Below, one piece after another: positions 1-64,000 of a stretch of 64,000 nucleotides of DNA. The translations under genes and the position numbers were made by a program. This DNA comes from Catellatospora coxensis (GTDB taxonomy: Bacteria > Actinomycetota > Actinomycetes > Mycobacteriales > Micromonosporaceae). Where the stretch lies: positions 1 to 64,000 of the forward strand of contig NZ_BONI01000009.1 in assembly GCF_016862635.1 (NCBI RefSeq). Direction: 5' to 3'. The number at the start of each line of letters is the position of its first letter. The stretch's first letter is position 1. The notes under the pieces are model-generated. The model worked only from the letters and a program-made list of their open reading frames with translations. It was not told the origin of the DNA and ran no database searches.

Positions 1-1
1 C

Positions 2-565
2 CGACGCAAGACCACCGTCCCGCTGGTTGCCCAGTCACGGGACTGGATCCACGGCGTGTTCATGGGCGCGACCCTGTCCAGCGAGACCACCGCCGCCGCC
101 GTCGGGCAGGTCGGCGTCGTGCGCCGCGACCCGATGGCCATGTTGCCGTTCATCGGCTACCACGCCGGGGACTACCTCACCCACTGGGTGGATCTCGGCA
201 AGGACGCCGACCCGGACAAGCTGCCGAAGATCTTCCAGGTCAACTGGTTCCGCCGCGGCGACGACGGCCGTTTCCTGTGGCCCGGATACGGCGAGAACTC
301 CCGCGTGCTCAAATGGGTCGTCGAACGCCTCGAAGGCACCGCCGACGCCGTCGACACCCCCATCGGTCTCGTCCCGTACCCGGCCGCGATCGACACTGAC
401 GGCCTGGACGTCACCGACGCCGACCTGGCCGCGGCACTGCACGTCGACCCGCTCGAGTGGGCCGTGGAAGTCCCGCAGATCGCCGAGTGGTTCAACCAGT
501 TCGGCGAGAAGCTGCCGGGCATTCTGTGGACCGAGATCGACAGCTTGAAAGAGCGACTGCGCTGA
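2..565 (+). CDS. pckG: Phosphoenolpyruvate carboxykinase (GTP), C-terminal part
   Basis: The frame is open from the first bases of the window, so the gene begins upstream and only the last 187 residues are seen. They match the C-terminal domain of GTP-dependent PEP carboxykinase, with [20 protein letters not shown] and [13 protein letters not shown] as typical family blocks. The enzyme interconverts oxaloacetate plus GTP with PEP, CO2 and GDP in the cytosol and is the entry step of gluconeogenesis. The nucleotide-binding P-loop and metal-binding residues lie in the missing part. The end KERLR is a normal terminus for the family, so the 3' end is intact. The identification is firm; only the start is unseen. 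Confidence 0.95.
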
Positions 566-668
566 ACCGCACCTCCCCATGATCGTGGCGTGGCCCGTTG
601 AATCCATCCTCCTTCCCCGAGCGGCGGGCCACGCCGCCCTCCGAACACCGACACCTGAGGAGAACCCG

Positions 669-875
669 GTGACCGTCACCCGCACCGAGCTCGCCAACCA
701 CATCGAAGCCGCGTTCACCGCAGGGCCCGCCACCCGTGACCGGCTGCTGGCCTTCGCCGCCGGCAGTCACGCCCGGCCCGAGGTCATCGAGGTCATCAGA
801 ACCCTGCCGGAGCGCCCCTACCCGGCCATGCGCGACATGTGGACCGACCTCGGCCACATCCCCATCGGCGACTGA
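669..875 (+). CDS. DUF2795 domain protein
   Basis: A 68-residue protein starting at GTG 669, chosen because AGGAGA lies six bases upstream; a longer frame to 579 has no ribosome site. The sequence TRTELANHIEAAF followed by RPEVIEVIRTLPERPY fits the DUF2795 family, small proteins with two helix-hairpin segments and no known biochemical role, often found beside stress genes in actinobacteria. It lies about 100 bases after pckG and is followed by a hairpin at 888-916, so it is probably a single transcription unit or the end of the pckG unit. Confidence 0.75.
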   Translation: MTVTRTELANHIEAAFTAGPATRDRLLAFAAGSHARPEVIEVIRTLPERPYPAMRDMWTDLGHIPIGD

Positions 876-887
876 CCACGCTTGGCG

Positions 888-916
888 CCAGGACAGGCCT
901 GGGCGGCCTGTTCTGG
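888..916 (+). terminator. Hairpin after the DUF2795 gene
   Basis: Arms 888-899 (CCAGGACAGGCC) and 905-916 pair at 11 of 12 positions around a five-base loop, 12 bases after the stop codon. There is no T run, as is common for terminators in high-GC actinobacteria. Confidence 0.55.
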
Positions 917-1022
917 CACCACACGGTGAACGGAGGCGGCATGGTTTCCCCGGGCTCCCGGCCCATGCCCCGGCAGGGGTGCGCGTCGACGTACATCACC
1001 CACAGCGCAAGGACGAGACATC

Positions 1023-1688
1023 ATGCGTAGACGTGCACTGCTGGCAGCGGGTCTGCCGCTGGCGCTGCCCACCCTCAGCTCGCCCAGCCCGGCCCCCTGG
1101 AACGCACCACGCACCGCTTCGCAAGCACTGGCCCGGCTGACCGAGGGCAACCGCAGGTTCGTCGAGGGCCGAACCCGCCACCCCCACCAGCAGCCCCGTC
1201 GGCAGCACCTGCTCGCCTCCGGCCAGCAGCCTTTCGTCATCACGCTCGGCTGCGCGGACTCGCGAGTCGCTCCGGAGATCCTCTTCGACCAGGGACTGGG
1301 CGACATGTTCGACAACCGCGTCGCCGGAAACATCGCCGACGACCTCGTCACCGGCAGTATCGAGTACGCACTGGAACACTTTCAGCCACCACTGATCGTG
1401 GTCCTCGGCCACGAACGCTGCGGTGCGGTCGCGGCCGCCGCCGGAGCACTCACCACCACCGCCATGCCCGACCACGTCAGCATCCTCGTGCAGCATCTTC
1501 GCCCAGCCGTGGAAGCGGCCCTCGGCAGGCCGGGCGACCTGGTCGCCAACGCAGTCCGGGCCAACATCGCGCTGCAGATCCGTTGCCTGCACCGCAGCCC
1601 GGTCATCGGCAGCCGGGCACGGAACGGACAGCTGTACGTCGCAGGCGCCGTCTACGACCTGGACACGGGCGAAGTGAGGTTCGTGTGA
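1023..1688 (+). CDS. Secreted beta-class carbonic anhydrase
   Basis: A 221-residue protein with an Arg-rich start and a hydrophobic stretch (residues 5-17) that looks like a signal peptide, so it probably acts outside the membrane. The beta-carbonic anhydrase signature is complete: CADSR with zinc ligand Cys77 and the Asp79/Arg81 dyad, then GHERCGAV with zinc ligands His130 and Cys133. The reaction is reversible hydration of CO2 to bicarbonate. Length and domain order are normal for the short bacterial form. It stands alone between two hairpin or intergenic stretches. Supplying bicarbonate next to the CO2-handling PEP carboxykinase is a plausible link but remains inference. Confidence 0.9.
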   Translation: MRRRALLAAGLPLALPTLSSPSPAPWNAPRTASQALARLTEGNRRFVEGRTRHPHQQPRRQHLLASGQQPFVITLGCADSRVAPEILFDQGLGDMFDNRVAGNIADDLVTGSIEYALEHFQPPLIVVLGHERCGAVAAAAGALTTTAMPDHVSILVQHLRPAVEAALGRPGDLVANAVRANIALQIRCLHRSPVIGSRARNGQLYVAGAVYDLDTGEVRFV

Positions 1689-1969
1689 GCGCTGCGGTGT
1701 GGATCAAATCCCCGACCAGGCGCGGTACGCGGCCCAGCGTCACCGGCGCGGCCAACCGCCGACGCCGCTCGCACGTCGCCCGCCGAGGCCGGTGCTATTG
1801 GGCGCCACACCCAGCCCCACCAACTGACCGCACGCGTGCGGACGGGTCTCGTACATGCGCATCGCGACGACGAGTCCGGGCAACCGTCCCGGTGTCCCCT
1901 CGGCCGTGGCGCTACTACGCGGCCGAGGGCGCCAAGGTGCGCTTCGAACTTTCGGCCGGACCAATCAGG
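1689..1969. other. Intergenic stretch without a recognisable gene
   Basis: This gap separates the carbonic anhydrase from the convergent HAD-GH65 gene. One frame reads WRYYAAEGAKVRFEL near 1903-1950, which could be a scrap of an old coding sequence, but there is no start, no ribosome site and no family match that I recognise. No clear terminator hairpin was found either. Confidence 0.4.
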
Positions 1970-4900
1970 TCATCTGGCAAGAGGGAACTCGCGCTGGTCA
2001 CCTGCAGTGAGGAGATGGATGCTGCCGTCGACGTCGACACGGATGGGGGCGGCCTGGCAGGGCCGCAGCAAGAGTCGCAGCCGTACATGGTCGAGGTCGA
2101 CGACGATCCAGTGGCCGCGGTAGCAGAGCTCGGCGTGCAGCGCGTGCAGCTCGTTGGGCAGCAGGGGATGGAAGTACAGGGTGTCGTCGCGGGTCTCCAA
2201 ACCGGTGTAGCAGCGCAGCGCGAGGTCGACGGTGCCGGCCATCGCGCCCAGGTGCACTCCCTCTCGGGTACTGCCGCCGCGGGTGTCGTCGAGGTCGGCG
2301 CGTAGCGCCTGCAGGAAAAGCGCCCAGGACTGTTCGCGGTCGGCCCGGGCCTGGACCCAGCAGTGTGCGATCCGGCTGAGGCTGGAGCCGTGGGCTACCC
2401 GGGCCAGGTAGTAGCACACGGTGGCCTCGATGGTGGGGCCGTCGAGGTCGTAGCCGAGCCGGGCGAACAGGTCGCGAAGCTCCTCGGCCGACAGCAGGTA
2501 GAGCAGCATGAGCACGTCGGCCTGTTTGGACAGCTGGTACTGGTTGGGGCTCGCCCCCTGCACGCGCAGGATCGCGTCGATGCCGACGAGGTCGCCGTAG
2601 CGGGCCCGGTAGGCGTCCCAGTCGAACTCGGCCAGCTGCCCGTACCCGTCGAACTGACTGATGACACCGTCGTGGAACGGCACCCGCATCCGTCTGCTGA
2701 CCTGTTCCCACAGCCGGGTCTCGACCTCGCTGATGCCCAACTGCTCCCACAGCAGTCCGCAATGGTGGCCGGTAAGCAGGTTGATCACGTCGAGGGCGCG
2801 GTGCAGCACCCACGCGGTCATGACGTTGGTGTAGGCGTTGTCGCGCAGGCCCGCTTCGCGCGCGCCGGGATAGGCGGTGTGGTATTCGTCGGGGCCGACG
2901 ATGCCGGCGATGCCGTATCGCTCGTCGACCGGATCGTAGGCGACGATGCTGGTCAGGAAGCGTGCAATCTCGATGATCATCTCTGCGCCGTATTCGGCGA
3001 GGAAGTCGACGTCGGCGGTGACCTGGTAGTACTGCCAGACGTCATAGGCGATGGCAATGCCGACATGGCGCTGCAGGTGCGAGAAGTCGGGGATCCACTG
3101 CCCGAGCCGCCGGTCGAAAAGCTCGTCAGGCGTCTCCTCCCGGCCGTCACTGGCGCTCTGCCAGGGGAACATCGCGCCGCGATATCCCGCCGCGCGGGCC
3201 GCGTGGCGTGCCTGCTCCAGCCGCCGCCACCGGTAGAGCAGCAAGGCACGCGACAGCGACGGCATCCGGAGGTTGAACACGGGGAACACGAACATCTCGT
3301 CCCAGAACACGTGTCCGTGGTAACCCTCACCGTGCAGGCCGCGTGCCGGCACGCCCGCGTCGAGCTGCGCCGTGTGCGGCGACAGCGCCTGCAGCAGGTG
3401 GAACGTGTGCAGCCGCAGCGCGAGGGTGACCTCGTCGTCGGCGTCGAGGGTCAGATCGAACAGGTCCCACAGCCGCTGCCAGGCCCGTTCGTGGGTGACC
3501 AGCAGGTCGAAGAAGTCACCGGCGCGGCCGAGCGCGGTGCACACCGCCGACCCGGGCTCGCTGATCGCGGGGTCGCGCGAGGTGGCGATCGCGGCGACCT
3601 TCTCGACGATGACCGGGCGGCCCTCGGCCAGGTCCAGGTCCATGTCCTGCCCGACGAAAGACGCTTCGCCGCTGTGCGGAGCGCGGCTCACCGGCACATC
3701 GTGGCCCGCGCTGTCGCGCACACGGGTGCGGGCCGCCGCCGCGATGCGGATCCGCGATTGTGTGGTCACGGCCGTCAGCAGGATCGTGTCGGGTTCGATG
3801 ATGCACGTCTGTTCGGTCTGCAGGTGCACCCTGGTCAGCGGGGCGTCCTCGGGCAGGTTGGCGTTGACGACGCCGCCGTCGATCCCCGTGCACACCTGCA
3901 GGCCACCGGACCAGTTCTCGGCCACGAAGGTGGTCTCCAGCGCGGCGATGTGTGGGGTGGCCAGGTGCACGAGTCGGCGCTGCTGCACCCGGGTCAGCCG
4001 CCCGGACGGATCGCACCAGCGCAGCACCCGGGTGAGAACCCCGGCGCGCAGATCGAGTTCGAGCTGGTGGTCGATCAGGTGCGCCGTGTCCGGGCTGAAC
4101 CAGTCACCGCCGGCGATCCGGAACCGCAACGGCAGCCAGTTCGGGGCGTTGACCAGGTGCTCATGCTCGATCAGGCGTCCGTCTATCGGCGTGGTGAGCC
4201 GGTTGTAGAGGCCGGACATGTAGGTGCCTGGGTAGTGCGCGCCGTCGGCCTGGCACTCGGCGGCGGCGCCACGGGTCGCCACGTAGCCGTTGCCGAGCGT
4301 GCACAGGGCCTCGCGCAGGCCTTCCCTGCCGCGGTCGTAGCCGTTGTAGCGCAGTGTCCAGCCGGTGCTCGGCCGGCCGCCGCCGAGCAGCCCCTGCGGC
4401 GCGCCGGTGTCACCGGGCAGCGTATGCAGGCCCACCAGGTCGACGGGCAGGTCGGCCAGGTCGGCGACCACGATGTGCGCCCCGGCTGCGGCCAGCGCGC
4501 CGCTGCTGTCACGGTCGACGCCGACCACGAGTCCGAAGCCACCACGCCGTCCCGCCTCGACACCGGGCTCCGCGTCCTCGATGATCACGGCGCGGTCAGG
4601 TGACACGTGCAACCGGCGCACCGCCTCCAGGTATGTCGCGGGATCCGGTTTGCCGGGCAGGCCGAGGGCTGCCGCGTCCGTGCCGTCCACCCGCACGTCG
4701 AACAGATCGCCCAACTGCGAGGCGGCCAGGACCTGGGTGGCGTTGCGGCTGGCGGTGACCACTGCGGTGAACACCCCGGCCGCACGCAGCCGCCGCGCCA
4801 GCGCGACCGAGGACGGGAACGTCCGTACCCCCTGCTCGGCCAGCCTTTGCCGCAGCAACTGGTTCTTGCGGTTGGCGACCGCCCAAACGGTCGCCGTCCC

Positions 4901-5188
4901 CGGCGGGTCCGCGGGCGTGCCCTCCGGCAGGTTCAGGCCCCTGGCCGCGATGAACCCGCGCGCCCCGTCGATCCGAGGACGGCCGTCGACATGTGCCCGG
5001 TACTCCGCGCCGGCATCGAACGGCGTGAACGCGGGCCCGCCCTGTCGAGCCACGTCCTGAAGCATGCTGTCGAAGGCCTCCTGCCAGGCTGCCGCATGCA
5101 GGCTGGCGGTGTCGGTCAGCACCCCGTCCAGGTCGAACACGACCGCGTCTACGTGTTCGATGAACAGCCCACCGGCCGGGGCGCTCAT
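1970..5188 (-). CDS. HAD beta-phosphoglucomutase fused to GH65 phosphorylase
   Basis: A 1072-residue two-enzyme fusion. Residues 1 to about 245 are a HAD hydrolase of the beta-phosphoglucomutase type: FDLDGVLTD carries the phosphate-accepting Asp19 and the acid/base Asp21, and IIEDAEPGVEAG is motif III/IV. From about residue 275 on it is a family 65 glycosidase or phosphorylase with GPDEYH, where Glu768 matches the general acid of maltose and kojibiose phosphorylases. Such phosphorylases release beta-glucose 1-phosphate, which the HAD part would convert to glucose 6-phosphate, so the fusion makes chemical sense. The disaccharide (trehalose, maltose or kojibiose) cannot be told from sequence alone. 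Its ATG overlaps the stop of the upstream acg-type gene by four bases (ATGA), implying coupled translation. Confidence 0.88.
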   Translation of the reverse strand: MSAPAGGLFIEHVDAVVFDLDGVLTDTASLHAAAWQEAFDSMLQDVARQGGPAFTPFDAGAEYRAHVDGRPRIDGARGFIAARGLNLPEGTPADPPGTATVWAVANRKNQLLRQRLAEQGVRTFPSSVALARRLRAAGVFTAVVTASRNATQVLAASQLGDLFDVRVDGTDAAALGLPGKPDPATYLEAVRRLHVSPDRAVIIEDAEPGVEAGRRGGFGLVVGVDRDSSGALAAAGAHIVVADLADLPVDLVGLHTLPGDTGAPQGLLGGGRPSTGWTLRYNGYDRGREGLREALCTLGNGYVATRGAAAECQADGAHYPGTYMSGLYNRLTTPIDGRLIEHEHLVNAPNWLPLRFRIAGGDWFSPDTAHLIDHQLELDLRAGVLTRVLRWCDPSGRLTRVQQRRLVHLATPHIAALETTFVAENWSGGLQVCTGIDGGVVNANLPEDAPLTRVHLQTEQTCIIEPDTILLTAVTTQSRIRIAAAARTRVRDSAGHDVPVSRAPHSGEASFVGQDMDLDLAEGRPVIVEKVAAIATSRDPAISEPGSAVCTALGRAGDFFDLLVTHERAWQRLWDLFDLTLDADDEVTLALRLHTFHLLQALSPHTAQLDAGVPARGLHGEGYHGHVFWDEMFVFPVFNLRMPSLSRALLLYRWRRLEQARHAARAAGYRGAMFPWQSASDGREETPDELFDRRLGQWIPDFSHLQRHVGIAIAYDVWQYYQVTADVDFLAEYGAEMIIEIARFLTSIVAYDPVDERYGIAGIVGPDEYHTAYPGAREAGLRDNAYTNVMTAWVLHRALDVINLLTGHHCGLLWEQLGISEVETRLWEQVSRRMRVPFHDGVISQFDGYGQLAEFDWDAYRARYGDLVGIDAILRVQGASPNQYQLSKQADVLMLLYLLSAEELRDLFARLGYDLDGPTIEATVCYYLARVAHGSSLSRIAHCWVQARADREQSWALFLQALRADLDDTRGGSTREGVHLGAMAGTVDLALRCYTGLETRDDTLYFHPLLPNELHALHAELCYRGHWIVVDLDHVRLRLLLRPCQAAPIRVDVDGSIHLLTAGDQREFPLAR

Positions 5189-6156
5189 GGGTTGATGACC
5201 TCTGGTGGCGCGCGGCGCGGACAGGTGGCCGGTCCCCCGGCCGGCGGATGCCCGACCCGCACCACCGCCTGCGGGTGGCCGCCGCCCCGCAGCAGGCGGC
5301 CCAACTGCTCTCGCGTGGCCCGCACCTCGATGACGTCGCTGATCGGCGCGCTGCCCAACCGCGCGGCCGTCGCAGCCAGCAGCACGGCAGACAGCGCCTC
5401 CCCGGCCCGCAACCAGTCGGCGACGTCGTCGCCATATGTGAAGACCATCGCGAACCGGGCGCCCGCATCGTGGTCGAGACCGGCCGAACGCCCGCGGCTG
5501 AACAGCGTGAAGTCACGTACCGGCACAGCGCGCGTGGACGGCGTGACCGCCGTCGTCGCGGGCACCCCGTCCCCGCTGTCGGCCGGGCGGTTGGTCCACA
5601 TCATCAGCTCGTCACGGTATCCGGGATCGGCCTGGTGCACCGCCTCCGCGTGCGCCGCGGCCGCTCCGAGGACCCTGACCTGTTCAGCGGGCACCGCATA
5701 CAGGTGAGCCCCCTGCTGCTCCGCTGCTGCGACCAGCTCGCTGAGCACCCGGCCGGCGACGGCCTCGGCGGTGAAAGCCCGCCGGTCGGTATGGCGGTCC
5801 CCGATCGCCCGGTACGACGCGACCTCTTCATCCGTCGGCACGTGCGCACCTGTGATGGCGATGCGCGCGAGCAGCCCCGGCGAGCCGGGATCCGGGATCC
5901 GGTCGACCTGTACCTGATGGCCCGCGGCCGCCAGCGCGACCCGCGCGTGATGCAGCGCGGCACCGCAGCTGATGGTCAACTGCCGTCCGGCGAAGTCAGT
6001 GGACCGCAGCTGGCGGCTGCGGTCGGCCCACAACTGCAACCAGTCGTCGGCGCTTCGCCACGTCCACGGCTGCGTGTTGAAAATCGACGGAGCGGCGAGG
6101 GCGTCACGTGCGGCCTCGATCAGAGCTCGCCGCCGCCGAAGCGACGTTGCGTCCAT
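5185..6156 (-). CDS. Acg-family FMN-binding nitroreductase-like protein
   Basis: A 323-residue protein of the Acg (Rv2032-like) family, a divergent tandem nitroreductase fold known from DosR regulons. Family marks are APSIFNTQPW near residue 22, [14 protein letters not shown], the HTDRRAF block and [11 protein letters not shown] near the end. In the characterised mycobacterial member flavin is bound but nitroreductase activity is lacking and the protein is thought to sequester FMN, so the enzymatic role is unclear. The start at 6156 has GAGAGGAA close upstream. It is the first gene of a coupled pair with HAD-GH65. The gap upstream holds a possible DosR-type box. Two intact relatives lie at 44-47 kb in the same window. 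Confidence 0.88.
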   Translation of the reverse strand: MDATSLRRRRALIEAARDALAAPSIFNTQPWTWRSADDWLQLWADRSRQLRSTDFAGRQLTISCGAALHHARVALAAAGHQVQVDRIPDPGSPGLLARIAITGAHVPTDEEVASYRAIGDRHTDRRAFTAEAVAGRVLSELVAAAEQQGAHLYAVPAEQVRVLGAAAAHAEAVHQADPGYRDELMMWTNRPADSGDGVPATTAVTPSTRAVPVRDFTLFSRGRSAGLDHDAGARFAMVFTYGDDVADWLRAGEALSAVLLAATAARLGSAPISDVIEVRATREQLGRLLRGGGHPQAVVRVGHPPAGGPATCPRRAPPEVINP

Positions 6157-6494
6157 TTCCTCTCGCCATGGTTTCTACGCGTACCGGGACGACCCGCCCG
6201 GTTCTGGCGGCCGTTGACGGACCCGCCGCTCGGCGCGGATGCCGAGCATTCCGCTGTCCACGATCATGGCGCAATGCGAGATCAATATTGATTATATATT
6301 CATCCCGAATAGCGCGATAAGCGATCATTTCGTATCGGCTTACGCTGGAACCGCGGCGCGCGAGCAGCGGTACGGCCCGGCGGCACGACTGCCTCGAGCC
6401 CGCGACCAGGGCCGATCGCAGAAGTGCCTGCCGCAGGCCTGCCACATGCGTGTTGCCGGCGGTCCAACCGCAGCGCATGATCGAAGTGAGTGCC
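6157..6494. promoter_or_regulatory. Divergent promoter region between acg and nfeD genes
   Basis: A 338-base gap between divergently transcribed genes. Near 6185-6201 the sequence CGGGACGACCCGCCCGG agrees with the DosR-box form GGGACCAACGGCCC (seen at 46414-46427) at 11 of 14 positions, 30 to 45 bases upstream of the acg-type start. An AT-rich patch at 6285-6320 is the only such stretch nearby and could hold the nfeD promoter. No gene was seen. The box is a weak call. Confidence 0.35.
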
Positions 6495-7826
6495 ATGAAA
6501 TCCATCGGGGTACGGCTTCTAGCGCTGGCAACGCTTGCGCTCGTGTCCTTCTGCCCTGCCACAGCGCGGGCAGCGTCTGACGAGGTGCTCGCGGTCCGTG
6601 TGGACGGCCCGATCACCCCGGTCGCCGCCGGCTACGTCACCGACGCGGTACGCCAGGCGGAAGACCTCGGCGCGCCGGCCCTGCTCCTGGAACTGGACAC
6701 ACCAGGCGGCCTGGACACGTCGATGCGCGACATGGTGCAGGCGCTGCTCGCGGCGAAGGTCCCGGTCGTGGTGTACGTCAGTCCGCCGGGTGCCCGTGCC
6801 GCCTCGGCCGGCGCGTTGATCACGTTCGCGGCGCACGTCGCGGCGATGGCGCCCGGAACCACCATCGGCGCGGCCACCCCTGTCGACGCCCAGACCGGGC
6901 AGAAGGCCAGTGACAAGGTGATCAACGACGCGGCGGCGTTCGCCGAGTCGGTGGCCGCCGAGCGCGGACGCGACACCGGCTTCGCCGTCGACACCGTGCG
7001 CCAGGGGCGGGCCGTGCCCGCGGCCGAAGCCCTGCGCCTCGGCGCGGTGGATCTGATCGCAGCCGACCGACCGGCGCTGCTGAGCTCTCTCGACGGCCGC
7101 GCGGTCACCCTCGCCGACGGCAGCACGGTGACGTTGCGAACTGCCGGCGCCACGGTCACCGACTACGCACCCGGCTGGGCACGCCAGCTGCTCGGAGTGC
7201 TCGCCGACCCGACGCTGGCGTTCCTGTTCCTGTCGCTGGGCACCCTCGCCGTCATGTACGAGCTCGCAGCGCCAGGGCACGGGTTCAGCGGCGCGGTCGG
7301 CGTGATCCTGCTGATCCTCGGGTTCTTCGCGCTCAGCGTCCTGCCGGTGTCGGTGGCCGGACTGGCACTGCTGGCTCTGGCGGCAGGCCTGTTCGCCGCC
7401 GAGCTTTTCGCCCCCGGGATCGGCGTGTTCGCCGCCGGTGGCGCGATCGCGCTCGTGCTGGCCGGGGTGTTCCTGTTCGAGGGCACCCTGCGGGTCAACC
7501 CGGCCGTGCTCGTGCCGACCGCCCTGATCGTGGGCGCCGGCTCGATGATCGCGGGGCGGCTGGCGTGGCGGGCCCGGCGCGGCCCGCCCGTGTCCGGCGC
7601 CGGCACGCTCATCGGCGCCACCGCGCCGGTGACCGCCGCGACGGACGGCGGCACCGACGTCCACCTGCAAGGCGCCTGGTGGGCGGCCGAGTCCGCTGAC
7701 GGTGCACCGCTGCGGCCCGGCCAGCAGGTGCGGGTGGTCGGCATGGACGGGCTGCGCCTCCTCGTCGAACCGGTCGACCACCGTGCCGGCCCAGACCCGG
7801 GCGAAGGAGAGGTTCCCCGTGAATGA
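6495..7826 (+). CDS. NfeD-type membrane serine protease (ClpP class)
   Basis: A 443-residue membrane protein. I place the start at ATG 6495 because it is followed at once by a classic signal peptide ending ATARAA; earlier in-frame starts add a non-hydrophobic tail. Residues 30-220 form a ClpP/crotonase-like protease domain with [10 protein letters not shown], carrying the likely nucleophile Ser, and KASDKVIND, carrying the likely general-base Lys, as in archaeal 1510-N. Next come four to five hydrophobic helices and a soluble OB-fold NfeDC domain ([12 protein letters not shown] onward). These proteases cleave the hydrophobic tail of stomatin-like partners, and the next gene encodes exactly such a protein, overlapping by eight bases. 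Confidence 0.88.
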
Positions 7827-8637
7827 GTCGCTCATCGCCTTGATCATCGCGGTGGCGGTGGCGGTGCTGCTGTTCTTCGCCTCGGTACGCGTGTTCCCCG
7901 AGTACGAGCGAGGGGTGATCTTCCGGCTGGGCCGGGTGATCGGCGCCAAGGGCCCGGGGCTGTTCTTCATCATCCCCGTCGTGGACCGTGTGGTACGGGT
8001 ATCGCTGCGCACCGTCACCATGGAGATCCCACCGCAGGACATCATCACCCGCGACAACGTGACCGTACGGGTCAACGCGGTGACCTACTTCAACGTCATC
8101 GACCCGGTCTCGTCCGTGGTGGTGATCGAGAACTACACCAACGGCACGTTCCAGATCGCCCAGACCACGCTGCGCAGCATCCTGGGCCAGGTCGACCTGG
8201 ACGAGCTGCTGACCAAGCGTGATGAGATCAACCAGCGCCTCCAGCGCATCGTCGACGAGGTCACCAGTCCATGGGGCGTCAAGGTGACCCTTGTGGAGAT
8301 CAAGGATGTCGAGCTGCCCGACACCATGCGACGCGCCATGGCCGCTCAAGCCGAAGCCGAACGTGAGCGCCGCGCAAAGGTCATCCACGCCCAGGGCGAG
8401 TACCAGTCGGCCACCGACCTGGCCCGGGCGGCGCAGTTGATGGAGGACCACCCCGCCGCGCTGCAGCTGCGGGTGCTCGGCACGATGGTCGAGGTCAGCG
8501 CCGAACGGAACTCGACGCTGATCTTCCCGGTGCCGGTCGAGCTGCTGCGCATGGTCGACGTGGTGCGCCGCAACGCCGACGGACAAGCCACCGCAGCAGG
8601 CCGGGCTGCAGGCACCGTTGGTGGCGCGGACGCCTGA
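7819..8637 (+). CDS. SPFH/stomatin-like (slipin) membrane protein
   Basis: A 272-residue protein starting at GTG 7819, selected because AAGGAGAGG lies seven bases upstream. It has one N-terminal membrane helix, then the SPFH band: [32 protein letters not shown] and [17 protein letters not shown] coiled-coil region rich in Ala, Glu and Arg follows ([15 protein letters not shown]), and a hydrophobic tail near [12 protein letters not shown] is the sort of segment NfeD proteases cut. Stomatin-like proteins form oligomeric rings in the membrane and organise lipid domains. The eight-base overlap with the nfeD gene makes the pair a coupled operon. Confidence 0.92.
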
Positions 8638-8700
8638 GCCCTCAACGGTTCGGCCTGAGACGCCTTCCGAACCCGGTGCCCGTAGGGGCTACCGGTCCCG

Positions 8701-9195
8701 GTGATCGTCGCCGCGCCTGTGGCAGCGGCTGCTCACGCCCACACCGTCGCCCCGGTTGCGGACGGCGGATGTGTCCTGGTCTGCGACACCGCCGCCACCG
8801 GCTCTGAGGTGTCCCTGGTCCAGCACATGCTCACGCGCACCCACCTGGATCAGCCTGCCGCCCAGATGCGTCGGCAGCTGGTTGCCGCGGCCGTCGAGGC
8901 CGTGGCCGCCACCGACGTCGACCCCGAGCAGCTCGCTGCAGTCGTCGTCCTCGGCCGGTCCGCCGCGCCGGTCGACGCCGGCGCAGCGTTGCAGGAGCAG
9001 TTCAGGTTGCAGCCGGTGACTCTCGAAACCGACACCTTCGCTCGGGCCTATGGGGCGCTCGACAGCCGTCAGCCCGTCTCCCCTATCGCCTCGGGCCCGA
9101 TCACCGGCGCGCGGCTGCGGGTACGGCACCTGGCCGCAGTCATCCTGCCGTCGGTGGCTGCCGACGTCCTGGCGATCCAGGACATCACCGGACGC
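8701..9195 (+). pseudogene. Remnant of an Hsp70/actin-like ATPase gene
   Basis: The frame from 8701 encodes about 165 residues resembling the C-terminal half of an actinobacterial Hsp70-like ATPase: MRRQLVAAAVEAVAATDVDPEQ, then AAVVVLGRSAAPVDAGAAL, which matches the second-phosphate-loop region and the pattern after it. The N-terminal nucleotide-binding half (phosphate 1 motif, DLGGG) is absent. Past about 9195 the frame becomes low-complexity and a different frame takes over with a membrane protein. No ribosome site precedes 8701. A deletion that fused two neighbours is the simplest reading. The Hsp70 assignment is moderate. Confidence 0.45.
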
Positions 9196-9703
9196 CCAGA
9201 ATCTGCTGCCGAACAACCTCTCGTACACCGCCGACGACTACGCCAAGATCACCGCCTACTTCAACATGCCCCAGTACGCCGTCGCCGCGATGCTCACCAC
9301 CTGGGCCGCCGTCGCCGGTGGACGCTTCGCCGCCGCAGCGCTGCTGCGCTACGACCAGGACGAAGGGCACCCGGGACGCCACACGACCCGCGCCGGACGC
9401 CTGCTCACGTTCACCGCAGCAGTCGGCCTGGCCATCGCCGGCCTGTTCGGACTACTCGCCGACGCCATATTCGGCGGCTCACCCGACCTGTCCCCCGACT
9501 TCCTCACCCCGACCCCGGCCGCCGCCGCACCCGCCGCACTCGTCGCGGTCACCGTAGGCCTGGCCGCACCCCTCTTCCCCGCCCTACACGACAAACCCTG
9601 GACCGAACCTCTGCACCACCCCGTCACCGCGATGCTGCTCGCCGCAGCAGGCATCGCCGGCATGCAAGCCGCGTGGAACGGCCTGCCGTTCGACGCCCGA
9701 TAG
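9194..9703 (+). pseudogene. 5'-truncated membrane protein
   Basis: In the frame overlapping the end of the ATPase remnant, about 170 residues read as an intact C-terminal membrane protein: NLLPNNLSYTADDYAKI, then four hydrophobic segments (AVAAMLTTWAAVAGG, LLTFTAAVGLAIAGLFGLL, AALVAVTVGLAAPLF, AMLLAAAGIAGMQAAW). No start codon or ribosome site of its own is evident at the junction near 9190, so the 5' end appears lost. I do not recognise the family. It could still be expressed if a start such as the one at 9050 is used, but that would place frame-shifted sequence at the N terminus. Confidence 0.5.
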
Positions 9704-9882
9704 CATCTTGATCACGATCTACCTCATCACCGCTGCCGCCTAGTGGATCCGCCAGGCCGTCGCCGTCGCCCTGCTCGCCGTCCCCGACGGCCTTATCAAG
9801 CGGCTCCTCGGCAACGGAACAACGCCGTGACTACAACTGTCACCTATCGGTGCAGCGGACCCGCCGGTTGCGCGCGCCACGT
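9704..9882 (+). other. Possible decayed small membrane-protein gene
   Basis: After the stop at 9703 one frame reads ILITIYLITAAA, a TAG stop, then WIRQAVAVALLAVPDGLIKRLLG, ending near 9830. Read through the stop, it looks like a small membrane protein, so a nonsense mutation is possible. There is no start or ribosome site. The rest of the stretch shows nothing. Confidence 0.25.
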
Positions 9883-9920
9883 TGGTGGGTTGTGGCGCTG
9901 GTCCGCACCACAACCCACCA
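9883..9920 (-). terminator. Perfect hairpin ending the Rhs operon
   Basis: Arms 9883-9895 (TGGTGGGTTGTGG) and 9908-9920 pair perfectly over 13 bases around a 12-base loop. On the minus strand it follows the stop of the small gene at 9932 by about ten bases, as expected for the operon terminator. Confidence 0.65.
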
Positions 9921-9931
9921 CCTGCGGTTGT

Positions 9932-10168
9932 CTACTGAGATTCGCCGCGGAGCGACTCCCGTGCCACTCTGAGGGCGATCCCAAGGGCGTATAACGGTCT
10001 CGGGTCTCCGTCAAAGCCGAGAGACGGCAGGTACGGCTCGAATGCGACGCGCGGCATACCGTCAGCCAGCCGGTCCACCTCGAGCTGCACTCGAATGTCC
10101 TCCGCATCTTTCCTGAAAGTTACGTAGTAGAGGTCGTCGGACACGACCTCAATTGAAAGGAGTTGCAT
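9932..10168 (-). CDS. Putative immunity protein of the Rhs toxin
   Basis: A 78-residue soluble protein if started at ATG 10168 (an upstream in-frame start at 10210 would overlap the Rhs gene). It is acidic, has no signal peptide or membrane segment, and reads MQLLSIEVVSDDLYYVTFRK then a helical C-terminal half. I do not recognise a family. Its place fits an immunity gene: it is the last gene of the operon, beginning 11 bases after the stop of a polymorphic-toxin gene, and is cytosolic where the Rhs protein is exported. The function is inferred from position only. Confidence 0.6.
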   Translation of the reverse strand: MQLLSIEVVSDDLYYVTFRKDAEDIRVQLEVDRLADGMPRVAFEPYLPSLGFDGDPRPLYALGIALRVARESLRGESQ

Positions 10169-10179
10169 TTCACTCGACC

Positions 10180-13100
10180 CTAGTTCCTGAAGACGCCTTC
10201 GACGACCCACGTCTTGATCCAGTTCGAATCTACCTTATATGTGCGGCCAGACGGAAGCGTGTCACGCACCAGGAAGTTTCCATTCCCCAACGGTTCGATC
10301 ACCACCATGTGCCTATTTCCCGGCGCGAAGAGCACCGCGCCCATTGGACCTCGATTCGCGGCTTCGAGCGCATGCTCGCCGGAGCCGAAACCACTGTGTA
10401 CCCAATCGCCGCCGTCTTCGAGCTTGTTGAGCTCGTCCGCCAGTCTCTTCGGATTCCCCCAGTTCCCGATATTCTCCAGCAGCTCCGCTTCACTCAGCGC
10501 GCCGTTCGACAACATTTGCCCGCACGCAGAGATGCATGAGCCAGGCGTGGTCTGAGTGGGTGCACCACCCGGAGTGACGCCCTTATCCGGCAACCAGGGG
10601 CCAGAGGTCCCCGATGGGTTACCCCCGACTTTTGGCTCCGGCACCTCTTTGAGGGTTCGCGCGATAGTCTTGATGGCGCGTGCCGCCGCTTTGACTGCGA
10701 TACCTACGATACCGCTTACGATTGCACTACCGACGATCCATGCACAGGCCGAAAGGTCGCCTTGGATGCAGTACAGGTAGTCGTTAGCGCCGAGCATGTC
10801 GCCGGCGAGGTCGCCACCCGCGTGGATGTCGCCGCTGTAGCCGCAGAGGCCTCTTTGCGGGCCGAGGTTGTATCTCCACTGGTTCGCGTCACCGCAGCCT
10901 GCCATATTGACCGCGAAATCGCCTGTGCTGAGCTTGTTGTCACCATTCGCATCGGGATTGCTACAGCCGAAGATGCATTTGATCTTCTTCTTGAGGCTCT
11001 CTGCTATGCCGTCCCCAAACCCGAAGGACCACAGGCCGCTCGGGTCGCTGGAGGTAACAGGGCTGTTGTTTCCGTAGGCGTACCCCTGTAGCTGTTGCGG
11101 CGCCTTGGGATCTATCACTGGGTCGATGCTGATGAACTGGCCTGTTGCAGGGTCATACTCTCGGGCACCCAGGTGGATGAGGCTGGTGGTCGGATCCTGT
11201 GCTCCCCCTACGAAGCCCTTCTGGTCTGGCCATGACGTAGGGGGCGTGCCTTCGCGGGATGTTCCGTAGGGAGTTGTGCGACGCCACTGAATGCTTCCTG
11301 TGAGAGCGTTGATGGAGCAGGTCGCGGTCTGGTGGTGGTCGGACGCCTGGAAGTAGACACCACTGCTGTTACGCACTGCGACGGTCTTGTCAGCGAAGAT
11401 GTAAGACCGCGTGGCGGCGACCGTCGAACCGGTGAGCGCCAGCTCCATGCCCGGAAGGTAGAGGGTTACCTTTCCTCCCGGCTCCTTCCGCACGATTCGG
11501 CTGCCATCGGCGTCATAGACGTAGTTGGTGGCGGCACCGCCCTGCGGCATGCTCGACTTCATGTGGCCCTCGGCATCCCAGGTCAGTGCCTGGTGGTTCG
11601 TGGACCCAGTCGGCGAGCACGTGTTCGAGCTGGTACCTGCGGGCCTGCAGATCGTGTTGCCTGTGTCGTCGTACGCGTACGCGAATACCTTGTCGCCGCC
11701 GGGTCCGCTCTCGGTGACGGTCCTGAGCGTGTGCGGTTGGTCTGCGCTGGGGCCCTGTGCCGGGTAGCCGTAGACGCGCTCGGTCGCCGGTCCACCGGTA
11801 ATCGAGTGGATCGTCTCCGTTTCGCGATTGCCGACCTTGTCGAACGTCCAGCTCTGGTGATACGGAGCAGGGCCGCCGACTCCGGTCTCGGTCACACCGT
11901 CGTCGCATGTTTTGGTGATGCTGTTGTTGGCCCACGCTTCGACCAGACGTCTCAGATAGTCGTAGCTGAAGCACTGGACGTCACGTGTTCCGCCCACCGG
12001 TGTGTCCGCGATGGACTTGATATTGCCTGCTTTGTCGTAGCTGTAGTAGGCGTCGAGGTCGCTGACCGGCTGTCCTTGGCGCGACACGGTGGACCTGCTC
12101 AGTCGGCCGGTGCCACGCTCATACCACCAGTTGAGGGCCGCCCACTTGCCGCTGCCGCCTGTGGAAAGGTTTGCTTTGAGAAGCTCGCCGAGCTTGCCGT
12201 AGTCCGTTGACGTTACGTAGCTCGTGCTGCCGGTCAGCGAGATCGGCCGCCGCAGCGAGTCATAACTGGTGACGACCGATTCGGCTGGAAGGCCACCCGC
12301 TGCGGGCATGCCGGCACCGCGAACTGTTCCGTCCGTGTTGTACTCGGTGGTGAAGTCGTAGGTTCGGCCGAGGATCGGTCCGACGTCTCCGCTGGGAATG
12401 CTGTAGCGGGTTGTCAGCGGGCGGTTGAGCTTGTCCAGGCTCGGGTAGCTTATAAAGTAGGTTCCGTTGTTCGTGTAACGCGCGGAGTAGTACAGGAACC
12501 CCTTGGCGATGGTGTCGTATTTCCAGGCGGACAGCTTCGTCCCGGTGTCAACCGCACCCTGCCATGTCTCGATCTTTCGACCGAGCTCGTCGTACTTGTG
12601 AGAGATGACGCCACCCTGTTCGCTGGTAGCAGTCTTCACGTTTCCGGCGGTGTCGTATGAGTATTCTGTCTGCCCGCTGTCCGGGTCGCGGACAAGCACT
12701 TTTTGCCCACGCTGGTTGTAGTCGTAGTCCCAGGTGTTGCCCAGCGGGTCGGTGATGGTGTTGAGCAGCCCGCCTGGGGTGTAGGTGTATCGGGTGACGT
12801 CTGCAGCGCCGCTCGGAGCTGCGCCGAGGTACTGGTGCAGTTCTGTGGCGTTGCCGCGCGCGTCGGTGACGCTGGTGACTGGAACACCGCCGTCGGGGGG
12901 ATCGATGTGTAGGCGATCTCCGGCGTAGGCGGTGGTCGTCACACTCGACACGACTCCAGCTACAGCGAACGCCTCAACGATGGTGCGGCCCGCATCGTCG
13001 TAGGTGTAGATGGTCTGCCCGTTGACGGCGCTCTCGGGCACAGTCAGTGGAGTCTGGCCGCCGACGCCCAGCACGTGGTAGGGCGCATTGTTCTTGGCAA

Positions 13101-16100
13101 CATTCCCGGTACCGAGGTAGAAGGTGTCCGCGACGATCCATCCACCATCTGGGCCGGGCACCTGGGTCTGTCGCGAGCGCAGCATCCCGTCGAAGAGCTC
13201 GTGGCTAGTCCGGTACGTGCCATCGTTGTTCAACCGTTCGGTCGTCACGACCATGGCGTTGTTGGTTCGTACGTCGTACCTGAACTTTTGGCTGGCTGCG
13301 ACACCCTGGCTCTTGTCGCGGTCCGGCATCCACACCGCGGTGATCCGGCCCAGAGCATCGACAGTGATGTCCGTGCGCCTGCCGTTCGAATCGGTTATCA
13401 CCGTCGGAGCGCTGTAGGCCGGGTCGTAGGTGGTGGTGGTGCTGTGGCCGAGTGTGTTCGTCACCATTTTGGTGACCGTGAGACCGTTCATCTCGGTGTA
13501 TTGGGTGGTGGTTGTGTAGCCGCGAGCGTCCTTGACAGCGGTCGACCGCCCGAATACATCGACTGCCGTCGCCTCGGTCGTGGGTATATGGAGGATGGTC
13601 GTACCGTCGAAACGATCGAGCGACTCAGCGCGCGTGACAGTGCCTTTAAGTGGTGGCTCATTCCAGGCTCGCAGGTCATAGCTGGTGCGCTGGTCTGCCA
13701 GCAGTTCGGTTCCATAGTCCGGCGTGGTGTCCGAGCAGCTCACGGACACCGATTGTGTGCGGGATACGTAGCTGTACATGTACGTATCCGGGTTGTCGAC
13801 GTAGTACGTTCGCGTGCAGATGTCGTCTGCAAGCTTGTCCGCGCCCGGTTCACCAAGATCGTCTACTGACTCAAGGCGACCCCAGGTCGTGTCGTACTTG
13901 CTAATCTTCTTGGTCTCTCGCCAAACGGGTTGACCTTGGGCGTTGTCCGGCAGCGCGGTATAACTTCGCACAACGTCGCTGCGCACCATCACGGCCGCGC
14001 TGGAACCCCAGTTCTCGCTCTGTGTTCGCGTGACATGTCGCCACGGCTCGTTGATGGTCTTAGTGACAATGTCACTACCGTTGTAGAGCACGGTCTCGAG
14101 TTCATGGCCGACTAGTTCGTTGTAGTCGGTATACGTTTTACCTGTCGAATCGCCGACCGTCACGACAGGCGTAGTTCCATCGGCTTTCTTTCCGCCGCTG
14201 AGGCCTCTTAAAAAGTAGTGCTCCGTCCGGCCGGCCATGACCTGGCCGTCGCCTTTACGGACGATCACGTGTGAGTACCCGCGCCAATCAGACCACGTGA
14301 GATCCTCCGCTTTTGTGAAACCATCAGGTTCTGCCTTGCGCCATGCCGCGTCGCCCACATACTCGTAGGCGGTCACCATATCGGGGTTACCGCCGACAAG
14401 GTCGTCCTCGATGACGTTTTCGACTACATACTTGTTGAACCAGTCGGTGACGCGGTCGTCCTCGCCCCCTCCGAAGGGATTCCACTTCACGGGATAGCAC
14501 CGCTTGGTGGACTGCCCCTCCGCTGGGGGCTGATCCGCTTCGCAGTCGCTCGCCTTGTAGTTGATCGTGATCTGGGAGCCGGAGTCTGTGGTTATTCCCG
14601 CGAGTCGATATCTGATCAACGCACCGATGGCGTCATCGAGACTGTCGACCCGATTCGGGAGCTGGATGCCCTCGAACTCCACGGCCGGCATCGTCTCAGT
14701 GCCACCGCGATGCCCAGCGTGGATGAGCTTCTTCAGCCAAAGGGTGCGCGAGTTGTCATCATTGGTCTTGAACTCGTGTTCCAACTTCCAGGACTCGACA
14801 AGCGTCCAGTCGGAGGCTTCACGAATCTCGGTTTCGATCTTGGTCAGGCGCTTGCGTGTGAAATAGGTCGGTGACGTTTGGGTGTACTCGCAGTGGGTGT
14901 TCTGTAGGCATAGCCGGTCCTCAGGCACGTCGGGCCATGAGGCTGCGGTGTCCTCGTTCAGGTCCTGCGGATCGCAGTCAAGAGCACCACCGGGGATGCA
15001 TCGTTCAGTTGTTGTGAAAACCACTCGCGCGGGCGCGTTCGTCGTGTAGACCTCGTTCTGACGCTGCCCATAATCGATACGGGCGAGCCAGCCGCCGCGG
15101 TGGTAGGCCGCGCCGTCGACATCGGTACGCGCTCCTCGCGCGTAGTAGTTTGTCTCACGTTCGTAGAAGTACGACATGACGTTGCCGCGTGGGTCGATTA
15201 CGTGATCAAGGTTCCAGCGCCAGGCCTGGTCACAAAACGAATCCGCGAATCCAGCGGTCTTGTTGCAAGGTTCGTTCGCGTCATCGCCGAACACCGGCAC
15301 CGTCCAGACCGAGTTCGTCTCCTCCTTGTTCTGACTCCAGCCAGGCAGGCGGTTCTGCCCGAAGAAATACTGCGTGCCGTCCGTCGTGGTGATCTTCCAG
15401 TACTCGCCGTTGTCGTCGCCGTTAGTCGTCCCATCGAGGCGCTCGACCTTGGATCCGTCATCGTTGCTAAGCTTCCACAACCGGTCGCTTACCTTGACGA
15501 GCGTTCCCGATCGCTCGCCGAGCACGAGCATGCCGTTGTGGAACGCCCAGCACTGGTCTCCTGAGGTTTCATGGCCGTCATCGGCGCAAGGCTTATACCG
15601 GCGCTCGATGTAGCCTGGCTCGTAGGAGAATCCTTCGCCGATCCAGGAGCCCTGGTTGTTGCTAGCTGCCGTACGGCCGTCTACGGACTGCGAGGAGTAG
15701 CCCAGAGTGATCTGGGGACCGAAACCGCTTGGCGTCTGCGGGACTCTGATGGGATACGACCAGGAGAAGCCCCCTGTGGATTTAGCTGTCGACCAAGAGG
15801 ACGATGGCGACAGCTTGGTCGCGGAATAGTCGCCCTGCGAGGAGGCGTCGCCCGCGGTAAGCGCGAACAGAGCCGGTGCCGAGCCGGCGGAGGGCACCTC
15901 GATCTCTGCTGAAACGGCCTGTGCTTGCGCATCGTTGGTGGATGCAAGCCACTTTCCTGTGCGGCACTCAGGCTTGCTAGGGTCGGTCTGCGCGCAGGTC
16001 GGCAGTTGCACGAGCCTGAGGCGCGCGCCCCAGTCTCCGCCTACAGCGTGCGCGAATGGAGCATAGTCCAGCGTGAGCCGCAGACGCCCGGTGGTGTTGC

Positions 16101-16572
16101 GCTCATCCGCGCGGCTGACGGTTACCAACGGGCCGTCAAGTCCTGCGCGTTGTGCCCGGTCACGTTCGACAACCGAGACTCGGACGCGCTGTGGAGTGGT
16201 ATCGGCCGACTTGTTGCCAACTCCCTGAACCGGCTTTGGCGGTTCTGCTTTGACGGTCATCCCGCCAATCGACTGGGGCATCGGCCTGCCCGAGACGATG
16301 CCGAATTCCACGCTGCCGCCAGCAGGCCACTTGACCCGATCGGCGCGCACCATCGAATTCGCTGCCGATCGGTCCGTGCGAGGCACTTCGCGCGGCAGCA
16401 TCTGACCGCGTACGGCGGGTCGTTGGGCCTGCGGGGCCGGACCGCTACCGCCAGGCGCCGCCTGTGCCGGGACCTGTGCCAGCCCCATTATCATGGATGC
16501 TGCCAGCGGCAGGGCCAGCAAACGAACCGTGCGACGATTGATTATCGACCTTGTGCCGCGTTGCGAACTCAT
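10180..16572 (-). CDS. Rhs/YD-repeat polymorphic toxin with C39/papain-like tail
   Basis: A 2130-residue secreted protein. A signal peptide ends near residue 40 (VPAQAAPGG). Residues 265-500 hold the block FSWSYPIRVPQTPSGFGP typical of actinobacterial Rhs wall proteins. YD repeats run from about 1025 to 1757, and the Rhs core motif GAREYDPATGQFISIDP near 1800 is followed by DPSGLW. A hydrophobic stretch near 1945-1970 comes before the variable tail. The last 120 residues resemble a peptidase C39/papain-like fold: SCISAC with catalytic candidate Cys2013 and a second Cys2017 as in C39, RHMVV with His2088, VRDTLPSG with Asp2104, and a Gln five residues before Cys2013. Such tails act as toxins or as release proteases. 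The gene has AT-richer third positions than its neighbours, which suggests transfer. Confidence 0.85.
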   Translation of the reverse strand: MSSQRGTRSIINRRTVRLLALPLAASMIMGLAQVPAQAAPGGSGPAPQAQRPAVRGQMLPREVPRTDRSAANSMVRADRVKWPAGGSVEFGIVSGRPMPQSIGGMTVKAEPPKPVQGVGNKSADTTPQRVRVSVVERDRAQRAGLDGPLVTVSRADERNTTGRLRLTLDYAPFAHAVGGDWGARLRLVQLPTCAQTDPSKPECRTGKWLASTNDAQAQAVSAEIEVPSAGSAPALFALTAGDASSQGDYSATKLSPSSSWSTAKSTGGFSWSYPIRVPQTPSGFGPQITLGYSSQSVDGRTAASNNQGSWIGEGFSYEPGYIERRYKPCADDGHETSGDQCWAFHNGMLVLGERSGTLVKVSDRLWKLSNDDGSKVERLDGTTNGDDNGEYWKITTTDGTQYFFGQNRLPGWSQNKEETNSVWTVPVFGDDANEPCNKTAGFADSFCDQAWRWNLDHVIDPRGNVMSYFYERETNYYARGARTDVDGAAYHRGGWLARIDYGQRQNEVYTTNAPARVVFTTTERCIPGGALDCDPQDLNEDTAASWPDVPEDRLCLQNTHCEYTQTSPTYFTRKRLTKIETEIREASDWTLVESWKLEHEFKTNDDNSRTLWLKKLIHAGHRGGTETMPAVEFEGIQLPNRVDSLDDAIGALIRYRLAGITTDSGSQITINYKASDCEADQPPAEGQSTKRCYPVKWNPFGGGEDDRVTDWFNKYVVENVIEDDLVGGNPDMVTAYEYVGDAAWRKAEPDGFTKAEDLTWSDWRGYSHVIVRKGDGQVMAGRTEHYFLRGLSGGKKADGTTPVVTVGDSTGKTYTDYNELVGHELETVLYNGSDIVTKTINEPWRHVTRTQSENWGSSAAVMVRSDVVRSYTALPDNAQGQPVWRETKKISKYDTTWGRLESVDDLGEPGADKLADDICTRTYYVDNPDTYMYSYVSRTQSVSVSCSDTTPDYGTELLADQRTSYDLRAWNEPPLKGTVTRAESLDRFDGTTILHIPTTEATAVDVFGRSTAVKDARGYTTTTQYTEMNGLTVTKMVTNTLGHSTTTTYDPAYSAPTVITDSNGRRTDITVDALGRITAVWMPDRDKSQGVAASQKFRYDVRTNNAMVVTTERLNNDGTYRTSHELFDGMLRSRQTQVPGPDGGWIVADTFYLGTGNVAKNNAPYHVLGVGGQTPLTVPESAVNGQTIYTYDDAGRTIVEAFAVAGVVSSVTTTAYAGDRLHIDPPDGGVPVTSVTDARGNATELHQYLGAAPSGAADVTRYTYTPGGLLNTITDPLGNTWDYDYNQRGQKVLVRDPDSGQTEYSYDTAGNVKTATSEQGGVISHKYDELGRKIETWQGAVDTGTKLSAWKYDTIAKGFLYYSARYTNNGTYFISYPSLDKLNRPLTTRYSIPSGDVGPILGRTYDFTTEYNTDGTVRGAGMPAAGGLPAESVVTSYDSLRRPISLTGSTSYVTSTDYGKLGELLKANLSTGGSGKWAALNWWYERGTGRLSRSTVSRQGQPVSDLDAYYSYDKAGNIKSIADTPVGGTRDVQCFSYDYLRRLVEAWANNSITKTCDDGVTETGVGGPAPYHQSWTFDKVGNRETETIHSITGGPATERVYGYPAQGPSADQPHTLRTVTESGPGGDKVFAYAYDDTGNTICRPAGTSSNTCSPTGSTNHQALTWDAEGHMKSSMPQGGAATNYVYDADGSRIVRKEPGGKVTLYLPGMELALTGSTVAATRSYIFADKTVAVRNSSGVYFQASDHHQTATCSINALTGSIQWRRTTPYGTSREGTPPTSWPDQKGFVGGAQDPTTSLIHLGAREYDPATGQFISIDPVIDPKAPQQLQGYAYGNNSPVTSSDPSGLWSFGFGDGIAESLKKKIKCIFGCSNPDANGDNKLSTGDFAVNMAGCGDANQWRYNLGPQRGLCGYSGDIHAGGDLAGDMLGANDYLYCIQGDLSACAWIVGSAIVSGIVGIAVKAAARAIKTIARTLKEVPEPKVGGNPSGTSGPWLPDKGVTPGGAPTQTTPGSCISACGQMLSNGALSEAELLENIGNWGNPKRLADELNKLEDGGDWVHSGFGSGEHALEAANRGPMGAVLFAPGNRHMVVIEPLGNGNFLVRDTLPSGRTYKVDSNWIKTWVVEGVFRN

Positions 16573-16669
16573 CTAATACACCACCTGGAATGTCAAGCGA
16601 GCCGTATATACACCGTCGGATTTGCTGCGGCGGCGGCCGCGACTCGCGTGACCGCCGGCGCATTTCGTG

Positions 16670-19600
16670 TCACAGATCAGGCAGGGCGGTCGTGCTGGAG
16701 AGTTGCGCGACGGTGGTCTCATCGATGACGCCCGTGTAGATCCGCACCTCGTCGATGTCGCCGGAGAAGAAGCGGTTGTACAGTCCAGCGCCGGCTCCGG
16801 TGAGTGCACGTCCGATCTGGATTCCGCCGTCCGACCCGTTCCAGGCGGTCGTGAGCGTCGCGATGGCGGACAGTGCCAGTTCGCCCCGCACGTAGAGTTT
16901 GACTTCGCCGGTGAGTCCGTTGTACGTGACAGCAAGATGTTCGCCCTTTGCCAGTGATGGATCAGGAGCGTGGGTGTTGTCGGTGACGATCGTCTGAGCT
17001 GAACCGACCTGGTCTACGTCGTTGAGCACGAGCTGCCACCTGTTGCCTTGCGGCGTGGCCAGGCATCTCACCTCGAACCTGCTGACGTTGGTCCCCGGTT
17101 GCGACATCACCACTTGCTCGTTCGCACATTGGGCCGCCAGCCTGACGCGTGCCGAAATCGAGAAGCTGGTGGTCTGTCCGACCAACTTCGAAGCCGTAAA
17201 GGCATAGTCGGAACTGCCGTTGAAATTCAGGTGTCCTTCACCGACGAGTGCCTCGGTTGGCAGCTCTTCCGGGTCCTCCGGGATAACCGCCAGTACCTGA
17301 TCGGCTCCCTCCACCGTCAGGTCGTCGACCGTGGAGTCGATCGGGCCCTCTCCGTCAGGATCGAACGCCGCGCTGCGCAAGGTCTGCGACGTTCCGTCCA
17401 GCAGACTCGACGAGTCCATCGGCCAGTACGCCCTACGCTTGATCGAGATCGCGGCAAGCTTGGTGATCTCAGCGGGCTGCACGAGCCGGTCATAGACTTC
17501 AACATCGGCGATGCGGCCGTTCCAATGGCCGGTGTAGCCTGTCTTCGCGGTGTGGCGGCCGATCTGGATGTTGCCATGCGATGCCCACGATGATCTGGCG
17601 GCACCCACAGTGGTCGCGGCACCGCCCACGTAAAGGGTGATCGCGTCCTTGAACGGGTCGAAGGTGGCTGCCAGGTGCACCCAATCCGTGGAAACCGCCA
17701 CGTTGCTGTGGACCTGCCATTCGCCCAGGGAGTCGACGTCGGTGACAGGGATACGGAACGTCCACCTGCCGACGCCGGCTTCATACTCGTAGCCGAGGAC
17801 GAAGCCGGGCTCGCCGGTTCCATCCTGCGACACAGCTGTCTGGCTGCGCGTCAAGTCGTCGAGCTTGACCCAGGCGCTGACTGAGAACGGACCTCCCGTG
17901 TCAAGAAGGCCGGTGCTCGATGTCGCCAGGTAACCTTCCGCGGATCCGTCGAGCTGCGCGGCTGGGTCGGCGGGACCACCGGCACCGCCGGCACGGAAGC
18001 TCACACCGGAACCTGCCGCGGCGGGGTTGCCCGGCACGGCGGCGTCAGCGGCGACAGTCGACCCGACCTCATCGTCCAGCGCCCATTCTCCGACCGGTTG
18101 ACGACCCGCCGAGACCTTGAACGAGCACGACGAGATCGTCCCTGGGCCGGACGCGTCCACTGCCCTGACGTTGAGGGTATGCGGTCCTTCACTTGCCGGA
18201 GCCCAGTGCACCGAGGCCGACCCGCCGACCGCTGACGCGGGCACTGAAGGGCTGCCAGCAGACAAGGTCGAGTCGAACGCGTACTGGTACGAAAGTACGT
18301 CTGGATCCGCTGCGGTGAACGTGAACGTGCCGTAACGGCCCACGCCGTCGTGGATGGCGGCAGCCTGCACACACGCCGCGGCCGGCATGCCAGTGCCGTT
18401 GTCGACGCTGTCACCTGGCAGGTACTCGGGTGAGTCGATGTCTGGACCGGCAGGTCGACTCTTGTCGAGCACGAACTCACAGGTCGGGCTGGCCGGGCTG
18501 GGTGATGTGCCGTCGCTGGCGATCACTTTCCAGGTCACGACGGTGTTTTCCGGCAGATCCGGCACCCCAGTGCCCGAGGCGTTCAGGTTGTACTCGAACT
18601 CGGGGCTGGTACTCGACAGTGTCGTCCATGTTTTGGTCTGCTTGTTCTGACCGGCTGGGGTCCACTCGACGGTGAAGGTGGCGGTGAGCGGTTCGGCGTC
18701 ACCTGTGTCGGGGTCAGACAGGTACGCGATCAGCACAGGTACGGTGGGCACAATCGGCCTTGCTGATCCGGTGGCGCAGCTTCCCCCAGGGTTGGAGCTG
18801 AGATTGTCCGGCGCACGCGGAGGGCGGTTGTAGTTCACCGAGAGCACTGCGTTATGGCAGAACCGCTTCGAGGACAGCTCGTCGCTCTCGTTGTCGGCCT
18901 TGATGCCGAATGTCAACGTGGAGTAGTTGTCCGTGGCCGCAGTCCGCACTGCCTGCGTTGCGTTGAACACAACGTTGGGGTTTCCTGTGCACGAAGCAGT
19001 GGTGCTTGTGTCCAATGTCTGCTGCTTGTTCGTCGACGACCACGCAGGCTGGTTACTCCAGTTCGTCGCCGACGAAAAGCCACTGGTGCGGTACAGAGAG
19101 AAGTTTCGCTTGGTTCCGCTGACGACGATCGACGCCATCGAGACTTTGAACTCGGCGCTCAGGATCGAAATCGAGTCATCGGCGTACGGCGAATCCATGG
19201 TGAACAGCAGGCGCTTGACCTGCGATGAGTTGCAGGTCGACGAGTACCCACGCGGGCACAAGCCGATCCGCTGGTCCGTGTCGCCATCCCAGTTGTAGTA
19301 CTCCTCGTTGGGGTAGCCGGAGTCGACCATCGCCCACTTGGTGTTCTTGTGAGTAGCGACGTGCGGGTCGATGTAGATCGGGAATCGGGCAGACGGGTCC
19401 GTCAGCAGCCGCTGGTCGGGCGAGAGCCGCAGTTCGCCGCCTGCCACGATGACCCCCAGCCCCGAACGTCGGGACGACTCGGGCGCTGTCCGAGAGGCGT
19501 CAAACGATTCACCCCGCGCCGCTGCTTCTGCCGGTGAACCCGAGTCCCACATCTTCGGGGCCGGCGCCTCGAAGATGGTTCCGCCTCCGCCGGCATCCAG

Positions 19601-20272
19601 CGCCGCCAGGCGCCCGTCTGCGCCTGCCTTGAACGCTAGGTTCGTCCCCGATAGCCCATATGCGATCGTCTTGAGCTGGGCAAGGCGAGCCGCTTGTGGG
19701 GTCTTGACCACCAGCACGTGCGTGAAGCTGCTCACCGATGCGTGAACTACCAAGTCCACGTCGGGCCACACGTCGGCGTATGTGGCCGAGTCACCGTCCA
19801 ACGTCGGCTTTGGCAGTTCCTCGGGCCAGGTCAGGGTAAGCATCCGGCCCGTCCGCGAGATGGTCGCCAGCGGCGCTCTGCCACCGCCGGAGAAGCGCAT
19901 CTCCGTCTCAGCCGCCTTCGGGCCTACGGTGCCGTCGTCATGCCGGATGAGTGTGGTGTCGATGGGAACCCATCTGCCGGCGCGCAGTGTTCGGAACGGC
20001 TGCAGGTGTGATTCGCGAGTGAGGGTGCCGTCCGGGTTCGCGTAGGTCACCTGGCGTGCATCGCCCTTCGACTCCACCTCTACCGGTCTGCCTGACGTTC
20101 GCGCGGCCGCCATCGCTTGCGCCTCCGTACGCGGCACGCCTGGTCCCGAACCTGCAGTATCCAACGCCTGTACTTCGCCCCGGTCCTGTGCCGGGGCCGC
20201 CCACAGCGCGGCAGCCACCAGTCCTGCTGCCACCGTGATCGCCACTGCGCGTACCCGCCACCGCTGACTCAT
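16670..20272 (-). CDS. Secreted LamG-domain wall protein
   Basis: A 1200-residue exported protein. ATG 20272 is chosen because GGGGGAGC lies about ten bases upstream and it opens directly into a signal peptide (AITVAAGLVAAALWAAPA). A DNRLRE-like beta domain spans about residues 300-480, followed by Ig-like linkers starting RPPRAPDNLSSNPGG. Two LamG concanavalin-like domains lie near 724-930 (GEWALDDEVGSTVAADAA to DVEVYDRLVQPAEI) and 949-1194 (AYWPMDSSSLLDG to DIDEVRIYTGVIDE). LamG domains bind sugars or proteins. It sits between the FG-GAP and Rhs genes on the same strand with short gaps, so it is probably co-exported and displayed with the Rhs protein. Confidence 0.85.
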   Translation of the reverse strand: MSQRWRVRAVAITVAAGLVAAALWAAPAQDRGEVQALDTAGSGPGVPRTEAQAMAAARTSGRPVEVESKGDARQVTYANPDGTLTRESHLQPFRTLRAGRWVPIDTTLIRHDDGTVGPKAAETEMRFSGGGRAPLATISRTGRMLTLTWPEELPKPTLDGDSATYADVWPDVDLVVHASVSSFTHVLVVKTPQAARLAQLKTIAYGLSGTNLAFKAGADGRLAALDAGGGGTIFEAPAPKMWDSGSPAEAAARGESFDASRTAPESSRRSGLGVIVAGGELRLSPDQRLLTDPSARFPIYIDPHVATHKNTKWAMVDSGYPNEEYYNWDGDTDQRIGLCPRGYSSTCNSSQVKRLLFTMDSPYADDSISILSAEFKVSMASIVVSGTKRNFSLYRTSGFSSATNWSNQPAWSSTNKQQTLDTSTTASCTGNPNVVFNATQAVRTAATDNYSTLTFGIKADNESDELSSKRFCHNAVLSVNYNRPPRAPDNLSSNPGGSCATGSARPIVPTVPVLIAYLSDPDTGDAEPLTATFTVEWTPAGQNKQTKTWTTLSSTSPEFEYNLNASGTGVPDLPENTVVTWKVIASDGTSPSPASPTCEFVLDKSRPAGPDIDSPEYLPGDSVDNGTGMPAAACVQAAAIHDGVGRYGTFTFTAADPDVLSYQYAFDSTLSAGSPSVPASAVGGSASVHWAPASEGPHTLNVRAVDASGPGTISSCSFKVSAGRQPVGEWALDDEVGSTVAADAAVPGNPAAAGSGVSFRAGGAGGPADPAAQLDGSAEGYLATSSTGLLDTGGPFSVSAWVKLDDLTRSQTAVSQDGTGEPGFVLGYEYEAGVGRWTFRIPVTDVDSLGEWQVHSNVAVSTDWVHLAATFDPFKDAITLYVGGAATTVGAARSSWASHGNIQIGRHTAKTGYTGHWNGRIADVEVYDRLVQPAEITKLAAISIKRRAYWPMDSSSLLDGTSQTLRSAAFDPDGEGPIDSTVDDLTVEGADQVLAVIPEDPEELPTEALVGEGHLNFNGSSDYAFTASKLVGQTTSFSISARVRLAAQCANEQVVMSQPGTNVSRFEVRCLATPQGNRWQLVLNDVDQVGSAQTIVTDNTHAPDPSLAKGEHLAVTYNGLTGEVKLYVRGELALSAIATLTTAWNGSDGGIQIGRALTGAGAGLYNRFFSGDIDEVRIYTGVIDETTVAQLSSTTALPDL

Positions 20273-20332
20273 GCCGTTCCGCTCCCCCGTAGACCTGAAA
20301 TCCGTGTGCTGAAACTGCCGTCGCATCGCCAG

Positions 20333-23300
20333 TCACCCGACCTGCGTGCCGAACGCCACCGCACCAGCCGGGATACCAGCTGCGCCCGGCTGCCAACTCT
20401 GTGCCGGGGCAGCCGACCCGGCTGCCAACGCCGACCACGGCAACGCCCACACACCCTGGTTGTGGTAGGGCGACGACACGAACAGCTCTGCCTGTGAGGC
20501 ACCCATGCCATAGCCGAGCAACTCGCGTGGGCCGGACGAACTGGGTAGTTTGCCGGCCGCCCGTTCGACCAGCGTGTCTGACGCTGGCGTGGCTGTGCCC
20601 GCAGCGAACACGTGGATGTTGCCAGCGTCGACAACCTGGCCGCTGATGTCCTCGCCCGGCGCGCCCACCGCGATCAGCAGGGTCTGCCCGGTCGGCGCTA
20701 CGCCCGGATTGGTGTTGACCAGCAGAACCTTCTCTCCGAACAGGTCACCGGCCTCGTTGTCGTCGGCGATGTTAGCCGTGGCCTGGCTGATCGCGGCGAG
20801 TTCGGTCAGGCTGGTGCCGGACATCTTGAACTGTTGCACCAGTCCCACATCGGTTGCGTTCGCAGTAGAGTCGTCTTCCCCTGGAACACCGACTGCGAGG
20901 ATGGAGTCACCGGCGGGCCAGTACGGTGCCATCGCGATCGACTTGCCGAATGTGTCATCGGCCTCCATGGCGTCGGAGATCCCAGAGCTGTCCTGGTCCA
21001 CCGTCCCGGTTCTGGTCGGCAGGTTGCTGGTCAGGGTGTGGCTGTAGACGTTGACCTGACCGGCGAACTGTGTGTTCGCGTTCTTGCCCTCGCCCGGAGC
21101 CGAGGCTGCGAGGTGGTACGGGGTTGCCGCGACCGCGTACCCGAACCTGTCGTCGGTCTCGGCAGTGCCACCACCGCCGTTGCTCTGGTCGAACGCGACC
21201 TTCACCGAGCCACGGAAGTAGTACACGACGCCGGCGTCGGCATGGCCGCTGACGTCTTCGCCAGGTGCGCCTACCACCAGGAACGGCTGCCCAGCCGGGG
21301 TCTGGCCTGCGGTCAGGGAGAAGCCGAAGTTGTCGGAGGCGGCCTTCGCGCCTGGCACGCCGTTGGCGCCCTGCTCGTACAGCATCGGCGGAGCGCTGCT
21401 GCTCCTGTTCAAACCCGAAGGGGAGCCGAACAGCAGCTGTACCTCACCGGTGTCCACGGTCGAGCCGCTGTCCTCGAACGGCGTACCGACCGCCACGTCG
21501 GCGCAGCCGTCCTTGTTCGCGTCGAAGATCGCGAGCGCATGTCCGAACCGGTCGTCGGGCTCCGAGTCGCCGACAACCTCGGCGTCGTCCTGGGTGATCG
21601 CTCGGGTGGCTCCATCGGAGCCGTTGATGATTCGAACCAGTCCTGCGTTGGCGTCGCCGTTGACAGTCGCCTGCGGGTCAGCGATCAGTACATCGCGGAC
21701 CCCGTCACCGTTGAAGTCCCCGTCCACACCGTTGGCGCAGCCGGGCACGGGCGGTGGCAGGATCATCACCTGGAACTCGCAGAAGGAGGACCAGTTGCTG
21801 TCGAGGCTGCCGTCGTTGCCGCGGGTCCGCCACTGGTAGATGCCGCCCTCGGTGAACGCGCCGGAGGGCACTGTGCTGGAGAATGTCGTCCCGGGCGCCG
21901 CGGTGCCGGTGATCGCTGACCCGATCTTGGCGCCGCCGCCGACAGCCCACCATTCGAACTCGGCCTTCACCACAGCGCCTGCGTCGACGTCGGAGATCAC
22001 CGCCGACAGTTGCGGCGTCAGCGTGTTGATCACCGGCCGGGCCGAGCCGGTAACACACGCGGTGGCAGGACTGGTCGACAGGGTCCCGACCGTCGGGTAA
22101 GAGTTGTAGGTGACCGTCGCTACCGGCGCGAAATCCAGATAGGAGGCGTGGTTGGCGCGCACCTGCTTCCAGTAGGTCACGTCGGTTTCCGATGCTGCCT
22201 TGATCCCCATGTCCGCGCTCGTGTCTCCGGCAGCGGCGGCGGTCCGGAAGAAGTTTGTGGCGTCCACCGACACCCATCCGTCGCCGCAGGAGGTGCTAAA
22301 GCCCGTGGTCTCCGTCGAGCTGCTCTGGTTGGTGATCCAGGCAGGTTGGTTGCCCCATAGGACCCCGTTGGGGATCGAACCGGTGGTCCACACCTGCCAC
22401 TCTCGGGGCGAGCATGTTCCCGAGTAGTAGTTGAACAACTTCAGCGACGCTGACGTGATCGACGTGCCTACCAAGACAGTGCTATCCCAGCGGATGAACG
22501 CCCGTGCGGTTCCGTTAGAGGCATGCCCGAAATGCAAGTCGTTGTTGCCACCCTTATGGGTGGTCTCGCCTTCTTTGGCGTAGATGTCATAGGAGTTGGT
22601 GAGAGCGTTGATCACGGGGTCGATCACCAAAGGCCACGACGCTGCGGCATCGGTCATCCACGCCACATCCGGCGTCAGTCGCAGCTCAAGACCCGGCTCG
22701 GCCTGCGACGTTCGCCTGCCCTGCACGAGCGCCGAAGCCTGCGTGTCAACCGCCCGCACCCGTGCCGGCTCGTTGGTCGGCGTGAGCGCTGCGTCCCACA
22801 TCTCCGGTGCTGGCACCTCGGCCACCCCACGCCCGGAGCCGTCGACGATCGTCATGTTGCCGTGTTGGTCACGCTCAATCGCCGCCGCATTCTTGCCCGT
22901 GACCGGGAACACGATCTCACGCACCTGATCCACCGCGGCGCGGCTCTTCACGATCAGAAAGGTCTCCACGCCTGTCCCGGTCGCCTCCACCACCAGATCG
23001 ACCCCAGGCCGAGCATCGACGTAGGTCGCCTTGTTGGACTGCAGCACCGGCTCGGGCAACGCACCGTCCCAGACCACTGACAAGCGGTCTTCACCCGTAC
23101 CGAATACAGCAAGCTCGTGAGACCCCACCGAGGTCGCGCCCGCAAGCCGGACGTCGTACGGGTCAGCCACCGTCCGGACCGAACCATCAGCAGGGTCCTT
23201 GACCAGTGTCAGGTCCATAGGCACCCAGCCGGCGTCTCGCCTGACACGTACGGGGCCAGAGCTCAGCGTCGCCTCGAAGCCGCCCTCAGGCAGCGCCCAG

Positions 23301-23566
23301 ACTTCGGTCGTCTCTGAGGTCAGCTCATCGACCTGCACCCGATGTCCAGACATACGAGCCGCTGCTGCCGCATTGGCATGTGCCCTCGCCATCAGATCAC
23401 CCGGATCACCAGCGACGGCCTCGACCATCGGCTGTGCGGATGGCTCAACGCGCTCTTGCGCCGATGCAGGCACGACCAGCAAGCCGACCGTCGTCACGAC
23501 GGTCGCGAATAAGGCACCAAACGACCGACCAACCCTGCGTCGTTCAGCTAAGAGCAGACCCCGCAT
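20333..23566 (-). CDS. Secreted DNRLRE and FG-GAP repeat protein
   Basis: A 1077-residue exported protein. The start at ATG 23566 has GGAGG seven bases upstream; longer frames have none. A signal peptide (ALFATVVTTVGLLVVPASAQ) is followed by a domain shared with the LamG protein (ATYVDARPGVDLVVEATGTG). A DNRLRE beta domain covers about residues 320-495 (YAKEGETTHKGGNNDLHFG). Residues 614 to the end carry several FG-GAP units of the integrin-alpha type, with calcium-binding repeats such as DFNGDGVRDVLIADP and DANKDGCADVAVGTPFEDS. These fold as a beta-propeller. It is the promoter-proximal gene of the Rhs operon; adhesion or anchoring is the likely role. Confidence 0.87.
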   Translation of the reverse strand: MRGLLLAERRRVGRSFGALFATVVTTVGLLVVPASAQERVEPSAQPMVEAVAGDPGDLMARAHANAAAAARMSGHRVQVDELTSETTEVWALPEGGFEATLSSGPVRVRRDAGWVPMDLTLVKDPADGSVRTVADPYDVRLAGATSVGSHELAVFGTGEDRLSVVWDGALPEPVLQSNKATYVDARPGVDLVVEATGTGVETFLIVKSRAAVDQVREIVFPVTGKNAAAIERDQHGNMTIVDGSGRGVAEVPAPEMWDAALTPTNEPARVRAVDTQASALVQGRRTSQAEPGLELRLTPDVAWMTDAAASWPLVIDPVINALTNSYDIYAKEGETTHKGGNNDLHFGHASNGTARAFIRWDSTVLVGTSITSASLKLFNYYSGTCSPREWQVWTTGSIPNGVLWGNQPAWITNQSSSTETTGFSTSCGDGWVSVDATNFFRTAAAAGDTSADMGIKAASETDVTYWKQVRANHASYLDFAPVATVTYNSYPTVGTLSTSPATACVTGSARPVINTLTPQLSAVISDVDAGAVVKAEFEWWAVGGGAKIGSAITGTAAPGTTFSSTVPSGAFTEGGIYQWRTRGNDGSLDSNWSSFCEFQVMILPPPVPGCANGVDGDFNGDGVRDVLIADPQATVNGDANAGLVRIINGSDGATRAITQDDAEVVGDSEPDDRFGHALAIFDANKDGCADVAVGTPFEDSGSTVDTGEVQLLFGSPSGLNRSSSAPPMLYEQGANGVPGAKAASDNFGFSLTAGQTPAGQPFLVVGAPGEDVSGHADAGVVYYFRGSVKVAFDQSNGGGGTAETDDRFGYAVAATPYHLAASAPGEGKNANTQFAGQVNVYSHTLTSNLPTRTGTVDQDSSGISDAMEADDTFGKSIAMAPYWPAGDSILAVGVPGEDDSTANATDVGLVQQFKMSGTSLTELAAISQATANIADDNEAGDLFGEKVLLVNTNPGVAPTGQTLLIAVGAPGEDISGQVVDAGNIHVFAAGTATPASDTLVERAAGKLPSSSGPRELLGYGMGASQAELFVSSPYHNQGVWALPWSALAAGSAAPAQSWQPGAAGIPAGAVAFGTQVG

Positions 23567-23888
23567 GACCAACCTCCAAGAACGCTTGGAGCGGCACGCT
23601 ATGCCAAAGAGCCAGTGACGCGCTGCCCTTACGATTTCCACCAATCCGGACACGAGCGGATGAAGATTCTCGCGGCCATCGACGATCGCCACACTTCGGC
23701 CACGGAAAATCACCGTGCGTAGTCGTCTCAGCGGTCACTCATTGCAACAACCCACCACCCCGTGACTTGCGTCACACGTACCTTGAGGTCGGTTACTGAA
23801 CCTTGGAACGGGTCGCCGCAATCACAGAGCCATGCACCGATCAATACATCTGGGGGCGCCGCACGACGCGAGCCTGGGAGCGCACGCC
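23567..23888 (-). promoter_or_regulatory. Upstream region of the FG-GAP/LamG/Rhs operon
   Basis: This stretch precedes the first gene of the operon and must hold its promoter. A small inverted repeat TGAC-TTGC-GTCA lies near 23762-23773, and ACCTTG occurs twice (near 23780 and 23802). I could not fix -10 and -35 boxes. No gene is seen in it. Confidence 0.35.
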
Positions 23889-24183
23889 ATGCGGCGCGTG
23901 CGGCCGCGCTCCGAGCTGGAGCGGGCCGCGCCCGGCGGGCGGTTGTTGCTGGAGTACCAGCCCATGGTCCGGCTTGCCGACTCCGCCGCCGTCGGGTTCG
24001 ACGCACTGACGCGCTGCAACCACCCCGCCCGGGGCCGGCTCGGGCCTGCGGAGTTCATCGACATCGCCGAGGAATCCGACACCATCTCACGATCTCTACC
24101 TGCGCCGCATACTTTTGGACGTCGTCAAACTCGACCGCGCGTTCACGTCCACGCTCACCACCTCCACACGCCGCATGCGTTGA
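23889..24183 (+). pseudogene. EAL-domain (c-di-GMP phosphodiesterase) remnant
   Basis: One frame from 23889 gives the start of an EAL domain: LLLEYQPMVRLADSAAVGFDALTRCNHPARGRLGPAEFIDIAEESDTI. The canonical E-A-L here reads DAL. At about 24090 this frame loses similarity, and the neighbouring frame supplies YLRRILLDVVKLDRAF, the later substrate and metal-binding segment of an EAL domain, then a stop at 24181. About 100 residues in between, including key catalytic residues, are missing and the frame is shifted. The gene is therefore dead. No GGDEF part is present nearby. Confidence 0.7.
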
Positions 24184-24316
24184 CGGCCGTGCGGCAGGCC
24201 CACCGGAGCGAGGTGTGCGCACCAGGCAGGTGCGCGCTACCGGTACCACTCACGCTCCGGTAACACGCTGCGTGATCGAATCACCGGCGGAAGTCGGCGA
24301 TGAACGAGGATGCACG
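24184..24316. other. Gap between EAL remnant and VanJ-like gene
   Basis: The gap contains only the promoter and leader of the following gene, with GAGGA seven bases before its ATG. Nothing else was recognised. Confidence 0.35.
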
Positions 24317-25366
24317 ATGACGCAGGTGGACACGACGGAGACCGCAGCAGGGACCTGGCGCGCTAAGGCCCGCGGAGCGATACACGCCGCGTCCCGGCCC
24401 GGGTTCTGGAGGCGGGGCCCGGTGCTCGCCGCGCTGGCCCTGCTGCTGGGCGTGCTCTTGCTGCTGCACGACCTGGTCCCGAACCGGATCGGGAACCTGG
24501 GCAGCCTGGTGGAGACATTCCTGCCGTGGCTCGGCCTGGGCATCCCGGTGCTGCTGGCCGGGGCGCTGTGGCGCCGCTCCCCCGCCACGGTGGCCGCGCT
24601 GCTGCTGCCGTCCGTGGTGTGGCTGAACCTGTTCGGCGGGCTGCTCGGCGACAAGTCCCGGCCGGGCGGCGACCTCATGGTGGTGCAGCACAACGTCGGC
24701 GCGGAGAACGCCGACCCGGCCGGCACCGCCCGTGACCTGGCCGCCTCCGGGGCGGATGTGCTGGCCCTGGTGGAGCTGACCGAGCAGGACCGGGGCACGT
24801 ACGAGCAAGGGCTGGCCGCGGCGTACCCCCACCACACGGTGCTGGGCACGGTCGGGTTGTGGAGCAGGCTGCCGCTGTCGGACAGCCGGCCGATCGACAC
24901 CGGGATGGACGTCGGGCCGCTCGGGGACGCCAAGACGGCCGAGGAGAAACTGGTCTACAACCGCGCGCTACGCGCCACGGTGGCCACCGGCAAGGGTCCC
25001 CTGGCGGTGTACGTGGCCCACCTGGGGTCCGCCCGGGTCAATCCCCGGGGCGGCTTCTCGACCGGCGACCGGGACCGCAACGCCCAGGCGCTCGCCGAGG
25101 CCGTCGCCGCCGAGCGCAACGAGCGGGTGGTGCTGCTCGGCGACCTGAACGGCACGGTCGACGACCGCGCGCTGGCCGGCCTCACCTCGCGACTGCGCTC
25201 GGCCCAGGTCACGGCCGGGGACGGCTTCGGCTTCAGCTGGCCGGCCGCGTTCCCGGTGGTGCGGATCGACCAGATCCTGACCAGGGGCGTACAGCCGCAA
25301 AGCTCGTGGGTGCTGCCCGCCACCGGCAGCGACCACCTGCCGGTGGCGGCCCGACTCGGCTGGTGA
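24317..25366 (+). CDS. VanJ-like membrane endonuclease/exonuclease/phosphatase-family protein
   Basis: A 349-residue protein. ATG 24317 follows GAGGA by seven bases. Three hydrophobic segments (VLAALALLLGVLLLLHDLV, TFLPWLGLGIPVLLAGAL, ATVAALLLPSVVWLNLFGGLL) lead into an endonuclease/exonuclease/phosphatase fold: VVQHNVGAEN (metal site), LALVELTEQD, VYVAHLGSA, LLGDLNGTVDD and the terminal GSDHLPVAARL with the catalytic Asp-His. The layout matches VanJ of Streptomyces coelicolor, a membrane enzyme that confers teicoplanin resistance, probably by acting on undecaprenyl-linked intermediates. The family also has members of unknown substrate, so resistance is an inference. Confidence 0.82.
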   Translation: MTQVDTTETAAGTWRAKARGAIHAASRPGFWRRGPVLAALALLLGVLLLLHDLVPNRIGNLGSLVETFLPWLGLGIPVLLAGALWRRSPATVAALLLPSVVWLNLFGGLLGDKSRPGGDLMVVQHNVGAENADPAGTARDLAASGADVLALVELTEQDRGTYEQGLAAAYPHHTVLGTVGLWSRLPLSDSRPIDTGMDVGPLGDAKTAEEKLVYNRALRATVATGKGPLAVYVAHLGSARVNPRGGFSTGDRDRNAQALAEAVAAERNERVVLLGDLNGTVDDRALAGLTSRLRSAQVTAGDGFGFSWPAAFPVVRIDQILTRGVQPQSSWVLPATGSDHLPVAARLGW

Positions 25367-25406
25367 GCAACGCGCGGCGAGCGGCGATCACGGCCTGGCC
25401 GAACGG

Positions 25407-25487
25407 ATGACTATAACGTCATACTTCGATACCCTTCTCTTTCTAGATGCTTTCTTTCCTATTACGAAAGCGTTCTGAGGAGGAGCG
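25407..25487 (+). promoter_or_regulatory. Promoter/operator region of the GH43 gene
   Basis: The stretch is unusually AT-rich for this genome. It contains the inverted repeat ATGAC-TATAAC-GTCAT (25407-25422), then GCTTTC and GAAAGC (25449-25454 and 25466-25471). The second arm runs into GAAAGCGTTC, an imperfect palindrome like LacI-family operators of actinobacterial sugar genes. GAGGAGGAG gives a strong ribosome site before ATG 25488. Repression by a LacI-type sugar regulator is an inference; no such gene is in the window. Confidence 0.45.
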
Positions 25488-26831
25488 ATGCCCCGCACCC
25501 GATCCCCCGTCGTCTCCGCGTGCCTCGCGCTCGCGTCGATCGCCGCCACCCTCGTCGGCGTCCAGCTCGTCACCGCCGCGCCCGCCGCGGCCGCCACCAC
25601 CGCACCCCAGCTGGTCGTCAACGGCGACTTCCCCGACCCCGACGTCACCCGCTTCGACGGCGTCTACTACGCCTACTCGACCAACAACGGCTTCGGCAAC
25701 GTCCCGGTCGCTTCGGCGACCTCGCTGACCGGGCCGTGGACCCGCCGCGGCAACGCGCTGCCGAGCCTCGGCGCGTGGGCCAGCGGCGGCCTGACCTGGG
25801 CGCCCGAGGTGACCCGCCGGGCCGACGGCCGGTACCTGCTCTACTACACGGCCCGCAGCACGGCCGTGGGCCGGCAGTGCATCGGCGCGGCGCTGGCGAC
25901 CTCCCCGATCGGGCCGTTCACCCCGGTCGGCACCCAGCCGCTGGTCTGCAACGGCGGCGAGGGCGGCGACATCGACGCGTCGAGTTTCGTCGACAGCACC
26001 GGCGCGCGCTACCTGCTGTACAAGGACGACGGCAACGCCATCGGCCAGCCGACCAGCCTGTGGCTGCAGGGCGTCGCCGCCGACGGGCTCACCTTCCAGG
26101 GCGGGCGCGTCGAGCTGCTACGCAGCGGGCGGCCGGAGGAGAACGGCGTCATCGAGGCCCCGGTGCTGACCAAGGTCGGCGCGCAGTACGTGCTGTTCTA
26201 CTCGCTGGGCAGCTACGGCGGCGACGCCTACCAGACCAGCTACGCGACCTCGGCGTCGCTGACCGGGCCGTACACGAAGGCGTACCGGTCGCTGCTCACC
26301 ACCGACAGCGTCAACGGCGCGGTCCGCGGGCCCGGCGGCGCGGACGTGGTCCGCGACCCCGCCGGTGACCACCTCGTCTTCCACGGCTGGATCAACAACT
26401 ACAGCGCCCGGGGCATGTACGTGGCGGCGCTCGGCTGGTCCGGCGGCTTCCCCGTGGTCCGGGGCAGCCGGGTGCGCACCGAGGCCGAGCGTGGCACTCT
26501 GAACCGCTGCTCGATCCGGAGCACCACCACCGCCTCGCAGGGCCAGGCCGTCGCGTACATCGACTACGCCGACAGCTGGGTGCAGCTGAGCGTCTTCGCA
26601 CCCCGGGCCGGGGCCTACACGGTGTACGTCGCGTACGCGGCGGGCTTCGGCGACGCCCAGCACACGCTGACCGTCAACGGCGGCTCCCCCACCACCGTCA
26701 ACTACCCGAACACCGGCTGGGAGACCTGGCGGCAGGTCCCCGTCAACGTCACCCTGGCGGCGGGCACGAACACGGTGCGGCTGACCTTCCTGTCGCGCTG
26801 GGCCGAACTGGACTACTTCGAGGTGGCCTGA
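25488..26831 (+). CDS. Secreted GH43 glycosidase with C-terminal carbohydrate-binding module
   Basis: A 447-residue exported enzyme. The signal peptide ends near residue 36 (APAAAAT). The five-bladed GH43 propeller covers about residues 38-325, with NGDFPDPDV (general base, probably Asp50), DIDASSFVD (pKa-modulating Asp) and ENGVIEAPVL (catalytic acid Glu). Residues 325-447 form a CBM6/CBM35-like beta module (TEAERGTLN, WVQLSVFAPRAGAYTVYVAYA, WAELDYFEV). Family 43 mainly removes arabinose or xylose from plant hemicellulose or cuts arabinan, so this should act on plant polysaccharide outside the cell. The exact substrate cannot be read from the sequence. Confidence 0.85.
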   Translation: MPRTRSPVVSACLALASIAATLVGVQLVTAAPAAAATTAPQLVVNGDFPDPDVTRFDGVYYAYSTNNGFGNVPVASATSLTGPWTRRGNALPSLGAWASGGLTWAPEVTRRADGRYLLYYTARSTAVGRQCIGAALATSPIGPFTPVGTQPLVCNGGEGGDIDASSFVDSTGARYLLYKDDGNAIGQPTSLWLQGVAADGLTFQGGRVELLRSGRPEENGVIEAPVLTKVGAQYVLFYSLGSYGGDAYQTSYATSASLTGPYTKAYRSLLTTDSVNGAVRGPGGADVVRDPAGDHLVFHGWINNYSARGMYVAALGWSGGFPVVRGSRVRTEAERGTLNRCSIRSTTTASQGQAVAYIDYADSWVQLSVFAPRAGAYTVYVAYAAGFGDAQHTLTVNGGSPTTVNYPNTGWETWRQVPVNVTLAAGTNTVRLTFLSRWAELDYFEVA

Positions 26832-26835
26832 CCAC

Positions 26836-26870
26836 GGTCGAGGCCCGGCGCAGGTCGCCGGGCCTCGACC
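26836..26870. terminator. Bidirectional hairpin between GH43 and M1 peptidase genes
   Basis: A perfect 15-base stem (arms 26836-26850 and 26856-26870, beginning GGTCGAGGCCCGG) with a five-base loop lies between two convergent genes, six bases from one stop and seven from the other. It can serve both. Confidence 0.75.
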
Positions 26871-26876
26871 GGGCCG

Positions 26877-28271
26877 TCAGGACGACGGGCGGCCGGTGGT
26901 GTACAGCCACTGGTCGAAGAAGCCGTCCAGTTCCCGGTTCGCGGCCTGCTCGGCCAGGGCGATGAAGTCGGCGGTCTTGGCGTTGCCGTCCTTGTGCTGC
27001 TCGGTCCAGGTGCGCAGGATGCCGAAGAACGTCTCGTTGCCGACGAGGCGGCGCAGCGCGTGCAGGGTCATGCCGCCGCGCTCGTAGACGCTGTCGGAGA
27101 AGATCTCCTCGCGGCCCGGGTCGCCGGGCGGGATCTTCCACAGGTCCGACTTCGCGTCGGCGTACCGCTTGTCGTACTGCTGCTGCACGGTCGGGCCGCC
27201 GTCGTGCTCCAGCCACATCCACTCGGCGTAGGTGGCGAAGCCCTCGTTGAGCCAGATGTCGCGCCAGGTGTCGACCGAGACGCTGTCGCCGAACCACTGG
27301 TGTGCCAGCTCGTGCGCGAGGATGCCGGTGTCGGGGCCGTCGGCCCAGGTCTCGGCCGTGTACACCGGGCGCGTCTGGCTCTCCATCTCGTCCTCGACGC
27401 GGCGTTCGGCGACCACGATCCCGCCGTAGGCGTCGAACGGGTACGGCCCGGCGATCGTCTCCAGGAAGTCGGCGACCTCCGGGGTCCGGGCCAGGTTGCG
27501 GTCGGCCTCCCCCACCGGGACCTTCTCCGCGATCGCGGTGATCACCGGCTTGCCCTTGTGCTCGCCCTGCGCCAGCCGGAACTTGCCGACCGCCATCAGC
27601 GCCAGGTACGACGCCATGGGCGAGGTGACCTCCCAGCGCCAGGTGCTCCAGCCGGCGTCCTCGGTGCGCCCGCGCAGCAGCCCGTTGCTGATCCCGCTGT
27701 AGCCGGGCGGCACGGTCAGCTCGATGTCGTACAGCGCCTTGTCGCGCGGATGGTCGTTGACCGGGAACCAGGCCGCCGCCGACTGCGGCTCCCCGACGGC
27801 CACCGCGCCGCGCCGGCTGGTGAAGAAGCCGTTGTTCTCGGCGTCGCCCTCCGGGGTGTCGGCGGGACGGCCGCCGTAGACGACCTCGGTGGTGAACACC
27901 GCCCCGGAGGCGACCGGCGCGGCCGGGGTGATCACCAGCTCGTCGCCGACCCGCGAAGACTCGGCAGCCGTGCCGTCGACGGTGACCTTGCTGACCGTCA
28001 GCCCGTACAGGTCCAGGTGGAACCGGTCGAGGGGCTGGGTCGACTTCGCGCGCACCGTCGTGGTCCCGTCCAGCCGCCCGGTGGCCGGATCGAACTTGAC
28101 CTTCAACTGGTACCGCTCGACGTCGTAGCCGCTGTTGCCGTAGGTCGGGAAGTAGGGGTCCCCGATGCCGGCCAGGCCGACCTGCCCGGTCAGGCTCGGC
28201 GGGAGGAGGCTGCAGCCGGCCAGCAGCGACGATGTGGCGACCACCATGCACACGATTCGGGCTTTTCGCAT
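26877..28271 (-). CDS. M1-family zinc metallopeptidase, lipoprotein
   Basis: A 464-residue protein with a lipoprotein signal (SLLAGC, lipidated Cys20), so it should be anchored outside the membrane. Residues 45-230 form the M1 N-terminal beta saddle. HELAHQWFGD gives zinc ligands His320 and His324 with catalytic Glu321, and Glu343 in LNEGFATY is the third ligand. The usual GAMEN substrate motif is replaced by VEDEMESQTRPVY, close to the GxMEN form. At 464 residues it lacks the long C-terminal helical domain of aminopeptidase N, as is common for actinobacterial secreted M1 enzymes. It faces the GH43 gene across a shared terminator. Confidence 0.9.
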   Translation of the reverse strand: MRKARIVCMVVATSSLLAGCSLLPPSLTGQVGLAGIGDPYFPTYGNSGYDVERYQLKVKFDPATGRLDGTTTVRAKSTQPLDRFHLDLYGLTVSKVTVDGTAAESSRVGDELVITPAAPVASGAVFTTEVVYGGRPADTPEGDAENNGFFTSRRGAVAVGEPQSAAAWFPVNDHPRDKALYDIELTVPPGYSGISNGLLRGRTEDAGWSTWRWEVTSPMASYLALMAVGKFRLAQGEHKGKPVITAIAEKVPVGEADRNLARTPEVADFLETIAGPYPFDAYGGIVVAERRVEDEMESQTRPVYTAETWADGPDTGILAHELAHQWFGDSVSVDTWRDIWLNEGFATYAEWMWLEHDGGPTVQQQYDKRYADAKSDLWKIPPGDPGREEIFSDSVYERGGMTLHALRRLVGNETFFGILRTWTEQHKDGNAKTADFIALAEQAANRELDGFFDQWLYTTGRPSS

Positions 28272-28360
28272 GGAATCACGTTAAGTGAGGCACGGGTTCG
28301 GCGTGGACGGTCGGTGAAGCTGAGAGGAACCTGCGAACGCTTCCCGGTCGAACGCGGCGC

Positions 28361-28377
28361 ATTACCTGCCAGGTAAT
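28361..28377. promoter_or_regulatory. Perfect palindromic operator ATTACCTG-C-CAGGTAAT
   Basis: A 17-base perfect palindrome lies 36 bases upstream of the membrane-protein start at 28413, in the gap shared with the divergent M1 peptidase gene. Its size and symmetry fit a dimeric repressor site. The obvious candidate to bind it is the MmyB-type regulator encoded by the second gene of the same operon; this is an inference. Confidence 0.7.
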
Positions 28378-28412
28378 CGACCACCGGCGCGCGGTGCGGA
28401 AACGTGGTGCCC

Positions 28413-28820
28413 ATGACGAACAACGCACTGCTCGCCACCGCCACCCCCCGCCTGCTGCGCAACGCGCTGCGCGTCGACGCGATCGCCTCCGGCGCGACCG
28501 GGATCGGCTTCCTGGCCGCCGGGCGGCTGCACGCCGACCTGTTCGGCCTGCCCGTCGCGCTGACCCTGCCGACCGGCCTGTTCCTGCTGGCCTTCGCCGC
28601 CTTCGTAGGGTTCACCGCCACCCGCCCCGAGGTGAACCTGCGGGCGGTCCGGTCGATCATCGTGCTCAACCTCGGCTGGGTGCTGTTGAGCGCGGCCGTG
28701 CTCGCCACCGGCCTGGCCCCGCTGACCGCCCTGGGCACGGTTTACGTCCTCGCGCAGGCGGCGGCCGTCGGGCTGCTGGCCGAGCTGCAGTTCATCGGTG
28801 TCCGGCGCGCCCGTCGATGA
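28413..28820 (+). CDS. Four-helix integral membrane protein
   Basis: A 135-residue protein starting at ATG 28413 (an in-frame GTG nine bases earlier is possible; neither has a strong ribosome site). Four hydrophobic segments cover most of it: ASGATGIGFLAAG, LTLPTGLFLLAFAAFVGF, SIIVLNLGWVLLSAAVLATG and GTVYVLAQAAAVGLLAEL. It resembles small membrane proteins of unknown function often paired with MmyB-like regulators. Its stop overlaps an ATG of the next frame, and a palindromic operator lies just upstream, so it is likely controlled by that regulator. Confidence 0.75.
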   Translation: MTNNALLATATPRLLRNALRVDAIASGATGIGFLAAGRLHADLFGLPVALTLPTGLFLLAFAAFVGFTATRPEVNLRAVRSIIVLNLGWVLLSAAVLATGLAPLTALGTVYVLAQAAAVGLLAELQFIGVRRARR

Positions 28821-28846
28821 TCGCGATCGAGGTTAAGGTGGGCGGC

Positions 28847-29638
28847 GTGACGACCGCCCACCCCATCGGCGCCCAGCTGCGGCAGTGGCGCGAGCGTCGC
28901 CGGTACAGCCAGCTCGAACTGGCCAACCTCGCCGAGATCTCCACCCGGCACCTGAGCTTCGTCGAGACCGGACGCTCCACGCCGAGCCGGGACATGGTCC
29001 TCGTGCTCACCGACCACCTCGAGGTCCCGCTGCGGGAGCGCAACAAACTCCTGCTCGTCGCGGGCTACGCGCCGGTGTACGCCGAGTCGGCGTTCGACGC
29101 GCCGCAGCTGGCCTCGGTGCGGGCCGCGCTGCGCCAGGTCCTCGACGGCCACGACCCCTACCCGGCGGTCGTGGTCGACCGGGCCTGGAACCTGGTCGAG
29201 GCCAACAGCGCGCTGTCGCTGTTCACCGACCTGGTCGCGCCGCACCTGCTCGCGCCGCCGGCGAATGTGCTGCGGGCCAGCCTGCACCCGGACGGGCTGG
29301 CCCGGCACATCGTCAACCACGGCGAGTGGCGGGCGCACCTGCTCACCCGGCTGCGGCGGCAGATCGAGATCACCGCGGACCCGGGGCTGACCGCGCTGCA
29401 CCGGGAGCTGTCCGGCTACCCGTGCCCGGAACCGGAACCGGCAGTGGAGCTGCCCGGTCCCGGCGAGATCCTGGTGCCGCTGCGGGTCCGGGCCGGTGAC
29501 CTGGAGCTGCGCTTCTTCAGCATCATCGCGACGTTCGGCACCCCGATGGACGTGACCCTGGCCGAGCTGGCCATCGAGTCGTTCTACCCCGCCGACCCCG
29601 CCACCGCCGACCTGCTGCGGAGCCTGTCGAAGGCCTGA
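28847..29638 (+). CDS. MmyB-type helix-turn-helix transcriptional regulator
   Basis: A 263-residue protein. I prefer GTG 28847, with AAGG eight bases upstream, giving a start VTTAHPIGAQLRQWRERR; ATG 28817 overlapping the previous stop is an alternative. Residues 8-65 are an XRE helix-turn-helix (YSQLELANLAEISTRHLSFVETGRSTPS). The rest is the MmyB-like ligand-binding domain (YPAVVVDRAWNLVEANSALSLF, FFSIIATFGTPMDVTLAELAIESFYP), a PAS-like fold reported in family members to bind fatty acids. It probably controls its own operon through the palindrome at 28361-28377. Confidence 0.88.
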   Translation: MTTAHPIGAQLRQWRERRRYSQLELANLAEISTRHLSFVETGRSTPSRDMVLVLTDHLEVPLRERNKLLLVAGYAPVYAESAFDAPQLASVRAALRQVLDGHDPYPAVVVDRAWNLVEANSALSLFTDLVAPHLLAPPANVLRASLHPDGLARHIVNHGEWRAHLLTRLRRQIEITADPGLTALHRELSGYPCPEPEPAVELPGPGEILVPLRVRAGDLELRFFSIIATFGTPMDVTLAELAIESFYPADPATADLLRSLSKA

Positions 29639-29650
29639 GGCCCGGCGGGC

Positions 29651-30301
29651 TCACCGATGGCGTTCGCCGACGTCGGCGAGCAGCGCGACACCGTCGTCGT
29701 GCCGTTCGGTCCACGGGAACTCGGCGCTCGGCTCCCGGCTGCTGCTGCGGGTGAGGTGCACGACGGCGTACCCGCCGCCGTCCTGGATCCGGAACAGGAC
29801 GTCGTCGCATCTCGTGCAGCGCGCCAGCAGCACGAGATCCTTGCCTTCCAGGACGTGCCCGGCGGCCCGCTCGTGCTCGAACTGCGCCAGCAGGGCAGCC
29901 CGCCGGTCGGGGTCGTCGGCGAGATCCGCCCAGTGGGTCGGCAGGACGGCCCGCCCTCCGTCCACGGCCACGGCGCCGTCGGCCAGCAGGCGCAGCTCCC
30001 GCTGACGCACCGGGTAACGCTCGTCGTGGTATTCGACGGCGTGGCTGTCCAGTAGTTCGACGGCCAGCGCCGCGGCCAGGACCAGCCCGTCGGCGTAGAA
30101 CTCGTACTCGTCGTCGGGCGACGCGAACCCGGAGTCCGGCGGGTACTGATGGTCGAGGGTCAGGTCGAAGCGCTGCTTCCAGGCCGCCAGACCGTCGACC
30201 AGCGCTTCGCTGATCGGCAGGGACGCGGGGTCGCACACCTGCGAAATCCCGTCGGCGTCGGTGACCGACAGCGGGTGGCCGCAGCAGTAGTCGGCGCTCA
30301 T
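29651..30301 (-). CDS. Hypothetical cytosolic protein with Cys pairs
   Basis: A 216-residue acidic protein that I do not recognise. The start at 30301 is chosen because the seven extra codons of the longer reading (30322) use rare CAA and AGG and have no ribosome site, but both are possible. It opens SADYCCGHPLSV and has a later pair ARCTRCDDVLFRI, together suggesting a metal-binding treble. Two helical blocks (FYADGLVLAAALAVELLDSHA and RRAALLAQFEHERAAGHVLEG) make up the middle. It has no signal or membrane segment and stands alone between a regulator gene and an MBL-hydrolase gene. Confidence 0.6.
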   Translation of the reverse strand: MSADYCCGHPLSVTDADGISQVCDPASLPISEALVDGLAAWKQRFDLTLDHQYPPDSGFASPDDEYEFYADGLVLAAALAVELLDSHAVEYHDERYPVRQRELRLLADGAVAVDGGRAVLPTHWADLADDPDRRAALLAQFEHERAAGHVLEGKDLVLLARCTRCDDVLFRIQDGGGYAVVHLTRSSSREPSAEFPWTERHDDGVALLADVGERHR

Positions 30302-30350
30302 GACGATCCGTTGCCTGGTCATCGGCCGATGATCGCACCATCGGGCCGTC

Positions 30351-30384
30351 GGCCTCGACCGGGTTTGGCGACCCGGTCGAGGCC
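30351..30384 (-). terminator. Hairpin after the MBL hydrolase gene
   Basis: A perfect 14-base stem (arms GGCCTCGACCGGGT at 30351-30364 and its complement at 30371-30384) with a six-base loop lies nine bases beyond the stop at 30393 on the minus strand. Confidence 0.7.
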
Positions 30385-30392
30385 GTGCCGGG

Positions 30393-31367
30393 TCAGAAGG
30401 TGTACGGGGTGGCGTACTGCGGCCGCAGGATCGTCGTGCGCGGGGCGACCTGGCGGATCGCCGCCTCGAACGCGGTCAGCCGCTGGAGGTCGGCGGGTGC
30501 GACGACCGGCGGGTTCTGCAGCGGGGTCTCGAAGTTGTCCCAGTGCACCGGCACCACGACCGCCGGGTGGCCGAGCGCCTCGATCAGCCGGGGCACGTAC
30601 TCGTGGGTGGAGCTGCTGGACGGCAGGGCCAGCATCGCGACGTCCGGGTTCAGGCCGCGCAGGTTGCGCTCGACGAAGTCGCTGGCGCCCATGAAGAACA
30701 CCGACGGCCCGCCGGTGACGGTGAGCTGGTACGACAGGGTGTCGCCCTCGGGCAGGTCGGCGATGGTGGCCGGGGCCGGGCTCGGCGGGCTGGTGCGCAC
30801 CCCGGGAAACGCCATCGACCAGGACCCGTTGCGGCTGTGCAGCGCGGACACGACCTCGACCGAGTAGTCCCCGAACGCCAGCACCTCCCCGCCCTTGACC
30901 GGGCTGAGCTGCGCGGAGGGCACGCCCGCGGCGAGCCCGAGGTGGTACGCGGTGAGCGTGCCGAAGACCCGGGCGCCGGTGGTCGTGGCCACGTGCGGCA
31001 CGTCGTTGAAGTGGTCCCAGTGGGTGTGCGTGACGAACACGTTCTCCGGCTTGCCGACGTGCGCGGCCACCGTCGCGGCGTCGACGGTGAGCTCGGTGGC
31101 GGGGTCGAACGCGCCGGTGAACAGGCCCGTCGGGAAGCGGGTGAGGTACGGGTCGATCAGGACGGTGCGGGCACCGACGTCGATGCGCCAGCCGGAGGTA
31201 CCCAGCCAGCGGAACGTCGCCGTCTGCCGTTTCGCCGTGCCCGGCCGGGCGGCGGGTGCGGCGGCGGCCGGGGCGGCGGCGACCGGGATGGCGGCCATCG
31301 AGGTGAGCGCGGTGCCCGCGGCGGCCGTCGCGAGGAAGCGGCGGCGGCCGACCTGGTGCTCTGACAT
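30393..31367 (-). CDS. Tat-exported metallo-beta-lactamase-fold hydrolase
   Basis: A 324-residue protein. ATG 31367 has GAGGGG six bases upstream. The N terminus has a twin-arginine signal (GRRRFLATAAAGTAL) running to about residue 40. The MBL fold follows: LGTSGWRIDVGARTVLIDPYL, then THTHWDHFND with the zinc-binding HxHxDH set, a later His in VVSALHSRNGS, Asp in MGASDFVERN and His in VPVHWDN. It is closer to the UlaG/YtnP-like hydrolases than to true beta-lactamases. The substrate is unknown. The gene is monocistronic, followed by a strong hairpin. Confidence 0.85.
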   Translation of the reverse strand: MSEHQVGRRRFLATAAAGTALTSMAAIPVAAAPAAAAPAARPGTAKRQTATFRWLGTSGWRIDVGARTVLIDPYLTRFPTGLFTGAFDPATELTVDAATVAAHVGKPENVFVTHTHWDHFNDVPHVATTTGARVFGTLTAYHLGLAAGVPSAQLSPVKGGEVLAFGDYSVEVVSALHSRNGSWSMAFPGVRTSPPSPAPATIADLPEGDTLSYQLTVTGGPSVFFMGASDFVERNLRGLNPDVAMLALPSSSSTHEYVPRLIEALGHPAVVVPVHWDNFETPLQNPPVVAPADLQRLTAFEAAIRQVAPRTTILRPQYATPYTF

Positions 31368-31519
31368 GTGGTTCCCCTCGTGCGGTGGATCAAGTTGACC
31401 AGCGCAGCGAAACATCCGGCCGTCGGCACCGTCCAAGATCGCAGAGCGGCACCTGCCATATCGGGCCGGATATCACCCCAGTTCAGACGCCAGCCGAGGA
31501 TGGCGGCCGGTGTCTTATG

Positions 31520-32404
31520 TCACTCTCCGCGCAGCTCGCCGACGGCCAGATTCGCGGCCCGCCCGAGCACCAGGTCCAGTTCCAGCCGCGGCATGGACTG
31601 CCGCTCGGTCCTGCCGAACACCGCCACGGCGTAGCGGCCGCCGTCCGGGTACTCCACGACGCCGGCCTCCATGTGCAGGCCGGGCAGCGTGCCGGTCTTC
31701 GCCGCGACCCGGACGCCGGGCGGGAAGGCGGCGGCGAGCCGGGTCCAGAACAGCTGCCGGGACATCAGCGCGCGTACGGTCGCGCAGGCTTGCGCCGGGC
31801 CGGCCTCGTCCCGCCAGATCAGGGCGAGCAGCCGGGTGATCTCCTCCGGGGTGCTGGAGTTGGTGCGCGCGGGGTCGTACACCCGCAGCGCCCGGACCTG
31901 CTCCTCGGGCAGGGCCGGGTAGATCCGGGCGAACTCGTCGTCGTCGCCCGCGCCGACGTCGGCGATCATCGTTTCCAGGAGCTCCCGCGGCCCGCCGATC
32001 AGCCGGGTGCGGGTCAGGCCGAGCTCCTGGGCGAGCAGCGGCAGCAGATCGGGGCCGCCGACGCGACCAAGCAGCATGTCGGCGGCGGTGTTGTCGCTGA
32101 CGGACATGGTGAAGTAGGCCAGGTCGCGCAGGGACACCTCGACGTCGTCGGCGCAGCCCGCGGTCCCCCAGCCGCCGAGCCGGTCGCGTGAGCGGACCAG
32201 CACCCGCTCGGCCGGGTCCAGCGAGCCGGCGACGGTCTGCCGGGCGAACTCAAGTACCAGCAATATCTTGAAAATGGAGCCGATGACGACCTGGTCGTCG
32301 GCCCCGACGGCGATCTGTCGGCCCGTGTCGAGGTCGCGCGCGTGCAGCCACCCCCGCATGCCCGCGGCGGCGAACACCTCCGCGATCCGGTTCGTGATCA
32401 ACAT
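31520..32404 (-). CDS. Class A beta-lactamase-like serine hydrolase
   Basis: A 294-residue protein with the three class A active-site elements: SIFK (Ser43, Lys46), SDN (103-105) and KTG (236-238). Conserved TPEEITRLLALI and AKTGTLPG support the family. It lacks a signal peptide in this reading, and no earlier start with a ribosome site was seen, so either it is cytosolic or exported by another path. Beta-lactamase, esterase and peptidase activities all occur in such proteins. It is divergent from a LysR-type regulator with only 22 bases between starts, the classic ampR-ampC style layout, so regulated expression is likely. Confidence 0.82.
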   Translation of the reverse strand: MLITNRIAEVFAAAGMRGWLHARDLDTGRQIAVGADDQVVIGSIFKILLVLEFARQTVAGSLDPAERVLVRSRDRLGGWGTAGCADDVEVSLRDLAYFTMSVSDNTAADMLLGRVGGPDLLPLLAQELGLTRTRLIGGPRELLETMIADVGAGDDDEFARIYPALPEEQVRALRVYDPARTNSSTPEEITRLLALIWRDEAGPAQACATVRALMSRQLFWTRLAAAFPPGVRVAAKTGTLPGLHMEAGVVEYPDGGRYAVAVFGRTERQSMPRLELDLVLGRAANLAVGELRGE

Positions 32405-32426
32405 CGGTTCAGCCTATGGTCGGACA
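32405..32426. promoter_or_regulatory. 22-base divergent gap between beta-lactamase and LysR genes
   Basis: The two start codons are so close that core promoters must lie inside the opposite coding regions and both messages are probably leaderless or nearly so; neither start has a Shine-Dalgarno sequence. Confidence 0.5.
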
Positions 32427-33392
32427 GTGGATCTCTCCAAACACCTGCGCTACTTCCTGACCGTCGCGGAGGAGCTGCACTTCAGCCGGGCGGCGGCGAT
32501 CCTGGGCATCGCGCAGCCCCCGCTCAGCCAGGCCATGCGGCGGCTGGAGGACGAGCTCGGCGTGACCCTGTTCGACCGGCTGCCCCGCGAGACCGCGCTG
32601 ACCGCCGCCGGGCACGCGCTGCGCGACGAGGCGCGGGAGTTCCTGGCCGCCGAGCAGCGCATGCGCACCCTGATGAGCACCATCCGCGACGGCGCGCTCG
32701 GCACCCTGCGCGCCGGGGTGCCGCCGGAGACCCCGGCCGCGGCCCTGGGCGAGCTGCTGCGCCGGCTGGCCGAGCAGGCCCCCGGCCTCGACGTCGACCT
32801 GCAGGAGCTGACCACGGCCGAGCAGCTGGAACTGCTCGCCGCCGCCCGGCTCGACGTGGGCCTGGTGCACCAGCCGGTCGACGACGTAGACCTGTGCGCG
32901 GGGCCCGCCGTCCGCACCCGGCTGGGCGTGGTGCTGCCCCGCACCTCCCCGCTGGCCAGGTCGAACGAGCTGGCCCTGGCCGACCTGGCCGGGCACGGCC
33001 TGGTCGTGTTCCCCCGCGCCACCGCGCCCGGCTGGCACGACCACCTGCTGGCGGTGTGCCGCGAGCACGGCTTCACCCCCGGCCGGATCCGGCACGCCCG
33101 CAACCCCGAGTTCCTGTGCGGGCTGGTGCTCGCCGGTCAGGGCGTGGCGCTGGAGCGGGAGTCCGCGACCCGCCGCGAACCGCGGGTCACCTGGCGGCCG
33201 CTGACCGGCGACCCGCTATGGCAGCAGGTCGCGGCTGTGTGGCCGCGCCGGTCGCCGCACCCGGCGGCGCAGCGTTTCGCCGCGGTCGCCGGTGAGGTCC
33301 TCACCCGGTCCGCGGGCCTGCCCGCGCCCGAGCGGGCCGAGGGAGCGCCGCCGCCGTGGTCGGTGGTCTTCCACACGGCCCCGGGCGTGTGA
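32427..33392 (+). CDS. LysR-type transcriptional regulator
   Basis: A 321-residue protein starting at GTG 32427. The winged helix-turn-helix spans residues 1-60 (LSKHLRYFLTVAEELHFSRAA, AQPPLSQAMRRLEDELGVTLFDR) and the periplasmic-binding-protein-like effector domain follows from about 90 (LGTLRAGVPPETPAAALGELL, LVVFPRATAPGWHDHLL). Its divergence from a class A beta-lactamase-like gene suggests that it controls that gene in answer to a small ligand. It ends seven bases before a convergent gene. Confidence 0.9.
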   Translation: MDLSKHLRYFLTVAEELHFSRAAAILGIAQPPLSQAMRRLEDELGVTLFDRLPRETALTAAGHALRDEAREFLAAEQRMRTLMSTIRDGALGTLRAGVPPETPAAALGELLRRLAEQAPGLDVDLQELTTAEQLELLAAARLDVGLVHQPVDDVDLCAGPAVRTRLGVVLPRTSPLARSNELALADLAGHGLVVFPRATAPGWHDHLLAVCREHGFTPGRIRHARNPEFLCGLVLAGQGVALERESATRREPRVTWRPLTGDPLWQQVAAVWPRRSPHPAAQRFAAVAGEVLTRSAGLPAPERAEGAPPPWSVVFHTAPGV

Positions 33393-33399
33393 CCCGTGC

Positions 33400-34347
33400 T
33401 CAGGAGTTCAGCAGCTCGCGGACCTCGCGGGCGAGTTCGACCGAGGCCTCGATCTCGACCTTGCGGATGGACACGCTCTCGACGTTGAACCCGAACGGCA
33501 CGCCCAGCCGCCGGCAGAACGCGGAAAGCTCGCGGGCCGTGGCGATGCACTGCTGGTAGGACTCCGTCAGCGGGTCCTCGGAGAAGCGCAGCGCGTTCTC
33601 CAGCCAGCGGGGCACGTCCACGCCCAGCCAGTGCAGGAACGACAGCGTCTTCAGCGAACCGCACACCGACAGCGTGAAGATCACCGGACGGGGCGCGACG
33701 CCCTTGGCCGCACAGGTGTAGAAGTAGTCCGAGAGCATGCTCTTGGTCGCGTCGACGTCGTACACCACCTGCGTGATGAAGAACGACGCGCCGCGGTCCT
33801 GCTTGGTCAGCATGCGCAGGTGCTCGTCGCCGCTGCGGGTGTAGCGCTCGGTGATGGCGACCGCGCCCAGCGGCAGGTCGGCGCGGACCCGGTCGCGCAG
33901 GGTGTACGCCTGCGTCAGGCCGGTGCGCACGCCCTTGTCCCGCGACGACGCGCCGACGAAGACGCTCAGCACCCGGTCGGTGTCCACCTCGCCGAGCCAG
34001 TCCGCCAGCTCGGGCTCGGTGTACTTGCCGACGCACCGGTAGATGACCGCGGGCCGCTCCCAGCCGCCGAGGTGATCGCGGTGGAACGACACCGGGTCCA
34101 TCGTCGGCAGGTACGGGAACGGGCGCTCCTGCGGGTTGCGGTCGCTCTCGTCGTCGATGTCGTAGAGGATCAGCCCGTCGAGGTCCACCGTGGCCAGCCG
34201 GGCGAGGGTCACCTCGGCGATCTGCGCGGCCTGCTCCGCCGAGACGCTGCTGCGCGGCGGGGTGATGCCGAGCAGCAGCACCCCCGCCTCGGCCCGCTCC
34301 AGCATCGCGCGCAGGGACCGCCGGGCAGGTGCGGTGTCGTCAGCCAT
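33400..34347 (-). CDS. Methylenetetrahydrofolate reductase-like flavoprotein
   Basis: A 315-residue protein with the TIM-barrel features of the MTHFR/FAD-linked reductase group: LLGITPPRSSVS at the start, DGLILYDIDDESDRN, the FFITQVVYDVDATKSML block that matches the conserved FITQ strand, and a C-terminal FNVESVSIRKVEIEASVEL. Canonical MetF (about 290-310 residues) reduces 5,10-methylene-THF with NADH and FAD. This version has unusual blocks such as the ITERYTRSGDEH stretch, so it may be a divergent subfamily with another folate or electron role. It is monocistronic and convergent with the LysR gene. Confidence 0.75.
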   Translation of the reverse strand: MADDTAPARRSLRAMLERAEAGVLLLGITPPRSSVSAEQAAQIAEVTLARLATVDLDGLILYDIDDESDRNPQERPFPYLPTMDPVSFHRDHLGGWERPAVIYRCVGKYTEPELADWLGEVDTDRVLSVFVGASSRDKGVRTGLTQAYTLRDRVRADLPLGAVAITERYTRSGDEHLRMLTKQDRGASFFITQVVYDVDATKSMLSDYFYTCAAKGVAPRPVIFTLSVCGSLKTLSFLHWLGVDVPRWLENALRFSEDPLTESYQQCIATARELSAFCRRLGVPFGFNVESVSIRKVEIEASVELAREVRELLNS

Positions 34348-34419
34348 GCGCTCACGGTATCGAACCCGCTCGTGCCGTAAGCGCCCGTGACAGGGCGATC
34401 AGCGCCACATTCCGGCGGC

Positions 34420-34453
34420 GCGTGGCCGGGTGGGCGGCCCCACCCGGCCACGC
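34420..34453 (-). terminator. Hairpin after the secreted-protein gene
   Basis: A perfect 15-base stem (GCGTGGCCGGGTGGG at 34420-34434 and its complement at 34439-34453) with a four-base loop lies six bases past the stop at 34459 on the minus strand. Confidence 0.75.
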
Positions 34454-34458
34454 ACCGC

Positions 34459-34977
34459 TCAGTCGAGGTGCGTGCAGACGTTGTCCGTGGTGCCGTGGAC
34501 CATCGTCAGGGTCTTCTGGAACGTGGGCGTGAACGCCATGGTGTAGACGCCGTCGATCACCCAGATCCCGCGCGGCAGGCTGCTCCCGTCCGCCCGGAAC
34601 CCGAAGATCGCGGGCCCCACGACGTACCAGGTCATCGACCCGTCGGTGCCGTAGTCGATCATCGCGGTGCCGCTCGCGTCGAACTCCTTCGACACCCCCG
34701 TCTCCAGGTTGGTGAACTTCACGATCAGGTCGCCGGCGTACAGCTCACGCTTCGGCGAGCCGTCGGGGTAGCTGTCGAGGACGAGTTTGCGCACCTCGTC
34801 CAGGACCGGCTCGCTGCGTACGGCGAAGTCGCAGCGCGCCCCGGCGGGCTGCTCGTAGCCGCCCTGCGGGGCGGGCACCCAGCCGCCGTGCGCACCCGCC
34901 TCCGCCGCCTGAACCGGTGCGGCCCCGGCCAGCAGCGCGCCGACCACCGCCACGATCGCGATGACTGATCTGCGCAT
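34459..34977 (-). CDS. Secreted protein of unknown function
   Basis: A 172-residue protein. ATG 34977 has GGAAGGAG seven bases upstream, and a signal peptide (VIAIVAVVGALLAGAAPVQAAEA) follows. The mature part has two Cys (near GARCDFAV and NVCTHLD), which could form a disulfide, and reads as mostly beta strands (AGDLIVKFTNLETGVSKEF, GSMTWYVVGPAIFGF). It resembles other actinobacterial secreted proteins of about 170 residues with no assigned role. It is followed by a strong hairpin and is divergent from a SARP regulator. Confidence 0.75.
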   Translation of the reverse strand: MRRSVIAIVAVVGALLAGAAPVQAAEAGAHGGWVPAPQGGYEQPAGARCDFAVRSEPVLDEVRKLVLDSYPDGSPKRELYAGDLIVKFTNLETGVSKEFDASGTAMIDYGTDGSMTWYVVGPAIFGFRADGSSLPRGIWVIDGVYTMAFTPTFQKTLTMVHGTTDNVCTHLD

Positions 34978-35178
34978 GAGCGCTCCTTCCCTTGTTTCGT
35001 CGACTGCCGGCACAGCCTGGCCCGGCCGCCTCACCAGCGCCTGACCATCGGGAAAGGACACCTCCGGGCAAACCGGCGCTCCGGCGACAGGCTTCCGACG
35101 GCCGCGCGCGGCTGCCTCACCACCGCCTCGACACGCGCCAAGGTCAACCGGTCGGCGGCGGCCGGGCGTCCTAACGGT
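34978..35178. promoter_or_regulatory. Divergent promoter region, secreted protein and SARP regulator
   Basis: A 200-base gap that must hold both promoters. The SARP gene has no Shine-Dalgarno sequence before its ATG and may be leaderless. No defined operator repeat was found. Confidence 0.35.
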
Positions 35179-36504
35179 ATGGAGTTCCGCCTGCTCGGCC
35201 CGTTCGAGGCCTGCCACGACGGCCGCCCGGTCGAGATCGCCAGCCGCCGGCAGGAACGCTGCCTGCTGGCCCTGCTGCTGCTCGACCTCGGACACCCGGT
35301 CACCATCGACCGGCTCATCGGCCTGCTGTGGAACGGCGACGCGCCCGCCTCGGCCCGCGGCGCCGTGTACACCTACGTGGGCCGCCTGCGCGCCACGCTG
35401 AGCCCGTACGGCGTGCGCATCACCACCCGCGCCGACGGCTACCTCGTCGAGGCCGACGAGCACCGTGTCGACGTCACCGACTTCCACCGCACCGTGCAGC
35501 GGGCCCTGGAACTGGCCGACCCCGCCGCCCGCGCGGGCCTGCTGGACGACGCGCTGCGGCTCTGGCGGGGAGCGCTGCTCGCCGACGTGGCCGACGAGAC
35601 GCTGCGGCACCGGCTCGACGGGCAGGTCGACGAGGCCAGGCTCGTGGCCGTCGAGGCGCGCGCCGAAGCGCAGCTCGCCCTCGGCAAGCACCCCCGCGTG
35701 GCCAAGGACCTGGCCGACCTCGCCACGCGGCACCCCCTGCGCGAACGGCTCGTCGGCCTGCTGATGACCGCTCACTACCGCGCCGCCCGCCAGGCCGACG
35801 CGCTGCTGCTGTACGAGGCCACCCGGCAGGCCCTGGCCACCGAACTCGGCGTCGACCCCGGCCCCGACCTGCAGGAACTGCACCGGCGCATCCTGCGCAA
35901 CGACCCGCGCCTCGACCAGCCCCGCCGCGCCGTGTACGAGGTCCGGGTCCGCGACGAGACGCTGCCCTGGACCGTCGGCGGCCACCCCGCGCTCGACTTC
36001 TGCAACACCTACGCCGGCTGGGGCCTGTCCACACCCCTGCCCGGCGCCGAGTGGCTGCGCGGCTACCGCACCTTCGCCGTCTGGTCCGGCTACCTCGGCC
36101 TCGTCGACGACCCGACGGTCAGCCGCCTGCTCACCCTGGCCGACCGCGATCCCGTCGAGGCAGGACAGACCCTCGCCGAGGCGTGGACGCTGCGCTCGCA
36201 CGTGTACGCCTGCCTGCGCGGGCACGCCGACAACGCCGCGTTCGACGCGGTCGCCAGAGCCGCCGAGGCGGCCGCCAAGACGCTGGAGTACACCCGCGAC
36301 GAGACCGGCGGCGGCCGCTGGCGGCCCAGCCTGGCGGCCGGGCTGCGGCTGCCCCTGCACGCCGCCGCCTGGAGCGCCGCCGAACTGCTCGCCGACCCCC
36401 GCCGGCTGACCGTGCGGTCCTGCACGCAGTCCCACTGCCGGTGGCTGTTCCTCGACGAGGCCGGCATGCGCCGCTGGTGCAGCCTGGTGACCTGCGCCGG
36501 CTAA
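35179..36504 (+). CDS. SARP-type regulator fused to an ABATE/CGNR-like domain
   Basis: A 441-residue fusion. Residues 1-95 form an OmpR-like winged helix (FRLLGPFEACHDGRPVEIASR, ARGAVYTYVGRLRATL), and 100-250 the BTAD helical domain of SARP activators (LRERLVGLLMTAHYRAARQADALLLYEATRQALATELGVDPGPDLQELH). From about 258 comes a second protein type: the ABATE domain (WTVGGHPALDFCNTYAGWG) and a CGNR-type zinc ribbon with Cys pairs CTQSHC and WCSLVTC. The usual ending C-G-N-R plus a basic tail is absent; here the protein stops right after CAG. SARPs recruit RNA polymerase to antibiotic genes, and CGNR proteins are stress-type DNA-binding factors, so two DNA-binding parts are joined. Confidence 0.82.
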   Translation: MEFRLLGPFEACHDGRPVEIASRRQERCLLALLLLDLGHPVTIDRLIGLLWNGDAPASARGAVYTYVGRLRATLSPYGVRITTRADGYLVEADEHRVDVTDFHRTVQRALELADPAARAGLLDDALRLWRGALLADVADETLRHRLDGQVDEARLVAVEARAEAQLALGKHPRVAKDLADLATRHPLRERLVGLLMTAHYRAARQADALLLYEATRQALATELGVDPGPDLQELHRRILRNDPRLDQPRRAVYEVRVRDETLPWTVGGHPALDFCNTYAGWGLSTPLPGAEWLRGYRTFAVWSGYLGLVDDPTVSRLLTLADRDPVEAGQTLAEAWTLRSHVYACLRGHADNAAFDAVARAAEAAAKTLEYTRDETGGGRWRPSLAAGLRLPLHAAAWSAAELLADPRRLTVRSCTQSHCRWLFLDEAGMRRWCSLVTCAG

Positions 36505-37409
36505 GGCTCCAACGTCGCGGGCATGCCGAAGGCGGCGACGTGGCGCGCGCCGACGAAGGCGTTGCTCTCGGCGATCCTTCCCTGCTCGATCCGGAGCACG
36601 TCGACGACCAGGGCCTCGTAGCGCGGGCTGCCGGGACCGCGCAGGTAGCAGATCAGCGCGGGACGCCCGTTGGCGGAGCTGGGGAAGGTACGCCAGTCCA
36701 GGGGACGGCTGAGGAACGCCACGACCGCGTCGATCCCGACGACCGGCGGCGCGGGCGGCATCGTGATGCGCACGTCCTCGGCGAGCAGGGCACGCAGCGA
36801 CGGCGGGTCGGCCGCGTCGGCGTACCGGCGCAGGATCCCCTCGTCCCGGCGGGTCAGCGGCGGCCGCCGCCAGTCCCGCGGATCGGCCGGGGCGTGGTGG
36901 CGCACCGTGTGCCGAGCCCGCTGCAGCAGGCTGTTGACCGCGGTGACCGGGGCGCCGAGCGCGGCGGCGACCTCCTGCGGCCGCCACCCGTGCACGTCGC
37001 ACAGCACGAACGCGGCGCGCTGCCGGCCGGGCAGGTATCGCAGCGCGACGATCAGGGCGAGCTCGACGGTCTCCCTGGCCGGGACACCGGCCTGCGGATC
37101 AGCGGCCAGCAGCGCATCGGGATAGGGGCCGATGTCGGTCGACCATTCCAGCAGGTCCCCGGACGGCACGGCCCGGTTGCCGGCCGCCTTGCGGCTGTCG
37201 AGGAAGGCGTTCGTGGCGATCCGGTACAGCCAGGTCCGCACGGAGGCACGTCCCTCGAAGCGGTCGCGGGCCCGCCACGCGCGCAGGAACGTCTCCTGCA
37301 CCAGGTCGTCGGCGTCGGGCACGTTGCCGACCAGGTGGTAGCAGTGCAGGTGCAGGTCGCGGCGGTGCTCGCCGAAAGCGTCCCGCAGCCGGCCGGCCGC
37401 GTCGGACAT
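36501..37409 (-). CDS. ECF sigma factor with C-terminal SnoaL-like domain
   Basis: A 302-residue sigma-70 family protein. ATG 37409 has GGGAGAA six bases upstream. Region 2 (LHLHCYHLVGNVPDADDLVQETFLRAW) and region 4 (LPGRQRAAFVLCDVHGWRPQEVAAALGAPVTAVNSLLQRAR) are clear, and residues 200-300 form a SnoaL/NTF2-like domain (LRALLAEDVRITMPPAPPVVG), which in such ECF groups replaces an anti-sigma factor by contacting core sigma regions. It is divergent from a DUF899 gene, the likely target. Its stop overlaps the stop of the SARP gene by three bases, convergently. Confidence 0.88.
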   Translation of the reverse strand: MSDAAGRLRDAFGEHRRDLHLHCYHLVGNVPDADDLVQETFLRAWRARDRFEGRASVRTWLYRIATNAFLDSRKAAGNRAVPSGDLLEWSTDIGPYPDALLAADPQAGVPARETVELALIVALRYLPGRQRAAFVLCDVHGWRPQEVAAALGAPVTAVNSLLQRARHTVRHHAPADPRDWRRPPLTRRDEGILRRYADAADPPSLRALLAEDVRITMPPAPPVVGIDAVVAFLSRPLDWRTFPSSANGRPALICYLRGPGSPRYEALVVDVLRIEQGRIAESNAFVGARHVAAFGMPATLEP

Positions 37410-37430
37410 GCGGTTCTCCCGGAGCTCGTT

Positions 37431-37530
37431 CGTCGTCACGACGGTACTGACGATCGAGAAGGCCGTCCTTCATCGGTGAGCGATGAAGGTTCGCGTCCGC
37501 GCTCGTCTGGAACCGTGACCGATCCGGTTC
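37431..37530. promoter_or_regulatory. Palindromic control region between ECF sigma and DUF899 genes
   Basis: Three perfect inverted repeats lie in about 100 bases: CGTCGT-C-ACGACG (37431-37443), CCTTCATCG with a five-base loop (37467-37489), and GAACCG with a nine-base spacer to CGGTTC (37510-37530). The third contains GGAAC, the usual ECF -35 core, starting at 37509, about 35 bases before the DUF899 start, so it may be the sigma-dependent promoter. AAAGGA supplies the DUF899 ribosome site. Confidence 0.5.
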
Positions 37531-37546
37531 GCGAAAGGACGACACG

Positions 37547-38260
37547 ATGACGGCAAACCCCATGCTCGGCGCGGAGACACCACCGGTCGTCGACCGGCGG
37601 ACCTGGCTGCGGGCCCGCGACGAGCTGCTGGCCCGGGAGAAGGCCCACACGCGCGAAGGCGACGCCATCGCCGCCGCCCGCCGCGGGCTGCCGATGACGC
37701 TGATGCCGCCGGTCGCCGTGCAGGGCCCCGGCGGGCCGACCCCGCTGGTGGACGTGTTCGAGGGACGCCGCATGCTCATCGCGTACTTCCACATGTGGCA
37801 CGACGGCGAGCCGTTCGAGCGGCAGTGCGAAGGATGCACCTTCTCCACCTGCCACGTGGGGCCGCTGGATTACCTGCACGCCCGGGACGTCACCTATGCC
37901 GTGTTCTGCCAGGGCCCGTACGCCGACAGCGCCGCGTTCGCGCGGTTCATGGGATACCCGTTCCCCTGGTATTCGGCGCGCGACAGCGATCCGGCCCTCG
38001 CCGACGGCCGCGACTTCGGGTTCATCGCCTGCTACCTGCGCGACGGCGACCAGGTCTACGAGACCTACTGGACGACCGGGCGGGGCGTCGAGGCGCTGAT
38101 GACCAGCTACCACGCCCTGGACCTGACGGTGTACGGCCGGCAGGAGGCCTGGGAGGACTCCCCCGACGGCTGGCCGCGGCTGAGCGGACACCCGTGGCGG
38201 CTCGACGGCCGCCCGACCGCCCAGTGGAGCCGCCCCGGCGTACACCCGGCGACGGCCTGA
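37547..38260 (+). CDS. DUF899 thioredoxin-like protein
   Basis: A 237-residue cytosolic protein of the DUF899 family, with a thioredoxin-like fold: WLRARDELLAREKAHTREGDA at the start, then LIAYFHMWHDGE, the CEGCTF and STCH cysteines in the active-site-like loop, and the WYSARDSDF-type block (PWYSARDSDPALADGRDFGF). Family members occur widely beside ECF sigma genes and are thought to act as redox-linked proteins without a proven reaction. The divergent sigma gene with palindromic spacer suggests that it is a regulated stress target. Confidence 0.85.
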   Translation: MTANPMLGAETPPVVDRRTWLRARDELLAREKAHTREGDAIAAARRGLPMTLMPPVAVQGPGGPTPLVDVFEGRRMLIAYFHMWHDGEPFERQCEGCTFSTCHVGPLDYLHARDVTYAVFCQGPYADSAAFARFMGYPFPWYSARDSDPALADGRDFGFIACYLRDGDQVYETYWTTGRGVEALMTSYHALDLTVYGRQEAWEDSPDGWPRLSGHPWRLDGRPTAQWSRPGVHPATA

Positions 38261-38266
38261 CCCTGC

Positions 38267-38695
38267 TCAGTCGCCGACGCGTACGACCGCGGTGTGCGCG
38301 TCGGCGACCGCCAGCCGCACGATGGCCTCCAGCCTGCGCATCTCCAGCTCCAGCCCGCAGGCGAGCGGCCCCGTCCGCACGGTCAGCATGCGGGCGGCCT
38401 CGGACATCGGCAGGTTCAGCGCCGCACGCAGCTCCTTCACCAGCCGGACCCGGTCGGTGTCCGCGACGGTGACCTGCAACCCGAACCAGCCGCCCTGCTC
38501 GCGCAGCAGCGCATGCTCGGCACCGTCGACGCTCGGGCCGAGGTAGCTCTCCACGGCGTACTCGCAGCCCGCGCACCGCTCCGAGGCATCCCAGCTGAGG
38601 CGTCGCCCGTCCAGCCAGCCGACCAGCTCATACGTCACCACACCCGCACATCGCGGGCACTGGAACGTCGTGGTCGCGCTCTGCGCATGCCCCAT
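38267..38695 (-). CDS. Zinc-ribbon protein with L7/L12-like C-terminal part
   Basis: A 142-residue protein. I use ATG 38695 because GGAAGGCGGAG precedes it; eight extra upstream codons have none. Two CxxC pairs (FQCPRC and ERCAGC) make a likely zinc ribbon in the first 50 residues. The second half (DRVRLVKELRAALNLPMSEAARML, LEAIVRLAVADAHTAVV) resembles the C-terminal fold of ribosomal protein bL12. I do not know its role. It converges on the DUF899 gene with a seven-base gap. Confidence 0.6.
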   Translation of the reverse strand: MGHAQSATTTFQCPRCAGVVTYELVGWLDGRRLSWDASERCAGCEYAVESYLGPSVDGAEHALLREQGGWFGLQVTVADTDRVRLVKELRAALNLPMSEAARMLTVRTGPLACGLELEMRRLEAIVRLAVADAHTAVVRVGD

Positions 38696-38771
38696 CGGCT
38701 CCGCCTTCCGTGACGGCACATCGTAGGGCAGGATCGGCCACGCGTGCGGGCCGCTTTCCGTGGCGGCTCCG

Positions 38772-39698
38772 TCATGGACGGGCGGCGGTCAGCCGTCCCA
38801 GGAGGCGGGGCAGCGGTCCGGCGGGCGGCGACCAGACGTCGCGGTCCTGGTAGGACCACGCGTATACGGGGTTGCCGTCGTGCACGAGGTCGCGCAGGCC
38901 GGGCAGGCCGAGTTCGTGGGCGGACCACTCGTACAGCAGCTGCAGGCGCGGCTGGATCACGCCGTAGTCGAGCATCCGGCCGAGGCGGTGCTCGTGGGCG
39001 AGGTAGGCGCGCAGTTCCGCCGCCGGCGGGTAGCGGTCGGGCAGGACCCGGCCCAGCGACAGGAACACCCCGGCCATGCCCAGCCGCGGGTCCCCGAGGA
39101 ACCTGCCCAGCACCGCGAGCCGGCCCAGGGCCAGCTTCGGCGCGGCGACCAGCGCGTGGGTGTACAGGACCCGGAGCAGGGCGACGTTGAGGAAGAAGCG
39201 CTCGGGCATCGGCTCCTGTTCGGCGAGCTCCCGGTTGTCCAGGTAACCGCTGACGATGCTGGCGTTGTGGGCCCGGTACCAGTTGCGCGCCGTCGGGTGG
39301 TGGATGAACGCGGTCCACAGCACGACCGCCGGTGACGACGGCTCGCCCGGCACGCCGCCCGATCGGGCCATGGCCTCGCAGCCGTCGTACAGCAGCCGGT
39401 CGTTGACGGCTCGCCACCAGCGGCTGCCCGGCGGTTGCGAGCTGAGGGAGTTGAGCACTCCCCGGCGGGCCTGCCAGCGCATGAACGACATGGCGGCCCG
39501 CCGGAACGGCAGGTGCCGTGGGGCCTGGCCCTCGGGACCGTGGTAGGTGCGGGCCAGCAGCGCGATGCGGCGCAGCGGGTCGTCGCGTACCCCCGCGACC
39601 TGGTCGGCAGCCCAGTCGGCGGCCGGGTTCGGCGGCCGCTGGACGCCGCTGCCCGGCCGCGTGGCGCGGGCGCGCGGCTCACGTCGGCCGAGGCGCAC
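38772..39698 (-). CDS. Conserved hypothetical protein of the heme-peroxidase operon
   Basis: A 308-residue mostly helical cytosolic protein that I do not recognise. I take GTG 39698 as start: it overlaps the end of the cupin gene by about 20 bases and has AAGGACAGG just upstream. Notable blocks are LPFRRAAMSFMRWQARRGVL, PGSRWWRAVNDRLLYDGCEA, VLWTAFIHHPTARNWYRAHN and YAWSYQDRDVWSP. It has no signal peptide, no metal motif and no nucleotide loop. As the last gene of a four-gene unit with a heme peroxidase and a cupin, it may process or bind the oxidised product, but this is a guess. Confidence 0.6.
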   Translation of the reverse strand: MRLGRREPRARATRPGSGVQRPPNPAADWAADQVAGVRDDPLRRIALLARTYHGPEGQAPRHLPFRRAAMSFMRWQARRGVLNSLSSQPPGSRWWRAVNDRLLYDGCEAMARSGGVPGEPSSPAVVLWTAFIHHPTARNWYRAHNASIVSGYLDNRELAEQEPMPERFFLNVALLRVLYTHALVAAPKLALGRLAVLGRFLGDPRLGMAGVFLSLGRVLPDRYPPAAELRAYLAHEHRLGRMLDYGVIQPRLQLLYEWSAHELGLPGLRDLVHDGNPVYAWSYQDRDVWSPPAGPLPRLLGRLTAARP

Positions 39699-40110
39699 GC
39701 CTGTCCTTGCGCTGGGCGAGTTCCTCGTCGTCCACCAGGACGAGCATCGGCTTGCCCGGTTCGCACAGCATGGTGACGAGGAAGCGCACGCGCACGTCGT
39801 CGCGGTTGTTGCCGTCCTGGTAGTGGATGACGTCGCCACCGGGCTCCCAGAACACCTCGCCCGCGCGGACGATCCGCTCGGGCTCGCCCTCCAGTTCGAA
39901 CACCATCTCGCCTTCCAGCACGTAGCCGAACGCGGGGCCCGAGTGCCGGTGCGGCGGCGTGCCGGGGTCGCCGGGCGGATACTCGATGACCACGGTCATC
40001 GCGTGGGCTCCGGCCGGGATGAACGGCGGCTGCGCCTCCTGCAGCATGGTGAGCGCCGTCTGCCACGCGTTCGATCTCGGCTGCCCGCCGGCCGGGTTGC
40101 TGCCTGCCAT
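39679..40110 (-). CDS. Cupin-domain protein
   Basis: A 143-residue protein starting at ATG 40110 with GGAGG seven bases upstream. A single conserved beta-barrel cupin is evident: IEYPPGDPGTPPHRHSGPAFGYVLEGEMVFEL carries the metal-binding HxH and Glu, and WEPGGDVIHYQDGNN the second His. Such proteins bind a metal ion and act as small dioxygenases, isomerases or sensors. It sits 29 bases after the heme-peroxidase gene and overlaps the following hypothetical gene, so the three are one transcript. Confidence 0.88.
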   Translation of the reverse strand: MAGSNPAGGQPRSNAWQTALTMLQEAQPPFIPAGAHAMTVVIEYPPGDPGTPPHRHSGPAFGYVLEGEMVFELEGEPERIVRAGEVFWEPGGDVIHYQDGNNRDDVRVRFLVTMLCEPGKPMLVLVDDEELAQRKDRRAPRPT

Positions 40111-40139
40111 GGGAGACACCTCCGTAGTGAGATGGGCGG

Positions 40140-41603
40140 TCATGCCGGGCGGTCGGCCGAGCCGGGGGTGAGGCCGAGGGCGAGCAGGTCGGCCATGCCG
40201 AACTTCGCACCGGCGGCGGGCAGGATCGGTTGCCAGTCCGGTTCGAGGCTGAGGTGGCTCGCGGCGTCGGCGCGCTGCAGGCCGATGAGGACCTCCGCGA
40301 CGATGCGGCCGCCGACCGGGCCGAGCCGGTCGCCGTCGCCGCGGTGTTCGGCCTCCTTGAGGATGTAGAACCACAGCGGGGTGCCGTCCGGCCAGCTCTG
40401 CTCCAGCTCGTCGGAGGTCAGCGGGTCCACCCCGAGCAGCCGGGCGACGGCTTCGCCGCTGGGCAGCGCGGTCGTGTCGCCGCGCAGCAGGTCCCGGACG
40501 GCCAGCGAGCGGTACGCCGCCGTGTCGACCGCCCCGGTGACCTGCTCGGGCAGGCCGATGAGGCTGGCGGCGAGCCGCCCGTCGAGGCGTTTGGCCCGCT
40601 GCGCGGGCGGGTGGCCGGGCAGGTCGAAGACCTGGGCGAGGTCGAGTCTGCGGTCCGCGGGCACGGGGCCGAAGCCGACCAGGTCCGGGAAGAGCGGCAC
40701 CGCCGGGCCGCCGTCGACGAGCCGGTAGGTGTGCCGGATCTGGCCGTGGCCGTAGCGGAACGCGGCGTCGGCGAACTCCAGCGGGATGTACGCCTGCCCG
40801 ACCGGCGGCGCGAACCACCGGCCGCCCTCGGCGAGCACCTGCTCGACCAGCTCGGTGCCGACCAGGCGCGGCAGGAAGTCGTGGACCACGATCCACTGGT
40901 AGTGCCAGGTGAGGGTGATCCGGGCCTTGTCGAACACGTCGACCTCGGCCGTCCCGGCCTCGCGCAGCAGGTCGACGATGCGGTTGTGCGCGCGCAGCAG
41001 CGCCATGTGCAGCGACAGCGCGAACAGGTGCGAGTCGTTGCGGGGGTCGCCGATCAGCGCCACGCCCTGCTGGTTGCGCGGCACGTCGCCGCCGTCCGGC
41101 CCGAGCAGGAACTTCGCCGGATCGTGCACGTCGAACAGGTACGGCGAGCCGATCGGGCCGTCGGAGTAGACCATCTCCAGGTTGAGTTTCGGGGCGCGGG
41201 CGTTGCGCAGCGCCTCCGGGTCGACGCCGCCCATGATCGGCGAGCGGTCGGCGGTGATGTCGTGGGCGATGAGCTGGCCGAAGAAGGGCCAGCCGGCGGC
41301 CTCGGCGGCGTCGTCGCGGCCGGGGTCGAGCCGGTCCAGGACCGCGGTGGCGTCGCAGACCCCGCCGTCGACGCCCGCGCGCACCAGCAGCTGCGGGTCG
41401 GTGCCCAGCGGGGCGAGGCCGGGGAACATGCGCCCGTAGCGGGCCGCGCCGGTGGGCCGGTCCACGGCGCGCGCCATGCTCAGGCAGTGGTCGCGGGCGG
41501 CGACCCGGCTGCCGTGCGCGTGTGCCGGAGCGCCGCTCACCTGCCGAGCGTATGCCCCGGTGTCGCCCGGTCCGGCCTGGTTGGGCAGACGGCCCGCGGT
41601 CAT
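40140..41603 (-). CDS. Animal-type heme peroxidase (cyclooxygenase-like)
   Basis: A 487-residue protein starting at ATG 41603, overlapping the stop of the small upstream gene by four bases (ATGA). It belongs to the peroxidase-cyclooxygenase superfamily: PFFGQLIAHDITADRSP carries the distal His next to the calcium-binding Asp, NDSHLFALSLHMALLRAHNRIVD is a conserved helix, and AFRYGHGQIRHTYRL carries the proximal heme His. There is no signal peptide, so a cytosolic peroxidase is likely. Bacterial members oxidise fatty acids (alpha-dioxygenase type) or small aromatic compounds. The cupin and hypothetical genes follow in the same unit. Confidence 0.85.
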   Translation of the reverse strand: MTAGRLPNQAGPGDTGAYARQVSGAPAHAHGSRVAARDHCLSMARAVDRPTGAARYGRMFPGLAPLGTDPQLLVRAGVDGGVCDATAVLDRLDPGRDDAAEAAGWPFFGQLIAHDITADRSPIMGGVDPEALRNARAPKLNLEMVYSDGPIGSPYLFDVHDPAKFLLGPDGGDVPRNQQGVALIGDPRNDSHLFALSLHMALLRAHNRIVDLLREAGTAEVDVFDKARITLTWHYQWIVVHDFLPRLVGTELVEQVLAEGGRWFAPPVGQAYIPLEFADAAFRYGHGQIRHTYRLVDGGPAVPLFPDLVGFGPVPADRRLDLAQVFDLPGHPPAQRAKRLDGRLAASLIGLPEQVTGAVDTAAYRSLAVRDLLRGDTTALPSGEAVARLLGVDPLTSDELEQSWPDGTPLWFYILKEAEHRGDGDRLGPVGGRIVAEVLIGLQRADAASHLSLEPDWQPILPAAGAKFGMADLLALGLTPGSADRPA

Positions 41604-41842
41604 GCCCGCCTCCGGCGGCCGTCGTCGGGCCGGGAGTCGTCCTCCACGGCCTGCACCGCGCCGAGCAGGTTGCGCAGGCCGACCTCCTCGCTCTGGGTGT
41701 ACGCCGGATCGAGGACCCACTCGTCGATGGGCACCTCGACGGCCTGCTCCTCGGGCAGGCTCGCCTCGGCCTGGGCCAGCTCGGCCCTGACCTCGGCCTC
41801 CAGGTCGTGCAGGAAGGCGTTGTCGCCGGTCGGGATGTTCAT
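41600..41842 (-). CDS. Small acidic leader protein of the heme-peroxidase operon
   Basis: An 80-residue protein starting at ATG 41842 with GGAGGAG upstream. It is strongly acidic in the first 50 residues (NAFLHDLEAEVRAELAQAEASLPEEQAVE) and ends in a basic tail GRRRRA. No family was recognised. It is the first gene after a near-consensus ECF41 promoter and is translationally coupled to the heme peroxidase. It may be a chaperone, subunit or peptide substrate of the peroxidase; nothing in the sequence decides this. Confidence 0.65.
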   Translation of the reverse strand: MNIPTGDNAFLHDLEAEVRAELAQAEASLPEEQAVEVPIDEWVLDPAYTQSEEVGLRNLLGAVQAVEDDSRPDDGRRRRA

Positions 41843-41873
41843 GTCTCCTCCAGGGCAGGTCACCACCAGCTAA

Positions 41874-41900
41874 GACCGGACAGCCCGGTGGCCTGTGACA
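41874..41900 (-). promoter_or_regulatory. ECF41-type promoter of the heme-peroxidase operon
   Basis: On the minus strand TGTCACA (41894-41900) is followed after exactly 16 bases by GGTC (41874-41877). The published ECF41 consensus is TGTCACA, 16 bases, CGTC, so only one base differs. It lies 32 bases upstream of the first operon gene and 11 or more bases beyond the stop of the ECF41 sigma gene itself. Confidence 0.75.
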
Positions 41901-41910
41901 GCTCGTGCGG

Positions 41911-42813
41911 TCATCCGGGCCTCGCGGCGGAGATCCGGGCGAGTTTGGCGGGGTTCATCACCCACATGACCTGGTCGATGCCTTCCGGCGTGGCATGGAT
42001 CGCCGCCAGCGCGACGCCGGCGCCGTCCCGCGAGATCAGCACCGCCGGCCGGCCGTTGGCCTCGACCCAGGTGAACTCGGCCCCGGTCCAGAAGTGCGGG
42101 GCGAACGCGACGATGAACTTCGCCACCGTCGTGCGGCCGACGACCGGGATCCGGGCGGCGCGCACCGCTCCGCCGCTGTCGGAGTAGCTGACGACGTCCG
42201 AGGCGAGCAGCTCCTCCAGCGCGGCGAAGTCGCCCGTGCGGGCCGCGGTCAGGAACGCGGTCAGCAGGGGCCGCTGCTCGGCCGGGCGTACGGACTCGCG
42301 CGGGGAGTCGGCGACCCGTTTGCGGGCCCGGCTGACCAACTGGCGGGCGCTGTCCTCGGTGGCCTGCACGATGTCGGCGATCTCCCGGTAGGGGTAGCTG
42401 AACGCCTCGCGGAGCACGTACGCGGCGCGCTCGGTGGGTGTCAGCTTCTCCATCAGGACCAGCATCGCCATTTCCAGCGCCTCGCCGCGTTCCGCCCCTA
42501 AAGCGGGATCTGCGCTGGTGTCGACCGGTTCGGGCAGCCACGGCCCGATGTAGGTCTCCCGGCGCGAACGGGCCGACTGCGCGGCGTTGATCGCCAGCCG
42601 GGTCGTCGTCGTGGCGAGGAACGCGCCCGGATCGCGTACCGTGTCGCGGTCGTAGGCCTGCCAGCGCAGCCAGGCCTCCTGCACGATGTCCTCGGCCTCG
42701 GCCGCGCTGCCGAGCATGCGGTAGGCGATGCCGAACAGGCGCGGGCGCAGGCTCGCGAACACCGAGGCAGCCTCTTCGAGAGCGGCCGCCGACGGATCGC
42801 CCAGAGCCGGCAC
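41911..42813 (-). CDS. ECF41-group sigma factor (SigJ-like)
   Basis: A 300-residue sigma factor starting at GTG 42813. Region 2 (SLRPRLFGIAYRMLGSAAEAEDIVQEAWLRW) and region 4 (LTPTERAAYVLREAFSYPYREIADIVQATEDSARQLVSRAR) are clear. Two ECF41 hallmarks are present: the linker motif YIGPWLPEPV and, in the C-terminal SnoaL-like extension, VMNPAKL for the usual NPDKL box. The extension tunes sigma activity in place of an anti-sigma factor. ECF41 genes normally sit beside a carboxymuconolactone-decarboxylase-like or epimerase gene; here the neighbour is a heme-peroxidase operon with a matching promoter. Confidence 0.92.
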   Translation of the reverse strand: MPALGDPSAAALEEAASVFASLRPRLFGIAYRMLGSAAEAEDIVQEAWLRWQAYDRDTVRDPGAFLATTTTRLAINAAQSARSRRETYIGPWLPEPVDTSADPALGAERGEALEMAMLVLMEKLTPTERAAYVLREAFSYPYREIADIVQATEDSARQLVSRARKRVADSPRESVRPAEQRPLLTAFLTAARTGDFAALEELLASDVVSYSDSGGAVRAARIPVVGRTTVAKFIVAFAPHFWTGAEFTWVEANGRPAVLISRDGAGVALAAIHATPEGIDQVMWVMNPAKLARISAARPG

Positions 42814-42834
42814 CCATCCATGCTAACGATCTTT

Positions 42835-42872
42835 TCCCGGCCGGGTCCGTGCTTCGCCCCGGCCGGGCGGCG
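42835..42872 (-). terminator. GC-rich hairpin after the DUF5997 gene
   Basis: The self-complementary block CCCGGCCGGG occurs twice around a spacer of about 13 bases between the stop of the DUF5997 gene and the ECF41 start. It can fold as a stem-loop; there is no T run. Confidence 0.4.
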
Positions 42873-42874
42873 GC

Positions 42875-43333
42875 TCACCGGCGCGCGGTGCGCCCACCCC
42901 GCGCGGCCGGGGTCTTCCGGCGCTCGGGGCGCTTCGCAGGCGCGGGCTTCGCCGCCGGCTCCTGCTCCTGCCGCTCCTTCAGGCGCTTCTGCTCCCGCAG
43001 CACCTCGGCGTGCGTGGCGCGCTCCGCGACCAGCCACTCCGGCGGGTCCGCGACCAGCTCCGCGATCTGCGCGGTGGTGAGCGCCTCGGTGATGCCGGCG
43101 CGGGCGAGCCCGCTGTTGGACACCCGCAGCCGCGCGGCGACCACGCTGCGCGGGTGCGGACCGTCGCGGCGCAGGTCGGACAGCCACTGCGGGGGGTTGC
43201 GCTGGAGCTCGTCGAGCTCCTCGCGGGACACCAAGCTCTCCTGGAACTCCTTAGGCGTGGCCGGCAGGTACACGTCCAGCTTCAGCGCCGCCGTGGCGGC
43301 CTTCATCACCTGGGGCTTCTTGGGCTTGGTCAC
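42875..43333 (-). CDS. DUF5997 family protein
   Basis: A 152-residue basic protein. The first 110 residues match DUF5997 as found throughout actinobacteria: VMKAATAALKLDVYLPATPKEFQES, NPPQWLSDLRRDGPHPRSVVAARL, ITEALTTAQIAELVADPPEWL. The tail is Lys/Arg/Pro-rich, a possible nucleic-acid-binding extension. The function is unknown. It is typically encoded next to a LysR effector-domain protein, as here (divergent gene at 43489). Confidence 0.85.
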   Translation of the reverse strand: MTKPKKPQVMKAATAALKLDVYLPATPKEFQESLVSREELDELQRNPPQWLSDLRRDGPHPRSVVAARLRVSNSGLARAGITEALTTAQIAELVADPPEWLVAERATHAEVLREQKRLKERQEQEPAAKPAPAKRPERRKTPAARGGRTARR

Positions 43334-43488
43334 CGACTCAGCCTAGCGGCCCGGCAGGCCGCCGCTGACCGCGGTGCCTGCCGTCACCGATCGGGCACAT
43401 CGGGCTTCCCGGTACCCTGACCAGGTTGCGCCAACCGCAGCGCTGCCCGTACGCCGGTGCCTGGCCGGTCGACGCTCCGGAGGTAACC

Positions 43489-44232
43489 GTGCCCGACCCC
43501 GAGGACGCCCGTCCCGCGTTCCGCCTGCTGGCCGTGCCCGGCGTCACCGTCGACAAGTGGGCCCGGGTCTGGTCCGAGCGGCAGCCAGCGGTGGAGCTGC
43601 GGGTGGAGCCCGCCGAGGCCGCCGACGCCGCCGCGCTGCTGGCCGTGGAGGCCGACGCCGGCCTGCTGCGGATGCCCGTCGACCAGGACACTTTCCACGC
43701 CATCCCGCTGTACACCGAGGTGACGGTCGTCGTCGTGCAGCGCGACCACCTGCTCTCCGCCGGCGACGAGCTGACCGTCGCCGACCTCGCCGACGAGATG
43801 CTGCTGAGCCCCATGGACAACGTGATCGACTGGACCGGTGTGCCGGGGGCCCCGGCCGTGCTCGACCACCGCCCGGACACCACGGCCGACGCCGTCGAAC
43901 TCGTGGCCGCCGGGGTCGGCGTGCTCGTCGTGCCGCAGTCGCTGGCCCGCGCCCACCAGCGCCGCGACCTCACCTACCGCGTGGTCACCGACGCCCCGAC
44001 GTCGTCGATCGGGCTGGTGTGGCCCCGCGACCGGTACACCGACCTGGTCGAGGAGATGATCGGCATCGTCCGCGGCCGGACCGCCAACAGCACCCGCGGC
44101 CGCGCCCAGCCCGAACCGCCCGCCCGCCCGGCGGCCAAGGCCGCGCCCCGCGCCACACCCCCGGCCAAGCGGACACCCGCCCGGCGCGGCGGACCCAGCC
44201 CCCGCACCACCCCGAAGCGGCGCGGCCGCTGA
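43489..44232 (+). CDS. LysR substrate-binding-domain protein without DNA-binding domain
   Basis: A 247-residue protein starting at GTG 43489 with GGAGG six bases upstream. Residues 10-190 form the two-lobed LysR effector domain (FRLLAVPGVTVDKWARVWSE, AVEADAGLLRMPVD, TADAVELVAAGVGVLVVPQSLA). No helix-turn-helix precedes it. The last 55 residues are a low-complexity Pro/Ala/Arg/Lys tail. Homologs of this shape always accompany DUF5997 genes in my knowledge of actinobacterial genomes, which suggests a two-protein unit of unknown purpose. Confidence 0.85.
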   Translation: MPDPEDARPAFRLLAVPGVTVDKWARVWSERQPAVELRVEPAEAADAAALLAVEADAGLLRMPVDQDTFHAIPLYTEVTVVVVQRDHLLSAGDELTVADLADEMLLSPMDNVIDWTGVPGAPAVLDHRPDTTADAVELVAAGVGVLVVPQSLARAHQRRDLTYRVVTDAPTSSIGLVWPRDRYTDLVEEMIGIVRGRTANSTRGRAQPEPPARPAAKAAPRATPPAKRTPARRGGPSPRTTPKRRGR

Positions 44233-44264
44233 TCACCAGGCGGCAGGTTCGGAACCGCCGCCGG

Positions 44265-45263
44265 TCACGGCTGTCCCCGGTTCGGGGTGACGGCATCGAT
44301 CGACTCCTCGGCGGACCGGCGCGTGACAGGCGGCGGCTCGCCGGGCGGGGCATGGCCGACCCGGACGCACACCTGCGGCTCGCCTAGTCCCGGCAGCAGC
44401 CGGCGCAGCTCGTCGCGGGTGTCGGCGACCTCGGTGACGTCGCTGATCGGCGCGCTGCCCAGGCCGTGCACGGCGGCGGTGAGCAGCACCGCGGACAGCG
44501 CCTGCCCGGCCCGCAGCCACGCCGGCGGGGTGTCGTCGTCGGTGAAGACGATCAGGTAGCGGGCTCCGGCGTCGGTGTCCCGGCCCGGATGCATGGTCTG
44601 CCCGCCGAACGGCGCGTAGTCGCGGATCGGCACCCGCCGCTGCACCGCCCGCACCGTGGTCTCGGTGGGCACCCCCTCGCCGCTCCACGGCGGACGGTGC
44701 GTCCAGTCGGCCAGCTCGGCCCGGTAGTCGGCGTCGGACAGCTGCAGCGCGCCGGCCCGCACGGCCGCCAGGGCCAGGACCGGGATCTGGTCGATGTCGA
44801 CCAGGTGCACGTGGGCGTGCTCCCGCTCCCCCGCGACGATCAGCGCCCAGCATTCGGCCTCGGTGACCTGCTCGGAGGTGAACGGCCGCCGGTCCGTGCG
44901 GCGGCGCCTGATCGCCGCGCTCGCCTGCAGCTCGGCCAGGTGCGGCCGGTACGGGCCGACGATGCGCAGCTCGGCGAGCAGGTCCGGGTCGGCCGGGTCG
45001 GGCAGCTGCCGCACCTGCACGTCGTGCCCGGCGGCGGCCAGGGCGGTGCGGGCGTGGTGCAGCGCGGCCCCGCAGCTGACGGTCAGCAGCCGGCCGGCCG
45101 GGTCGGCGACGGGAAGCGAGCGCCGGCGGTCGGCGTACAGGCGCAGCCCGTCCGGACCGGCGTGCCAGCGCCACGGCTGGGTGTTGAAGACCGACGGCGC
45201 GGCGAGCGCGGTGCGGGCCGCGTCGCGCAGCACCTGTTCGCGGTTCGTCTCGACTGCTGTCAT
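44265..45263 (-). CDS. Acg-family FMN-binding nitroreductase-like protein
   Basis: A 332-residue relative of the protein at 5185-6156. It begins [25 protein letters not shown] and keeps [26 protein letters not shown], and [23 protein letters not shown]. In DosR regulons such proteins bind flavin with unclear catalysis. The start at 45263 lies 83 bases from a DosR-type box (45346-45360) shared with the divergent devR gene, so DevR control is likely. The C-terminal tail ([19 protein letters not shown]) is unstructured. Confidence 0.87.
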
Positions 45264-45330
45264 GCCTTCACTGTCCGCCCGGCGCGGGCCGGCGGGCAGT
45301 GCCGGCCGGCCCGCGTCGGGCGGGGCGAGG

Positions 45331-45360
45331 GTCCCGGCCGGGGACGGGTCTTTGGTCCCT
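45331..45360. promoter_or_regulatory. DosR/DevR box between acg-type gene and devR
   Basis: GGGTCTTTGGTCCCT at 45346-45360 reads on the other strand as GGGACCAAAGACCC, a good fit to the actinobacterial DosR palindrome GGGACnnnnGnCCC. Just before it is a perfect inverted repeat GTCCC-GGCCG-GGGAC (45331-45345) that may be a second half-site pair. Position between divergent devR and acg genes fits autoregulation. Confidence 0.7.
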
Positions 45361-45395
45361 TCCCCGGCACAGCGGCCGGAGCGGACAATGCGGGG

Positions 45396-46037
45396 GTGAT
45401 CCGTGTGTTCCTGCTCGACGACCACGAGGTGGTCCGGCGCGGCCTGTGCGACCTGCTGCAGGCGGGCGGCGACATCGAGGTGGTCGGCGAGTCCGGCTCG
45501 GCGGCCGAGGCCGCCCGGCGCATCCCCGCGCTGCGCCCCGACGTCGCGGTGCTCGACGCCCGGCTGCCCGACGGCAGCGGCATCGACGTCTGCCGCGACG
45601 TCCGCTCCGTCGACCCGGACATCAAGGGCCTGATCCTCACCTCGTACGAGGACGACGAGGCGCTGTTCGCCGCGATCATGGCCGGGGCCGCCGGATACGT
45701 GCTCAAGCAGATCAAGGGCACCGATCTCGTCGACGCCGTACGCCGGGTCGCCGCGGGCCAGTCGCTGCTGGACCCGGCGGTCACCCAGCGGGTCCTCGAA
45801 CGCATCCGCAACCCGCGACACGAGCCCGACCAGCTCAAGGCGCTGACCGAGCAGGAACGCCGCATCCTCGGCCACGTCGCCGACGGGCTGACCAACCGGC
45901 AGATCGCCGAACGGATGTACCTGGCCGAGAAGACGGTCAAGAACTACGTGTCGAGCCTGCTGGCCAAACTCGGCCTGGAACGGCGTACGCAGGCGGCGGT
46001 GTTCGCGGTGAAGCTGGGCGAGCGGCCGCCGCGCTGA
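45396..46037 (+). CDS. devR: DevR (DosR)-type response regulator
   Basis: A 213-residue NarL/LuxR-class response regulator starting at GTG 45396. The receiver domain (1-120) has acidic pocket LLDDHE, phospho-acceptor Asp54 in VLDARLPDG, and Lys104 in [11 protein letters not shown]. The C-terminal helix-turn-helix is [50 protein letters not shown]. The sequence blocks [15 protein letters not shown] and [17 protein letters not shown] are signatures of DevR, the hypoxia and dormancy regulator of mycobacteria and other actinobacteria. A DosR-type box lies 36 bases upstream. Its 3' end overlaps, on the opposite strand, a fragment of its likely sensor kinase. Confidence 0.93.
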
Positions 46038-46365
46038 TCCGGCCGGCCAGCTCGGGGCGGCCGGCGGCCAGCGACGCGACGGTCTGCAGCTGCGGGCCGG
46101 TCGCGAAGAGCCGCTGGATGACCACGTCGTGCAGGTCCCGGGAGTGGTCGCGGATCCGGGTCGGCACGCCGAGGAAGCTGTGCATCGGCGGATGGTTCGC
46201 CGGGAAGCCGACCGAGCGCGGGTGGGTGGAGATGTCGGCCATCCGGACCGGCTCCGGGTCGCTGATCAGCAGGCCGAGCACACCATGCCCGGTGGGCAGC
46301 GCGCCGGTCGCCGCGTGCTGCTCCGGAGTCATGCCGTGGGTGATGAACTCGACGGCCGGGGCCAT
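45944..46365 (-). pseudogene. Remnant of a DevS-type GAF sensor histidine kinase
   Basis: On the minus strand the frame from 46365 gives the end of a GAF domain of DevS/DosS type: FITHGMTPEQHAAT, GHGVLGLLISDPEPVRMADIS, FPANHPPMHSFLGVPTRIRD. It then jumps directly to the HisKA_3 phospho-acceptor segment RDLHDVVIQRLFATGPQLQTVAS with the His intact. The second GAF domain normally between them is gone, as are the N terminus and the whole ATPase domain. The tail runs in the opposite strand of the devR 3' end. It cannot be an active kinase. Confidence 0.75.
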
Positions 46366-46399
46366 CCGCGCCCGCCCGGCCGGTCCGCGTACCGCGGCA

Positions 46400-46431
46400 G
46401 GTCCCGCAAGGTCGGGACCAACGGCCCTGAA
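46400..46431 (+). promoter_or_regulatory. DosR/DevR box upstream of the acg-type gene at 46464
   Basis: CGGGACCAACGGCCCTGA lies within 46411-46431, very like mycobacterial DosR boxes of the form GGGACnnnnGGCCC. It overlaps a perfect inverted repeat GGTCCCG-CAAGGT-CGGGACC (46400-46419). It ends 33 bases before the start codon, a typical promoter-proximal position. Confidence 0.75.
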
Positions 46432-46463
46432 CAGGCCCGCCCGCGGCGACGACAGTGGAGGCC

Positions 46464-47435
46464 ATGCAGACGTCAGCCGACCTGGACACCGCCCTGCGGG
46501 CCGCCGTGGCCGCCGCCGTGCGCGCGCCGTCGGTGCACAACACCCAGCCGTGGCGTTTCCACCTCGGGTCCGACACCATCGACGTGTACGCCGACCCGTC
46601 CCGGCTGCTGCCGGTCAGCGACCCGACGGGCCGGGCGCTGCGGGTGTCGTGCGGCGGCGCGATCCTCAACGCCCGCCTCGCCCTGGCCCACCACGGCTGG
46701 TCCACGGAGACGCTGCTGGACGCCGGAGCCGCCGAGCCGCTGCACCTGGCGCGCGTCCGCGCCGTCGGCCCGCACCCGGCCACCCCCGCCGAGCAGGAAC
46801 TGCATGCCGCGATCGGCCGGCGGCACAGCAACCGCGGCCCGTTCCTGGACACGGCCGTGCCGCTCGACGTGCGGGCCAGGCTCCACGACGCCGCCGACGC
46901 CGAGGGGTGCTGGCTCGACCTGATCCTCGGCCCGGTGGCCCAGGACCTGGTCGCCGGGCTGGTCCGCGTCGCCGACCAGCTGCTGCTGGAGACGCCGGGC
47001 TACCGGGCGGAGCTGGCCGCGTGGATCCGCGACGACCCGGCCAGCCCCGACGGTGTGGCCCGCCGCGACGGCGGCCCGGCACCCGAACCGCAGGACGTGT
47101 TCACCCGCCGCGACTTCGGCGGCGCTGCCCGCCCACCGGGACGCGACTACGAGTCCAGCCCGTTCGTGGCGCTCCTCGGGGCGCACGGCGACACCCCGCA
47201 CGACGACCTGCGCGCCGGGCAGGGCCTGCAACGGGTGCTGCTCACCGCCACCGCGGCCGGGCTGGCCACCTCGCTGACCTCGCAGCCGATCGACGTGCCC
47301 GCCATCCGCGAGCAGCTGCGCCTGGGCATGCACCGCCGCGGCGCGCCACAGATGCTGCTGCGCGCCGGGTACGCGGTCGCCACTGGTCCGACGTCGCGGC
47401 GGCCGGTCGCGGACGTGCTGACCGAGCACAGGTGA
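46464..47435 (+). CDS. Acg-family FMN-binding nitroreductase-like protein
   Basis: A 323-residue third family member. The start at ATG 46464 has GGAGG two bases upstream; GTG 46455 is an alternative. Family blocks: VRAPSVHNTQPWRFHLG, RVSCGGAILNARLAL, RRHSNRGPF (the other two have TDRR-F) and ATSLTSQPIDVPAIREQLRLG near the end. It lacks the GSAPISD sequence of its relatives and is more like the Rv3127/Rv3131 branch of DosR-regulated proteins. A strong DosR-type box precedes it. Its stop overlaps the start of the broken acg copy (GTGA). Confidence 0.87.
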   Translation: MQTSADLDTALRAAVAAAVRAPSVHNTQPWRFHLGSDTIDVYADPSRLLPVSDPTGRALRVSCGGAILNARLALAHHGWSTETLLDAGAAEPLHLARVRAVGPHPATPAEQELHAAIGRRHSNRGPFLDTAVPLDVRARLHDAADAEGCWLDLILGPVAQDLVAGLVRVADQLLLETPGYRAELAAWIRDDPASPDGVARRDGGPAPEPQDVFTRRDFGGAARPPGRDYESSPFVALLGAHGDTPHDDLRAGQGLQRVLLTATAAGLATSLTSQPIDVPAIREQLRLGMHRRGAPQMLLRAGYAVATGPTSRRPVADVLTEHR

Positions 47436-47790
47436 GCAGTGGCGAAAGTCCCGGGCACGCACCGTCGATCCACAACACCCAGCCGTGGCACTGGCAGATC
47501 CACCCCGACCGGCTCGACCTGTACTCCGACACGACCCGCGCGCTGCCCGGCACCGATCCGGACCAGCGGATGCTGCTGGTGAGCTGCGGCGCCGCGCTGC
47601 ACCACGCCCAGACGGCGCTGCACGCCCAGGGCCTCGACACCGCGGTGCGCCCGCTGCCCGAACCGACCGCCCCGACCACCTGGCGACCGTCACCGTCACC
47701 GGCGACGTCCCCGTCACCGCGCAGGCGATGCGGCTCGTGCGGGCGCTGCGGCTGCCGTTCGAGCAGACCGCCACCGTCGACGAGCACTAG
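47432..47790 (+). pseudogene. Truncated, frameshifted acg-type gene
   Basis: The frame from GTG 47432 reads SPGHAPSIHNTQPWHWQIHP and [20 protein letters not shown], the N-terminal third of an Acg protein. Around 47660-47675, after the residues LPEPTAP, the match continues in the next frame as DHLATVTVTGDVPVTAQAMRLVRALRLPFEQ and stops at 47790. The remaining two thirds of the gene are missing. The first helix of the family is also lost. It follows the intact acg gene in tandem. Confidence 0.75.
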
Positions 47791-48113
47791 TCGTCGTCCA
47801 CCACGTTGCCGTCGCGGTCATGGACCGTCGCCGCCTGTTCGAGGGCGACGCGCCATGACCGCTCGTCGTCGGTGCCGGCGCGCCAGTCGTCGCCGCGCAC
47901 CTCCCACATCGCGACGAGCCCGAGCAGCTCCTCCGGTGTGCCGGCGCTGAACAGGCAGCCGTCCTTGGCCGCGGTGTACTCGGCCGTGTACTCGCCGGGT
48001 CCCTCGCGCAGGTAGCTCAGCGAGACTGCACAGCCCTTCGCCCGCAACGCGAACAGCGCCGGGCCGCCGGTGTTTCCCGCGACCCGGATCACGACCCGGT
48101 GCTCCCCGCTCAC
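47787..48113 (-). CDS. Small protein of unknown function in the DevR island
   Basis: A 108-residue protein started at GTG 48113, with GAGAGGGG seven bases upstream; a longer reading would begin inside a DosR-type box. It reads GEHRVVIRVAGNTGGPALFALRAKG, then SLSYLREGPGEYTAEYTAAKDG and a helical C-terminal half, ending in an acidic tail VVDDD. No family was recognised. A DosR-type box at 48182-48197 lies about 70 bases upstream, so it is probably part of the DevR regulon. Confidence 0.6.
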   Translation of the reverse strand: MSGEHRVVIRVAGNTGGPALFALRAKGCAVSLSYLREGPGEYTAEYTAAKDGCLFSAGTPEELLGLVAMWEVRGDDWRAGTDDERSWRVALEQAATVHDRDGNVVDDD

Positions 48114-48181
48114 CTGCGGGCCCCTCTCGACGAATGCGCTGCTCCGCAAAGGATAGGCGGGTCCACGGTCCGCCCGGTGGG

Positions 48182-48197
48182 GAGTCTTTGGTCCCGT
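48182..48197. promoter_or_regulatory. DosR/DevR box between two divergent small genes
   Basis: GAGTCTTTGGTCCCGT matches the box at 45346-45360 across GTCTTTGGTCCC. It lies 69 bases from the start at 48113 and 84 bases from that at 48281, and could serve both. Confidence 0.65.
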
Positions 48198-48280
48198 CAC
48201 GAGGGGCCGTCGAACTCTGCTGTGACCGGTGTGACGGGCGGGATTCTGGGTGCAGACCCCCGACGTCCAAGGAGACGACG

Positions 48281-48925
48281 ATGAAGCGCAGGACCCTCGA
48301 CCTCATGTTCAGCCTCGGCGGCGTGGCCGTCGCCATCCTGCTGACGATCGCCGGCGTGGTGCTGTCGGCCAACGCCGACTTCGCCCGCACCTACGTCGCC
48401 GACCAGCTCACCCAGCAGAACATCACGTTCAAGACCCTGGACACCCTCACCCCCGAGGAGCGCGAGCAGCCGGGTCTGGTCGAGTACGCCGGGCAGCAGC
48501 TGACCACCGGCAAGCAGGCCGAGGTGTACGCCAACGAGTTCATCGGCCTGCACCTGAAGAACACCGCGGGCGGCAGGACCTACGCCGACCTGGGCGTCCC
48601 GCAGGCCCAGCTCCGCACCCAGGTCGCCGAGGCGGCCAAGAACAACGACCCGAACCTCGCCGCCCTGCAGCAGCAGCTGACCGACGTCACCGCGCAGCGG
48701 GAGACCGTGTTCAAGGGCGAGACCCTGCGCGGCCTGCTGCTGACCACCTACGGATTCAGCGAGTTCGGCGTCAAGGCGGGCCAGGCCGCGCTGGTCGCCT
48801 ACCTCGCCGCCCTGGTGCTGGCGCTGCTGTCGGTCGCGGGCTTCGTGCACGCCTTCACGACCCCCCGCACGGTGGCCTTCGCCCCGGTCGAGGCCACCCC
48901 GGGCCGCGAGCGGATCGACGCCTGA
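48281..48925 (+). CDS. Two-helix membrane protein of the DevR island
   Basis: A 214-residue protein. ATG 48281 has AAGGAG six bases upstream. One membrane helix at residues 10-30 (LGGVAVAILLTIAGVVLSA) and another near 168-190 (ALVAYLAALVLALLSVAGFVHA) flank an external domain of about 135 residues with helical, Gln-rich segments (VAEAAKNNDPNLAALQQQLTDV). Similar proteins of unknown role occur among actinobacterial membrane proteins of stress regulons. It is preceded by a DosR-type box and followed by a perfect hairpin. Confidence 0.78.
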   Translation: MKRRTLDLMFSLGGVAVAILLTIAGVVLSANADFARTYVADQLTQQNITFKTLDTLTPEEREQPGLVEYAGQQLTTGKQAEVYANEFIGLHLKNTAGGRTYADLGVPQAQLRTQVAEAAKNNDPNLAALQQQLTDVTAQRETVFKGETLRGLLLTTYGFSEFGVKAGQAALVAYLAALVLALLSVAGFVHAFTTPRTVAFAPVEATPGRERIDA

Positions 48926-48936
48926 GGCACCGGTCC

Positions 48937-48970
48937 CTGGGGCGGCCCGCCGTTTGGCGGGCCGCCCCAG
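48937..48970 (+). terminator. Hairpin after the DevR-island membrane-protein gene
   Basis: A perfect 15-base stem (CTGGGGCGGCCCGCC at 48937-48951, complement at 48956-48970) with loop GTTT, 12 bases after the stop. Confidence 0.75.
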
Positions 48971-49107
48971 CCGTCTGCCCAGGCGATTCACAGCGGAACA
49001 CGGCAATTCTGTGGACTCGTACAACCATGCGCCGCCCGGGTTCCGTTATGGACAGAGGCACGCCGGTCACTCCCTCGACGGCGGCCTCGATCCTGAAAGG
49101 AGTCGGT

Positions 49108-52100
49108 GTGTTCCACATCGGACCCCGAAATCTCCTGCTCGCGCTGCTGATCGCGGTGCTCGTCGCCTCGGTCGGCGGCGCGGGCACCGGTGCCGCCGAG
49201 CAGCCCGCCGGGGCCGCGCCCGCGGCTCCCACCCTGCTGCCGGCCGGCAAGCAGTACACGGTGACGCTGCTGACCGGCGACGTGGTGACGGTGCAGACGC
49301 GGCCGCAGGGCTGCCCGCTGGTGTCGGTCCGGCCGGCGAAGCCGAGCGGCGTGCTGCACCGCAACTGCGGCCCCGACGGGCACGTGCGGGTCGTGCCGGC
49401 GCAGGCCGCTGCGCTGATCGGCTCGGTGCTGGACGAGGCGCTGTTCGACGTGACCACCCTGATCCTCGAAGGCCACGACGACGCGCGGGCCAAGGACATC
49501 CCGCTGATCGTGCGGCAGGGCAGCGGGCCGCAGGCAAGGCAGTCGCTGACCGCAGGGCTCGACCGCACGCGCGAGCTGGCGAGCATCGGGGCCGTCGCCG
49601 GACGCCGGCCCAAGGCGAAGGCCGCCGAGTTCACGACCATGCTGTCGCAGCTCACCACTGCCCGTACGGCGACCGGCTCCGGCACCCGGGTGTGGCTGGA
49701 CCGCCAGGTGCGGGCCACAGCCGAAGCGGGCGGCGCGGGCCTCGACGCCAACCTGCGCCAGGTACGCGCGCCGCAGGCGTGGGCGGCGGGCTTCACCGGC
49801 CGGGGCGCGAAGGTGGCGGTGCTCGACACCGGCGTCGACTTCACCCACCCCGACCTGAAGGGCCGCGTCACCCAGTGGGCCGACTTCAGCACCGAGGACG
49901 GTGACGGCGTCGACCGGTTCGGGCACGGCACCCACGTCGCGGCCACGATCGCGGGCACGGGCGCGGCCTCCGGCGGCGCGCGGCGCGGTGTCGCCCCCGA
50001 GGCCGACCTGGTGATCGGCAAGGTGCTCGACGACTACGGGTACGGCACCGACTCGCAGATCATCGCCGGGATGGAGTGGGCGGCCACCCGCGCCGATGTG
50101 ATCAACATGAGCCTGGGCGGCTGGGAGCCGAGCGACGGCACCGACCCGCTGTCACTGGCCGTGGACGCGCTGACCGAGCAGCACGGCGCGCTGTTCGTGG
50201 TGGCCGCGGGCAACGACGGCCCGGCGGACGGCACCGTGTCGTGGCCCGCCGCGGCGGCCTCGGCGCTGACCGTCGGCGCGGTGGACGCCGCCGACGTGCC
50301 GGCGGACTTCTCCGGTCGGGGCCCGCTGGTCAACACGTGGGCCGCCAAGCCCGAGCTGGTCGCACCGGGCGTGGAGATCGTCGCCGCGCGGGCGGCGGGC
50401 ACCGGCATCGGCCGGGTGATCGACGCCCGGTACACGGCCGTGTCCGGGACCTCGATGGCCGCCCCGCACGTCGCGGGCGCGGCCGCGATCCTGGCGCAGC
50501 GGCACCCGGACTGGAGACCCGCGCAGTACAAGGCCGCGCTGGTGGGAGCGAGCGAGCCGCTGGCCGGCGCGGACCCGTACACCGTCGGCGCGGGCCGCCT
50601 GAACGTCGTCCGTGCGCTGAGCGGCGCGGTCAGCGAGCAGCCGGTCGTCAACCTCGGGACGTTCCCGTACCCGCAGTCCGGCATCGCGCGCACGACGCTG
50701 TCGTGGTCGAACACCTCAGCCGAACCCGCCAAGCTCCGGTTCAGCGTCGCCGTCACCGACCGGCACGGGACGGCCGTGCCCCGCACCGCGACCCTGTCGG
50801 CGTCGTCGGCGGTCCTCGCGCCCGGCGCGAAGGCGACGGTCGGCCTGCGGATCGACCGGTCCCGGCTCGCGGCCGCGCCGGGGCTGTACACGGCCGTGGT
50901 CACCGCGCACACGTTCGGCGGAGGGTTCGTGTCCAGCACGCCGGTGACCTTCTACGTGGAGCCGCCCAGCTACGACCTGACGCTGACCTCCACTCCCCTG
51001 CCGCAGACCCCCGAGGGCTCGGACGTGTACGTCTCCGCGATCGTGGTGAACCTCGACGACCGCGCGCTGTACGCGCGCCGGTGGGATGTCCCGCCCGGCG
51101 AGACCGTGACGGCACGGGTGCCCGCCGGCCGGTACAGCATCGTGTCGTCGATCTGGGACCTGGGCGAGGCGTCGTCGCGGATGGGCCTGGTCGGCGATCC
51201 CGATGTGACGGTGGCCGCGGACACCGCGTTCGTGCTCGACGGCGCGCGGGCCAAGCCGGTGACGGCCGCCGTGGACGGAGTCGAGACGGTGGCGAACGCG
51301 GTCGGGCTCACCTACGAGCAGGTGCCCCGGCACGGGCCGGGCTGGTCGGACTTCGCCTTCGCGTGGGGCGCGGACGCGGGCAAGGGCAGCGTGTTCGCCA
51401 CCCCGACCGACGGGCCGGGCGTCGGCACGTTCGACGCGTACGCCTCGTACTCGCTGGTCGCTCCTGGTGACGGGCCCAGCCCGTTCCTGTACGACCTGAT
51501 CCGGCCGCTGGGCCACCGGATCCCGGACGATCTCGCCTACCGGGTCGGCGTAGCCGAGCAGGCCCGGCTGGCCCGCATCGACCAGCGCTTCCACCTGCTG
51601 GACAAGGAGGACACGTACGTCGGCCACAAGCGGTACGGGTACAGCCCGACGGGCGGGTACATCGCCGAGGCGGACACCCACGGCCTGTCCGGTGACCGCG
51701 TGGACTACGTCACGCCCGACTACTCCTGGAAGGACGAGGCGTTCTACGACGCGAACATCGGCTACGGCGTGGTGACGCAGGAGTCGCTGCGCCGGTACGA
51801 GCCGGGCAGCCGGCAGCAGAAGGTGTGGGTGCGCCAGCCGCTGCGGCCGGACTGGTACGACGATCCGGCGCCGTCGTCGAGCGGCTGCCGGCCCGCGCCG
51901 GTGTCGCGCACCCGCGGCGTGCTGCATGTCGAGCTGGTCGACCTGACCGACGAGCATCAGCGTTTCGACTGCCTGGGCTGGGGCGACGGCTGGTCGGAGA
52001 CGACCCGGACGCTGACCCTGCACCGCAACGGGGTCCTGCTGGGACAGTACCCGGAGTCGTTCGGCGACTTCGCGATCCCGGCGGCCGCGGGTGCCTACCG

Positions 52101-52518
52101 GCTCACGTACGACCTGGACGCGAGCGTCCTGCTGCCGGTCTCCACCCGGGTGACCACCGCGTGGACGTTCCGGTCGGCCGGGCCCGCGGGCACCGGCAGC
52201 GCCCCGGTGGCGCTGCTGTCGGTCGACTACGCGCTGCCGCTGGACGTGGCGAACCGGCCGACCGGGGGCGCCGCCGAGTTCAAGGTCCGCCAGGCGCACG
52301 GCGTGCCCCGGCAGGACGTCACGTCGTTCCGGCTGTGGACCTCCTTGGACGACGGCGCCACCTGGCAGCCGGCGGCCGTGACGGCCCGCGGTGACGGCTT
52401 CGGCGCGACGCTGCCGACGCCGTCGGCCGGGCAGTCGGTGTCGTTGCGGGTCAAGGTAGCGGCCTCCGCGGGCAGCGCGGTGGAGCAGACCATCATCCGG
52501 GCGTATCGCGCCGGCTGA
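49108..52518 (+). CDS. Secreted S8 subtilisin-like protease
   Basis: A 1136-residue exported protease. GTG 49108 has AAAGGAG five bases upstream and leads straight into a signal peptide (NLLLALLIAVLVASVGGAGTGA); longer starts at 49027 and 49048 lack this. A pro-region runs to about residue 220. The catalytic triad is Asp240 (VAVLDTGVDFTHPDL), His273 (GHGTHVAATIAG) and Ser449 (SGTSMAAPHVAG), with oxyanion Asn in VVAAGNDGP. About 650 residues of beta-rich C-terminal domains follow (VNLGTFPYPQSGIARTTLSWSN onward), as in large actinobacterial extracellular subtilases. Expected role: degradation of external protein. Confidence 0.92.
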   Translation: MFHIGPRNLLLALLIAVLVASVGGAGTGAAEQPAGAAPAAPTLLPAGKQYTVTLLTGDVVTVQTRPQGCPLVSVRPAKPSGVLHRNCGPDGHVRVVPAQAAALIGSVLDEALFDVTTLILEGHDDARAKDIPLIVRQGSGPQARQSLTAGLDRTRELASIGAVAGRRPKAKAAEFTTMLSQLTTARTATGSGTRVWLDRQVRATAEAGGAGLDANLRQVRAPQAWAAGFTGRGAKVAVLDTGVDFTHPDLKGRVTQWADFSTEDGDGVDRFGHGTHVAATIAGTGAASGGARRGVAPEADLVIGKVLDDYGYGTDSQIIAGMEWAATRADVINMSLGGWEPSDGTDPLSLAVDALTEQHGALFVVAAGNDGPADGTVSWPAAAASALTVGAVDAADVPADFSGRGPLVNTWAAKPELVAPGVEIVAARAAGTGIGRVIDARYTAVSGTSMAAPHVAGAAAILAQRHPDWRPAQYKAALVGASEPLAGADPYTVGAGRLNVVRALSGAVSEQPVVNLGTFPYPQSGIARTTLSWSNTSAEPAKLRFSVAVTDRHGTAVPRTATLSASSAVLAPGAKATVGLRIDRSRLAAAPGLYTAVVTAHTFGGGFVSSTPVTFYVEPPSYDLTLTSTPLPQTPEGSDVYVSAIVVNLDDRALYARRWDVPPGETVTARVPAGRYSIVSSIWDLGEASSRMGLVGDPDVTVAADTAFVLDGARAKPVTAAVDGVETVANAVGLTYEQVPRHGPGWSDFAFAWGADAGKGSVFATPTDGPGVGTFDAYASYSLVAPGDGPSPFLYDLIRPLGHRIPDDLAYRVGVAEQARLARIDQRFHLLDKEDTYVGHKRYGYSPTGGYIAEADTHGLSGDRVDYVTPDYSWKDEAFYDANIGYGVVTQESLRRYEPGSRQQKVWVRQPLRPDWYDDPAPSSSGCRPAPVSRTRGVLHVELVDLTDEHQRFDCLGWGDGWSETTRTLTLHRNGVLLGQYPESFGDFAIPAAAGAYRLTYDLDASVLLPVSTRVTTAWTFRSAGPAGTGSAPVALLSVDYALPLDVANRPTGGAAEFKVRQAHGVPRQDVTSFRLWTSLDDGATWQPAAVTARGDGFGATLPTPSAGQSVSLRVKVAASAGSAVEQTIIRAYRAG

Positions 52519-52534
52519 GTCACGTCTCCGGTTC

Positions 52535-52576
52535 TCGTGCCGGGCTGGGCGAACGCCTGGCCCGGCACGACTTTTT
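52535..52576 (+). terminator. Rho-independent terminator after the subtilase gene
   Basis: Arms TCGTGCCGGGC (52535-52545) and GCCCGGCACGA (52560-52570) pair perfectly and are followed by CTTTTT, giving a textbook intrinsic terminator. Confidence 0.88.
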
Positions 52577-52600
52577 GCTGCCGAATCCCACTAATTGGAA

Positions 52601-52642
52601 CTCCTATTTCACAGATAGGAGATGTGGGATAACGTCTCCACC
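52601..52642 (+). promoter_or_regulatory. Promoter/operator of the sulfonate operon
   Basis: A perfect inverted repeat CTCCTAT-TTCACAG-ATAGGAG (52601-52621) lies just downstream of TTGGAA (52595-52600), a possible -35 box, and is followed by GATAAC near 52628-52633 as a possible -10. A repressor site overlapping the promoter of a sulfur-scavenging operon is a reasonable inference; no regulator gene is adjacent. The 12 bases GGAGATGTGGGA (52618-52629) recur upstream of the truncated ssuD at 60.5 kb. Confidence 0.5.
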
Positions 52643-52735
52643 ATGACCAGCCGACAGACCCCGCTCGACGCCACCGCAGTCGCGGTGTCGCGGGGCTGCT
52701 GCCGCTGCTGGACCACCGCGCGCGGCTGCTGCTGA
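52643..52735 (+). CDS. Cysteine-rich leader peptide of the sulfonate operon
   Basis: A 30-codon ORF (ATG 52643 to TGA 52733-52735) ends with Gly-Cys-Cys-Arg-Cys-Trp, six residues, then Cys-Cys and stop, so five of its last twelve codons are TGC. An in-frame ATG at 52622 would give 37 residues. It lies 173 bases upstream of ssuA. Polycysteine short ORFs that attenuate sulfur genes by cysteine supply are known in mycobacteria, so ribosome stalling at the Cys codons probably controls the operon. Start choice is uncertain because no good ribosome site is seen; it may be leaderless. Confidence 0.7.
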   Translation: MTSRQTPLDATAVAVSRGCCRCWTTARGCC

Positions 52736-52908
52736 GCAGCGCCGCCCCCTCTCGCGACGAAGCCGACCGGCTGCCGCCTCCCTCCCGATCCACGGCCGCG
52801 CCCTGCCGCGCCGTGCTCGTCCACACCCGACCGACGCGCACCCCGTCGCCGGGACAACCCTCATGCCGCCTTCCATCTCTGCGTCCCCGCACGACGAAGG
52901 AGACCCCT
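52736..52908 (+). promoter_or_regulatory. Leader between Cys-rich ORF and ssuA
   Basis: A C-rich stretch of 173 bases without a credible gene. C-rich, G-poor sequence such as CCTCCCTCCC could be a rho-loading site or could pair with the AAGGAG before ssuA. The attenuator structure was not resolved by eye. Confidence 0.4.
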
Positions 52909-53970
52909 GTGAAACCCCCATCCCTGGACCGCCGCACGTTCCTGTCCGCCACCCTCGGCGCGGTCGCGTTGAGCCTGACCGGGTGCGCCCAGGACGAGAC
53001 CCCGGCCGCCGCGCTGGCCCTCACCGCGCCGCTGCTGGAGTCCACGCCGACCGGCACCAAGCTCGTCGTGGGCGACAAGGAGCACCAGAAGGCGATCGAG
53101 TTCTCCGGCGAGGCGAAGAACCTGACGTTCGACGTGGAGTGGGCCAACCTCAGCGGCGGCCCGCAGACCCTGGAGGCCTTCCGCGCCCGGGCGCTGGACA
53201 TCGGCTCGGTCGCCGACATCCCGCCGATCCACTCGCACTGGACCGGCATCCCCACCAAGATCGTGGCCTCGAAGTTCCGCCAGGACCCGCTCGACCACGC
53301 CGTCTACCGGCTGGGCATCGCGCCCGGGGTCGCCGTCGCCACCCTCGCCGACCTGCGGGGCAAGAAGGTCGCCTACAGCCCGGGCCAGGCCCAGGGCGCG
53401 CTGGTGCTGCGGGTGATGCACAAGGCCGGGCTGGCAAAGAAGGACGTCGACCTGATCGAGCTGCCGAGCACCGGCGACGTCTACGCCAATGCGCTGGCCG
53501 CCCGGCAGGTCGATGTCGCCCCGATCGGCGGCGTGCAGGTCAAGCGGTACGAGTCCAAGTACGGCAAGGACGGGGCGACGACGATCGCGCACGGGCTGCG
53601 CGACGACCCCGGTCACCTGTACGCGCCGGTCACCGTGCTCGCCGACCCGGCGAAGGCGGCCGCGATCCGCCAGTACGTGCAGGTGTGGGCGCGCGCCTGG
53701 CGCTGGCGCGAGGCCAACCCCGACGAGTGGATCGACCGGTACTACGTCAAGGACCAGGGGCTGACCGTCGAGGACGGCCGGTGGATCGTGGCCAACGCCG
53801 GTGTCGCCGACATCCCGCCGACGTGGAACGACGCGATCTCCCGCCACCAGGAGACCATCGACCTGCTCGCCAAGGAGACCGGCAACAAGCCGCTCAAGGC
53901 CGAGGACCTGTACGACCGGCGGTACGAGACCGTCGCCGCCGACGCGCTGGCCGCCGGAGGTGCCCGGTGA
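52909..53970 (+). CDS. ssuA: Sulfonate ABC transporter substrate-binding lipoprotein
   Basis: A 353-residue protein starting at GTG 52909, AAGGAG six bases upstream. The signal combines a twin-arginine-like LDRRTFLSATL with a lipobox LTGC, so it is a lipoprotein facing outward. The binding-protein fold of the SsuA/TauA/NrtA group is clear: LDIGSVADIPPIHSHW, ASKFRQDPLDHAVYRLG, LRGKKVAYSPGQAQGALVLRVM, FLxA-like VDVAPIGGVQVKRYES. It binds an organosulfonate for uptake. Its stop overlaps the permease start (GTGA). Confidence 0.88.
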   Translation: MKPPSLDRRTFLSATLGAVALSLTGCAQDETPAAALALTAPLLESTPTGTKLVVGDKEHQKAIEFSGEAKNLTFDVEWANLSGGPQTLEAFRARALDIGSVADIPPIHSHWTGIPTKIVASKFRQDPLDHAVYRLGIAPGVAVATLADLRGKKVAYSPGQAQGALVLRVMHKAGLAKKDVDLIELPSTGDVYANALAARQVDVAPIGGVQVKRYESKYGKDGATTIAHGLRDDPGHLYAPVTVLADPAKAAAIRQYVQVWARAWRWREANPDEWIDRYYVKDQGLTVEDGRWIVANAGVADIPPTWNDAISRHQETIDLLAKETGNKPLKAEDLYDRRYETVAADALAAGGAR

Positions 53971-54806
53971 CCGCCTCCGTGCTCGCCCGGCCGCGCACGT
54001 CCGCGGCTGCCGTACCCGCCCGCAGGCCGCGCCGCCGGCTCGGACCCGGCCGGCCCCTCCCGTTCGGGGCGGTCCTCGGGCCGCTGCTGCTGCTGTCGCT
54101 GTGGGCGATCGGCTCCGCGGCGGGCTGGCTCGACACCCGCACCCTGTCCGCGCCCTGGACCGTCGTGACCACGGCGGGCGAGCTCATCGCCGACGGCCGC
54201 CTGCAGGACAACCTCGCCGTCTCGGCCCAGCGGGCCGGGCTCGGCCTGGCCGTCGGCACCGCCATCGGCACCGTGCTCGCGCTGCTCTCCGGGCTCAGCC
54301 GCTGGGGCGAGGCGATCCTCGACGGGCCGGTCCAGATCAAACGGGCCATCCCGGGCGTCGCGCTGATCCCGCTGCTCGTGCTCTGGCTCGGCATCGGCGA
54401 GCAGATGAAAATCATCACGATCGTGCTCGGCGTTTTCGTGCCGGTCTACATCCACACCCACAACGGCCTGCGCAGCATCGACAGCCGCTACGTCGAGCTG
54501 GGCGAGTCGCTGCGGCTGCGGCCCGGGGTGTTCCTGCGCCGGATCGTGCTGCCCGGGGCACTGCCGGGCTTCCTGCTCGGGATGCGCTTCGCGGTCGTCG
54601 GGGCGTGGCTGTCCCTGGTGGTCGTCGAGCAGATCAACTCCACCAGCGGCATCGGCTACATGATGGAGCTGGCCCGCCAGTACGGCCAGACCGACGTCAT
54701 CATCGTCGGCCTCGTGCTGTACGGCCTGCTCGGGCTGCTGTCCGACGGCGCCGTACGGCTCGCCCAGCGGAAGGCGCTGTCATGGCGACGCACCCTGGCG
54801 GACTGA
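53967..54806 (+). CDS. ssuC: Sulfonate ABC transporter permease
   Basis: A 279-residue inner-membrane permease starting at GTG 53967, overlapping the upstream stop by four bases. Six hydrophobic helices are visible, with the binding-protein-dependent EAA-type loop in [31 protein letters not shown], where the ATPase docks. It belongs to the SsuC/TauC/NrtB type. Its N-terminal 35 residues are basic and Pro-rich. It should form the channel for the SsuA substrate. Confidence 0.9.
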
Positions 54807-55516
54807 CCGGCACCCGCACGGTACGCACCCGGGACCTGCGGCGCGGCTTCGGCGACCGCCTCGTCCTGGACGGCCTCGACCTGGAGATCGGCGCGGGCGA
54901 ATTCGTCGCGCTGCTGGGCCGCAGCGGCTCGGGCAAGAGCACCCTGCTGCGCGCGCTCGCGGGACTGGACCGCGACGTGGCCGGCTCCGGCGCGATCGAC
55001 GTGCCGGAGAAGTCCTCGGTCGTGTTCCAGGACGCCCGGCTGCTGCCCTGGCAGCACGTGCTCGACAACGTCGTGCTCGGCCTGTCCGGGCCGGACGCCC
55101 CGCAGCGCGGCCGGGCGGCCCTGGCCGAGGTCGGCCTGTCCGGGCGCGAGCAGGCCTGGCCGCACCAGCTGTCCGGCGGCGAGCAGCAGCGCGTCGCGCT
55201 GGCCCGCGCCCTGGTCTCCGAGCCGGACCTGCTGCTGGCCGACGAACCGTTCGGCGCGCTGGACGCGCTGACCCGGCTGCGCATGCACGACCTGCTGCGC
55301 GAGCTGTGCCGCCGCCACCGGCCCGCGGTCCTGCTGGTCACTCACGACGTCGACGAGGCCGTCACCCTCGCCGACCGGGTCCTGGTGATCGACCAGGGCC
55401 GGATCACCGTCGACACCACCATCGACCTGCCCGAACCGCGCTCCCACCGGCAGCCGCGGTTCCAGGCGTACCGGGAGTCGCTGCTGCGCTCGCTGGGCGT
55501 CGAGACGGAAGGATGA
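54782..55516 (+). CDS. ssuB: Sulfonate ABC transporter ATP-binding protein
   Basis: A 244-residue ATPase starting at ATG 54782 within the permease end (25-base overlap). Walker [11 protein letters not shown]-loop [11 protein letters not shown], signature [15 protein letters not shown], Walker [13 protein letters not shown] and the H-loop [11 protein letters not shown] are all intact. Match is to SsuB. It powers import with SsuC. Its stop overlaps the next gene's ATG by four bases. Confidence 0.93.
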
Positions 55517-56847
55517 CCATGCTGCACCTCAACGCGTTCCTGATGGGCGTCGGCCACCACGAGGCCGCCTGGCGGCTGCCGGAGAGCGACCCGTTCGCGC
55601 AGACCGACGTCGAGCACTTCAAGCACCTGGCCCGCATCGCCGAACGGGGCCGGCTCGACTCGCTGTTCCTCGCCGACAGCCCCGTGCTGTGGAACAGCAT
55701 CGGGCGGCGGCCGTCCGGCACCCTCGAACCGACCGTGCTGCTCACCGCCCTGGCCGGGGCGACCGAGCACATCGGGCTGATCGCGACCGCGTCGACCACC
55801 TACAACGAGCCGTTCAACCTGGCCCGCCGGTTCGCCTCGCTGGACCACATCAGCGGCGGCCGGGCCGGCTGGAACATCGTCACCACCGCGGGCGTGGACG
55901 CGGCCCGCAACTTCAACCTCGACGAGCTGCCCGCCCACCGGGAACGGTACGAGCGGGCCGCCGAGTTCGTCGACGTGTCGCTGAAGCTGTGGGACAGCTG
56001 GGACGACGCCGCGCCGCTGGGCGACAAGGACGGCGGCCGGTGGGGCGACGACACGCTGCTCTACCCACCGGAGCACACCGGACGGCACTTCCGGGTCGCC
56101 GGGCCGCTCAACGTGCCGCGCTCGCCGCAGGGCCACCCGCTGCTGGTGCAGGCGGGCTCGTCGGAGGACGGCAAGGAGCTGGCCGCCCGCTACGCCGAGG
56201 CGGTCTTCACCGCCCAGCAGACCCTCGCCGAGGCCCAGGCGTTCTACCGGGACCTCAAGTGGCGCACCGCGCAGGCCGGCCGCGACCCGGACACGATCAA
56301 GATCCTGCCGGGCATCGTGCCCGCGATCGGGTCCACCGAGGCCGAAGCCCTCGCGCTGGAGGCCGAGCTGGACCGGCTGATCAAGCCGGAGTACGCCCGA
56401 ATGCAGCTCGCCACCACCCTGCGGGTCGCCCCCGAAGACCTCGACCTGGACCGGGAACTGCCCGCCGACCTGCCCGACGAGGACGAGATCGAGGGCGCGA
56501 AGAGCCGGTACACGCTGATCGTCACGCTGGCCCAGCGCGAGCGGCTGACCGTACGCCAGCTCATCGGCCGCCTCGGCGGCGGGCGCGGCCACCGCACCTT
56601 CGCCGGCACTCCGGAGCAGGTCGCCGACGCCATCGAGGAGTGGTACCGCAGCGGCGCGGCCGACGGCTTCAACATCATGCCGCCGGTGCTGCCGTCGGGG
56701 CTGGCGACGTTCGTCGACCACGTCGTGCCGATCCTGCAGCGCCGCGGCCTGTTCCGCACCGAATACACCGGCAGCACCCTGCGCGAGCACTACGGCCTGC
56801 CCCGCCCCGCCAACCGGCACACACGGCAGCCCGCCGCCGCCCACTGA
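55513..56847 (+). CDS. NtaA/SnaA/DszA-type FMNH2-dependent monooxygenase
   Basis: A 444-residue bacterial-luciferase-fold protein. Blocks typical of the NtaA/SnaA/DszA/SoxA branch: LNAFLMGVGHHEAAWRLP, SPVLWNSIGRRPSGTLEPTVLLTALA, GLIATASTTYNEPFNLARRFASLDHISGGRAGWNIVTTAG. Members use reduced FMN from a separate reductase to oxidise sulfones, nitrilotriacetate or similar compounds. In this operon a role in breaking C-S bonds of an organosulfur compound is the best inference. No FMN reductase gene is seen in the window, so the reductant must come from elsewhere. Confidence 0.88.
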   Translation: MTMLHLNAFLMGVGHHEAAWRLPESDPFAQTDVEHFKHLARIAERGRLDSLFLADSPVLWNSIGRRPSGTLEPTVLLTALAGATEHIGLIATASTTYNEPFNLARRFASLDHISGGRAGWNIVTTAGVDAARNFNLDELPAHRERYERAAEFVDVSLKLWDSWDDAAPLGDKDGGRWGDDTLLYPPEHTGRHFRVAGPLNVPRSPQGHPLLVQAGSSEDGKELAARYAEAVFTAQQTLAEAQAFYRDLKWRTAQAGRDPDTIKILPGIVPAIGSTEAEALALEAELDRLIKPEYARMQLATTLRVAPEDLDLDRELPADLPDEDEIEGAKSRYTLIVTLAQRERLTVRQLIGRLGGGRGHRTFAGTPEQVADAIEEWYRSGAADGFNIMPPVLPSGLATFVDHVVPILQRRGLFRTEYTGSTLREHYGLPRPANRHTRQPAAAH

Positions 56848-56866
56848 CCCGCAGAGAGGACCCACC

Positions 56867-57910
56867 ATGGTCGACTACCGCCCCTTCGGGCGCACCGGCG
56901 TGCAGATCAGCACGCTGACGCTCGGCGCGATGAACTTCGGCGCCCGGGGCAACCCGGACCACGAGGACGGCATCCGCATCATCCACCGGGCTCTCGACGA
57001 GGGCATCAACGCCATCGACACCGCCGACGTCTACTCCCACGGCGAATCCGAGCAGATCGTCGGCAAGTCGCTGGCCGGCGGGCGGCGCGACGACGTCTTC
57101 CTCGCCACCAAGTTCCACGGCCAGGTCGGCGAGCACCCGCACCACCGCGGCAACTCCCGCCGCTGGATCCACCGGGCCGTCGAGAACAGCCTGCGGCGGC
57201 TGGGCACCGACTGGATCGACCTGTACCAGGTGCACCGGCCCGAGCCGGACACCGACTTCGACGAGACCCTCGGCGCGCTGTCCGACCTGGTCCGCCAGGG
57301 CAAGGTCCGCTACCTCGGCACGTCCACGTTCGAGCCGTCCGCGATCGTGGAAGGGCAGTGGATCGCGCAGCAGCGGGGCCGGGAGCGGGTGGTCAGCGAG
57401 CAGCCGCCGTACTCGATCCTGGCGCGCGGCGCCGAACGCGAGGTGCTGCCGGTGGCGCAGCGGCACGGCCTGGCGGTGATCCCGTGGAGCCCGCTGGCCG
57501 GTGGCTGGCTGTCCGGGCGGCCGCAGACCGGGGCGGACGGGCCGGTGTCCCGCCGCGCCGAGCGCTTCCCGGCGCGGTACGACCCGGCCGTGCCGGCCAA
57601 CGCGAGCAAGCTGACCGCCGTCGCCGAGCTGACCGCGCTGGCCGACGAGGCGGGGCTGTCGCTGATCCACCTCGCGCTCGCGTTCGTCCTGCAGCACCCG
57701 GCCGTCACCTCGGCGATCATCGGGCCGCGCACCCTGGCGCACCTGGAGTCCCAGCTCGGCGCGGGCAAGGTGACGCTGTCCGCGGACGTGCTCGACCGCA
57801 TCGACGCCATCGTCGCGCCGGGCACCACGCTGAACCAGGCCGACGCCGGCTACGTGCCGCCGTCGCTGGCCGACCCCGCGCAGCGCCGCCGCGGCGCGAA
57901 GGAGGCGTGA
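56867..57910 (+). CDS. Aldo/keto reductase
   Basis: A 347-residue TIM-barrel NADPH oxidoreductase. Catalytic tetrad: Asp51 and Tyr56 in DTADVYSHGESE, Lys82 in ATKFHG, His123 in LYQVHRPEPD. Conserved NADPH site near IIGPRTLAHLESQLGA. AGAGAGG-type ribosome site precedes ATG 56867. In this operon it probably reduces the aldehyde left when a monooxygenase cleaves a sulfonate, or acts on a related carbonyl; the substrate is not determined by sequence. Confidence 0.9.
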   Translation: MVDYRPFGRTGVQISTLTLGAMNFGARGNPDHEDGIRIIHRALDEGINAIDTADVYSHGESEQIVGKSLAGGRRDDVFLATKFHGQVGEHPHHRGNSRRWIHRAVENSLRRLGTDWIDLYQVHRPEPDTDFDETLGALSDLVRQGKVRYLGTSTFEPSAIVEGQWIAQQRGRERVVSEQPPYSILARGAEREVLPVAQRHGLAVIPWSPLAGGWLSGRPQTGADGPVSRRAERFPARYDPAVPANASKLTAVAELTALADEAGLSLIHLALAFVLQHPAVTSAIIGPRTLAHLESQLGAGKVTLSADVLDRIDAIVAPGTTLNQADAGYVPPSLADPAQRRRGAKEA

Positions 57911-58989
57911 TGAGCGCCGAGTTCCTCTGGTACATCCCCAACCAGGCCAGACCCGGCCATCGCGGCGACGACGCCGTCGAGGGCCACAACAGCCTGCAGA
58001 CCCTGGTCGGGCACGCCAAGGCGCTGGAGGAGCACGGCTGGGGCGGGGCGCTGCTCGGGACCGGCTGGGGACGGCCGGACACCTTCACCGTCGCCACCGC
58101 GCTGGCCACGCAGACCACGACGTTCCAGCCGCTGATCGCGATCCGGCCCGGCTACTGGCGGCCGGCCCACTTCGCCTCGGCCGCCGCGACCCTGGACCAC
58201 CTCACCGGCGGGCGGGTGCTGGTCAACATCGTGTCCGGCAAGGACGACCTGGCCGCGTACGGCGATCAGGAGGGTGAGCAGGCGCAGCGCTACGACCGCA
58301 CCCGGGAGTTCCTCCGGATCGTCCGCAGGCTGTGGACCGAGGAGAACGTGACGTACCACGGGGAGCACTTCGGGGTCACCGGCGCCACCGTGGTGCCCCG
58401 CACGGTCGTACGCGGCGACCGCAGGCACCCGCGCCTCTACTTCGGGGGCGCGTCCGAGGCCGCCGAGCAGGTCGCCGCCACCGACGCCGACGTGCAGCTG
58501 TTCTGGGGCGAGCCGCTCGACGGCGTACGCGAGCGCATCGAACGGCTGCGGGAACTGGAGCAGAAGCTGGAACGCGAGCACGCGCCACTGGAGTTCGGGC
58601 TGCGCATCACCACGCTGGTCCGCGACACGACGGAGCAGGCCTGGGCCGACGCCGAGGCCAAGGTCGCGAAGATGGCCGACGGGCAGGACCCAGCGGCGCG
58701 CGACCCGCGCTGGCGGGCCGCCGTCGGGCAGCGGCGGCTGCTCGACCTCGCCGCCCGCGGCGAGGTGCTCGACGACAACCTGTACACGGCTCCCGGCCGG
58801 TTCGGCGGTGGCGGCGCGGGCACCACCTGGCTGGTCGGATCCGCCGAGGACGTGGCCCGTTCGCTGCGGCGGTACCGGGAACTCGGGGTCACGCACTTCG
58901 TGCTGTCCGACACGCCGTACCTGCCGGAGATCAGACGTCAGGGCGAGCGGCTGCTGCCGTTGCTCCGCGAGGAACCGGTCACGGGTTGA
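57910..58989 (+). CDS. ssuD: Alkanesulfonate monooxygenase (SsuD-type)
   Basis: A 359-residue FMNH2-dependent enzyme with luciferase fold. ATG 57910 shares its A with the TGA of the aldo/keto reductase gene. Signature blocks: FLWYIPNQARPG, WGGALLGTGWGRPDTFTVATALA, FQPLIAIRPGYWRPAHFASAAATLDHLTGGRVLVNIVSG, YDRTREFLRIVRRLWTEENVTYHGEHF, LYFGGASEAAEQVAA. The canonical reaction turns a sulfonate plus O2 into an aldehyde and sulfite. It completes the operon ssuA-ssuC-ssuB-monooxygenase-AKR-ssuD. Its 3' end overlaps a convergent gene by 11 bases. Confidence 0.9.
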   Translation: MSAEFLWYIPNQARPGHRGDDAVEGHNSLQTLVGHAKALEEHGWGGALLGTGWGRPDTFTVATALATQTTTFQPLIAIRPGYWRPAHFASAAATLDHLTGGRVLVNIVSGKDDLAAYGDQEGEQAQRYDRTREFLRIVRRLWTEENVTYHGEHFGVTGATVVPRTVVRGDRRHPRLYFGGASEAAEQVAATDADVQLFWGEPLDGVRERIERLRELEQKLEREHAPLEFGLRITTLVRDTTEQAWADAEAKVAKMADGQDPAARDPRWRAAVGQRRLLDLAARGEVLDDNLYTAPGRFGGGGAGTTWLVGSAEDVARSLRRYRELGVTHFVLSDTPYLPEIRRQGERLLPLLREEPVTG

Positions 58990-59332
58990 GCTTGGACTGC
59001 CAGTCCGCGGGCACCCGGCCGCGAGGGCCGGGCGCGGGCTGGTCGTTCGGGTGGTGCGTGGGCGCGGCCAGCGCCGGCCCACGCATGAACTGCTCGGTCC
59101 GGTAGTCCCAGAACCAGTCCTCGCCCGGCTCGAAGCTGCAGATGACGGAGTGCCCGGTCGCCTTGGCGTGGCCGGTCGCGTGCTGGGCCGGGGAGTTGTC
59201 GCAGCAGCCGATGTGGCCGCAGGCCGTACAGCGCCGCAGGTGGAACCACCAGCCGCCGGTCTGCTCGCATTCCACGCACCCCGGGCCGCTCGGCGGCACG
59301 CTCGGGTCGATCACCGACTCGTCATATTTCAT
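58979..59332 (-). CDS. UBP-type zinc-finger protein
   Basis: A 117-residue protein started at ATG 59332. It consists mostly of a ZnF-UBP domain: GCVECEQTGGWWFHLRRCTACGHIGCCDNSPAQHATGHAKATGHSV carries the Cys and His ligands for two or three zinc ions. In eukaryotes the fold binds ubiquitin C termini. Actinobacterial stand-alone versions have no known partner. It is convergent with ssuD. Confidence 0.87.
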   Translation of the reverse strand: MKYDESVIDPSVPPSGPGCVECEQTGGWWFHLRRCTACGHIGCCDNSPAQHATGHAKATGHSVICSFEPGEDWFWDYRTEQFMRGPALAAPTHHPNDQPAPGPRGRVPADWQSKLNP

Positions 59333-59509
59333 GCTCTGACCCGCCCACCGCGGCAGCATACGGCTGCCGCAGCTTCAGGATGCCAGGATCGCCACCCCGC
59401 CGCAGCGGGAACGGATTAGTGGTGCGCGCTCCTCGCGTGACCGCGACCGGAGTCTCGGATCCGGCAGGACCGAAGCCCTGCCGGATCCGAAACCGGCAGC
59501 TCACGTCTG

Positions 59510-59848
59510 TCAGTCGACCGTCGCCGGCCGAGGGTCGGCCGACAGGAACCCGTCGAGCTCGTCCAGAAGCCGTTCCTTCGCCTGCTCCTCCAGCGCTTCG
59601 GTCATGGTCAGCCCGTTGCGAGCACGGCCGGCGACCGACTCGGCTATCTCAGCCGACCAGTGCACGGAACTCCGGTAGCCGGGGCCGTGGAGTCGCTCCT
59701 GCACCCACTCGTTGAAGCCCCGCAGAAAATCCCCATTCGTGACCGCATTACCGCCTTCCAGGAAGGCGACGAGCGTCGCATACCGGTCGTCGGGCAGGAA
59801 CATGCGCGGTGTGATCCGGAGACGCCGCGCGAGCTGTAGGTGATCCAT
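59510..59848 (-). CDS. Hypothetical soluble helical protein
   Basis: A 112-residue protein with no signal peptide. It opens DHLQLARRLRITPRMFLPDDRYATLVAFLEGGNAV and then FLRGFNEWVQERL, the pattern of a small helical family common in actinobacteria whose role I do not know. No ribosome site precedes ATG 59848. It lies 30 bases after the truncated ssuD on the same strand and may share its transcript. Confidence 0.6.
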   Translation of the reverse strand: MDHLQLARRLRITPRMFLPDDRYATLVAFLEGGNAVTNGDFLRGFNEWVQERLHGPGYRSSVHWSAEIAESVAGRARNGLTMTEALEEQAKERLLDELDGFLSADPRPATVD

Positions 59849-59878
59849 CGGAATCCGAAATTGATGTAGGGGGTGTGG

Positions 59879-60472
59879 TCAAACCTCGGCCCTGTCCATT
59901 GTGGTGCGTACCAGCGGCAGCACGTGCTCGCCGACGCGGCGGGCCTCCTCCAGGTGCGGCCACGCCGACAGGATGAACTCGTCGACGCCGAGCGCGGCAT
60001 ACTCGCCGATCCGCTCGGCGACCTCGGCGTAGCTGCCGACCAGGGCGGTGCCCGCGCCCTCCCGGACCAGGCCCACCCCGGCCCACAGGTTCGGCGCGAT
60101 GACCAGGCCGTCGGCCCGGCCGCCGTGCAGGGCCGCCATGCGTGCCTGGCCGACCGACTCCATCCGGGCGAAACGCTGCTGCGCGGCGGCGATGCGCGCG
60201 GGGTCCATGCCCGACAGCAGCCGGTCGGCCTCGGCCCAGGCCTGCTCGGCGGTCGGCCGGGCGATGACGTGGATGCGCAGGCCCAGCCGCAGAGTGCGGC
60301 CCTGCTCGGCGGCCAGGGCGCGCATCCGGGCGGCTCGCTCGCCGATCGCCGCCGGCGGCTCGCCCCACATCAGGTACACGTCGGACAGCCTGGCCGCCAC
60401 CTGCTCGGCGGCGGCGGACGCGCCGACCTCGTGGCCGTCGCCCGACGTGGGCAGGAACCAGTGGAACGTCAT
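59879..60472 (-). pseudogene. Internally deleted SsuD-type monooxygenase
   Basis: The frame from ATG 60472 (GAGGAGAG five bases upstream) begins with the normal SsuD N terminus [16 protein letters not shown], then jumps directly to the late half of the enzyme: [24 protein letters not shown]. About 200 residues of the luciferase fold are missing, including the FMN and substrate regions, with the frame kept. The last 180 residues look like a good SsuD C-terminal half. At 197 residues it cannot be a normal monooxygenase, although it could still be translated. Confidence 0.8.
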
Positions 60473-60612
60473 GGTGCTCTCCTCGGCTACCGGCCCGCGC
60501 TTTCCCACATCTCCGACCGGATTGCTAGCCTATTCGCCCGGCACGGAACTCGGAAGGCCGAGGACGGGTGCCGTTGACGCCGCTCTCCCTGAACGCTACC
60601 GGCCCGGAAGGG
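60473..60612 (-). promoter_or_regulatory. Upstream region of the truncated ssuD
   Basis: On the minus strand GGAGATGTGGGA (60504-60515) is identical to 52618-52629 in the sulfonate-operon leader, 32 bases or more before the start at 60472. A seven-codon reading frame begins at the shared ATG but holds no Cys. The gap also separates the terminal part of the TetR gene. Confidence 0.4.
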
Positions 60613-61236
60613 TCAGCGATCGACGAAGAGCAGCTCCGCCGCGTCCTCCCAGGCCTGGACCAGGTCGTTGGTCTGCGGGGAGCGCAGCCACTGTATCTGC
60701 AGGCCGTCCATCATGGCCATGAGCTGGCGGGCCAGCGCGTGCGGCTCGGGGCTGAGGTCCTTGGCGAGCGCGGCGAACACGGCCAGCGTGTGCTCCTGGC
60801 GGGCGGCGAAGTAGTCGTGCGCGGGGTGGCTGGGCGCGAGCGACTCGGCCTCGAGGACGGCGAACAGCCGTACGATCTCGGGCTGCCCGGCGTTGCGGCG
60901 CACCAGCGCGGCGCACATCCGCCGCAGGTCCACGCCCGGCGGCAGCTCGCCGCCGGCCCACGGGGCGGTGAGGTCGTCGACGCCGAGCTGCGCGGCCAGC
61001 GAGCGGGCGTCTTCCGCGTCACGGTGCTCCAGGACGGCGACCAGCAGGCCGTCCTTGGAGCCGACGTGGTGCAGCAGCCCCGGCACGGTCAGCCCGCACC
61101 GGTCGGCGACGTCCTGCATCGACAAACCCCAGAACCCGCGTTCGGCGATGAGCTGCGCGGTCGCCTCCATGATCTGGCGGCGGCGCTCAGCCGCGGGCAG
61201 GCGGGCGCGGTCCCGCCGGTACACCGGCACGGTCAT
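60613..61236 (-). CDS. TetR-family transcriptional regulator
   Basis: A 207-residue protein with start ATG 61236, which has AAAGGTGG seven bases upstream (a GTG six bases earlier is less likely). The helix-turn-helix is RRRQIMEATAQLIAERGFWGLSMQDVADRCGLTVPGLLHHVGSKDGLL. The ligand domain has a C-terminal helix LARQLMAMMDGLQIQWLRSP as in sugar-utilisation regulators. It is divergent from a GH3 glycosidase gene across a gap with repeated CTAGGT half-sites, so it probably represses that gene. Confidence 0.9.
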   Translation of the reverse strand: MTVPVYRRDRARLPAAERRRQIMEATAQLIAERGFWGLSMQDVADRCGLTVPGLLHHVGSKDGLLVAVLEHRDAEDARSLAAQLGVDDLTAPWAGGELPPGVDLRRMCAALVRRNAGQPEIVRLFAVLEAESLAPSHPAHDYFAARQEHTLAVFAALAKDLSPEPHALARQLMAMMDGLQIQWLRSPQTNDLVQAWEDAAELLFVDR

Positions 61237-61283
61237 CGGCACGCCACCTTTCGCTGCACCCCTTGCCGCGGCGCGGCACAGGC

Positions 61284-61324
61284 CCTAGGTTACAGCCAGG
61301 CTACTACCTACTAGGTGCTAGGTA
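61284..61324. promoter_or_regulatory. CTAGGT repeats and palindromes between TetR and GH3 genes
   Basis: CCTAGGT occurs at 61284-61290, and CTAGGT at 61311-61316 and 61318-61323. ACCTA-C-TAGGT (61306-61316) is a perfect palindrome, and TACCTA with TAGGTA (61305-61310 and 61319-61324) flank it. This is a likely TetR operator overlapping both promoters. Confidence 0.65.
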
Positions 61325-61360
61325 ACGTTTCGCCGGAGCCCCACCCCAGGGAGGAACCAC

Positions 61361-63586
61361 TTGACCACCGACGCGGGATCATCCCGGCTCACCACCGCCG
61401 AGCAGGCCGCACTCACCAGCGGCGGCGACTTCTGGCACAGCGCCGCCGTCGCCGACCTGCCGAAGATCATGCTGACGGACGGGCCGCACGGCGTACGCAA
61501 GCAGATCGCCGACGCCAGCCAGCCCGGACTGCTGGACAGCGAACCCGCGACGTGCTTCCCGCCCGCGGTGGCGCTCGGCTCCACCTGGGACCCCGACCTG
61601 GTCCGCCGGGTCGGCGAGGCGCTCGGCGACGAGGCCCGCGCCATGGGCGTGTCGGTGCTGCTCGGCCCCGGCATCAACCTCAAGCGCAGCCCGCTCGGCG
61701 GCCGGAACTTCGAGTACTACGCCGAGGACCCGCTGCTCACCGGCGTGCTCGCCACCGAGTGGGTACGCGGCCTGCAGAGCCGGGGCGTCGGCGCGTCGCT
61801 CAAGCACTTCGCGGTCAACAGCCAGGAGACCGACCGGATGCGGGTCAGCGCCGACGTCGACGAGCGCACGCTGCGCGAGATGTACCTGCGCGCCTTCCAG
61901 CGTGTCGTGCAGCAGGCCCAGCCGTGGACCGTGATGTGCTCCTACAACCGGATCAACGGCGTTTACGCCTCGCAGGACCCGTGGCTGCTCACGACGGTGC
62001 TGCGCGACGAGTGGGGCTTCACGGGACTGGTCGTGTCCGACTGGGGCGCGGTCGTCGACCGCGTCGCCGCCGTACGCGCCGGACTCGACCTGACCATGCC
62101 CGGCCCGGACCCCACCGGGGACGAGGCGCTGGTGCGGGCCGTCGCCGACGGCACGCTCGACCCGGCGGCCCTGGACACCTCCGCCGCGCGGATGCGCGCC
62201 CTGGTCGAGCGCTCGGTCGCGGCCCTGGACCCGGCCGCGAGCTACGACGCCGACGCCCACCACGCCCTGGCCCGCGAGGCCGCCGGACGCGGCATCGTGC
62301 TGCTCAAGAACGACGGCGGCCTGCTGCCGCTGGCTCAGGGCGCCTCGCTCGCCGTCATCGGCGAGTTCGCCCGCAGCCCGCGTTTCCAGGGCGGCGGCAG
62401 CTCGCAGATGATCCCGACCCGGCTCGACGACGCGCTCACCGAGATCACCGCGCTGACCAGCGCGCAGGTCACGTTCGCGGCCGGCTACACCGTCGACGGC
62501 ACGGCAGTCGAGCGCCTGGTCGCCGAGGCCGAGGACGCGGCCCGGTCCGCCGACGTGGCCGTGGTGTTCATCGGCACCGCCCAGGAGACCGAGGGCGCCG
62601 ACCGGGACACCCTGGAGCTGCCCGCCGCGCAGCTTGCGCTCGTCGCCCGGGTCGTGGCGGCCAACCCGCGCACCGTCGTGGTGCTGTCGCACGGTGCGGT
62701 CGTGCTCACCAGCCCGTGGGACAGCGAGGTGCCCGCGCTCGTCGAGGGCTGGCTGCTCGGCCAGGCGGGCGGCGGAGCCGTCGCCGACGTGCTGTTCGGC
62801 GTCGCCAACCCGTCCGGGCGGCTCACCGAGACGATCCCGCTCAAGCTCGCGCACCACCCGTCCCACCTGGACTTCCCGGGCGAGGCCAGCCACGTGCGCT
62901 ACGGCGAGGGCATCCACGTCGGCTACCGGGGCTTCGACGCCCGCGAGCAGGAGGTCGCATACCCGTTCGGCTTCGGCCTGTCCTACACCACCTTCGCGTA
63001 CGGCGACGCCACCGCGACGGCCGTCGACGGCGGGATCGAGGTGCGCGTCCCGGTGACCAACACCGGCGGGCGGGACGGGCGCGAGGTCGTCCAGGTGTAC
63101 GCGAGCCTGCCGGGTTCCCGCGTCCGGCGCGCGCCCCGGGAGCTGAAGGGCTTCACCCACGTCGCGATCGCCGCCGGCGAGACGGCAGACGTGCTGGTCC
63201 GGATCGACCGCGACGACCTCGCCTACTGGGACCCGAGCCTGCGCCGCTGGGCCGTCGAGGGCGGCGACTACCTGCTCGCCGTCGGCGCGTCGTCCCGGGA
63301 CCTGCGTACCTCCGTGACCGTCAAGGTCGACGGCGACGACACCCGGGTGCCGCTGACGGCCGAGTCGACGCTCGGCGAGTGGCTGTCCGACCCGCTGGGC
63401 GGCCATGTGCTCGCCGAGGCCTTCGCCGCAGCGGCGGCCCAGGGCGGCGGCCTCGTCGGCATGGCCGCCGACCCGCAGATGTTCACCCTGCTCGCCGGAG
63501 TCCCACTGATCCGCATGGCCGCCTTCCCCGGCAGCCCCCTCACCCCCGAGGCGATCGCCCACCTGGTCGAAGCCGCCAACCCCTGA
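61361..63586 (+). CDS. Family 3 glycoside hydrolase (beta-glucosidase type)
   Basis: A 741-residue cytosolic enzyme with TTG start at 61361, supported by GGGAGGA six bases upstream. The GH3 N-terminal barrel has MLTDGPHGVRKQ, the LGPGINLKRSPLGGRNFEYYAEDP block, KHFAVNSQETDR and nucleophile Asp227 in GLVVSDWGAV. The second alpha/beta domain carries GRGIVLLKNDGGLLPL and FQGGGSSQM, and the fibronectin-like third domain ends the protein (RELKGFTHVAIAAGE). No signal peptide is present, so it hydrolyses imported oligosaccharides or glycosides in the cytosol. The divergent TetR gene likely controls it. Confidence 0.92.
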   Translation: MTTDAGSSRLTTAEQAALTSGGDFWHSAAVADLPKIMLTDGPHGVRKQIADASQPGLLDSEPATCFPPAVALGSTWDPDLVRRVGEALGDEARAMGVSVLLGPGINLKRSPLGGRNFEYYAEDPLLTGVLATEWVRGLQSRGVGASLKHFAVNSQETDRMRVSADVDERTLREMYLRAFQRVVQQAQPWTVMCSYNRINGVYASQDPWLLTTVLRDEWGFTGLVVSDWGAVVDRVAAVRAGLDLTMPGPDPTGDEALVRAVADGTLDPAALDTSAARMRALVERSVAALDPAASYDADAHHALAREAAGRGIVLLKNDGGLLPLAQGASLAVIGEFARSPRFQGGGSSQMIPTRLDDALTEITALTSAQVTFAAGYTVDGTAVERLVAEAEDAARSADVAVVFIGTAQETEGADRDTLELPAAQLALVARVVAANPRTVVVLSHGAVVLTSPWDSEVPALVEGWLLGQAGGGAVADVLFGVANPSGRLTETIPLKLAHHPSHLDFPGEASHVRYGEGIHVGYRGFDAREQEVAYPFGFGLSYTTFAYGDATATAVDGGIEVRVPVTNTGGRDGREVVQVYASLPGSRVRRAPRELKGFTHVAIAAGETADVLVRIDRDDLAYWDPSLRRWAVEGGDYLLAVGASSRDLRTSVTVKVDGDDTRVPLTAESTLGEWLSDPLGGHVLAEAFAAAAAQGGGLVGMAADPQMFTLLAGVPLIRMAAFPGSPLTPEAIAHLVEAANP

Positions 63587-63604
63587 CCCCTGACCCCGCG
63601 CCCG

Positions 63605-63701
63605 CCCCAAGATCGCGACGATCTTGCTTGAACTGTGGCTCATATGACCGTTATGGGCGTGTCACACCCACAGTTCACGCAAGATCGTCGCGATCTTGGG
63701 G
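63605..63701. repeat. 34-base inverted repeat with nested palindromes
   Basis: Arms 63605-63638 and 63668-63701 pair at 33 of 34 positions around a 29-base loop. Each arm contains its own near-perfect palindrome, CAAGATCG-CGA-CGATCTTG. The element could terminate the GH3 and GlsB genes, which converge here, but its size and nested symmetry look more like a repetitive extragenic palindrome. Confidence 0.8.
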
Positions 63702-63718
63702 TGTCGGCGGGGCGGGGG

Positions 63719-63991
63719 TCAGCGGGCGCGGCGGCGTTGGATCGAGCCCCAGATGAGGAGCACGATGACGGCGCCGATCACCGAGCCGATCAGGCCGGAC
63801 GGGCGCAGGGCCAGGCCGTCGCCGTTGAGCAGGCTGATGCCGAGGCCGCCGACGAACGAGCCGATGAGCCCGGCGGCCACGGCCTGCGGCCAGCGGATGG
63901 TCCGGAAACCGCCGCCGCGCACGATCAACCATGCCAGCCAGCCGACCAGGAAGCCCCATACCAAGATCGCAAGAATCAGCACGTAACGCAC
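63719..63991 (-). CDS. GlsB/YeaQ/YmgE-family stress membrane protein
   Basis: A protein of 87 to 90 residues near the window end. Start GTG 63991 lies immediately after GAAGG; GTG 63982, nine bases after it, is an alternative with better spacing. Three hydrophobic helices match the family: ILVWGFLVGWLAWLIVRG, QAVAAGLIGSFVGGLGISLL and GLIGSVIGAVIVLLIWGSIQ. Such small membrane proteins are induced by acid or osmotic stress. The reaction, if any, is unknown. It is convergent with the GH3 gene across a long inverted repeat. Confidence 0.85.
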   Translation of the reverse strand: MRYVLILAILVWGFLVGWLAWLIVRGGGFRTIRWPQAVAAGLIGSFVGGLGISLLNGDGLALRPSGLIGSVIGAVIVLLIWGSIQRRRAR

Positions 63992-64000
63992 CCTTCACGT

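Follow-up and report, generated by a model that had tools for sequence, protein, structure and literature searches.

A conserved cysteine-rich leader ORF, likely responsive to cysteine, in front of the ssu operon of Catellatospora coxensis and its Micromonosporaceae relatives

Does the short cysteine-rich open reading frame in front of the sulfonate utilization genes of Catellatospora coxensis act in cis as a cysteine-responsive leader, and by which output step might it do so? Here, this question was addressed computationally for a window of 64,000 nucleotides, i.e., the whole stretch of DNA analyzed, which belongs to a genome of 9.35 Mb. The first-pass annotation of this DNA had described an ORF of 30 codons from ATG 52643, or of 37 codons from ATG 52622, ending in Cys-Cys-Arg-Cys-Trp...Cys-Cys-stop and separated from ssuA by 173 nt. 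Re-reading of the letters and of the translation reproduced the coordinates, the lengths and the C-terminus exactly, and the distance holds with ssuA counted from its GTG codon (Table 1). When both strands of the window were scanned for ORFs of 10-45 codons with ATG or GTG starts and at least four Cys among the last 14 codons, the leader was the only ORF found; such clustering of Cys codons near the stop is one of the traits expected of mycobacterial-type leaderless polycysteine attenuators.

Table 1. Features of the leader region and of the ssu operon in the window.
Feature	Position	Strand	Remarks
Intrinsic-terminator-like hairpin	52535..52570	+	16 pairs then CTTTTTG; 3' of the S8 protease gene 48250-52518
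Operator-like inverted repeat CCTA-N9-TAGG	52603..52619	.	overlaps the -35 region
Candidate weak -35 hexamer TTCACA	52608..52613	+	by eye; 16 nt 5' of the -10 element
-10 element TAACGT	52630..52635	+	7 nt 5' of the leader ATG
Leader peptide ORF	52643..52735	+	ATG 52643, TGA 52733-52735; 30 codons; MTSRQTPLDATAVAVSRGCCRCWTTARGCC then stop
C-rich, G-poor spacer between leader and ssuA	52736..52908	+	50% C and 25% G; resembles a Rho utilization site
Probable scar left by loss of a flavin reductase gene	52864..52908	+	C-terminal remnant in frame with ssuA; reads CRLPSLRPRTTKET
ssuA-like sulfonate-binding protein	52909..53970	+	
ssuC-like permease	53967..54806	+	
ssuB-like ATPase	54800..55516	+	start approximate
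ORF with NtaA/DmoA-family FMN-dependent monooxygenase	55306..56847	+	match from residue 75
Aldo/keto reductase	56867..57910	+	
ORF with SsuD-like alkanesulfonate monooxygenase	57358..58989	+	match from residue 188, near 57.9 kb

The label of a sulfonate operon given in the first-pass annotation was borne out by the presence of SsuA-, SsuC- and SsuB-like proteins, two LLM monooxygenases and an aldo/keto reductase. The NCBIfam scores of the three Ssu-like proteins lie below the curated cut-offs, as does that of the SsuD-like monooxygenase, and the NtaA/DmoA-family monooxygenase exceeds its cut-off. Since the NtaA/DmoA match begins only at residue 75 of the ORF, the start of this gene is probably near 55.5 kb.

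The protease ORF on the 5' side stops at 52518, with the terminator-like hairpin behind it, so the leader and the ssu genes probably have their own promoter. A TANNNT box 6-7 nt 5' of the start was present in 23 of the 28 leader homologues, and none was found at 5-9 nt in L166, L169, L170, L171 and L173; given this spacing, the leader transcript is probably leaderless with its start at 52643 and not at 52622. The 37-codon variant found no support: an in-frame ATG at that place is present in only 8 of the 28 homologues (by eye), and in the window the stretch following ATG 52622 houses the -10 box. Several relatives carry TTGACA at the place of the -35 hexamer (by eye), and a generic consensus promoter scan recognized no promoter at the leader. 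Furthermore, the inverted repeat CCTA-N9-TAGG was found over the -35 region in all 27 leader promoters tested and, by eye, in L176, too. Among the best 80 of more than 553 SsuA loci, 18 named loci contain the repeat within 1.5 kb upstream, several of these matches being sites other than the leader's own, and none contains it within 1.5 kb downstream; spacings of 7, 11 or 13 were found in none of the same 80 loci. The operator-like site suggests a second layer of control. The repeat also lies 5' of ssuA in some relatives that have no leader.

Within Catellatospora, seven of 11 genomes possess ssuA, and the DNA pattern of the leader occurs once in each of these seven and in none of the other four, while a backwards control pattern returned nothing in all 11. 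In five genomes ssuA is the first gene and is preceded by the same 30-residue peptide, with one extra Cys in one of them; in G002 and G007 a flavin reductase gene (a PF01613 match in G002) precedes ssuA, and the leader, carrying some substitutions, lies 5' of the flavin reductase gene. A search of 300 Micromonosporaceae genomes with a profile of 13 leader peptides gave 29 matches at E<1e-10 in 28 genomes, including 28 intact ORFs, and the 18 weak matches (E 0.001-0.01) were excluded from the leader counts. The one match outside the 28 ORFs, L172 (G025:C17:169755), is a degenerate copy 5' of a flavin reductase homologue, in which the start codon is missing and the frame runs on. With a cut-off of E<=1e-180, set afterwards at a gap in the ranked list, SsuA was present in 23 of the 300 genomes; the leader accompanies it in 19 of them, as compared to nine leader-bearing genomes among the remaining 277, one of the nine copies being degenerate. 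Loss of the ORF in relatives that keep the operon, named in the first-pass annotation as evidence against a leader, was in part encountered, namely in four of the 23 genomes (G072, G132, G178 and G215), where no leader ORF was found in approximately 2.9 kb upstream. We read these absences as loss of the module. By eye, the operator and a -10-like box are retained directly 5' of ssuA in G072 and the operator in G132, and G178 and G215 have an imperfect operator. At 16 sampled loci of the same family with a more distant SsuA, seven leaders of the RRxHID type were found, and the other nine loci, including eight of eight from genus g51, showed no convincing leader.

The leader tracks the 5' end of the operon, lying 5' of the flavin reductase gene where this gene comes first and 5' of ssuA where it has been lost. 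The spacer 5' of ssuA reads MSAIAEPLTPVDPGTL...RPSTKES in L153 (C. vulcania type) and MPLV..PLTPTHPD...STKES in L154 and L155; these look like the two fused ends of a lost flavin reductase gene, and the scar is clearer there than in the window. Judging from these remnants, flavin reductase was probably the ancestral first gene, in the order leader, flavin reductase, ssuA. Homologues of flavin reductase, ssuA, ssuC or ssuB lie within 1.5 kb downstream of 24 of the 28 intact leaders, and placement at sulfur-acquisition genes extends to L166, which precedes an LLM monooxygenase, and to L176 (G312:C51:8560-8652), the second leader copy of its genome, which is followed by a sulfatase, a formylglycine-generating enzyme and a second sulfatase. 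The latter locus was outside the tblastn of downstream genes and the 27 tested promoters and was read separately. The two remaining leaders, L157 and L164 (the latter by eye), lie 5' of a PAP2-like gene, which in L157 scores 20.7 bits in Pfam, under the cut-off of 27.2. A PAP2-like gene fragment was also seen by eye between the leader and the LLM monooxygenase of L166. The PAP2/haloperoxidase-like gene of these three loci may belong to a sulfur operon.

The 28 intact ORFs, 27 of them distinct, encode 22 distinct peptides. Among the distinct ORFs the mean dN was 0.16, the mean dS 0.49 and the mean dN/dS 0.33, with dN below dS in 346 of the 351 non-independent pairs, and third codon positions varied approximately twice as often as first or second positions. 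The leader ORF evolves as a coding sequence, a further trait expected of attenuators of the mycobacterial type. Twelve residues are invariant in all 27 distinct ORFs (L8, A14, V15, S16, R17, G18, C19, R21, W23, T24, G28 and C30), only two of which are Cys. C20 is conserved in 24 and C29 in 23 of the 27, and Cys is found at position 22 in five and at position 27 in seven. The homologues have two to six Cys in 30-33 residues; the two present in each of L169, L170 and L173 are few for a plain sensor of Cys codons. Moreover, codons 16, 17, 18 and 21 vary synonymously, which argues that the residues are constrained and not the RNA alone, and selection appears to be directed at the peptide core AVSRGC.R.WT...G.C and not only at the Cys codons. 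This pattern extends further than the Cys-codon count of the first-pass annotation and in part opposes it. The window peptide and the peptide of one relative had no match in Pfam. In NCBIfam the window peptide remained without a match up to E=1 and also up to E=10, and did not reach the curated score of the leader families NF042933, NF042934 and NF042936, and the leader of a Micromonospora relative matched solely a lantibiotic model (E 0.18, 12 bits vs. a cut-off of 75).

In the region 52400-53000 the sole terminator-like site is the hairpin 5' of the leader, and no U-tailed hairpin follows the leader; the combination of a GC hairpin and a U run between leader and first gene that defines a classical attenuator is absent. 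The RNA fold after the leader is ordinary (z -0.53, with 64 of 200 shuffles folding at least as well), and a search of 50000-58000 against Rfam gave nothing above threshold and one sub-threshold match inside ssuA. The spacer is C-rich and G-poor, with a C-skew of 0.34 on the transcript strand; a skew as high as that of its first 150 nt is found in 0.2% of segments on the plus strand and in 0% on the minus strand. In all 28 homologues the first 150 nt of the spacer have a C-skew of 0.16-0.36, and the last 150 nt have a mean of 0.23 and a minimum of 0.13 (n=28), the spacer ends being assigned by a start-site pattern that runs too far or fails at some loci and is unsafe in L157, L160, L166 and L173. 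Control 5' intergenic segments (n=22) had a mean C-skew of 0.009, with three at 0.16 or above; these controls are few in number and were taken from crude gene calls, and the homologues are related to one another. Rho could use such a stretch. C-richness of a 5' region does not in itself demonstrate the action of Rho.

We consider it likely that the leader ORF is a cis-acting cysteine-responsive leader of the ssu operon. RNA polymerase would begin at or next to the ATG, and a ribosome would translate the 30 codons. With ample Cys-tRNA the ribosome would reach the stop codon and depart, baring the C-rich RNA behind it, on which Rho, the favoured factor, would act to terminate transcription before ssuA. 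During cysteine shortage the ribosome would stall at the terminal Cys codons 29-30, which adjoin the stop, and hide the beginning of the C-rich stretch, so that the polymerase passes; the resulting sulfonate uptake and desulfonation would provide sulfite for cysteine. Given the invariance of several residues other than Cys, the nascent peptide itself may help to set the stall. Termination by Rho as the output step is put forward tentatively, at somewhat less than an even chance. The attenuator interpretation of the first-pass annotation is likely right in kind, with the refinements given above. A conserved, coding, promoter-proximal and Cys-rich ORF located mostly at sulfur-acquisition operons speaks for it, as does the presence in the same genome of a member of a mycobacterial Cys-rich leader family (Ms5788A); its absence from four of the 23 genomes with a close SsuA speaks against it. 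Further points against an attenuator are the two leaders 5' of the PAP2-like gene, for which no sulfur role is evident, the degeneration of L172 although a flavin reductase homologue comes next, the lack of a U-tailed terminator or unusual fold after the leader, and the three homologues with only two Cys.

That the ORF arose by chance would be conceivable in GC-rich DNA, where out-of-frame TGC runs are common, but 28 intact homologues under purifying selection and the absence of any strict match on the opposite strand of the 80 SsuA loci (best 80 of more than 553) leave this explanation with a negligible probability. A small trans-acting peptide that binds a metal or takes part in redox reactions through its Cys residues would account for two to six Cys among 30-33 residues and for the conserved residues; its location 5' of operons of mostly sulfur genes and the lack of a Pfam match for the window peptide and one relative make it very improbable. 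In translational attenuation, a rival output step, the transcript would always be made and the leader RNA would keep the first gene's Shine-Dalgarno site hidden as long as no stalled ribosome opens it, a mode for which there is precedent in M. smegmatis, where several cysteine biosynthetic genes are reported to be under translation attenuation (PMC13236596). A long-range GACGAC/GTCGTT helix ending near the Shine-Dalgarno site ranked as the best 6-bp helix in the 17 of 28 spacers that were aligned, and was reached by 3 of 300 column shuffles, for which the search range was narrower than for the real alignment. It is, however, complete in only 9 of the 17 spacers and is regarded as a lead. The 45 nt that follow the leader paired with the Shine-Dalgarno region no better than shuffled sequences did (mean z 0.10, n=28), so this candidate anti-Shine-Dalgarno pairing was rejected, and covariation gave no support, with a positive term on both folded alignments, i.e., that of Catellatospora (5 sequences) and a mixed one of Micromonospora and Catellatospora (12 sequences, with rows L146, L150 and L162 cut at bounds differing from the rest). 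We regard translational attenuation as less likely than not.

An arrest peptide in the strict sense, in which the nascent chain, beyond hungry Cys codons, stalls the ribosome in a sequence-specific manner, a small sulfur metabolite perhaps acting as co-signal, can be combined with either output step. It would explain why L8, A14, V15, S16, R17, G18, R21, W23, T24 and G28 show no change among all 27 distinct ORFs even though most of their codons differ at the third position, and why some homologues hold the invariant residues with only two Cys; unrelated leaders also fix non-Cys residues (R10, D14, A21). On the other hand, all sequences come from one bacterial family, and limited divergence may partly explain the invariance; we regard this possibility as rather unlikely. 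The same reserve applies to a more far-reaching reading, in which the core AVSRGC.R.WT...G.C would be a new class of sequence-specific regulatory nascent peptide reading cysteine shortage via chain and codons, and would belong to a portable cassette, made up of operator, leaderless promoter and leader, which the Micromonosporaceae would have installed in front of sulfonate, sulfatase and other operons, some lineages having lost the leader and kept the promoter region. The preferred reading remains a cysteine-responsive leader with Rho as its putative effector.

The genome of the window encodes three further Cys leaders of the NF042934 type. The C74 leader MSPLLTKRRAVDLCRVATCLCCPVL, 5' of a rhodanese gene, belongs to the Ms5788A family (60.4 bits vs. 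a cut-off of 45), the C29 leader lies 5' of a sulfatase gene (38 bits vs. a cut-off of 27), and the C146 leader, 5' of sulfite reductase and PAPS reductase genes, scores 23.1 bits, below 27. By eye, the ATG of C74 and that of C29 are preceded at 7-8 nt by a TANNNT box. NF042934 was matched above its cut-off in 11 of 11 Catellatospora genomes vs. 0 of 14 control genomes, and at E<=10 it matches 10 of the 14 controls. A wider survey covered 2.5 kb upstream, less at contig ends, of the best 80 of more than 553 SsuA loci, to which all locus counts in this paragraph refer. The strict scan was positive at 16 of 80 loci on the forward strand and at none on the opposite strand, 12 of the 16 being homologues of the window leader in Catellatospora, Rhizocola and Micromonospora; the relaxed scan was positive at 32 forward and 3 reverse, and some of the forward matches are surely due to chance. 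Peptides resembling RRxHVDxxRxxSAxC occur at many other loci (Nonomuraea, Kribbella, Streptomyces, Plantactinospora, Microtetraspora and more). Five of them were tested and all match NCBIfam leader models, one passing the cut-off, and profile comparison of the ssu leader with eleven peptides of this type revealed no similarity. No leader was found by the scans at L066, L067, L069, L074 and L077, and the loci of Mesorhizobium, Devosia, Inquilinus and Bordetella gave only scan matches regarded as chance. In the Arthrobacter group, Cys-rich short ORFs led by a Shine-Dalgarno site, e.g., MPYTTTRTTGTHTSCSCCCRRH, were seen at L104 (-241), L115 (-296) and L122 (-472 from the ssuA match), i.e., at three loci forward and none reverse; they are possibly convergent cysteine leaders of different sequence. 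A distinct Cys-rich short ORF, MTAVGKFTQRRDLVPTRAFRACCCCR, lies at -1405 from the ssuA match in Phytomonospora (L083), with no TANNNT at the usual distance. The leader of metNIQ in S. lividans, MSTTSDRTPATEATTTPGARCMCRRMCAF, is described as a methionine leader that contains several Met and Thr residues (PMC8079986); it includes CMCRRMC and could be a cysteine leader.

In the literature searched, mostly titles and abstract openings with few subscription journals, the matches listed included neither a report of this Micromonosporaceae leader nor one of a cysteine leader before ssu genes. The ssu leader likely represents a new family of peptides within a regulatory kind that is already known. If true, control by cysteine leaders would be extended by a peptide family unnamed in NCBIfam to sulfonate and sulfatase operons. 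The natural variants, namely gene-loss scars, relatives that have no leader, shifting Cys and fixed non-Cys residues, make codon hunger vs. nascent-chain arrest, and likewise Rho vs. Shine-Dalgarno masking as output step, testable.

Polycysteine leaderless short ORFs of mycobacteria have reportedly been described by Canestrari and co-workers in 2020. Like these and the mycobacterial cys leaders, the ssu leader is a short ORF with Cys codons near the stop, 5' of sulfur genes, with no intrinsic terminator seen, and it shares with the former a leaderless-type promoter, here predicted. Likewise, NF042934 (cis_reg_atten), NF042933 (Ms5788A) and NF042936 (Ms4527A) comprise short ORFs that lie in front of sulfur genes and carry Cys close to their ends, but the ssu leader matches none of them. 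It is unlike the mycobacterial leaders in belonging to a Micromonosporaceae peptide family, the mycobacterial peptides being compared through NCBIfam models alone, and in its sulfonate and sulfatase operons, the operator-like site over the -35 region and its loss in some relatives. The tryptophanase attenuator tnaC of E. coli senses excess Trp. For the leaders of mycobacterial cys operons, Rho has been proposed in a prediction that its authors rated as weak, with tnaC as an analogy (Seliverstov et al., 2005; PMC1262725). The ssu leader would differ from tnaC in responding to Cys shortage, and would resemble it in that a ribosome stalled close to the stop codon of the leader would mask a Rho site, here a putative one.
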